From Bacillota bacterium (GTDB taxonomy: Bacteria > Bacillota > DTU065), in contig JAHDNZ010000054.1 of NCBI GenBank assembly GCA_018435125.1, positions 1 to 32,370 of the forward strand: a DNA stretch of 32,370 bases. The letters are read 5' to 3'. The translations under genes were made by a program, and so were the position numbers. Numbering within the stretch: the first letter of the stretch is position 1; each line of letters opens with the position of its first letter. The notes under the pieces are model-generated. The model saw only the letters and a program-made list of their open reading frames with translations. It made no database searches and was not told where the DNA came from. Below are positions 1-32,370 of this stretch, in pieces.

Positions 1-132
1 AATCCATAGTAATATTGATTTGGGTCATTTCTTAGACATCCTTTCCGATATGTTTTTCACTCTAAAAACATTGTATCGCAAGGACTAAGATAATGGCCCT
101 TTTAATTTTCCATTTTACACAATTATACGGAC
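1..132 (-). mobile_element. Partial IS256-type element, inner part outside the window
   Basis: Read on the minus strand, an ATG at 28 opens MTQINITMD and runs off the window start. This matches the usual opening of IS256 (mutator-type) transposases. A GGAAAGGATG ribosome binding site lies just upstream. The AT-rich stretch reading inward from about 132 (GTCCGTATAATTGTGTAAAA on the minus strand) looks like an IS256-family terminal inverted repeat, which would place the element edge near 130-133. Only nine codons are visible and the other end is missing, so the family is inferred from a short match. Confidence 0.5.
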
Positions 133-268
133 ATAATCATTACAATCACCTCATTTATCTTGCTAAAATGATCATTCATTAACAGGTGCAATATCCCTTT
201 AACCTTAAACAAAGTCCACAAAAATAAATACAGCCAGCAAAACAGAGAAATTACAAAAACTGGCAAGC

Positions 269-297
269 TTGACGATAATTGGCAACTTTGCTAAGAT
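269..297 (+). promoter_or_regulatory. Sigma-A promoter of the purine permease gene
   Basis: TTGACG at 269-274 and TAAGAT at 292-297 are separated by 17 bp. Transcription would start near 303-304, giving a leader of about 105 nt before the ATG at 410. Confidence 0.65.
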
Positions 298-301
298 AAT
301 G

Positions 302-371
302 ACGTGCTCTTCTGTTTGGTAGCGGAAGATGACACCAGCCTTGTTTTGTGGGTAGGACAAGCAGGGCACGT
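302..371 (+). promoter_or_regulatory. Folded leader (three-way junction), possible riboswitch of unknown class
   Basis: Hand pairing gives an outer stem ACGTGC (302-307) with GCACGT (366-371). It encloses two hairpins. P2 pairs 308-314 with 323-329 and has an 8-nt loop TTTGGTAG. P3 pairs CTTGT (340-344) with ACAAG (357-361) and has a loop ending GGGTAG. Both loops share a GGTAG-type sequence. The fold starts almost at the predicted transcription start and ends about 20 nt before the GGAGG, so it could control access to the ribosome binding site. It does not match the purine riboswitch: the TATA and TCTACC junction sequences are missing. No terminator follows it. Confidence 0.35.
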
Positions 372-409
372 ATCTGTTGCAAATACAACTGAGGAGGATT
401 TGACCTGAA

Positions 410-1768
410 ATGGCAAATTCAAAAAAGCAAGTTTCTAAAGAGCAGGGTTTCTTTGAAAAAACATTTAAATTAAAAGAGCACGGTACAGATGCTAGGACTG
501 AGATTATTGCCGGTTTTACAACCTTCATGACCATGGCCTACATTATTGTGGTAAATCCGTCTTTATTGAATGAGACAGGAGCAGTTAGCTTTGATGCAGC
601 ATTAATTGCAACTGTTCTTTCATCAGCATTTGCTACATTCTTAATGGCAGCCTTGGCTAACTATCCTTTTGCCCTAGCTCCTGGAATGGGTTTAAATGCG
701 TTTTTTGTTTATTCTGTTATTCTTGGTTTGGGGTATACTTATCCACAAGCGCTAGCCGCCGTATTTATCTCCGGTGTAGTTTTTATTCTGCTTACAGCCA
801 CAGGTGCTAGACAAGCTATAGTAAGAGCTATTCCTAATAATTTAAAGTCTGGTATTGGTGCCGGTATCGGTCTTTTTATCGCCTTTTTGGGCTTAAAAAG
901 TGCTGGTGTTATTGCCTCTAATCCTGCGACCTTTTTAGCTTTGGGAGATATGACAGCAGCACCAACAATTTTAGCTATGGTAGGTTTAATTGTCACCGCA
1001 GTTTTAATGGTGAAAAATGTTAAAGGCAGTATCTTAATCGGTATGTTTATAACCACGATCTTGGCCTGGGTAACAAAAGTTGCTCCAATGCCGGAGGGTA
1101 TTTTTGCCTGGCCGAATTTCGGAGCTTGGACAAGCGAATCTTTTTTGAAACTGGATTTTGCCGGTCTTGGCCAATTTGGTATTACGGGGTTAATTGAGGT
1201 TATTTTTGCTTTCTTCTTTGTAGATATGTTCGATACTATTGGTACTTTAATCGGCGTATCCAAGAGATCGAATATGATGGACAAAGATGGCAATCTCCCC
1301 AAGATGGACAAAGCTATGATGGCCGATGCTATCGGTACCTGCTTTGGAGCTGCAGCTGGCACACCAACGGTTACTACTTATGTTGAAAGTGCATCAGGTG
1401 TAGCAGCTGGTGGCAGAACAGGCCTTACAGCAGTTACAGTAGCTTTAGCCTTTTTAGTCTTCGGTCTCTTTTTCTCTCCGATTGTTAAAGCTGTTCCCGG
1501 TTTTGCAACCGCTCCCGCTCTTATCATTGTCGGTGTTTTGATGATGCAAAGTATTAAAGATGTTAATTGGGATGATATGTCAGAAGCACTGCCAACCTTC
1601 GCTGCCATCGCAATTATGCCCTTTACCTTCAGTATTTCAAACGGCATTGCTTTTGCTTTTATCGCTTATGCCGCGGTTAAACTGCTATCTGGCAAAGGGA
1701 AAGATGTGCATTGGCTGATGTATCTGTTATCAGTACTGTTTATTTTAAAATTTGCTTTTCTTAAATAA
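410..1768 (+). CDS. NCS2-family purine permease (AzgA/PbuG type)
   Basis: A 452-residue polytopic membrane protein that probably imports adenine, guanine or hypoxanthine by proton symport. Family signatures are visible: NPSLL near the end of the first helix, GMGLNAFFVY in the region of residues 95-105, FVDMFDTIGTLIGVS in the middle and GTPTVTTYVESASG around residue 320. These match the AzgA (COG2252) branch rather than the uracil/xanthine branch. The length is normal for the family. GAGGAGG at 391-397 precedes the ATG with a slightly long 12-nt gap, and no better start is available because an in-frame TGA lies just upstream. The gene stands alone, with its own promoter and a folded leader. 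Exact substrate preference cannot be read from the sequence. Confidence 0.93.
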   Translation: MANSKKQVSKEQGFFEKTFKLKEHGTDARTEIIAGFTTFMTMAYIIVVNPSLLNETGAVSFDAALIATVLSSAFATFLMAALANYPFALAPGMGLNAFFVYSVILGLGYTYPQALAAVFISGVVFILLTATGARQAIVRAIPNNLKSGIGAGIGLFIAFLGLKSAGVIASNPATFLALGDMTAAPTILAMVGLIVTAVLMVKNVKGSILIGMFITTILAWVTKVAPMPEGIFAWPNFGAWTSESFLKLDFAGLGQFGITGLIEVIFAFFFVDMFDTIGTLIGVSKRSNMMDKDGNLPKMDKAMMADAIGTCFGAAAGTPTVTTYVESASGVAAGGRTGLTAVTVALAFLVFGLFFSPIVKAVPGFATAPALIIVGVLMMQSIKDVNWDDMSEALPTFAAIAIMPFTFSISNGIAFAFIAYAAVKLLSGKGKDVHWLMYLLSVLFILKFAFLK

Positions 1769-1830
1769 AAAAAGCCCCTTGGGGGTACCTTTTACAAGAG
1801 GTGTCCCACTGAGATATAAATGAGTTTATG

Positions 1831-1868
1831 AAACGGTGTAGCTTTAAAGCTATGCCGTTTTTGTTTAG
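1831..1868 (+). terminator. Intrinsic terminator downstream of the purine permease
   Basis: A long near-perfect hairpin joins AAACGG at 1831-1836 to CCGTTT at 1855-1860. The inner part is the palindrome TAGCTTTAAAGCTA, and two G-T wobble pairs link the two parts. A T-rich tract (TTTTTGTTT) follows. It lies 60 bp after the permease stop. Confidence 0.75.
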
Positions 1869-2160
1869 CTTGTTGTGATTCAAAGGGGAAAACATAGTAA
1901 GAATAATTTGTTTTTTTAGAACAATTGCAGATCAAATGTCATTGATTTAATTGAGAGTAAAAGGAGCGAGAATAATTAAGCATATACTGAAATACTAAAT
2001 GAGATAAAACTGTTTGCTATCCTGCAAAGCTGGTTCAACAGGCAAAAAACAGCTAATTTTAGAAAGGTGATCTAAAAGAGGTTCTTTTTAGCAGGAATGA
2101 GGGCTCTTATAAACGTAATCTATATAATAAACATTTCCTAAAAGCTTTAGGTTAAATTAG
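1869..2160. other. Intergenic stretch with no recognised gene
   Basis: AT-rich sequence between the permease terminator and the exported-protein gene. No convincing ORF, RNA gene or repeat was seen. A TATAAT at 2123-2128 could be the -10 box for the next gene, but no good -35 box is present 17 bp upstream. Confidence 0.4.
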
Positions 2161-2177
2161 ATCAGGAGGCTGTTACC

Positions 2178-3272
2178 ATGCGTAACACTTTTATTATTAT
2201 TGCAGCTTTACTTTTAATTTCGCTCAGTGCAGTAGCTATATCCCAAAACTGGCTAGATATGTTAGAAGATTACAGGCAGCTTTCTTTTGGGTCAGTGGAA
2301 TTAAATTATCATAAAGATACTCCCGCCATCTATGAAACTCTAGCTATCGAGTTAGAAAAACGCTTAATACTAAACAGCGAAGAACACAGAGAATGGATAG
2401 AGGAATATAGCGAAGAGACCTTAGCAGAAATGATCTCTAAACTTATTACTCAAATGGCTACTGCTCTTAGACTAGAGATTCCGGAGACTATTATCTATCT
2501 CTATCCAAGCAGAGAGGAACTTTTGCGGGTGACTTCTTATACAGACAGTTTTTATGTATCGATGGGCAACGAAGTACACTTGGTGGGTGAAGATCTCCCC
2601 AAAATATTAGAATTTGTTTTGGCTTTTAATTATCCGAATATGGAAAGGAAATTACTTGAAGGCATAGCCAAATACTATCTGCCAGAGTTTAACGGTGTTC
2701 ATCAAAAAGCACAGTACTGGCTTAATTTTCAAGAACTACCGCCTTTGCGTAGCTTTGGGTTTAAATCTAGTACTGCATTGGACGAAAAAGAATGGGATGC
2801 TTGGGTGTCTTTTCTTGGTTATATTCTGGAAGAATATAACTATCTCGATTGGGGTAGAGTTATAAACCTAGAAGATATTGCTACTAATCTAGATATTAGT
2901 CTAACTAAATTAGAAAGTGAATGGTTTAATTACCTTCAAAGGACTTTTTGTCTTAAACTTGCTCGTAGTGAAGAAGTAACTATAGGTGAAGAGGCCTTGG
3001 GTGTAATATTAGTAGAAAATCCGGATAAAGCAATCTATAATGTCGCTTTGGAAGTCTATGTTTCTTATCCGGGCATTGAGAGCTTAAATTTAATTAAAAC
3101 CAGTAGCTACATGGTTATTAATACCTATGAACGCGATTTGGTGCGTTTTAAAGTAAAGGTACCTGATTTGGGAATAAAGGAGTTTTGGATTATCGGTAAA
3201 TTAACCTACCGAGACACTTCATTTAACAAGCAAAGCAGTTTAATTAGTTTACCAGTCACAATTACCGAATAA
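2178..3272 (+). CDS. Exported protein with degenerate gluzincin peptidase (peptidase MA-like) fold
   Basis: A 364-residue protein with an N-terminal signal or anchor helix (residues 4-22, no lipobox cysteine). Residues 100-240 follow the layout of peptidase MA-like gluzincins: a substrate-domain strand (IYLYPSREEL), a central helix, LLEGIAKYY at 159-167 where active relatives have W(L/A)SEGLAEY, and a closing helix ending in EWFNYL. The HExxH zinc-binding helix is missing: residues 141-150 read PKILEFVLAF. If the fold assignment is right, the protein is probably not a protease and may act as an extracellular binding or scaffold protein. Residues 260-360 look like a beta-sandwich domain. AGGAGG at 2163-2168 supports the ATG. 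The gene has no operon partner. Function unknown. Confidence 0.6.
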   Translation: MRNTFIIIAALLLISLSAVAISQNWLDMLEDYRQLSFGSVELNYHKDTPAIYETLAIELEKRLILNSEEHREWIEEYSEETLAEMISKLITQMATALRLEIPETIIYLYPSREELLRVTSYTDSFYVSMGNEVHLVGEDLPKILEFVLAFNYPNMERKLLEGIAKYYLPEFNGVHQKAQYWLNFQELPPLRSFGFKSSTALDEKEWDAWVSFLGYILEEYNYLDWGRVINLEDIATNLDISLTKLESEWFNYLQRTFCLKLARSEEVTIGEEALGVILVENPDKAIYNVALEVYVSYPGIESLNLIKTSSYMVINTYERDLVRFKVKVPDLGIKEFWIIGKLTYRDTSFNKQSSLISLPVTITE

Positions 3273-3278
3273 CAAGAA

Positions 3279-3317
3279 GTCCCCGGAGAAACCGGGGACA
3301 ATTTCAGCCTTTTTTAG
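3279..3317 (+). terminator. Hairpin, probable terminator
   Basis: A perfect 8-bp GC-rich stem, GTCCCCGG (3279-3286) with CCGGGGAC (3292-3299), has a 5-nt loop. The T-run comes only about 12 nt later (3311-3315), so it is a less typical intrinsic terminator. Confidence 0.5.
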
Positions 3318-3357
3318 TTTAATGAATTAATCTAGTAAAGAAATGAGGAGGGCTAAA

Positions 3358-3663
3358 ATGAGTACCTTAGAAAGGATAAAAGACAATCAGATTGAACTTT
3401 TGTTTACAGCTATCTTGACATTGAAGGATAAAGAAGAATGCTATAAGTTTTTTGAAGATATTTTGACTATAGCTGAAATTAAGGCTATGGGTCAACGTAT
3501 CGCTGTAGCTAAGATGCTCAAAAAAGGCGATACCTACACTGAAATCAGTAAAGAGACCGGAGCAAGTACTGCTACAATTAGTAGAGTCAAACGTTCGCTT
3601 AATTACGGCGCCGATGGGTATAATTTGGTTTTAGAAAGATTAAAACAAAAGGGTGAGATCTAA
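3358..3663 (+). CDS. yerC: TrpR-family regulator, YerC/YecD type; likely histidine-gene regulator
   Basis: A 101-residue, all-helical protein of the TrpR superfamily. The segment around MLKKGDTYTEISKETGAS, followed by TATISRVKRSL, is the helix-turn-helix. The start at 3358 is chosen because AGGAGG at 3346-3351 sits 6 nt upstream; the in-frame ATG at 3343 has no ribosome binding site and lies in front of that sequence. It overlaps hisZ by one base (TAATG), so the two are translationally coupled. YerC-like TrpR paralogues have been linked to control of histidine genes in Firmicutes. The position directly ahead of hisZ and the his operon fits that role here. The inferred operator is the imperfect palindrome over the hisG promoter. 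Confidence 0.85.
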   Translation: MSTLERIKDNQIELLFTAILTLKDKEECYKFFEDILTIAEIKAMGQRIAVAKMLKKGDTYTEISKETGASTATISRVKRSLNYGADGYNLVLERLKQKGEI

Positions 3664-4772
3664 TGCTTTTTGAAATACCCGAAGGAACAAAAGACTTTTT
3701 ACTAGGCGAAGCTAAGTGGAAAAACGAGATTGAGGATCTTTTACAGAAAAAACTCAGAGCCTGGGGTTATAGACAAGTAATAACGCCATCTTATGAATAT
3801 TTAACTACTCTTTCTCAGGGGGAAGAAAGCCGGTTAGACTATTTTAGTTTTTTAAGTGAAAACGGAGCGACTCTGGCGTTAAGAAATGATTTTACTACGC
3901 CAATTGCCCGTATTGCCAGTATTGCTCTAGCTGAGGAGATTAGACCACTTCGACTCTTTTATAGGGGTAATCTTTTCCGCCTCAAACATAGAGATAAACG
4001 TGAGTTTTGGCAGGCAGGGGCCGAATTAATCGGTGATGGCTCCCGATATGCAGATGCTGAAATATTAGCTCTTGCCATGTCTGCTCTTGACGAGTTAGGA
4101 ATTAAAGATTGGGGCTTGGATATTGGACATCGTAAAATACTTCAGGGAGTTTTAGAAGATTCTGCTTTGTCTAAAAAGGCCCAAAAACAAGCTGAAGCTT
4201 TGCTTTTACAAAAAGATTACGCTGGTTTAAAGGCTTTAGTTGAACAAGAAAAAACCGGTTATGATCTTTTATTATTACCCTCTTTAAGAGGACAAGAAGA
4301 GATTTTAGAGATAGCCAAAACAAAACTTGCTTCACCGAAAGCCAAAGAAGCTTTAGGAGAGATCGAAGAGATTCTTAAAGCTCTAAAACCTTATGGTTAT
4401 AAACAGATTAACATTGATTTGGCTATGGTTAAGGATCTATCTTATTATACGGGCATGTTTTTTGAATGTTATGCTCCCGGCCTTGCCGGTATAATCTGTA
4501 CGGGTGGACGTTACGACCAGCTGCTAGCTAATTTTAATCATTCGGAACCGGCTGTAGGTCTGGCTATAGGTATAGATGAAATCATGGAGGTTTTAGCTCC
4601 AAGCAGCCAAAAAAGCCTCCTAGATATACCCGATCTATGTCTGGTATACTCTGAAATCCAATATAAAGAGGCTGTAATAGAAGCTGAAAAAAAGCGTCAG
4701 ACAGGTTTTGCTGTTGTGCTGGCTAAAAAAGGCCCGCATCTTCCCCAAGCCAAGAAATATTTAGAGTTATAA
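3663..4772 (+). CDS. hisZ: ATP phosphoribosyltransferase regulatory subunit HisZ
   Basis: A 369-residue paralogue of histidyl-tRNA synthetase that pairs with short-form HisG in the first step of histidine synthesis. It gives HisG full activity and feedback inhibition by histidine. The class II synthetase core is visible: PEGTKDFLLGEA at the start, RLFYRGNLFR and REFWQAGAELIG for motif 2 and the region after it, and DLSYYTGMFFE with TGGRYDQL in the C-terminal half. The length and the lack of a full anticodon-binding domain separate it from true HisRS, which is over 410 residues. It is coupled to the upstream regulator gene and followed by a strong terminator, so it is transcribed apart from hisG onward. 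Confidence 0.93.
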   Translation: MLFEIPEGTKDFLLGEAKWKNEIEDLLQKKLRAWGYRQVITPSYEYLTTLSQGEESRLDYFSFLSENGATLALRNDFTTPIARIASIALAEEIRPLRLFYRGNLFRLKHRDKREFWQAGAELIGDGSRYADAEILALAMSALDELGIKDWGLDIGHRKILQGVLEDSALSKKAQKQAEALLLQKDYAGLKALVEQEKTGYDLLLLPSLRGQEEILEIAKTKLASPKAKEALGEIEEILKALKPYGYKQINIDLAMVKDLSYYTGMFFECYAPGLAGIICTGGRYDQLLANFNHSEPAVGLAIGIDEIMEVLAPSSQKSLLDIPDLCLVYSEIQYKEAVIEAEKKRQTGFAVVLAKKGPHLPQAKKYLEL

Positions 4773-4799
4773 AGAAGGCTATTAAGGCCTTCTTTTTTC
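4772..4799 (+). terminator. Intrinsic terminator after hisZ
   Basis: AAGAAGGC (4772-4779) pairs with GCCTTCTT (4787-4794), and a run of T follows. It separates the yerC-hisZ unit from the hisG promoter, which begins at the end of the T-run. Confidence 0.88.
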
Positions 4800-4828
4800 T
4801 TGACATCAAACTAGAAGCATGGTAATAT
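4800..4828 (+). promoter_or_regulatory. Sigma-A promoter of the hisGDBA-hisFIE operon
   Basis: A perfect TTGACA -35 box (4800-4805), a 17-bp spacer and a TAATAT -10 box (4823-4828). The start site would be near 4835, giving a 45-nt leader before hisG. There is no room for a T-box or long attenuator, so control probably acts at initiation. Confidence 0.88.
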
Positions 4829-4851
4829 GTTTACAACGTTAATACTTTACC
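4821..4851. promoter_or_regulatory. Candidate operator: imperfect palindrome over the hisG -10 box and start site
   Basis: GGTAA (4821-4825) is mirrored by TTACC (4847-4851). Further symmetric positions lie between them: TT/AA at 4830-4831 and 4841-4842, and AC/GT at 4833-4834 and 4838-4839. About 10 of 15 positions per half are symmetric around 4836. It covers the -10 box and transcription start, as expected for a repressor site. The nearby TrpR-family gene is the natural candidate to bind it. No second copy was found upstream of yerC. Confidence 0.4.
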
Positions 4852-4879
4852 AAGATAAAGTAGAAAAGGAGAGCTGTTT

Positions 4880-5509
4880 ATGCTAACAGTAGCTTTGCCC
4901 AAAGGCAGGCTTATGGATAAAGCTCTAGAGCTCTTTGACAGAGCCAAAATTATTGAAACGACTAACTATGGTGAGTCACGCAAGCTAATCATTGAAGATA
5001 ATAAGGCTGATTTACGTTATATCTTAGCCAAACCAACCGATGTACCTACATATGTGGAATACGGAGTGGCTGATATAGGTATTGTCGGCAAAGATGTTTT
5101 AAAAGAAAATAAAAGAGCTGTTTATGAATTACTCGATTTAGGCATAGGCAAATGTCAAATGATTGTGGCTGTAAAGAGTGGTTCTGGTTTTAACAAGGTA
5201 CAGGAATTAGGCTTTAGTGCTAAAGTAGCCAGTAAATATCCTAACTGTACCACGGAATATTTTCGCAGTCATGGTATTCAAGCTGAAATAATAAAACTAA
5301 ACGGCTCGATAGAGTTAGCTCCTATTGTGGGACTGGCAGATGCTATTGTTGATATCACTGAAACCGGAAGAACTATTGCTGAAAATGGTTTAGAGATAAT
5401 TGCTGAAGTTTTTCCTATCTCTGCACGCCTAATAGCCAATCAAGTAAGTTATAAAATCCATTACCATAGTTTACGTGAAATGGTTAAGGCCCTAGAGGAG
5501 GTAATATAA
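4880..5509 (+). CDS. hisG: ATP phosphoribosyltransferase catalytic subunit, short form
   Basis: Joins ATP and PRPP to make phosphoribosyl-ATP, the committed step of histidine synthesis. At 209 residues it is the short form, which lacks the C-terminal regulatory domain and needs HisZ; hisZ lies just upstream. Family motifs are present: ALPKGRLMDKALELF at the N-terminus, VADIGIVGKDV around residues 65-75, and VDITETGRTIAENGLE around residues 155-170, which includes the PRPP-binding loop. AAAGGAG lies about 8 nt before the ATG. The stop directly abuts hisD. Confidence 0.97.
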   Translation: MLTVALPKGRLMDKALELFDRAKIIETTNYGESRKLIIEDNKADLRYILAKPTDVPTYVEYGVADIGIVGKDVLKENKRAVYELLDLGIGKCQMIVAVKSGSGFNKVQELGFSAKVASKYPNCTTEYFRSHGIQAEIIKLNGSIELAPIVGLADAIVDITETGRTIAENGLEIIAEVFPISARLIANQVSYKIHYHSLREMVKALEEVI

Positions 5510-6844
5510 TTGATAGTTCCTATAATTGATGGTAATAAGCAGAGCGAATATTTAGCCAGAATAAAGAGGCTTGATCTGATGGAGTTGGCAGATTCTTTGC
5601 CACCATCTGACTGGGGTAAACCTCTTTTTGGCAAAGCCCTAAAACCCGAACAAATTGTTAGAGCTATCTTACAAAAGGTAAAAGCCGAGGGTGATCAGGG
5701 ATTAAGAGAGATTGCAAAGGTTTTGGATAATTTTGAGGGTGATAGTCTATGTATCACCCCCAATTCTAACGCTTATAAAAAAGTATCCCCTGAGTTTCTT
5801 ACAGCTTTAAGACTAAGTATCAAAAGGATCAAAGACTTTCACCAAAGACAACTCCCACAAAGCTTCTTCTCTGAGGAAGAAGGTATCACTTTAGGTTATC
5901 GCCTTAAAGCAGTAAAAAGAGCTGGCCTTTATGTTCCCGGAGGCACAGCACCGCTAGTCTCCTCATTGGTTATGACAGCTGTACCAGCGCTGATTGCAGG
6001 TGTAAAAGAGATAAGTGTGGCTACACCTGTAAGGAATGGTTTTTTAGCACCTGAAATCGAGGTGGCTGCCCTGGAATTAGGAATCGGCGAGGTTCTTCCG
6101 CTTGGCGGTGCCCAAGCTATTGCCGCTTTTGCATATGGCACAGAAACTATTAAAAAAGTTGATGTAATTGCCGGTCCCGGCAATCTGTTTGTTACTCTAG
6201 CCAAAAAAGAAGTTTATGGTTTGGTTAACATTGACATGCTGGCAGGACCTAGTGAAATACTCATTATTGCCGATAGTAATGCCAAAGCAGAGCTTTTGGC
6301 TGCCGATTTGTTATCACAGGCCGAACATGATAGGGATGCGGCTGCTATCCTAATTACCACCGATAAGAATTTAGCTAGTAAGGTAAACGAGGAACTTGAA
6401 AAACAGTTAACTGATTTGCCTCGTAAAGATTACGCTCTAGCTTCCTTAAAAAACCACGGCGCAATAATTGTTGTCAATGACTTACAACAAGCAGCTCAAA
6501 TTGCCAACAAGATTGCACCTGAACATTTAGAAGTCCAAGTTAGCGAGCCGGAGACGCTTTTGCCGTATTTAGAAAACGCAGGAGCAATTTTCCTAGGTGA
6601 ATATGCGTCTGAACCGCTAGGTGATTATATTCTCGGCCCAAACCATGTTCTTCCGACATCAGGTACAGCCAGATTCGCTTCACCCCTTTCAGTAAACACT
6701 TTTCTTAAAGCGACCAGTGTACTAAAGGTAACTAAGATAGGCTTTAACAGGATCTTTAACCAAGGAGCAACTTTAGCTGCTGCAGAAGGTTTAGATGCTC
6801 ACCAAGAAGCGATTTTAAGGAGGAAAAAATATGCGGGAAGCTAG
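5510..6844 (+). CDS. hisD: Histidinol dehydrogenase
   Basis: A 444-residue zinc- and NAD-dependent enzyme that performs the last two oxidations from histidinol to histidine. Visible signatures are YVPGGTAPLVSS, VDVIAGPGNLFVTLAKKEV, DMLAGPSEILI, LLSQAEHDRDAAAI (zinc-ligand region) and GPNHVLPTSGTARF. The start is a TTG at 5510, directly after the hisG stop, with GAGGAGG at 5495-5501 eight bases upstream. The 3' end overlaps hisB by 14 bp, which indicates translational coupling within the operon. Confidence 0.96.
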   Translation: MIVPIIDGNKQSEYLARIKRLDLMELADSLPPSDWGKPLFGKALKPEQIVRAILQKVKAEGDQGLREIAKVLDNFEGDSLCITPNSNAYKKVSPEFLTALRLSIKRIKDFHQRQLPQSFFSEEEGITLGYRLKAVKRAGLYVPGGTAPLVSSLVMTAVPALIAGVKEISVATPVRNGFLAPEIEVAALELGIGEVLPLGGAQAIAAFAYGTETIKKVDVIAGPGNLFVTLAKKEVYGLVNIDMLAGPSEILIIADSNAKAELLAADLLSQAEHDRDAAAILITTDKNLASKVNEELEKQLTDLPRKDYALASLKNHGAIIVVNDLQQAAQIANKIAPEHLEVQVSEPETLLPYLENAGAIFLGEYASEPLGDYILGPNHVLPTSGTARFASPLSVNTFLKATSVLKVTKIGFNRIFNQGATLAAAEGLDAHQEAILRRKKYAGS

Positions 6845-7412
6845 TTTAAGTCGAGAAAGCTCCGAAAGCAGGATCGAAGTTAATCTCAATCTAGACGGAA
6901 CCGGTAAATCCAAGATTGCTACCGGAGTAGGCTTTTTTGATCATATGCTAACTCTCTTTGCGTTTAATGCCAAAATTGATTTAAGTGTGGAAGCAAAAGG
7001 TGATCTTGAGGTAGACGATCATCATACAGTAGAAGATGTGGGGATAGTTTTAGGTCAAGCACTAAGGGATGCTTTTGGGCAAAAGAAAGGAATTGCTAGG
7101 TATGGTTTTTCTCTTTTGCCTATGGATGAAGCTCTCGGAAGAGTCGTTTTAGATATTTCCGGCCGCCCCTTTTTGGTTTTTAAGGCTGAATTTACCAAAG
7201 AAAAGCTTGGCGATCTATCAACTGAAATGATAGCTGAGTTTTTCCGAGGATTGAGTGTGTGGGCCGGTTTAACCCTTCATATGGAGATAATTTACGGTGC
7301 CAATAATCACCATATGGCTGAAGCGCTATTTAAAGGTTTTGGTCAGGCACTTTATCAAGCTAAAATAGAAACCGGCAGTTTAGTTCCTTCAACTAAAGGG
7401 GTTATAGATTAA
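6831..7412 (+). CDS. hisB: Imidazoleglycerol-phosphate dehydratase
   Basis: A 193-residue monofunctional HisB that dehydrates imidazole-glycerol phosphate to imidazole-acetol phosphate using Mn(II). The two metal-binding repeats are clear: GVGFFDHMLTLFA and DDHHTVEDVGIVLG in the N-terminal half, and GANNHHMAEALFKGFGQAL near the C-terminus. There is no histidinol-phosphatase domain, so that activity must come from another gene that is not in this window. AAGGAGG precedes the ATG. The start lies inside the end of hisD. Confidence 0.96.
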   Translation: MREASLSRESSESRIEVNLNLDGTGKSKIATGVGFFDHMLTLFAFNAKIDLSVEAKGDLEVDDHHTVEDVGIVLGQALRDAFGQKKGIARYGFSLLPMDEALGRVVLDISGRPFLVFKAEFTKEKLGDLSTEMIAEFFRGLSVWAGLTLHMEIIYGANNHHMAEALFKGFGQALYQAKIETGSLVPSTKGVID

Positions 7413-7432
7413 TTTTAAGGTGGTATTTGCAA

Positions 7433-8140
7433 GTGTTATTAATACCGGCAATCGATTTAAGAAACGGCAAAGTGGTGCGCCTTTACAAGGGTGATTATAA
7501 TAAAGAAAAAGCTTATAGCCAAACTCCTCTTAAAATAGCTAACGGGTTTGCAAAAAGTGGTGTCCAAAGAATCCATGTTGTAGATCTAGATGGTGCCAAA
7601 GGTGATGGAACAAATCGCAGGACTATTTTGGAGATGGTCAAACAAACATCACTAATGCTAGATACAGGTGGTGGCATTCGTTCTCTAAAAGATATTGAGG
7701 AGCTTTTAGAGGGTGGTATAAAGAGAGCTGTTTTATCTACCATAGCCATAGAGCAGCCTGAGATAGTTATTCAAGCACTAAAAAGGTATCCGGGTAGGAT
7801 TACAGTCGGAGTAGATGCACTAGATGGTTTTGTAAAAGTGAGAGGTTGGCTTTCAACGTCGAAAATAAATGCTTTTGAGTTAATTCAAAAAATGATTGCT
7901 ATCGGAGTCGATGAGATAATCTACACTGATATCTCAAAAGATGGTACTTTAGAGGGACCTAACTTTTCAATCTATGAAAAATTAAGTAGCTTACCGGTAA
8001 AAGTTATTGCCTCTGGTGGAGTTTCTAGTTTAGCTGATCTAAAAAAGCTAAAATCACTTCCCCTTTCAGGTGTAATTGTAGGTAAAGCACTATATGAAGA
8101 AAAATTTTTGCTTGAGGATGCTTTGGAGGTTTTAGCATGA
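7433..8140 (+). CDS. hisA: Phosphoribosylformimino-AICAR ribotide isomerase HisA
   Basis: A half-barrel-repeat TIM-barrel isomerase of about 235 residues converting ProFAR to PRFAR. Signatures are [20 protein letters not shown] at the N-terminus, the paired phosphate-binding loops ([13 protein letters not shown] and [13 protein letters not shown]) and [15 protein letters not shown]. The GTG at 7433 is preferred over the TTG at 7427. AAGGTGG ends at 7423, giving a 9-nt gap to the GTG, and the protein then begins with the usual (M)LLIPAIDL. Only 20 bp separate hisB from hisA, exactly where hisH often lies in his operons. The end overlaps the next gene by 4 bp (ATGA). Confidence 0.94.
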
Positions 8141-9501
8141 ATATAAAAAAAATAATACCTTGCCTGGATTTTGAGGGAGGCAAGGTAGTAAAAGGTCAGG
8201 AGTTTCTAAACCTAAAAGATGTTGGAGACCCAGTAACTCTAGCTAAACACTATGAAGCCGAAGGTGCAGACGAACTGGTTTTTTTAGATATTTCCGCGAC
8301 TGAAAATGAGCGGAAAACGGCCTTGGATTATGTAGAAAAGATCACCAAGGCAATTACCATTCCTCTTTGTGTTGGCGGAGGCATAACCTCTCTTGAAGAT
8401 ATAGATCACATATTAAATCTAGGAGCCAGCAAGGTCTCATTAAACACGGCAGCAGTAAAAGACCCAAATCTTATTGCTAGAGCTGCACAAAGATTTGGCA
8501 GTGAAAGAATTGTTGTCGCTATTGATGTTGTTAAAAAAGATTCACAGTGGCTAGTTGTAACACATGGCGGCAAGAAAGTTACCGCTTTGGATGCTATAAA
8601 ATGGGCAAGCGATGTAAAAGAGCTTGGTGCCGGCTCAGTACTTGTTACCAGTAAAGATCGAGATGGTAAAAAAACCGGTTATGATCTCGATCTTATAAAA
8701 ACAATCAAAAAAAATGTAGACTTACCACTTATTGCCTCAGGCGGAGCCGGTAGTTTAACCGATCTTAAAGAGGGTCTAGAGGCGGGTGCCGATGCACTTT
8801 TAGCTGCCTCTATCTTTCATTTCTCAGAATTTTCTCTCAGTGAGTGTAAAGAATATCTAGCCCAGTGTGGTTTTTTAGTTTCGGCAATTAAAGGACTCAA
8901 ACCCAACTATAATGCCCAAGGTTTAGTAGCAGCTATTGCCGTAGACGAAAAAGACGGCACCGTTTTAATGCAGGCTTATATGAATCAGGAAGCCTTTGAA
9001 AAGACATTAATAACTCAAAGAGCGACTTATTATAGTCGCAAACGTCAAAAGATTTGGGTTAAAGGTGAAGAGAGCGGCCATTTTCAAATGGTCAAAGCCA
9101 TCTATCTTGACTGCGATCGTGATAGTGTTCTTCTGGTTGTAGATCAAATCGGAGTAGCTTGTCATACAGGTAATCGTACTTGTTTTTACACTCCGGTGTT
9201 TGGAAGTAATCAAGCTAGAATAGGTACAACTCTAAACGATCTACAAAAGACAATAAAAGAAAGACAAGAAAACCCCAAGGCTGGTTCCTACACTAATTAT
9301 CTTTTTAGTAAAGGTATAGATAAAATTTTAAAAAAAGTTGGCGAAGAGAGTGCCGAGGTAATAATTGCAGCTAAAAACCCTTCTTACGATGAGCTAATCT
9401 ATGAAACAGCAGATCTTTTATATCATTTAAGTGTTCTTTTAGAAGCAAAAGGTCTGAATTGGTTGGATATAGCTTCTGAGCTTAAACGCCGAGAAAAATA
9501 A
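8137..9501 (+). CDS. HisF-HisI-HisE triple fusion (cyclase, cyclohydrolase, pyrophosphatase)
   Basis: One uninterrupted 454-residue frame. Residues 1-250 are HisF (imidazole-glycerol-phosphate synthase cyclase subunit) with catalytic Asp11 ([15 protein letters not shown]) and Asp130 (VVAIDV). Residues 256-352 are HisI (phosphoribosyl-AMP cyclohydrolase), with [17 protein letters not shown] and the metal/cysteine set D325, C326, D327, D329, C342 and C349. Residues 363-454 are HisE (phosphoribosyl-ATP pyrophosphatase) with [22 protein letters not shown] and ETADLLYHL. HisIE fusions are common; HisF joined in front is not. In the HisF part, positions that build the ammonia gate facing HisH in Thermotoga HisF are changed: R5 to K, D98 to S and E167 to S, while E46 and K99 are kept. 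No hisH lies in this operon. Confidence 0.93.
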
Positions 9502-9509
9502 CTATAAAA

Positions 9510-9538
9510 AAGAACACTCGGTTTCCGAGTGTTCTTTT
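9510..9538 (+). terminator. Intrinsic terminator of the his operon
   Basis: A perfect 12-bp stem, AAGAACACTCGG (9510-9521) with CCGAGTGTTCTT (9525-9536), has a TTT loop and ends in a T-run. It lies 8 bp after the fusion gene stop. Confidence 0.92.
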
Positions 9539-9540
9539 CT

Positions 9541-9836
9541 ATAGGGAAGGACTGGGTACTATGGCGGGTGTTAGGCAGGTGGCTACTACCTATTTACCCA
9601 GTTACCTTCAATATGGGTGGAGGGTGTTGGGGATTATATCTAAAATTATTAAAATTCGGGCAGGGGAGAGCACAGCTCTCCCAATCGATAAAAGGAGTAA
9701 AAGTATGAAAAGAATATATGAATTAATAATAAATGCAACTAAAGGGGGTAAGGATGCCGGGGGTGGCCGGCATCCTATGAAAAGGGTGTTGGGGTATATA
9801 AATGCTGGTTGTTGGTTTTTTTAGCTTTCACATATA
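9541..9836 (+). ncRNA. Candidate structured noncoding RNA, class not established
   Basis: G-rich sequence with a dense set of pairings. CTGGGTA (9552-9558) pairs with TACCCAG (9595-9601) and encloses AGGTGG (9577-9582) with CTACCT (9586-9591). GGGAGAGC (9664-9671) pairs with GCTCTCCC (9675-9682). AGGATGCCGG (9751-9760) pairs with CCGGCATCCT (9767-9776). The motif GGGTGTT(A/G)GG occurs three times (9566, 9622, 9784). A seven-T run at 9816-9822 could mark the 3' end, though no hairpin directly precedes it. It sits between the his terminator and the next gene. The raiA-type RNAs of Firmicutes are one possible class, but that is from memory and untested. The boundaries are approximate. Confidence 0.45.
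9705..9824 (+). CDS. Possible small 39-residue peptide
   Basis: AAAGGAG at 9691-9697 precedes an ATG at 9705. The frame reads MKRIYELIINATKGGKDAGG and onward, ending in GCWFF before a TAG at 9822. It is cationic and glycine-rich, with a hydrophobic, cysteine-containing tail, and a GG lies in the middle. The same DNA contains the 10-bp inverted repeat at 9751-9776 and a repeated GGGTGTTGGGG. The frame may therefore be a chance product of a structured RNA. The in-frame extension upstream to 9561 has no ribosome binding site and runs through the RNA stems. I do not recognise the peptide. Confidence 0.25.
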   Translation: MKRIYELIINATKGGKDAGGGRHPMKRVLGYINAGCWFF

Positions 9837-9840
9837 TAAC

Positions 9841-9899
9841 GGTGAGGGTTACTAAAAGTTACACCTAAATGGAAACTTTTTAAAAATAGTTTGTGGTGT
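9841..9899 (+). promoter_or_regulatory. Alternative hairpins ahead of the unknown gene at 10001
   Basis: ACACC (9861-9865) can pair with GGTGT (9895-9899), enclosing AAACT (9873-9877) with AGTTT (9888-9892). CACC (9862-9865) can instead pair with GGTG (9841-9844). The two are mutually exclusive. This could be a weak terminator for the upstream RNA or part of a leader. A GGACTTA direct repeat follows near 9922 and 9932. No clear promoter was found between 9900 and 10000. Confidence 0.25.
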
Positions 9900-10000
9900 T
9901 TATTATTAATCCCCATCTAGCAGGACTTATGGACTTAGTGCTGGAAATAATATAAAAGTGATGTAAAAAAAGAGTTCAACCACCAAGGAGGCCTAAACAA

Positions 10001-10630
10001 ATGACCAGCAAAGCTTACAGGGTAGCCTGTAATTATGTACTGGGACTCCTAGATGCAGAGGTAGATTTTGCTCTAGGACTTAAAAAGGCCATCTATTACT
10101 GTCAATATAAATTTACCGCCGAAGACTATACTGATTTTATTAATATTCCTTTAATTGAAGCAGAAAAGAAACACTTAAATGATTGGATGAGTAGCATATT
10201 ATCTGATTTTAAGCCGCCACTCGATCTTATAGTGTTGTGGTTTTATTTAGTATGTGAAGTTACCTCTGCCAATAACTATATTATCGATTTTTGTTTTGCG
10301 GGAGATAGTCAAAAAGATAAAATAGGATTTAACATGTGTGGCCCGGGCATACCGGAATATTTGCCGGCAAATCATCTAGCCCATTCACCTCTGCTTGGTT
10401 TTTGGGCAGAAAAAATCGATAAACTGCCGTTTGAATCTCGTTTTTTAAGTGAGTATATTCTGGGAATGACCTACGCCATTTTGGCAGCCCGGGACTTGTG
10501 TAAGTTATATGCCGCTGATTTGGGTCAAGAGAAAAAAACCGTGATGGCTGGTTTTGCTTTAGGTGATGGTATTATAGTAGGACAGGTCATAGATAGATAT
10601 TTTTATCCTCAAAGAAATAAAAGTCTATAG
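10001..10630 (+). CDS. Unrecognised soluble protein
   Basis: A 209-residue protein with AAGGAGG 8-9 bases before its ATG, so it is clearly a translated gene. It has no signal peptide and no long membrane helix; a hydrophobic stretch near residues 70-85 (LIVLWFYLVCEV) is probably buried. It is rich in tyrosine and has scattered cysteines, but no CxxC, Walker or helix-turn-helix motif. A conspicuous central segment reads MCGPGIPEYLPANHLAHSP, and the C-terminus has GFALGDGIIVGQVIDRYF. It is a single-gene unit between the G-rich RNA locus and a shared bidirectional terminator. I do not recognise the family and assign no function. Confidence 0.7.
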   Translation: MTSKAYRVACNYVLGLLDAEVDFALGLKKAIYYCQYKFTAEDYTDFINIPLIEAEKKHLNDWMSSILSDFKPPLDLIVLWFYLVCEVTSANNYIIDFCFAGDSQKDKIGFNMCGPGIPEYLPANHLAHSPLLGFWAEKIDKLPFESRFLSEYILGMTYAILAARDLCKLYAADLGQEKKTVMAGFALGDGIIVGQVIDRYFYPQRNKSL

Positions 10631-10634
10631 CTAT

Positions 10635-10670
10635 AAATGGCAGAGAGAAATGTCTCTCTGCCATTTATTT
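10635..10670. terminator. Bidirectional terminator between the unknown gene and pcrA
   Basis: A perfect 14-bp stem, AAATGGCAGAGAGA (10635-10648) with TCTCTCTGCCATTT (10653-10666), has an AATG loop. It is A-rich on the left and T-rich on the right, so it can serve the two converging genes. Confidence 0.85.
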
Positions 10671-12810
10671 AGAGCTTCTCCAGTTTGGCATATTCTAGGA
10701 GCAGTTTTTTCAAACCTGCTTTGTGAAAGGCCACCACGACTTCAGAATGGTTTTCTCCCTTGACTTCAATTACTATGCCTTGTCCAAATGTGGCATGTAA
10801 AACTTTATCGCCGCTTTTTAACTGGCAGTTTTCCCAGCTGTTATGTTTTTGCGGAGTCGATGTCACTGGCGAGGGTGTTACCTTTTTTACAGGTGAATAA
10901 GAGTCGATTTGTTCCGGCAATTCTTCTACAAACCTTGATACACTGTTAAAAGAAGTTTGCCCCCATAGGAATCTTGTTTGAGCATAAGTCATATAGCATA
11001 GCTTTTGAGCTCTGGTTATGGCTACATAACAAAGACGCCGTTCTTCTTCCAGCTGGTTTTCATCATAAAGTGAACGAGAGATAGGAAAGAGCCCTTCTTC
11101 TAATCCGGTAATAAAGACTACCGGGAATTCTAATCCTTTAGCTGAGTGGATCGTCATTAGACTAACAGCATCATTGGTATCACTGTAACGATCAATATCG
11201 GTTATCAAAGCGATTTCGCTAAGAAACCCTTCTAAACTAGCTTCAGCTCCAGCTCGGTTTTCGTAGTTTTTGGTGACACTTAGAAACTCTTTCAGGTTAT
11301 CGATGCGTGAGAGCGCTTCATCTGTGCCTTCACGAGCGAGGCTTTCCATATAGCCTGTTTTTTCAAAGATAGTCTCGACTAGTTTGGTGATATTGCCATT
11401 GTCGATCAAAGCGGTAAGAGAATACCAGAGTTTCGCGAATTCACTAAGAGGTTTAAGCTTTGAGCCTAAATTAGGTATTGAACTTGCCTTAAGCAGAGTA
11501 TCTAGATAAGAGCCTTTATTATTTAGGTGTGCTAATTCAATTTTTTCCATGGTCGCTTTGCCGATACCTCGCTTAGGTACATTAATAACGCGGTTAAGGC
11601 ACACCGAGTCATAGGGATTTGCAAGGAGTCTAAGATAAGCTAAAATATCTTTTATCTCGGCTCTTTCGTAGAAGCGAATACCCCCATAGATAATATGAGG
11701 AAGGGAGTTAGCCAGGAAAACCTCTTCAATGATGCGCGATTGGGAATTCATACGGTATAAAATGGCCATATCTTTAAGTTGAAACCCTTTTTTTGTCAGC
11801 CGGTTAATTTCATTTACAATAAACTGGGATTCGTCTCTTTCGGTGGCTGCCTCATAAAGAAGTGGCTTTTCACCTTCGGAATTGGCTGTCCAGAGTTTTT
11901 TGGCTTTACGGTTAAGGTTGTTAGTTATAATGGTATTAGCAGCTTGAAGAATACTACCGGTAGAGCGGTAATTTTGCTCTAGTTTAACTACCACTGCATT
12001 TGGGAAATCTTTTTCGAACTCAAGAATATTTCTGATATCGGCGTTGCGCCAGCTATAGATAGATTGATCATCATCACCTACAACACAGATATTTTTGTGA
12101 GAGGCAGCTAAAAGAGCTACTAAGATATACTGAGCATGGTTGGTGTCTTGATATTCGTCTACCATAATAAATTGATAACGGGTTTGATATTTTTGGAGAA
12201 TATCAGGATTTTTGCGAAACAGCATAACAGTTTTAAAGATTAGGTCGTCAAAATCCACCGCATTACTTTCAACAAGTTTGTTTTGATAAGTAGTATAAAA
12301 CTGCTTAATCTTTTCTTCGCTAAAACTAGAGGCGGGATATTCTTCGGGAGAGATCAAGCTGTTTTTGGCCTCTGAAACCGCCGCTAACATCATTTTTTCA
12401 GGAAAGCGTTTGGAATCAAGATTCAATTCGGTAAGGACCCTGCGGGCTAAATGTTCTGAATCGTTACTGTCATAGATAGTAAAACCTTTTTTTAGGCCGA
12501 TATTTTCTCCCTCGATACCAAGGAGTTTGGCACAAAAGGAGTGAAAAGTACTAACAGAAATATATTCAACGAGAGGTCCTACGAGATTTCTAACCCTTTC
12601 TTTCATTTCGCTGGCGGCTTTGTTAGTAAAGGTAACCGCTAGTATATTATAAGGTGGGACATGATAATGAGCGATTAAGTAAGCTATGCGGTGAGTGATA
12701 ACTCTTGTCTTGCCACTGCCGGCTCCCGCTACTATTAAAAGAGGTCCCTCATAATGCATAGCCGCTTGTTTTTGTTCCGGATTTAAGTTTTCTAACAGGT
12801 CAGATTTCAA
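10669..12810 (-). CDS. pcrA: ATP-dependent DNA helicase PcrA (UvrD family)
   Basis: An SF1A 3'-5' helicase used in repair, plasmid replication and clearing of stalled polymerase. Motifs occur in order: Q-motif region LNPEQKQA, Walker A AGAGSGKT, motif Ia FTNKAASEM, Walker B VDEYQDTN, motif III GDDDQSIYSWR, motif IV QNYRST, motif V TIHSAKGLEFPVVF and motif VI VAITRAQKLCY. The C-terminal 45 residues (GDKVLHATFGQGIVIEV and after) form the Tudor-like domain that binds RNA polymerase. The start is set at a TTG (12810) because a GGAGG sits 8 nt upstream; the in-frame ATG at 12840 has no ribosome binding site, and this GGAGG lies downstream of it. The product is 713 residues, a normal PcrA length. 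It is divergent from the methyltransferase gene at 12911. Confidence 0.95.
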   Translation of the reverse strand: MKSDLLENLNPEQKQAAMHYEGPLLIVAGAGSGKTRVITHRIAYLIAHYHVPPYNILAVTFTNKAASEMKERVRNLVGPLVEYISVSTFHSFCAKLLGIEGENIGLKKGFTIYDSNDSEHLARRVLTELNLDSKRFPEKMMLAAVSEAKNSLISPEEYPASSFSEEKIKQFYTTYQNKLVESNAVDFDDLIFKTVMLFRKNPDILQKYQTRYQFIMVDEYQDTNHAQYILVALLAASHKNICVVGDDDQSIYSWRNADIRNILEFEKDFPNAVVVKLEQNYRSTGSILQAANTIITNNLNRKAKKLWTANSEGEKPLLYEAATERDESQFIVNEINRLTKKGFQLKDMAILYRMNSQSRIIEEVFLANSLPHIIYGGIRFYERAEIKDILAYLRLLANPYDSVCLNRVINVPKRGIGKATMEKIELAHLNNKGSYLDTLLKASSIPNLGSKLKPLSEFAKLWYSLTALIDNGNITKLVETIFEKTGYMESLAREGTDEALSRIDNLKEFLSVTKNYENRAGAEASLEGFLSEIALITDIDRYSDTNDAVSLMTIHSAKGLEFPVVFITGLEEGLFPISRSLYDENQLEEERRLCYVAITRAQKLCYMTYAQTRFLWGQTSFNSVSRFVEELPEQIDSYSPVKKVTPSPVTSTPQKHNSWENCQLKSGDKVLHATFGQGIVIEVKGENHSEVVVAFHKAGLKKLLLEYAKLEKL

Positions 12811-12910
12811 ATGGCACACCTCCAGCGTTAATTTCGCCATACAGAAGAGTAAACCTGCTCTAAGCTAAAACCCCTTAAACGGAAAAACAAAATAGGATAG
12901 GAAGATTATA

Positions 12911-14242
12911 ATGTATTTACCAAAGGAATTCGTAACACAGATGCAAGAGATTCTAAACGATGAAGCCAAGGAATTCTTTCTGGCTTTGCAAAATCAAACT
13001 GCCAGACCCGGTCTAAGGGTAAACACCTTAAAGATAAATGTTGAGGAGTTTACTAAGCTGAGCCCCTGGCCTTTAGAGCGCGTTTTGTGGTGCCCTGAAG
13101 GGTTTTATTATCCCAAAGATGCCCGCCCCGCAAAACATCCATATTACCACGCTGGCCTATTCTATCTGCAAGAGCCCTCGGCCATGGCTCCAGTTACGGT
13201 GCTAGATCCAAGACCCGGTGAGTTTGTTTTAGATCTTTGCAGTGCACCGGGGGGAAAATCTCTGCAAATTGCTGCCAGATTAAAGGGAGAGGGCCTTTTA
13301 GTAGCTAATGATCTATACCCTGATAGACTAAAGGCCTTAACCCGTAACATTGAACAGGCAGGGATTAAAAATGCGGTGATATTAAATGAGACACCTGAAC
13401 ACCTAAACCGTAGTTTTACTAACTTTTTTGATAAGATCTTAATTGATGCACCATGCTCAGGTGAAGGTATGTTTCGTAAAGATCAAAGGGCAGTTAGAAG
13501 CTGGGAAGACTATCCACCTGTTTTTTGCCAAAGAAGACAGCGCGGTATTTTAGAGGAGGCTGCCAAACTTCTAAGACCCGGAGGGGTTTTAGTCTATTCG
13601 ACCTGTACTTTTAATAGGCAAGAAAACGAAGAAGTTGTTAACGATTTTTTACAAAGTAATCAAGACTTTGAGGGCCTTGACCTGCAAAAAACCTCTGGCC
13701 TTGTAAATGGAACAAAACCCTATACCTTGAGGCTTTGGCCACATAAGATTGAAGGTGAGGGTCATTTTATAGCCAAAATCGCACGCAAAGGTTTAAAAGC
13801 AGAGAAAAATATCCCCAAAGAAGCTTCCAGAGAGTTACCCGAACTATTTTTAGAGTTTTGCGAAGAAAACCTCTTACTTGATATCAGCCAATATAATTTT
13901 AGTGCATATGGAAATCATTTGTTTTTAACAGCTAAAACTCTACCCTCTTTGGACGGTTTAAAAGTATCACGTCCAGGCTGGTTTATAGGAGAGTTAAAAG
14001 TTAAAAGATTTGAACCTTCCCAAGCCTTAATTATGGCCCTAAAGAAAGAGCAGGTAGTCAACCAGATGTCATTTTCCCTTCAGGATCACGAGCTTTATTC
14101 ATATTTAAGAGGACAGACCATAAAAGTAGATAAACAAAATGGTTGGAGGGGAATCTTTCTAGATGAATTTCCTCTGGGCTGGGGTAAGGTTAGTAATTTA
14201 ATGCTTAAAAACCACTATCCCAAAGGATGGAGGATGATTTAG
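12911..14242 (+). CDS. RsmF/NOL1-family RNA (cytosine-5) methyltransferase
   Basis: A 443-residue S-adenosylmethionine-dependent methyltransferase that probably modifies cytosines in rRNA or tRNA. Visible motifs are NTLKIN at the N-terminal PUA-like region, SAM motif I LDLCSAPGGKSLQIAARL, the motif IV cysteine DAPCSGEGMFRKD and the motif VI catalytic cysteine STCTFNRQENEEVV. The C-terminal 140 residues form an RsmF-type RNA-binding extension ending GWGKVSNLMLKNHYPKGWRM, as seen in YebU/RsmF-like proteins of Firmicutes. The ribosome binding site is weak (GGATAGGAAG). The end overlaps the pseudouridine synthase gene by 16 bp, so two RNA-modifying enzymes are translationally coupled. Confidence 0.92.
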   Translation: MYLPKEFVTQMQEILNDEAKEFFLALQNQTARPGLRVNTLKINVEEFTKLSPWPLERVLWCPEGFYYPKDARPAKHPYYHAGLFYLQEPSAMAPVTVLDPRPGEFVLDLCSAPGGKSLQIAARLKGEGLLVANDLYPDRLKALTRNIEQAGIKNAVILNETPEHLNRSFTNFFDKILIDAPCSGEGMFRKDQRAVRSWEDYPPVFCQRRQRGILEEAAKLLRPGGVLVYSTCTFNRQENEEVVNDFLQSNQDFEGLDLQKTSGLVNGTKPYTLRLWPHKIEGEGHFIAKIARKGLKAEKNIPKEASRELPELFLEFCEENLLLDISQYNFSAYGNHLFLTAKTLPSLDGLKVSRPGWFIGELKVKRFEPSQALIMALKKEQVVNQMSFSLQDHELYSYLRGQTIKVDKQNGWRGIFLDEFPLGWGKVSNLMLKNHYPKGWRMI

Positions 14243-14952
14243 TTTTGGAGAGGTTAGATAAAATCCTTTCCCATATGGGCATGGGTTCAAGAAAGGATGT
14301 AAGAGCCTTAATCAAGGCAGGTTTAGTAAAAATTAATGATCACCAAGTGGTTGATTCGGGATATAAAATTGATCCTAATAGGGATCTGCTCGAAGTTGAT
14401 GGCAAGATAATAACTTATACCCGTTATGTGTATTTTATGTTAAATAAACCTCAGGGCTATATTACAGCCACTGAGGATAACTATCAAAAGACAGTTTTAG
14501 ATCTTTTAGACCCCAAAGACTATCGCAAGGATCTTTTTCCAGTAGGAAGACTCGATAAGGATACAGAAGGTCTTTTATTGCTTACAAATGATGGACATTT
14601 GGGCCATATGTTGACTAAACCCAGTAATGAGGTTCCCAAAAGATATTATTTTGAGACTCTTGAGGAGATGACTGCCAAAAGCTTAGATCCTTTACTTAAA
14701 GGGGTGGACTTGGGTGATTTTTTGGCTACAGCTCTGGAAGTTAAGGTTTTAGATCAAAAAAAAGGTGAGCTTGTTATTGCAGAGGGTAAATTTCACCAGG
14801 TTAAAAGGATGTGTGCAGTTTTAGGCTATACTATAATCTATTTAGAAAGAACAGAGTTTGGGCCGCTTGTTTTAGATAGGAAATTACCTAGGGGTGGGTA
14901 TAGGAGTTTAAAAGACACTGAGATCGCTCTTTTAAAAGCCAGTAAAGGGTAA
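14227..14952 (+). CDS. RsuA-family 16S rRNA pseudouridine synthase
   Basis: A 241-residue rRNA pseudouridine synthase. An N-terminal S4 RNA-binding domain (LDKILSHMGMGSRKDVRALI to about residue 60) is followed by the catalytic domain with the RsuA/RluB/RluF signature GRLDKDTEGLLLLTNDG, whose central Asp is the catalytic nucleophile. The motif GKFHQVKRMCAVLG lies toward the C-terminus. The ATG at 14227 is given as start. A TTG at 14245, 11 bp after a GGAGG at 14229-14233, would give MERLDKILS, closer to the usual family start, and may be the true one. It is in an operon with the methyltransferase gene. Confidence 0.92.
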   Translation: MEDDLVLERLDKILSHMGMGSRKDVRALIKAGLVKINDHQVVDSGYKIDPNRDLLEVDGKIITYTRYVYFMLNKPQGYITATEDNYQKTVLDLLDPKDYRKDLFPVGRLDKDTEGLLLLTNDGHLGHMLTKPSNEVPKRYYFETLEEMTAKSLDPLLKGVDLGDFLATALEVKVLDQKKGELVIAEGKFHQVKRMCAVLGYTIIYLERTEFGPLVLDRKLPRGGYRSLKDTEIALLKASKG

Positions 14953-14970
14953 GAGAAATGGGGTGGAAAT

Positions 14971-15519
14971 ATGGAGCAAAAGGAGAACCTCATAGAGAAG
15001 CATCCGGATGATTTTAAGGATCTCTATGATCGTTATATCAACAAGATAAATGATTATTTGCTCCGTATGTCTGGAGATCCTCTGCTAGCAGAAGAGCTTA
15101 CTCAGGAGACCTTCTACCGTGCTTTTACCAAGCTCCGGTCTTTTAAGGGAGATAAGGTAGGAGCCTGGCTTTTTCGCATCGCACACAACCTCTATATCGA
15201 TGAATATAGACACCGAACCCGTTTAGTTGGTGATGAACCTTTAGAGGTAATACCCCTTGGCAGTCCCATGGAACTGCCGGAAAAATACCTAGAGTCGCTT
15301 GAGACCCAAAAAAGAGTACAGAATGTACTGCAAAAGCTACCAGAAAACTATCGTTCAATGCTTCTGTTAAGAGATCACCTAGGACTTTCTTATGAGGATA
15401 TTGCTGAAACAACAGGAAAATCTATAACAACAGTCAAGGTGACTCTTTTTAGAGCTCGGGCCAAGTTTCGAGAACTCTACACTGCTCTAGACAAAAAGGA
15501 GGGAAAAGATCATGAATGA
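14971..15519 (+). CDS. ECF-type RNA polymerase sigma factor
   Basis: A 182-residue sigma-70-family factor with only regions 2 and 4. Region 2 covers LYDRYINKINDYLLRMSGDP through GAWLFRIAHNLYIDEYR (residues 17-75). Region 4 is LPENYRSMLLLRDHLGLSYEDIAETTGKSI with the helix-turn-helix recognition helix TTVKVTLFRARAKF. It resembles the SigW/SigX group. GGGGTGG lies before the ATG. It overlaps the next gene, a zinc-finger anti-sigma factor, by 8 bp, which is the usual paired arrangement. The envelope-stress role is inferred from the neighbours. Confidence 0.93.
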   Translation: MEQKENLIEKHPDDFKDLYDRYINKINDYLLRMSGDPLLAEELTQETFYRAFTKLRSFKGDKVGAWLFRIAHNLYIDEYRHRTRLVGDEPLEVIPLGSPMELPEKYLESLETQKRVQNVLQKLPENYRSMLLLRDHLGLSYEDIAETTGKSITTVKVTLFRARAKFRELYTALDKKEGKDHE

Positions 15520-16537
15520 TATATGTGATGTTGTCCAAGACCTACTACCTTTATATTTGGATGAGGATCTTAGGGTTGGTACCAAAAGATTTATCGACGA
15601 GCATTTAAAAAACTGTCCCGAATGTCGAAAATTATGGGAAGATTCCTTAGAAGGAGAGCAGTTATTTCGAGAAGTTATTAAAGATAATCGGGTTGACGCT
15701 ATCTCCGGCAAAAGAATATGGTATCGTTCCATGCGTAAATACCTTTTAAAACCAGCCTTTTGGGCCTTTTTAGTAGGTCTTATCGGTGTTATTATCTTTG
15801 CTACTATAATTTCAAGGCCCAATCTACTTCATTATGAAATTTTAACTACAGCTGCCACAGCTGAAGAGATGCTTCACCCCGGCTTTTTTAGAACCAGTCA
15901 AAATAGAGATAGTCGTAACGCTTTAAAATTTGAGCTCCAGCAGTTTAATTCGGCGGGGCAAAAAGAGAGTTTAAAATACATCTATCGAGCGAGCTTGGTT
16001 AACGATTCAATTATTTTAGATAGAATATATCCGTTTATCGATGTTTTTGCCGAAATCTATTATCCCGATGTAAATACGCCCATGCCAAGTACAATATCAA
16101 AAGATATCATGATTCAGATCGATGAGCCGGCTCAGTTTTCCCTGAGTTTTAACAGGTTTGTTAACTTATCCGAACTGAAGCTGCTTTTTGAAAATACCGA
16201 AGTCGAACTTCTCTGGCTTGGTATTGCCACAAGAGACAGCACAAAGGTCTCTAGCTGGTCTTTTATCGACACCTGGGGTTTACCGGTGTGGTTATTAAAA
16301 AATAATATTAAAGAATTTGATATTTCTGTGCAGGACGAAGTCCGCAAACGGACGAAGATGTTAACAGATTACAAAAAATATTTGACGGGCATTGATCCTA
16401 ACCTATCAGATCGCTTGGAGTATATTCAAAAAAATGGCATTCAAGTTTTTGGTGTTATCGTAAAAGCTACCGGTTATGAGTTGCTACAGTGGTTGGAAAA
16501 GTATCCTCTGGTGCGTTATTATAGACGTCTATCCTAA
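15512..16537 (+). CDS. Membrane anti-sigma factor with zf-HC2 and sigma-regulator C-terminal domain
   Basis: A 341-residue single-pass membrane protein expected to hold the ECF sigma factor inactive. The N-terminal cytoplasmic zinc-binding domain shows ICDVVQDLLPLYLDEDL and HLKNCPEC (HxxxCxxC). One transmembrane helix lies at about residues 80-102 (AFWAFLVGLIGVIIFATII). The extracytoplasmic part (residues 105-341) resembles the sigma-factor-regulator C-terminal domain: SLSFNRFVNLSELK, VELLWLGIAT, and a closing unit around YIQKNGIQVFGVIVKATG. This outer domain is the likely sensor. The start overlaps the sigma gene, so the two are translationally coupled. Confidence 0.87.
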   Translation: MNDICDVVQDLLPLYLDEDLRVGTKRFIDEHLKNCPECRKLWEDSLEGEQLFREVIKDNRVDAISGKRIWYRSMRKYLLKPAFWAFLVGLIGVIIFATIISRPNLLHYEILTTAATAEEMLHPGFFRTSQNRDSRNALKFELQQFNSAGQKESLKYIYRASLVNDSIILDRIYPFIDVFAEIYYPDVNTPMPSTISKDIMIQIDEPAQFSLSFNRFVNLSELKLLFENTEVELLWLGIATRDSTKVSSWSFIDTWGLPVWLLKNNIKEFDISVQDEVRKRTKMLTDYKKYLTGIDPNLSDRLEYIQKNGIQVFGVIVKATGYELLQWLEKYPLVRYYRRLS

Positions 16538-16565
16538 ACTCTGCTCGTCAGTAGGAGGGAATGTC

Positions 16566-17537
16566 ATGGAAAAGATTAACCCAACCGAAGTACATTTGAT
16601 TCAAGAGTTTTGTGAAAAGGTAAGAGAAAATGTGGAGAAGGTCATTATCGGCAAAGGAGATGTAATTGATCAAGTCCTAGTGGCTCTTATCTGTTCCGGT
16701 CATGTTTTAGCAGAGGATGTGCCAGGGGTTGGCAAAACTATGTTGGCCAGAGCTTTGGCCATAACTTTAGGTTTAAAATTCAATCGCATCCAATTTACTC
16801 CCGATCTTCTGCCCTCTGATGTAACCGGTGTTTCAATTTACAACCAGAAATCCGGTGAATTTGAGTTTAAAGAGGGACCTATTTTTGCCCAAATTGTATT
16901 AGCCGACGAAATAAACCGAGCAACGCCCAGAACTCAGTCCGCACTCCTAGAATGTATGGGGGAAAGACAAGTAACAGTCGACGGCAAAACCAGGAAACTA
17001 GCTAATCCTTTTTTAGTTATAGCTACTCAAAATCCAGTGGAATATGAGGGAACATTTCCCTTACCTGAGGCCCAATTAGATCGCTTTTTAATGCGTATCG
17101 CCTTAGGATACCCTACCGAATCGGAAGAAAACGAAATTCTGGTAAGGCTGCAATACTCTCATCCGGTAGATAGTTTGGAAAGTGTTGTAGACAGCAGTGA
17201 ACTGGTAAAGATACAAGACTTAGTCAAAAAAATCTTTGTCGAAGAATCGGTAAGAGAATATATTGTACGTCTGGTTCAGGCGACTAGGACTCATAATGAT
17301 GTTTCTTTGGGAGCTTCACCTAGGGGCTCACTGGCCCTTTATAAGACTGCTCAAGCCTATGCTGCCTTAAAAGGCAGAGAGTATGTTATTCCTGACGATA
17401 TAAAATACCTGGCTCCTTTAACCCTGCAGCATAGAATGATTCTTAAGCCTGAAAGCAGTTTAAGAGGAAGGTCCACCCAAAAGGTTTTACAGGATCTTTT
17501 AGAGAGTGTACCTGTGGAGTTAGAATTAATTAGTTAA
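16566..17537 (+). CDS. MoxR-family AAA+ ATPase
   Basis: A 323-residue MoxR ATPase, a chaperone-like AAA+ protein that usually works with DUF58/VWA partners. Visible features are Walker A GVGKT (residues 54-58), Walker B with LADEINRATPRTQSALLE, sensor 1 IATQNPVEYEGTFPLPEAQLDRF, and the lid helices with GASPRGSLALYKTAQA. The start is at 16566 because AGGAGGG (16553-16559) lies just upstream; extending the frame to 16476 would run into the anti-sigma gene without a ribosome binding site. It is followed by DUF58 and DUF4129-like genes, the standard MoxR gene order, and preceded by a sigma/anti-sigma pair that may control it. Confidence 0.94.
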   Translation: MEKINPTEVHLIQEFCEKVRENVEKVIIGKGDVIDQVLVALICSGHVLAEDVPGVGKTMLARALAITLGLKFNRIQFTPDLLPSDVTGVSIYNQKSGEFEFKEGPIFAQIVLADEINRATPRTQSALLECMGERQVTVDGKTRKLANPFLVIATQNPVEYEGTFPLPEAQLDRFLMRIALGYPTESEENEILVRLQYSHPVDSLESVVDSSELVKIQDLVKKIFVEESVREYIVRLVQATRTHNDVSLGASPRGSLALYKTAQAYAALKGREYVIPDDIKYLAPLTLQHRMILKPESSLRGRSTQKVLQDLLESVPVELELIS

Positions 17538-17618
17538 GAAAAAATACCTGGCAAAACCTAGGAAAGGAGTAGCAGCTTGGTAAGAGCCAGCTTCTAAGCC
17601 GGGCTGCAAAAGAAAACT

Positions 17619-18848
17619 GTGGCTGACTGGAAAGTGCTATTGCTAATAGCAGGACTCGCTGCTTTGTTGTTTAGAGGTCCCTTTATTTATTTTATGTTTT
17701 ACCTGCTTGTAATGATCTGGCTGATACCGCCTCTTCTTCTAAGAAAAACTCAAGCACAGCTTCGTATCTCTCGCGAGCTTGAAGCCGACGCATTTTTCTA
17801 CGGTGAGAGAATGAAGGTTAAAATCAAAGTGGAAAATAACAGCAATTTCCCTTTGGTTTGGCTTAAAATAAAAGAAGCCTGTCCAAGGCAGATTGGACCT
17901 AAAGCTCAAACCAGTGTTAGCTGGGTTATTTCTCTAAAACCCAAAGAGGTCCGTATTCTGGAATATAACCTCTATGGAGGTAAGCGAGGGGCCTACCGTG
18001 TCGGACCGGTAAAGTTAGAACTAGGCGATATTTTTGGTTTGTATAAAAGAGAGCTTGAGGTACAGCTTTTTGATCTTATAACAGTATACCCCAGGATTAA
18101 ATCCATTGAAGAACTGGGATTAACCTCAACCCAACCGCAAGGGAATCTAAGGCATCCGCAAAAGATCTATGAAGATCCTCTAAAAATCGCAGGGCTTAGA
18201 GATTACCAGCCAGGTGATCCGCCAAAAAGAATCTCTTGGAAGTCTTCAGCTAAAATGGAAAAGTTAATGGTGCGTGAGTATGAGGCTACCATGACCTTGG
18301 ATACAATGATTATTCTTGATTTAGATATCAACGACTTTTTCCCCGGCAGATACGACTCTACTAAAGAACTGGCTATAACTATAGCGGCATCTCTGGCAGC
18401 TCATTTAGATCATAAAAGGCAAGCAATAGGTTTAGCTACTAACGGAGTTTCCGTAGCTGAAGCCTCTGCTTATTCCGATTCTAAAATCCTCGATACAGAG
18501 CCTTTGGAAAATATCGTTCCCCGGAAAGGACAGAGCAAACAACTGCTGGAGATTTTGGCTTGTATTGAAGGAAACAGAAAGGCCGAACCATTTTTGAAAC
18601 TGGCCGGTCGTGTTAAAGCAAGACTACCTTGGGGTTCAACCGTGGTATTGATTGTGCCAAGAGATTCAGAAGAGATCATGAATTTTTCTCAGTCTTTAGT
18701 ACACAGTGGTTTCAAGGTAGCTATTATTGCGGTAGAAGGTACCAAATATAAGGAGTATCTGACAAAATCGGCTACATCCTCTTTAGTTTTATATCAAGTC
18801 AGGGAGGAGGATGAGATAAGTGTCCTTGAACGTAAGAGAGAAGCATGA
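17619..18848 (+). CDS. DUF58 (BatA/VWA-like) protein, start uncertain
   Basis: A 409-residue protein with two N-terminal membrane helices (about residues 5-45), an immunoglobulin-like region, and the DUF58 core: DPLKIAGLRDYQPGDPPKRI, WKSSAKMEKLMVREYE and TLDTMIILDLD (VWA-like metal site region). It typically partners with MoxR. The GTG start at 17619 has no ribosome binding site. GGAAAGGAG (17561-17569) instead sits seven bases before a TTG at 17577 in the same frame, but that reading meets a TAA at 17595 after six codons. The gene may therefore be reinitiated after a mini-ORF, or carry a nonsense mutation in its first codons. The 3' end overlaps the next gene by 29 bp. Confidence 0.88.
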   Translation: MADWKVLLLIAGLAALLFRGPFIYFMFYLLVMIWLIPPLLLRKTQAQLRISRELEADAFFYGERMKVKIKVENNSNFPLVWLKIKEACPRQIGPKAQTSVSWVISLKPKEVRILEYNLYGGKRGAYRVGPVKLELGDIFGLYKRELEVQLFDLITVYPRIKSIEELGLTSTQPQGNLRHPQKIYEDPLKIAGLRDYQPGDPPKRISWKSSAKMEKLMVREYEATMTLDTMIILDLDINDFFPGRYDSTKELAITIAASLAAHLDHKRQAIGLATNGVSVAEASAYSDSKILDTEPLENIVPRKGQSKQLLEILACIEGNRKAEPFLKLAGRVKARLPWGSTVVLIVPRDSEEIMNFSQSLVHSGFKVAIIAVEGTKYKEYLTKSATSSLVLYQVREEDEISVLERKREA

Positions 18849-20343
18849 GCAAAACCTGATCTACTGGGTGTTACCTCTATTGTTGGCGGTAGTGGCCTTT
18901 GCTTTTGCCGCTTCCATCTCTGAGCTACTCGCGTTTGCTTGGCCTAATCTTAAACTACATTACTATTTGGGCTTTTTTACCATCATCATCTCTTTTATCG
19001 GTTATTTCTCTACCGCTCATCCCGAAGAACCCGGCAAAAAGCGTTCTTTGATACCGGAACTGTTTGCTTTAATTGTTTTGTGTAAAATCTATACCTTTTT
19101 TGTCTTGCCTCCGGAGGAGTTTTTTGCCCATCTAAAACTACGTAATTTTCTGGAAGCCAATTTTGTCTTTGCTTTTGTGCTGCATTATTTTGTCTGGCGT
19201 TTAGCAAGGGAAGTAGGGAAACTGGCCGCTACTATTAGTGCCTCCTACATCGATCGAGATCTACTTAGAAAGTATGATGACTCCTACGTCGGTAAAGCTG
19301 AGAAAGTAGATATAACTGGTCGCAATCTGGTTAAACTTTTATTTCTGCCGATGCTGCTTTTACTGCTAGGTGTTATTGTTACAGAACAGAGCTTTCAAGA
19401 AAAAATGGCTGCAGCCTCATACTTGCGTTTGGCTATCAATCTCTTCGGGGCTTTGTTAGCTGCGGCGACGATTGCAGTAGTTAATATGATGCTTTATCTT
19501 AGAAAAACCCGTGATTGGGACCGAGAAAACGCTACAGTTGATGAGGATTTAGCTGTAAAATGGGTTGCTTGGACCTTACTTTTTGTACTGCTGTTTTCTT
19601 TAGTCGCAGCTATATTACCAGACGATCTCTCACCTGTCTATTTTTATCTTCCCGATGCCATCAAGGCCTTATTGCCGTTTATCCATTCCAATAATGAGCT
19701 AGGGGGACAATCTTTCTACCCAAGGAATCTACCAAGACCTGATTTTATTCCCGAAGAGGGAGAACTCATTGTTAAAGACTACCGCTTATTGTACATGATT
19801 ATTACTGTATCAATAAGGATAGCTATCTTTCTCCTTATTTTGGGAGCGGTTTTGTACCATTTTTATAAGATCATTCAGGAGAATGCCGATGATCTGCCTT
19901 CATTTTTACGCAAAATAATGCGTGCTCTGGCCTATTTTGGGGCTTTGATTAAAGGTCTCTTCAAAAAAAGTAAGCTAAGATCTCAAAAGCAAAGCAAGTT
20001 AATTAGCGAACAATTAGGTGAACTATTTAAAAGGCGAAAAATCGCCCACAATCAGGTTCAACTAAATGAAATTCGCAGACTCTATGCTGAGCTTTTAATA
20101 GAAGCCAAAGAAAAAGGTATTGAAAGAGAAGCTTATAAAACCGCCAGAGAGTTTGGTTTAATATTAGAGGAACTGTTTCCTGAAAGAATAGCAGAGATTG
20201 TCAGTCTTACTGAATTGTATCAGGATGCCAGATATAATTATAAAGAACCTGACCAAGATAAAAATCTAACCGCTAAAGGGATCTTCAATACGGTTATAAC
20301 TGCTATAAAAAATTACACCCGAAAAAAAGAATCGCCAGTTTAA
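18820..20343 (+). CDS. Multi-pass membrane protein with C-terminal DUF4129-like domain
   Basis: A 507-residue membrane protein. About seven hydrophobic segments are visible: residues 14-36, 45-60, 80-96, 110-128, 175-192, 208-225, 250-270, then a late helix near 330-350. A cytoplasmic C-terminal region (residues 360-507) has IRRLYAELLIEAKEKGIER, YKTAREF and ELYQDARYNY, matching the DUF4129 pattern seen at the end of transglutaminase-like membrane proteins. No transglutaminase Cys-His-Asp core is present. GGAGGAGG (18803-18810) lies 9 bases before the GTG start, inside the end of the DUF58 gene, so translation is coupled. It is probably part of a MoxR-DUF58-DUF4129 envelope unit. Biochemical role unknown. 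Confidence 0.75.
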   Translation: MSLNVREKHEQNLIYWVLPLLLAVVAFAFAASISELLAFAWPNLKLHYYLGFFTIIISFIGYFSTAHPEEPGKKRSLIPELFALIVLCKIYTFFVLPPEEFFAHLKLRNFLEANFVFAFVLHYFVWRLAREVGKLAATISASYIDRDLLRKYDDSYVGKAEKVDITGRNLVKLLFLPMLLLLLGVIVTEQSFQEKMAAASYLRLAINLFGALLAAATIAVVNMMLYLRKTRDWDRENATVDEDLAVKWVAWTLLFVLLFSLVAAILPDDLSPVYFYLPDAIKALLPFIHSNNELGGQSFYPRNLPRPDFIPEEGELIVKDYRLLYMIITVSIRIAIFLLILGAVLYHFYKIIQENADDLPSFLRKIMRALAYFGALIKGLFKKSKLRSQKQSKLISEQLGELFKRRKIAHNQVQLNEIRRLYAELLIEAKEKGIEREAYKTAREFGLILEELFPERIAEIVSLTELYQDARYNYKEPDQDKNLTAKGIFNTVITAIKNYTRKKESPV

Positions 20344-20403
20344 ACCTTAAGATCATACTAAGTAAAACCCCAGATGACTTTTGGTTGTAGAGGGGTGAAG
20401 CAC

Positions 20404-21088
20404 ATGGCCTTAAAAGAAAATTCCAAAGAGAGAGTGCTGGCCTATTGGCTTTTGCCATGTTTTATGGCCATTATCGCTCTTGCTTTTACCTCTGCCATGG
20501 CTTTACCCCTTAATTTTATCTGGAGTAAGGTTACACTTTTTTGGCGCCGCCAATCCAAACAGATGGCTATGGCTACTTCAGTAAGGCTTTTTGCTAGTTG
20601 CAATATTTGGATTTATACTTTACCATTTACTGAAAAAACTTAGTGTCAACTCTGGAGCTTGGCCTAAGTTTCTAAAAATGATTGTTCAAGTACTTGGTTA
20701 TTTTTGGCAAACGCTAAGAAACTTTTTTGCAAGGGAAAAAGTAAAGCGCCAACAAGGCCGACTAATTACCGAACAGATAGTAAAAATGTTTAACAGGCGG
20801 GAAATTACCCACAATCAAGTCCAGCTAAATGAAATTAGCAGGCTCTATGCCAGACTTTTATAAGAGGCTAAAAAAAGGACTTGAAAGAGAGCTTATAAAA
20901 CAGTCGGAGAGTATAGTATAGTATTGGAAGAACCGTTTCCTGAAAAAACGTCATAGATTGTCAGTCTTACCAGGCATTTTTAGGATGCAAGATATAGTTT
21001 TGAGGAACTTGACCCAGATAAAAAGCTGACTGCCAAAGAAGTATTTCAAAGCGTAATCACAGCCATTAAAAACTATACCATAAAGTAA
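20404..21088 (+). pseudogene. Decayed tandem copy of the DUF4129-like membrane gene
   Basis: Starts at ATG 20404 with a match to the opening of the neighbouring gene (VLAYWLLPCFMAIIALAFTS against LIYWVLPLLLAVVAFAFAAS). It then jumps about 280 codons to the last membrane helix, so the central part is deleted. A frameshift follows near 20590 (SVRLF then LVAIFGFILYHLLKKL). The C-terminal domain continues with HNQVQLNEISRLYARLL, nearly identical to the intact copy, until a TAA at 20861. Beyond that, similarity to the intact gene can be followed in shifting frames to a final TAA at 21086. Two short open frames here (20374-20643, 20591-20863) are pieces of this one relic. Confidence 0.85.
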
Positions 21089-21165
21089 CAGCCATTTTTA
21101 AAAACGACTGGGATTAATTACCATTATCTTTGGCTATAATTAGGTACTCTTTACCTATTTAAATC

Positions 21166-21193
21166 TTGAGTTTAACTATGTTAATGTTATACT
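21166..21193 (+). promoter_or_regulatory. Promoter of the small membrane protein gene
   Basis: TTGAGT (21166-21171) and TATACT (21188-21193) with a 16-bp spacer. The start site would be near 21200. The stretch 21089-21165 shows no other feature. Confidence 0.5.
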
Positions 21194-21245
21194 TGGTAGG
21201 TGACCGTTTGAACTAACTAGAGACCACACAGGGAGGCAATAAAAA

Positions 21246-21461
21246 TTGTTTAAGGTTTTAGTCGCAGCATGCATCATCGCAACAATTTATGTTATAGTTA
21301 AGTTTATTTATCTCTATCATAATATTAAACAAAAAAGACGCATGCAAAGAATTATCACTCCTTCTGAGAGGATTCAATATAGAAATTGGACAATTATTTT
21401 TATTGTTACCTTAACAGCAGTTTGTATAGGTTTAGGCTCTGTTCTTATATCATATTTATAA
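21246..21461 (+). CDS. Small two-helix membrane protein, unknown function
   Basis: A 71-residue protein with two membrane helices, about residues 3-23 (VLVAACIIATIYVIVKFIYL) and 49-70 (IIFIVTLTAVCIGLGSVLI). They are joined by a basic cytoplasmic loop (KQKRRMQRI). It starts at TTG 21246, with GGGAGG about 10 bases upstream. It has its own promoter and a strong terminator, so it is a single-gene unit. I do not recognise the family. Confidence 0.65.
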   Translation: MFKVLVAACIIATIYVIVKFIYLYHNIKQKRRMQRIITPSERIQYRNWTIIFIVTLTAVCIGLGSVLISYL

Positions 21462-21502
21462 AAAGAGAGGTAAACTAAACTCACCTCTCTTTACTTTTTT
21501 TC
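21462..21502 (+). terminator. Intrinsic terminator of the small membrane protein gene
   Basis: AAAGAGAGGT (21462-21471) pairs with ACCTCTCTTT (21483-21492), followed by a T-run. Confidence 0.85.
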
Positions 21503-21511
21503 TTTTTACTC

Positions 21512-21540
21512 TTGCCAAGAATTAAAGGTGATGTTATACT
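21512..21540 (+). promoter_or_regulatory. Promoter of the metNIQ operon
   Basis: TTGCCA (21512-21517), a 17-bp spacer and TATACT (21535-21540). The transcript would start about 45 nt before the riboswitch. Confidence 0.7.
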
Positions 21541-21589
21541 CATAAGCAAATATTAGGATCATTGCGTCTAAAAAAACATATTCTGTCAC

Positions 21590-21692
21590 TTTCTTATCAA
21601 GAGAGGCGGAGGGACTGGCCCGAAGAAGCCCGGCAACCGGCCTTACGGCAAGGGTGCTAATTCCAGCAGACAGCTGTCTGAGAGATGAGAAA
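21590..21692 (+). promoter_or_regulatory. SAM-I (S-box) riboswitch aptamer
   Basis: P1 pairs TTTCTTATC (21590-21598) with GATGAGAAA (21684-21692). The conserved S-box elements are all present in order: AAGAGAGGCGGAGGGACTGG, CCCGAAGAAGCCCGGCAACC, GGTGCTAATTCCAGCAG and TGAGAGATGAG. It senses S-adenosylmethionine and turns off the methionine importer genes when SAM is high. Confidence 0.97.
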
Positions 21693-21713
21693 GGGGTGAA
21701 GTTTATACTTTTA

Positions 21714-21739
21714 CCTCTTCTTATCGAAGAGGTTTTTTT
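21714..21739 (+). terminator. Riboswitch-controlled terminator
   Basis: CCTCTTC (21714-21720) pairs with GAAGAGG (21726-21732), followed by seven T. The upstream strand together with TTATC can instead pair with the 3' strand of P1 (GATGAGAAAGGGGT, 21684-21697), forming the antiterminator when SAM is absent. Confidence 0.93.
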
Positions 21740-21755
21740 ATGGAGGTGAGTTTGG

Positions 21756-22775
21756 TTGATTCAGTTTGTAAATCTAACTAAAGTGTATAAAGGCCCGGGA
21801 CAAAATGAAGTAGTAGCTCTTAAAGATATCAATCTTACGATAAATGATAGCGAAATATTTGGCATTATTGGGCTTTCAGGAGCTGGTAAGTCAACCTTAG
21901 TTCGTACAATAAATCTCCTCGAAAGGCCGGATGTCGGCTCCGTGAAAGTAAATGGAGTTGAGATGACAAGCCTTTCTAGGCCAAGATTAAGAGAAGAACG
22001 CCAAAAGATTGGTATGATCTTTCAGCACTTTAATCTACTTGCGTCTAAAACAGTGGCTGATAATATTGCTTTTCCGCTTAAACTTAGCGGAGCACCAAAA
22101 GCAGAGATTACCAAAAGAGTCAATGAATTGCTTGATTTAGTGGGTCTAAGTGATAAAGCCAAAGCATACCCCTTTCAGCTTTCAGGCGGACAAAAGCAAA
22201 GAGTCGGGATTGCCAGGGCTCTGGCTAACAACCAGGAGATTCTGCTATGCGATGAAGCAACTTCTGCTCTTGATCCCCAGACAACCATGAGTATTCTAAA
22301 GCTCTTAAAAAAGATCAATAAAGAACGCGGTATTACCATAGTTATTATCACTCATGAGATGAATGTCATTAAAGAGATCTGTGATCGTGTAGCTGTAATA
22401 GAAGAGGGTGAGATAATCGAGGTCGGTCCTGTAAGCGAGGTTTTACTTAACCCAACAACCGAGACCGCTAAGACGTTTTTGCGAGGGGTTGTAAAAACCG
22501 AAGTGCCCTACGAGGTAGCAGCTAGACTTAAAAGTCAAAATGGTGGGGAATTGCTGCAGGTAACATTTTTAGGGAGTTTAGCCGGAGAACCCTTAATCAA
22601 CGAGATGGTAGAAAAATTCGATGTAGTCATTAATATCCTCTATGGAAATATCGATCAAATCAGAGATGTTACCTTTGGTATGTTAGTCCTAAAACTAACA
22701 GGACCAGAACAAGACAAAGCCAAGGCCTTTTTGGAAGAAAAGGGGCTAAAGGTGAAGGTGATAGAAAATGTTTAA
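21756..22775 (+). CDS. metN: Methionine ABC transporter ATP-binding protein MetN
   Basis: A 339-residue ATPase of the methionine importer. Walker A GLSGAGKST, Q-loop FQHFNLL, signature LSGGQKQRVGIARAL, Walker B ILLCDEATSALDP and the switch histidine in IITHEMNV are all present. The C-terminal 90 residues form the NIL domain, which binds methionine and inhibits transport. The start is a TTG at 21756, six bases after GGAGGTGA. It lies directly downstream of the SAM riboswitch and overlaps metI by 8 bp. Confidence 0.96.
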   Translation: MIQFVNLTKVYKGPGQNEVVALKDINLTINDSEIFGIIGLSGAGKSTLVRTINLLERPDVGSVKVNGVEMTSLSRPRLREERQKIGMIFQHFNLLASKTVADNIAFPLKLSGAPKAEITKRVNELLDLVGLSDKAKAYPFQLSGGQKQRVGIARALANNQEILLCDEATSALDPQTTMSILKLLKKINKERGITIVIITHEMNVIKEICDRVAVIEEGEIIEVGPVSEVLLNPTTETAKTFLRGVVKTEVPYEVAARLKSQNGGELLQVTFLGSLAGEPLINEMVEKFDVVINILYGNIDQIRDVTFGMLVLKLTGPEQDKAKAFLEEKGLKVKVIENV

Positions 22776-23424
22776 TCCTACAGTCCTAATGATGTTAAAA
22801 GATGCTTTAATAGAAACCATATATATGGTAGCTACATCAACGTTTTTTGCGGTATTATTCGGCTTACCATTGGGCATACTCCTTGTTATTACAGCACCAG
22901 ACCATATTAAAGAAAACAAGTGGTTAAATAGCATTCTTGGTTGGATAGTTAACTTTGGCCGCTCCGTTCCTTTTATTATTCTTTTAGTGGCAATCGTCCC
23001 TTTTACCAGATGGTTGGTAAACACCTCAATTGGCACAACCGCGGCCATTGTACCTCTGTCGATTGCCGCAATTCCTTTTGTGGCCAGAGTAACCGAGCAA
23101 TCTCTAAGAGAGGTAGATAAAGGTGTCATCGAAGCGGCACTAGCTATGGGAGCCACAACAAGTCAAATTATTTTTAAGGTATTATTACCGGAGTCTTTAC
23201 CGTCTTTAGTTTTAGGCATCACTATTACCGCGGTTAATTTAATTGGCTATTCGGCCATGGCCGGAGCCATAGGCGGTGGCGGTTTAGGGGATTTAGCCAT
23301 CCGCTATGGCTACCAGAGATTCCGTGGTGATGTTATGCTTCTAACTGTAATTGTCTTGGTAATACTAGTTCAGGTTGTTCAGACAATTGGCAATTTAATC
23401 GCCAAAAGTCTGGAGCATAAATAA
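22768..23424 (+). CDS. metI: Methionine ABC transporter permease MetI
   Basis: A 218-residue permease of the MetI type with about five membrane helices. The cytoplasmic coupling loop (EAA motif) is visible as VIEAALAMGATTSQIIFKVLLPE. SGMAGAIGGGGLGD-like residues (AMAGAIGGGGLGDLAIRYGY) near the C-terminus are typical of the family. It overlaps metN and precedes metQ with a short gap. Confidence 0.96.
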   Translation: MFNPTVLMMLKDALIETIYMVATSTFFAVLFGLPLGILLVITAPDHIKENKWLNSILGWIVNFGRSVPFIILLVAIVPFTRWLVNTSIGTTAAIVPLSIAAIPFVARVTEQSLREVDKGVIEAALAMGATTSQIIFKVLLPESLPSLVLGITITAVNLIGYSAMAGAIGGGGLGDLAIRYGYQRFRGDVMLLTVIVLVILVQVVQTIGNLIAKSLEHK

Positions 23425-23441
23425 AGGAGGTAAAAATTAAA

Positions 23442-24218
23442 ATGAAAAAAGGGATCCTTGTTATTTTGACTGTGTTTTTGGTGGCAGGATTTACTATGGC
23501 AGCTTTGCTAAAGATAGGTGCAACTCCTAGGCCACATGCCGAGATCTTAGAACTGATTAAACCTCTAGCCCAAGCGAAAGGTTTAGAGATAAAGATAATA
23601 GAATTTACCGATTATGTGCAACCAAACCTAGCTCTTTCTGAAGGTGAACTGGATGCCAACTTCTTTCAACACAAGCCTTATTTGGATAAATTTAGCCAAG
23701 ATCGTAAACTTGATCTTTCTTCTCTGGTTGCAGTCCATGTAGAGCCCATGGGAGCTTATTCCAAGAAGGTTAATTCCCTTAAGGACTTAAAAAAAGGTGC
23801 TCAGGTAGGTATTCCCAATGACCCAACCAATGGCGGGCGTGCTTTACTGCTCTTGCAAACGGCAGGATTGATTGAAGTCAACAAAAATTCAGGTATTACA
23901 CCTAGTGTGATGGATATTGTAAAAAACCCTCATAATCTCAAGTTCAGAGAGCTAGAAGCGGCTATGCTACCTAGGTCTTTGCAAGATCTGGATTTGGCAG
24001 TTATCAACACCAACTATGCCCTAGAAGGTGGCCTAGTTCCAACCAAAGATGCTCTGATTATGGAAGGCAGTGAGTCGCCTTATGCAAATATTGTAGCTGT
24101 CAGAACCAAAGACCTAAAAAGGCTGGAGTTCAAGATATTAGTCGAACTGCTTACCTCACAAGAAGTCAAAGATTTCTTAGAAAAAGAGTATCAAGGTTCT
24201 ATAGTTGCGGCATTCTAA
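23442..24218 (+). CDS. metQ: Methionine-binding protein MetQ, apparently without a lipobox
   Basis: A 258-residue NlpA/MetQ substrate-binding protein. The mature fold starts at LKIGATPRPHAEILELI, followed by VQPNLALSEGELDANFFQHKPYLD, GAQVGIPNDPTNGGRALLLLQ and DLAVINTNYAL, all typical. AAAGGAGG precedes the ATG. The N-terminal helix (residues 4-22) is a signal sequence, but no cysteine lies at the cleavage site. Most Gram-positive MetQ proteins are lipoproteins, and there is also no linker before the folded domain. The helix may remain as an uncleaved membrane anchor. No cysteine lies upstream in frame near a plausible start. Confidence 0.94.
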   Translation: MKKGILVILTVFLVAGFTMAALLKIGATPRPHAEILELIKPLAQAKGLEIKIIEFTDYVQPNLALSEGELDANFFQHKPYLDKFSQDRKLDLSSLVAVHVEPMGAYSKKVNSLKDLKKGAQVGIPNDPTNGGRALLLLQTAGLIEVNKNSGITPSVMDIVKNPHNLKFRELEAAMLPRSLQDLDLAVINTNYALEGGLVPTKDALIMEGSESPYANIVAVRTKDLKRLEFKILVELLTSQEVKDFLEKEYQGSIVAAF

Positions 24219-24309
24219 GTAAAAGGCGCCCTAAAGGGAGTTCAACTTAGGGATTTACGAAAACAAGTAAATTTTTGATCGACTCTCTTCAAGCGGCGAT
24301 TCAAAAAGA
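24219..24309. other. Spacer between metQ and the restriction locus
   Basis: No gene is seen. CCCTAA and TTAGGG near 24230-24255 form a short inverted repeat around a purine-rich loop. This is the edge between core metabolic genes and the restriction region. Confidence 0.35.
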
Positions 24310-24355
24310 AAAGGCTATGTTGAAAAGCGAAATCTTTCGACACAGCCTTTTTTCT
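24308..24355. terminator. Large hairpin, probable bidirectional terminator
   Basis: AAGGCT (24311-24316) pairs with AGCCTT (24344-24349). The stem continues inward through TGTTGAAAAG and CTTTCGACA with a wobble and a mismatch. An A-run lies on the left and a T-run on the right. It lies between metQ (plus strand) and the minus-strand gene ending at 24370, so it could end both transcripts. GGCTGTGTCGAAAG-type sequences are also found at some IS ends, so a transposon relic is possible. Confidence 0.6.
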
Positions 24356-24369
24356 TATACATAGATTTC

Positions 24370-24708
24370 TCATTTAAGTATAGACACTATTAAAGCAATT
24401 ATTGAAATGATAGTTGGTATAAGCCATTTGACCGTCTCAGTAATAGTATGCTTACGATTCTCTTTTTTCTTTTCATCCAGTCTTTTGAAAAACGTTTCTC
24501 CTTCATGTGTCGGTCTGAGGATATATCCCCAGCCACTAAGGGTACTTGCATCGAGCTTTTTTACTAGCCCGCGAGCTACCAGTACATCAACCTGTCCTTG
24601 CTTATAGCTGGGAGCAGACACAGATATTTCGCTTTTACCTTGAGAAAATTCCTCATATAAGCACTGCAATAGCACCTGGATTTCTTTGTCACGATATAAA
24701 TCTTCCAT
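24370..24708 (-). CDS. Small protein with winged-helix-like region and C-terminal membrane anchor
   Basis: A 112-residue protein. Residues 1-75 have the pattern of a small winged-helix fold (QVLLQCLYEEFSQGKSE, YKQGQVDVLVARGLVKKLDA, YILRPTHEGETFF). Residues 90-110 are one hydrophobic helix at the extreme C-terminus (WLIPTIISIIALIVSIL), so it would be tail-anchored. The ATG at 24708 is chosen because a GGAGG lies five bases upstream; the in-frame GTG at 24720 falls on that ribosome binding site. It lies 57 bp downstream of hsdR on the same strand and is probably cotranscribed. I do not recognise a known partner for type I systems here. Confidence 0.65.
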   Translation of the reverse strand: MEDLYRDKEIQVLLQCLYEEFSQGKSEISVSAPSYKQGQVDVLVARGLVKKLDASTLSGWGYILRPTHEGETFFKRLDEKKKENRKHTITETVKWLIPTIISIIALIVSILK

Positions 24709-24764
24709 AGGATCCTCCACATAATTTCTCAGATGTAGGCATTTCCCCCACGCTCAATCTGCGT

Positions 24765-27700
24765 TTAATCAGTCTTTTTTTCTCCGTATGGCGTTTTTGA
24801 TTCTGCCACCATTGATAGGTTATTAGTTGAAGGCTCTAGCGTCACATCTGAATTCTCCTCAAAGTTCTCGACCTGTTCCATAACTTTTGTGAATACTTCT
24901 GGACTGTACTGTGGCGGATATCCGTTTTTGACTAGACAAATCTTAATGTCTAATTTCAACTGGTTTCGCACATTCTGGTTGTTTAGCCAGTCTGCAAAGG
25001 AAGATTTAGTGTCTATAATCTCTTTAACTTTTTTAGCTAATTCCTTGCATTTATCATTTACAATCACGCCATCGATTTCTTTTTCTGTACCATATTCAAA
25101 GTTATACTGGTCTCGTAGAGCAATCAATATATCATAAAATGCTTTTTCTTCAAATGTAAGACCTATTTTACGGAAACTTTCTCTGTTTTCCTGCATTTGG
25201 TGTAAGATTAATAGCGCCTGTTCTGTGGCAATTTTTATAATATCCTCAGAGGCTCTTTCTTGTGTCTCACCAGCTTCTTCAGCTGTCAGATGTTTCCGTC
25301 TTTCGTGATATTCTGCGATTGTCTTTTCCAGCATCTCCTGAAATGATTTTGCTGCTATTTGATTTATTTTCCCGTATTCTTTAATTTGCTTGCGAAGCAT
25401 TTTTATCAGAAGTTCAAGCTTGGTTGCAGGCATTTTGATGTCAGAAAGTTTCTCAAAGTACTCCGGAGAGAAGATGTCTTCATCCTCTCCACTTTCAAGA
25501 ACACTTTCTACCTGATTATATTTTAAAGCCTCTTCTACCATTTTTGAAACTGCACGATTCATGGTATCAGCATCAACATCACTTGTTCCGCTCATTTTGC
25601 GAACGAAACCTGCAATTGCCATAAAACACTGTGCAAGAGCAGACTCTTCTTCGCCAAGATCGCCTGATGGCTGACACACATCAAATGCTGTTCTCATTCT
25701 TTTTACAGTCTTTAAGAAGTATGTTTTAAAGGATACTTTTTGTGTCCCGCCGTTTCCTTCGGATTGTAATGCCTGTGTTGATACAAAAACATACTCAGCA
25801 GCCTTAGCGAGCAATTTATATCGTAACACTGGGTCACACTCTGGATTCAAGAACGGAGTCAAGTCATAATCTAAAAACAGCGTTTTTAAGATTTCCAATT
25901 CCTCTCTGAAAATCTGAGTCCCTTGCTCAACATCATCTGCTGTGGGAGCAACAGAAGTGTCACCCCCGTAAACCTTCATTGCCTCACGCATATTATCTCG
26001 AATACCAATGTAATCTATAATCATGCCATATTCTTTGCCCGGATTTTTTCTGTTAACCCGGCTAATGGTTTGAATTAGCATATGTTTCTTAAGTGGCTTA
26101 TCGTTATATAAATATGTAAGTGCGGGGACATCAAATCCTGTAACCCACATATCCACAACAATAGCAATATGAAAGTTTGATTTTTCTTGTTTGAAAGCAG
26201 CATCCAAGTCTTCAGAACGCTTGTCATTACGGACACCACCGAGATAATTATACATCTCTGTTTCATCATTACTACCGACACTTGAAACCATAGCCATGAA
26301 TGGCATAGGTTTTAACTCTTTCAGTTCTTCCGCCGTTACAGCAACATCATCTGGGGATTTCTTTTCTTCAAACCACTCTGGATATTTATCTTTAAATTTT
26401 TGTAATAGGGAATATGCAATAACTCTGCTGGAGCAGACAATCATAGCTTTTTGTATTCTGTCAGGATCCCCTGCACACGATAATACATAGTGGTCATGTA
26501 TATCTACTGCAAGGCGTTCCAAGCGTGAAGGTTCGCCTAGAATGACTTCCATCGAACTCATCGCTTTTTTACTTGCCTCGATATCTTCATATGTCGCACC
26601 ATCATCGGCACATTTTTTATAGTATTGCTCGATTTCATTGGCTTTCTTTTTATCGAGCAGAACTTTTGCAATACGTGGATGATATTTTATAGATACTGTC
26701 AATTCATCAGCGACTGCCTGATCCATTGTATAGCGGTCTACCTCGTCACCAAAGGTCTGATAGGTTTCAGCAATCGGCGTTCCTGTGAAGCCAACAAAAG
26801 TTGCGTGCGGGAATGCCTCTTTTAGTACTTTTGCATATGGCTTTGATACCATTGCTTTCATATTGTCATCATCATCTTTAGTAAATTGTATTTTCTTAGC
26901 ATGTTCAATCTGCGTTCTGTGAGCTTCATCTGAAAAACATATAATATTTTGACGGTCGTTAATTAGTCCTATCTTATCATCCTCACGATCACAGAATTTT
27001 TGGATGGTACATATATAGAAGCCACCACTTTCCCTTGCCCCCAGTTCTTGTCTTAAATGTTTTCTGTTTTTTACAATTGACACCTCACCAAGGTTCAAGA
27101 ATTCTTTGCTCTTTGTAAAAAGTTTCGCTCCTTGTTTCTGCAAATCATCTCGATCAACAATCATGATAATTGTAGGTGAACCAATTTCAGGAATATCACC
27201 GCATCGAAGTGCAAGCTGCCGAGCAAGAAAAGCCATTGTATAAGTCTTTCCACAACCAGTAGCACCAAAATACGTTCCACCCTTACCGCTCTTGGTAACA
27301 ATGGAGTTAATGATACTTTGTTTTAGCAATTTCGTAGCAAAGAACTGTGGATAACGGCATACAATTTCTTTTTCATCATAATCGTAAATGCTGTCTTGAA
27401 AATGAATATAATCTCTGAATATTTCAAGAAAACGTACCGGTGCATAAACGCCCTTTATCATCGTTTCGGTTTCTTCAAAAGGAAGAGTAGATATCAAATC
27501 ACCATCATTCACACGACGCCAAGCATAAAAATGCTCATATGGTGTTCGAACCGTTCCAAGCCGAGTCTTTACACCATCAGAAATACAAGCCAATGGGCAA
27601 TAATGTAATAGGTGTGGTATATCTCTCCAGTAACGAATGTTGATTTGTTCCCACGCATCAAAAATAGTGGCGTGAGCATCAGCAGGATTTTTCAGCTCAA

Positions 27701-28169
27701 TAACACAGAGTGGCATACCGTTTATGAAGAGAAGCACATCAGGCCTGCGATTCTCTTTCTGACCATTATTGGTGTATTCAACAGTAAACTGATTAACAGC
27801 ACGGAAAATGTTATCATCAGGATTCTCGAAATCAATCAACGGTATCATTCGTGCCAAGCTGTTTTGTGGCGTGAATTGAATACCATAGACCATCCAGTTA
27901 TACACCTTATGTAAGGTAGCAAAATCGCTTTCACTACCGACAAGGCGTACGTTATCATATATCTGGTTGATTTCATCGTCTGTCAAATCAGGATTTGTTT
28001 TCGATATAAATGATTTAAAGTCCTCTGCAATTAAAACATCCCTTTTCGTAATTCGTGAAATGCCATTGCCGGAAGAATAGTGCCAGCCTTCAGCTTCCAA
28101 AAAGCCAAGGAAAGCATACTCATATTCAGATTCACAGTAACGACCATTATAGTCTTTTAACTTAGCCAT
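24765..28169 (-). CDS. hsdR: Type I restriction enzyme R subunit HsdR
   Basis: A 1134-residue translocase-nuclease that cuts unmethylated DNA in complex with HsdM and HsdS. The nuclease site is PDVLLFINGMPLCVIELKN, with Asp144, Glu158 and Lys160. Helicase motifs follow: Walker A GATGCGKT (302-309), DEAH (414-417), FVGFTGTPI, and the motif V/VI region with MWVTGFDVPALTYLY and QTISRVNR. The C-terminal third (PATKLELLIKMLRKQIKEY to QYSPEVFTKVMEQVE) is the DUF3387-type helical domain of HindI-like R subunits. AAAGGAGG lies eight bases before the ATG, and hsdS stops 3 bp upstream. The frame is intact, but its partners are interrupted by insertion sequences, so restriction is probably lost. Confidence 0.95.
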   Translation of the reverse strand: MAKLKDYNGRYCESEYEYAFLGFLEAEGWHYSSGNGISRITKRDVLIAEDFKSFISKTNPDLTDDEINQIYDNVRLVGSESDFATLHKVYNWMVYGIQFTPQNSLARMIPLIDFENPDDNIFRAVNQFTVEYTNNGQKENRRPDVLLFINGMPLCVIELKNPADAHATIFDAWEQINIRYWRDIPHLLHYCPLACISDGVKTRLGTVRTPYEHFYAWRRVNDGDLISTLPFEETETMIKGVYAPVRFLEIFRDYIHFQDSIYDYDEKEIVCRYPQFFATKLLKQSIINSIVTKSGKGGTYFGATGCGKTYTMAFLARQLALRCGDIPEIGSPTIIMIVDRDDLQKQGAKLFTKSKEFLNLGEVSIVKNRKHLRQELGARESGGFYICTIQKFCDREDDKIGLINDRQNIICFSDEAHRTQIEHAKKIQFTKDDDDNMKAMVSKPYAKVLKEAFPHATFVGFTGTPIAETYQTFGDEVDRYTMDQAVADELTVSIKYHPRIAKVLLDKKKANEIEQYYKKCADDGATYEDIEASKKAMSSMEVILGEPSRLERLAVDIHDHYVLSCAGDPDRIQKAMIVCSSRVIAYSLLQKFKDKYPEWFEEKKSPDDVAVTAEELKELKPMPFMAMVSSVGSNDETEMYNYLGGVRNDKRSEDLDAAFKQEKSNFHIAIVVDMWVTGFDVPALTYLYNDKPLKKHMLIQTISRVNRKNPGKEYGMIIDYIGIRDNMREAMKVYGGDTSVAPTADDVEQGTQIFREELEILKTLFLDYDLTPFLNPECDPVLRYKLLAKAAEYVFVSTQALQSEGNGGTQKVSFKTYFLKTVKRMRTAFDVCQPSGDLGEEESALAQCFMAIAGFVRKMSGTSDVDADTMNRAVSKMVEEALKYNQVESVLESGEDEDIFSPEYFEKLSDIKMPATKLELLIKMLRKQIKEYGKINQIAAKSFQEMLEKTIAEYHERRKHLTAEEAGETQERASEDIIKIATEQALLILHQMQENRESFRKIGLTFEEKAFYDILIALRDQYNFEYGTEKEIDGVIVNDKCKELAKKVKEIIDTKSSFADWLNNQNVRNQLKLDIKICLVKNGYPPQYSPEVFTKVMEQVENFEENSDVTLEPSTNNLSMVAESKTPYGEKKTD

Positions 28170-28172
28170 AGA

Positions 28173-28280
28173 TTACGCCTCCTTTGATCTTTTCGCCTCT
28201 TCGATAGAACCTTTTATTAGGATTGGACAAATGTCTTTAATTTGAGATTTTAAGGTCTCGTTGACATTTTGGCGTACTTT
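28173..28280 (-). pseudogene. hsdS: 3' fragment of hsdS, separated by the IS21 element
   Basis: From the junction at 28280 the minus strand reads KVRQNVNETLKSQIKD and onward to EAKRSKEA and a TAA at 28173-28175. This is the missing C-terminal helix of HsdS. Joining it to the 5' part at 30763, with one copy of the ACTTT duplication removed, gives ...YNAYK-VRQNVNE... in a single frame. It has no start of its own: the open frame running into it from 28355 begins inside the insertion sequence end. Confidence 0.9.
28276..28280. repeat. Left copy of IS21 target-site duplication ACTTT
   Basis: ACTTT at 28276-28280 matches ACTTT at 30763-30767, directly outside the two inverted ends. Duplications of 4-8 bp are usual for IS21. 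Confidence 0.88.
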
Positions 28281-28420
28281 TGTTAACGGTATAATAAAGT
28301 GAGCCATTTTCGGACAGTAGAAATGAGCCAAATCCGGCCAATAAAATTGATCCACCTTGGTAGAAAATGAATCTTCACATGGTATCCTTAATGGGTATTT
28401 TGTGAAGGGAATGATAGGAG

Positions 28421-29980
28421 ATGTCGGATTGGCAAATGTACTCAGAAATTATGCAGAAGAAAGCATTAAAGTTTACTCAAAGACAAACAGCTAGGTATCT
28501 AGGGATTAGCCGTAACACTGTAAAGAAATATTGGAATATGGACGCTGGAACATTTAACAATCTATTGTGTTCTCAGGGAAGGGAAAAGAAACTAACCCGG
28601 TATGATCAAATTATTATAGAATGGCTAACAAAATATCCCGACATGTCAGCTGCACAAGTAGTAGATTGGCTAAAAGAGTATTACAAAGTTAGAGATATTA
28701 ACGATAGAACCGCAAGAAGACATATAAGCACTTTAAGAGAAGAGTATGAAATAAAGAAACTCGTTAATCCACGTGATTATCAAGCACTTCAATTGCTTCC
28801 ACCTGGTAAACAGGTGCAGGTTGATTTTGGAAGTAAAACTGTAACAAGAGCAAGTAGTAAAAAAATAACACTCTACTTCGCTGCATTCATTCTTGCTCAC
28901 TCTAAATATTTGTATGCTTCTTTTTTAGACAGGCCATTCAGAACCCCTGATTTGATTTTGGCGTTTCAGCGTTACTTTGCCTACATTAATGGGTTACCAG
29001 AAGAGATAGCAATTGATCAAGATAAATTAATGGTTGTCTCAGAAAACAGTGGAGATATTATTTACACTTATGAATTTGAGCGCTTTATAGAAACAAATAA
29101 GCTTAAAATGTTTGTTTGCCGTAAAAGTGATCCTGAAAGCAAAGGTATCGTTGAAAGTGGTGCAGTACGTTATATTAAAAACAGTTTTATGCCGAATCGG
29201 TTATTCGATGAATTATCAAATTACCAAGTTCAGTTTGAATCATGGTTAGAAAGAACAGCCAATAAACGCATTCATAATACAATAAAAATAGTGCCAGCCG
29301 ATGTTTTTCTCGCCATAGAAAAACAGTGCCTTCGACCAGCACCAATACAAGAGATTAAAACTTGTGATTATATTCTAACAAGAAATGTCCATAAGGACAA
29401 CACTATTTGGTTTAAGTCTAATCGGTACAGTGTCCCCTTAGGAACTTATAACCAAACGAAATTGGTCGAAGTTAAAGTTGATGATGAAAATGGGATGTTA
29501 TTTATCCATGATTTGAAAACCACCTCACTTATTGCTAAACACAAAATATCAGTTGAGAAAGGCAAACTTATTCAAAACCAAAACCATCTTCGAGATTATA
29601 GTCAGAAGATCAGTGAATTACTTGAGACCATGGTCTGCGAACTAGGAGAGACTTATCGTCCGTTTTTAGAGGAAATATACCGATTAAAGCCCCGATATGT
29701 AAGGGATCAATTCCAAGTCATACGTAAGCTGATACAAGAACATGAACTAAGAAAAGTTCAAAAGGCAATTGACTACTGTATAAAAAATCGCATCACAAAT
29801 GTTACAGACATAAGCGATGTTATTGTATTTCTAAATCTAAACGAAACCGATAAAGGACCGAATAAGAATCAAGTTAAACTTCAGCCCAAGGCGCTAGAAG
29901 AAAAGATTCTAACAGTTGATACCGTTAAAAGAGATATTAATCTCTATTGTGAGCTGGCAGGTGAGAACTATGAAGTCTAA
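28421..29980 (+). CDS. istA: IS21-family transposase IstA
   Basis: A 519-residue DDE transposase. The N-terminal helix-turn-helix is [22 protein letters not shown] (about residues 17-38). A second DNA-binding region follows ([20 protein letters not shown]). The catalytic domain has VQVDFG (first Asp), [10 protein letters not shown] (second Asp region) and [11 protein letters not shown] (Glu region). The C-terminal part has the IstA-specific beta domain ([14 protein letters not shown]). No frameshift or stop interrupts it. The end overlaps istB by 11 bp. Confidence 0.95.
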
Positions 29981-30710
29981 CCTAGCAAACATTGAAGGAA
30001 CAATAAAAGCATTAAGACTGGAGCCCATAGACCTTAATAATTTATTAAACGAAAACTTAAAAGAAGAATTAAGTCCTTTACAGGTTATTGAACGGTTTTT
30101 ATCCCAACAAGTACAACTTAAAGAACACAAATCATATGAGGCCCGCCTTAAAGCAGCTAATTTTCCTTTTATAAAAAGAATAGAAGAGTTTGATTTTGGA
30201 TTCCAACAGAGTATTACTAAGGCTCAAGTGCAAAAGTTATCTGACATGACATGGATTGAATCTGCATTTAATTTAATGTTTCTCGGTCCTCCAGGGGTAG
30301 GTAAAACATTTCTTGCTATTGCATTAGGCATAAAAGCGATTGAACAAGGGTATCGAGTATCGTTTGTTAACTTTGATGAATTGATTAAGATAATCAAGCA
30401 TGCTGAGATTACAAGACGATACAAAAGTCGGTTAAAAACCATCTTAAAAGCACATTTGATTATAATTGACGAGGTAGGCTTTATGCCTATCTCGCAGGAA
30501 GAAAGCAATCTATTCTTTAATTTTGTTTCTCAAATGTACAACCAAACATCGATTATTATTACATCAAATAAAGGTTTTAAAGAATGGATAGACTTTCTTG
30601 GCGACGCTACAATCACAACAGCTACTTTAGATCGCCTAGTTCATAAATGCGAAATATTCAACTTGACCGGAGATAGTTACAGGATGAAACATCGCGAAAC
30701 AATATTATAA
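29970..30710 (+). CDS. istB: IS21 helper ATPase IstB
   Basis: A 246-residue DnaC/DnaA-like AAA+ ATPase that selects target DNA and activates IstA. It has Walker [17 protein letters not shown], Walker [14 protein letters not shown], sensor region [13 protein letters not shown] and the arginine-containing [21 protein letters not shown]. The ATG at 29970 is chosen because AGGTGAG lies just upstream and the overlap with istA is usual; an in-frame TTG at 29916 has no ribosome binding site. Confidence 0.95.
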
Positions 30711-30762
30711 AGTGGCTCAAAATTAATGTCCGTTTTTGGCACTTTTTACTTGACCGCTGACA

Positions 30763-30767
30763 ACTTT
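30763..30767. repeat. Right copy of IS21 target-site duplication ACTTT
   Basis: Same five bases as 28276-28280, immediately outside the right inverted end. Confidence 0.88.
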
Positions 30768-31793
30768 ATATGCATTATATATTTCTACTATTGCTTGTTG
30801 AACTTTTAAGTCTGGAATAGGTATTTCTATTTCATAGAAACGATCCATATCCAAATTTGTTCTTATACTACCATCACTCATAAACCATCCAAGGCGGTCA
30901 ATTTCTTTTCGTGAAAACCACATCATCACATACTCTGAAAGGACTGAATCATCTTTTGTTTCAAATACTGCGTATGCAGGAGAAATAATGATTGGAAACT
31001 CCTCATTATATAAGGCTATACGAATACATTCATCTCGCCCTGTCTGCATCCCTGAAAAAGCAAACTGTCCTTTCCGCACCAACTTGTATTTGGATAAATC
31101 AACCTCATGAATATTAGCTACAGATGGCATAAACTGTTTGGTTATATTAATACCCTGAACTTCTGTAATCGTTCCATCAACATTTCGACAGTCAATTTCT
31201 CTTAAAATATCACCTGTGGTTCTTTTTGGTGCTTTATGTTTATATTCATCAATAAGAGCTTCAAATGAAATCTTCAAATCTTCTAACCCACGCTCATAAC
31301 TCTGCTGATTGGCAAGCATGGCATTATAGACATTCACATATTTTTGCTGTATTGGGAGAGATGGAAGTTCGATATCAATGTCACAAAAATCGGCCCAGTC
31401 AAAAGTTTCTCTAGCAGACCCCCATGAGTTAAATCGTGAAAAACGGTCAAATTCAGGACGGTTAAAATACATATAAAGATAAGTTGAAAGAAGTAAGTCA
31501 GGTCTTTGCACGCGAAAAACAGTATAAATAGAAGATATTAAAATTTCTTTATCATCATTGTATGCCAATGCGATTTTATCCCCTCGTCTTGATGTATCGG
31601 CAACATATGCGAATTCGTTGTTCTTCACAACTTTATAGGAAACCAAGCTTACTCCATCCATATTAGCTTTTGTTTCAATAAATAATTTTCCAGTTGATAT
31701 GCCTTTTACATCTGCAACTGTGTATTTACCATCATTGTTTCGTTCATCGCATTGCTCAATCAATTCTCCAAGCTTATATTTAGTCAATGCCAT
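30763..31793 (-). pseudogene. hsdS: hsdS specificity subunit, 5' part, cut by IS21 near its end
   Basis: The DNA-recognition subunit of the type I system. Residues 1-343 are native and hold two target-recognition domains. TRD1 ends with FCDIDIELPSLPIQQKYVNVYNAM and a conserved helix; TRD2 ends with YEIEIPIPDLKVQQAIVEIYNAYK and the start of the second helix. After residue 343 the frame enters IS21 and stops at 30723, giving a 356-residue product that ends VVSGQVKSAKNGH instead of the native 34-residue tail. The ATG at 31793 is preferred to an in-frame ATG at 31814: AGGGGG lies seven bases before it, and it overlaps the end of hsdM by 14 bp. The intact gene would encode 377 residues. The truncated protein may lack part of its HsdM-contacting helix. 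Confidence 0.9.
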
Positions 31794-32236
31794 AGCCAAT
31801 CCCCCTAAATGCATCCTCCAACATCTGCTGGGATTTTTTCTCGGCTTTCATCACTTCACGCATTTCAGTTTGAATACGAGTCATCTCTTTTTCATAGTCA
31901 ATCTCCAAATCATGGTCAATAAACTCAATATACTTACTTGGTGTAAGCGACCATTTTTGGGTTTCAATCTCTTCTATTCCAACACTTCGATAGAGTTCTG
32001 GCACTTCGTACTTCGCTCCATCTGTTCCTTCGCTTTGCCATGTGTGGTAAATGTCAGCTGCTTTTTCAACCTGCTCCGTTATCAGACGGACTTTCTTTTT
32101 GTTTTCGCCCTTAACAGGATTTTCTGTCCATTGACGTAAATCCATAAAGAGAATTTCATGTTTACGGTTGCGGAGGCTTCTTCCGCGGTAACTGCCGCCT
32201 TTTTTATTTTGATTCAAAATCCATAGGGTAACGGTT
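31780..32236 (-). pseudogene. hsdM: 3' fragment of hsdM, truncated by an IS3-family element
   Basis: About 151 C-terminal residues of the type I methyltransferase subunit remain. The frame enters from the insertion junction as TVTLWILNQNKKGG, the usual segment after the catalytic domain, then RNRKHEILFMDLRQW and a C-terminal helical domain rich in Glu and Lys. The catalytic NPPF motif and SAM-binding region are not in the window and would lie beyond the insertion sequence, if they still exist. The apparent start at 32217 is an internal TTG, not a real start. The stop overlaps hsdS. Confidence 0.88.
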
Positions 32237-32370
32237 TGGCACCCTAAGTCCGGAGTTTATGCCACAGTACCTTTAGTTTTCAGACTTTCTTGAAGAAAGT
32301 CCTTGTAAAACTGTTCTGGAGACTTATACCTCAAACTACTGTGCTTTCTTCGTTCGTTGTATAGCCTAAT
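32237..32370 (-). mobile_element. Partial IS3-family element, end inside hsdM
   Basis: The terminal sequence TGGCACCCTAAGTCCGGAG begins at about 32237, right where homology to HsdM stops. The transposase C-terminus lies just inside. The rest lies beyond the window, so neither the second end nor a target duplication can be checked. Confidence 0.75.
32257..32370 (-). CDS. IS3-family transposase (OrfB), C-terminal 37 residues
   Basis: The minus strand reads IRLYNERRKHSSLRYKSPEQ, FYKDFLQESL and so on to a TAA at 32257-32259. The pattern YNxxRxHSSLxYxSPxxF is the well-known C-terminal signature of IS3-type rve integrase domains. The 5' part, with the DDE residues, lies outside the window. Confidence 0.9.
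   Translation of the reverse strand: MRLYNERRKHSSLRYKSPEQFYKDFLQESLKTKGTVA

Follow-up and report, generated by a model that had tools for sequence, protein, structure and literature searches.

The window, the 32,370-nucleotide stretch of contig JAHDNZ010000054.1 (Bacillota; DTU065) that was analyzed as a whole, carries a single co-directional run of histidine biosynthesis genes on the forward strand. At its head lies a gene for a YerC/TrpR-like regulator (3343-3663; TIGR02531, 147.8 bits), followed by hisZ, for the regulatory subunit of HisG (3663-4772; TIGR00443, 288.7 bits, cut-off 271.65), the short form of hisG (4880-5509; TIGR00070, 218.6 bits), hisD (5510-6844; TIGR00069, 498.8 bits), hisB, for imidazoleglycerol-phosphate dehydratase (6831-7412; NF002111, 271.2 bits, cut-off 231), hisA (TIGR00007, 259.5 bits, cut-off 228.95) and hisF. 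The hisA gene ends at 8140 and starts at a TTG at 7427 or, more likely, at a GTG at 7433, with a ribosome-binding-like AAGGTGG at 7419-7425, seven bases ahead. As the hisB stop is at 7412 and hisA begins at either of these codons, there is no room for hisH at its expected place, and the coordinates bear out a preliminary description of this DNA, according to which hisB and hisA are 20 bp apart (7413-7432) with nothing between them. Within the family of the window's genome (G000), for which four further genomes are available (G001-G004), the order hisZ-G-D-B-A-FIE is identical in G001 and G003, including the adjacency of hisB and hisA, and G004 matches up to a contig break. In three genera of this family hisA follows hisB directly in a contiguous operon.

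The hisF open reading frame (8137-9501, 454 amino acids) consists of a HisF domain at approximately residues 1-250 (8137-8886; TIGR00735, 311.5 bits, cut-off 294.55) and runs on into HisI and HisE (PRA-CH and PRA-PH domains, 8902-9501), a fusion that the preliminary description did not mention. Pfam places PF01502 at residues 278-351 and PF01503 at 366-452, and this part belongs to HisIE (NF002747) by its score (256.8 bits, cut-off 187) and by the presence of both domains. The same fusion is found in G001, G003 and G004, and the fused frame is intact in all four genomes. HisF-HisIE fusions occur separately elsewhere, in G217 (family f25) and G150 (family f78), and all are in genomes lacking HisH; none was found among the HisFs with a HisH that passed the HisF search, and in most genomes with HisH hisIE is an adjoining separate reading frame. 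A divergent HisF-like N-terminal domain joined to HisIE is present in a member of the Lachnospiraceae whose genome has HisH (L065:5290-6714). Fusions of HisA to HisF were also observed (L114, L115, L119 and L123 of family f62, and L013), in four genomes without and one with HisH. Several fusions are known in the histidine pathway, namely the bifunctional HisIE, HisHF, HisNB and HisIED (PMC1963479). The HisF-HisIE protein has the HisI-HisE order and the joining of pathway enzymes in common with these, but lies outside the five fusions given in that study.

Further downstream, a two-gene element at 28421-30710, which resembles IS21, encodes a transposase (weak rve and Mu-type C-terminal matches) and an ATPase, and lies between hsdR (24765-28169, reverse strand) and hsdS (30723-31814, reverse strand) of a type I restriction system. 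Two short reading frames at 20374-20863 resemble a truncated, partly duplicated copy of the preceding DUF4129 protein (18820-20343).

The HisF domain aligns with HisF of Thermotoga maritima (PDB 1THF; phmmer) from residue 3 to 248 on 3 to 248 in a single gap-free stretch. This alignment reproduces the residues called by eye in the preliminary description: K5, S98 and S167 replace R5, D98 and E167, whereas E46, K99 and the catalytic D11 and D130 are kept. In addition, D176 is retained, position 123 has E for Q, and R249 falls in an alignment gap at the start of the fusion linker. The set of HisH-contacting residues R5/D98/Q123/E167/R249 thus reads K/S/E/S/gap, and the heterodimer signature is absent. 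Compared with T. maritima HisF (1THF/1GPW), the fold, the catalytic D11 and D130 and approximately 50% of the residues are shared, but the window protein has no HisH, carries an altered HisH face (K5/S98/E123/S167), has lost R249 and is fused to HisIE. Its score, its catalytic aspartates and its location in the his operon place it in TIGR00735, and its AlphaFold model (mean pLDDT 94.7, pTM 0.71) has the standard HisF fold (Foldseek E 5e-32 to HisF structures).

The replaced positions have been characterized in complexes of HisF with HisH. Q123 of HisF recognizes the glutamine carboxylate in simulations (PMC9052757), and D98 touches N12 of HisH when the complex is active (PMC8115485). With E167A, HisH binds ten times more weakly, and R249 forms the hinge to W123 of HisH (PMC9032424). 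The preliminary description had proposed comparing HisFs with and without hisH at such positions, and had coupled the loss of the partner to the change of the residues that face it. For this comparison, 54 HisFs, drawn from genomes of the phylum and related contigs, were scored as having and 50 as lacking HisH; the latter come from genomes without a HisH match, except for a second hisF without adjacent hisH in G045, and in the genome of one of the former (L071) HisH is represented only by a fragment that scores below the cut-off and sits at the edge of a contig. All 54 HisFs with HisH carry R5, D98, K99, Q123, E167 and R249, S98 and S167 do not occur among them, and at least one of the six is replaced in 0 of 54 HisFs with HisH versus 43 of 50 without, counts that come from sequences related by descent and do not equal independent events. 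The coupling thus holds in this set. Losses among the HisH-less proteins affect D98 (26), Q123 (35 of the 49 that are readable), E167 (11), R5 (9) and K99 (8, always to Arg), while E46, D11 and D130 are invariant in all 104 HisFs and D176 in all that are readable. With E46 preserved, and K99 mostly so, part of the gate remains in place. The seven HisH-less HisFs in which all six residues are kept may reflect recent losses or gaps in the assemblies.

Erosion is concentrated at the interface. Of 78 positions conserved to at least 95% in HisFs with HisH, 43 are practically as conserved in those without, and the largest drops are at positions 124, 123, 98, 78, 249, 103 and 49. For nine interface and gate positions named in the literature the mean drop is 0.26, against 0.06 elsewhere (p 0.002 in a permutation that ignores relatedness). 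The four HisFs of the window's family (G000, G001, G003, G004) top the erosion ranking. Fusion to HisIE was considered as a reason for the altered interface and was ruled out, as most eroded HisH-less HisFs are unfused. Loss of HisH with retention of HisF is frequent in the phylum: 37 of the 80 HisH-less genomes searched retain hisF. On the best topology of the HisF tree there are at least 11 changes of the HisH label (10-13 across bootstrap trees), of which strongly supported branches force only 2, and an independent-pairs test likewise has only two pairs on well-supported branches, which leaves it without power.

A genome-wide search for hisH, as had also been proposed earlier, returned none in the window's genome or its four relatives. 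In G000 (2.55 Mb, 96% complete, 91 contigs) the HisH model TIGR01855, which detects HisH in 14 of 14 control genomes, gave nothing above the cut-off, and the only weak match is partial (21 bits) and lies inside GuaA. Profile searches did not find hisH in G001-G004 either, all genomes of the family being drafts; in G002 (85% complete, 450 contigs) hisF was not found above the cut-off either. The class-I glutamine amidotransferases (GATases; PF00117) of G000 comprise only GuaA, PyrG and one peptidase C26 protein, whose gene sits away from the his genes. The TrpG/PabA model gave nothing above the cut-off in G000, and no divergent HisH able to substitute was found there. Because TrpG/PabA is missing, few GATases are left and other glutaminases are lost or disabled in the family, the evidence points much more strongly to free ammonia than to another amidotransferase as the predicted nitrogen source of the window HisF.

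The losses among other glutaminases extend over several pathways. G000 has two copies of CarB. One lies directly after argD in an arg operon of the order argC-J-B-D-carB-F-G-H, from which carA is missing (L128:8343-8349, contig C2), and the carB-bearing arg operons of G001, G003 and G004 have the same order of gene lengths with no space for carA. The other, which is intact, is preceded in the pyr operon by a gene for a CarA-like protein that has lost the glutaminase nucleophile (L127:6938-7912, contig C74). In this protein Pfam detects only the N-terminal CPSase domain, and its GICLGHQ motif has become AISEAAQ (FMGEVTN in G003, ALTLAAQ in G004); the HPE motif is lost as well, so that pyr CarA lacks the catalytic Cys and HPE in three genera. 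In the purine operons of G000 and G003 (purC-purL-purF; L157:7665-10580 on contig C8 of G000, and L158) a small PurL (885.7 bits in G000) is adjoined by neither purS nor purQ, and PurQ was not found in either genome. G001 encodes a single-chain PurL with GIASGF for GICNGF, a change of Cys to Ala (L153:1492-5241); G004 also has a single-chain PurL, in which the nucleophile Cys is kept. GuaA of G000 (L059:5281-6828, contig C34) reads GIGYGMQ for GICYGMQ, a change of Cys to Gly that rests on one codon of a draft genome, in an otherwise intact GATase domain, and GuaA of G003 is intact. The Cys of PyrG is kept in four genomes of the family and PurF of G000 keeps its N-terminal Cys region; judging from these remaining nucleophiles, glutamine use is not abolished in the family.

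Tryptophan synthesis offers a parallel elsewhere in the phylum, where trpE is directly followed by trpD in six genomes with no TrpG above the cut-off genome-wide and a HisH-less hisF in the his operon (L142, L145, L146, L147, L148, L149). In one of the six (G045) HisH adjoins the other hisF. Among other HisH-less genomes, trpG is still present in two, and in G018 a GATase is joined to TrpE. In the window's own family a missing TrpG is uninformative, since TrpE is absent there.

For carbamoyl-phosphate synthetase, a precedent exists in the ammonia-using carbamoyl-phosphate synthetase I of vertebrates, in which the known change is Cys to Ser. There, too, the small-subunit domain no longer hydrolyzes glutamine (PMC6022934), which for the present family is predicted from the sequence; in contrast to the vertebrate enzyme, the synthetases of the family are bacterial, have separate subunits, and in one copy are without any CarA. 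Type N NAD synthetase is similarly an ammonia-using synthetase without a glutaminase (PMC3376133), but it is a different enzyme, concerns one step, and is not a lineage-wide feature.

Several other explanations can be weighed against a HisF fed by free ammonia. The place of HisH on HisF could be taken by a different glutamine amidotransferase or by some unrelated protein that releases ammonia: PyrG and the peptidase-C26-type GATase fold are still in the genome, and the altered HisF surface could fit a new protein. We consider this unlikely, as neither TrpG/PabA nor PurQ nor a divergent HisH was found, the C26 gene has no his neighbor, and CarA and PurQ are hit by the same pattern of loss. Moreover, the docking positions of HisH-less HisFs are occupied by many different residues with no new consensus, which looks like relaxed selection rather than the conservation of a new interface. 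The drift of these residues, together with the apparent absence of hisF from the 85% complete G002, might instead signal a decaying histidine pathway with HisF heading for loss. That is very unlikely, given that all genes of the operon are open and score well, the catalytic residues are intact, the fused frame is intact in four genomes, and the model predicts a standard HisF fold at a pLDDT of 94.7.

With G000 96% complete in 91 contigs, hisH might also exist in the organism and be absent from the draft assembly. This would have to apply to four more genomes of the family, despite an operon that is contiguous in three genera, and it would not account for docking residues eroded in four hisF-bearing members, which the presence of HisH would prevent; we therefore regard it as extremely improbable. 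It is scarcely conceivable that the window HisF serves surface-sugar amidation, as HisF2/WbuZ-type enzymes do, instead of histidine synthesis. Such paralogues exist and their models do score the protein, but it stays under the cut-offs for WbuZ (259.2 versus 299.7 bits) and AglZ/HisF2 (221.7 versus 310 bits) while exceeding that for HisF, and its gene belongs to a his operon and continues into HisIE. Moreover, HisF2/WbuZ paralogues normally have a HisH-like partner of their own.

The window probably encodes a functional, ammonia-fed HisF cyclase that works without a glutaminase, within a lineage that has shed glutaminase functions. PRFAR bound at the active site of HisF would react with free cytosolic NH3, which would enter by way of the uncovered N-terminal face of the barrel or directly at the active-site face. 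HisH would have been lost first or early, after which selection on R5, D98, Q123, E167 and R249 would have lapsed while the catalytic site was kept, and HisI-HisE would have become joined to the HisF C-terminus. By sequence, the same habit of the lineage has also removed or inactivated the glutaminases that serve carbamoyl-phosphate synthetase and FGAM synthetase and, in G000, the one of GMP synthetase, as would be expected of cells living on ammonium. Most simply, a presumably ammonium-rich habitat would supply enough free ammonium to make separate-subunit glutaminases dispensable. HisF is known to work on ammonium without HisH in vitro and also in vivo, where hisH mutants of other bacteria still obtain IGP from it: a K. 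pneumoniae mutant is restored by high NH4+ (PMC5919458), deletion in C. glutamicum has no effect (unpublished observations cited in PMC3896937), and hisH of E. coli is non-essential in aerobic data sets (PMC3423039). These three organisms naturally carry hisH, whereas the window's family has none and its interface is eroded. We found no literature report of natural HisH-less lineages, most subscription journals lying outside the search.

The pair of HisF and HisH is a textbook model for ammonia channelling and allostery. In naturally HisH-free HisFs evolution separates the docking residues from the catalytic ones, and these proteins are ready enzymes with which to probe ammonia entry. Automatic pathway calls that demand HisH, CarA, TrpG or PurQ would mis-score such organisms as auxotrophs. 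The joint loss of CarA and PurQ raises the question whether ammonia channelling is needed where ammonium is plentiful. On balance, the sequences favor a family in which free ammonia has replaced glutamine as the source of nitrogen for histidine, carbamoyl-phosphate and purines, through the deletion or inactivation of glutaminase subunits (HisH, CarA, PurQ and, in places, the GuaA and PurL domains); the loss of HisH or TrpG with HisF or TrpE kept, which recurs across the phylum, may then be a common path in ammonium-fed anaerobes.
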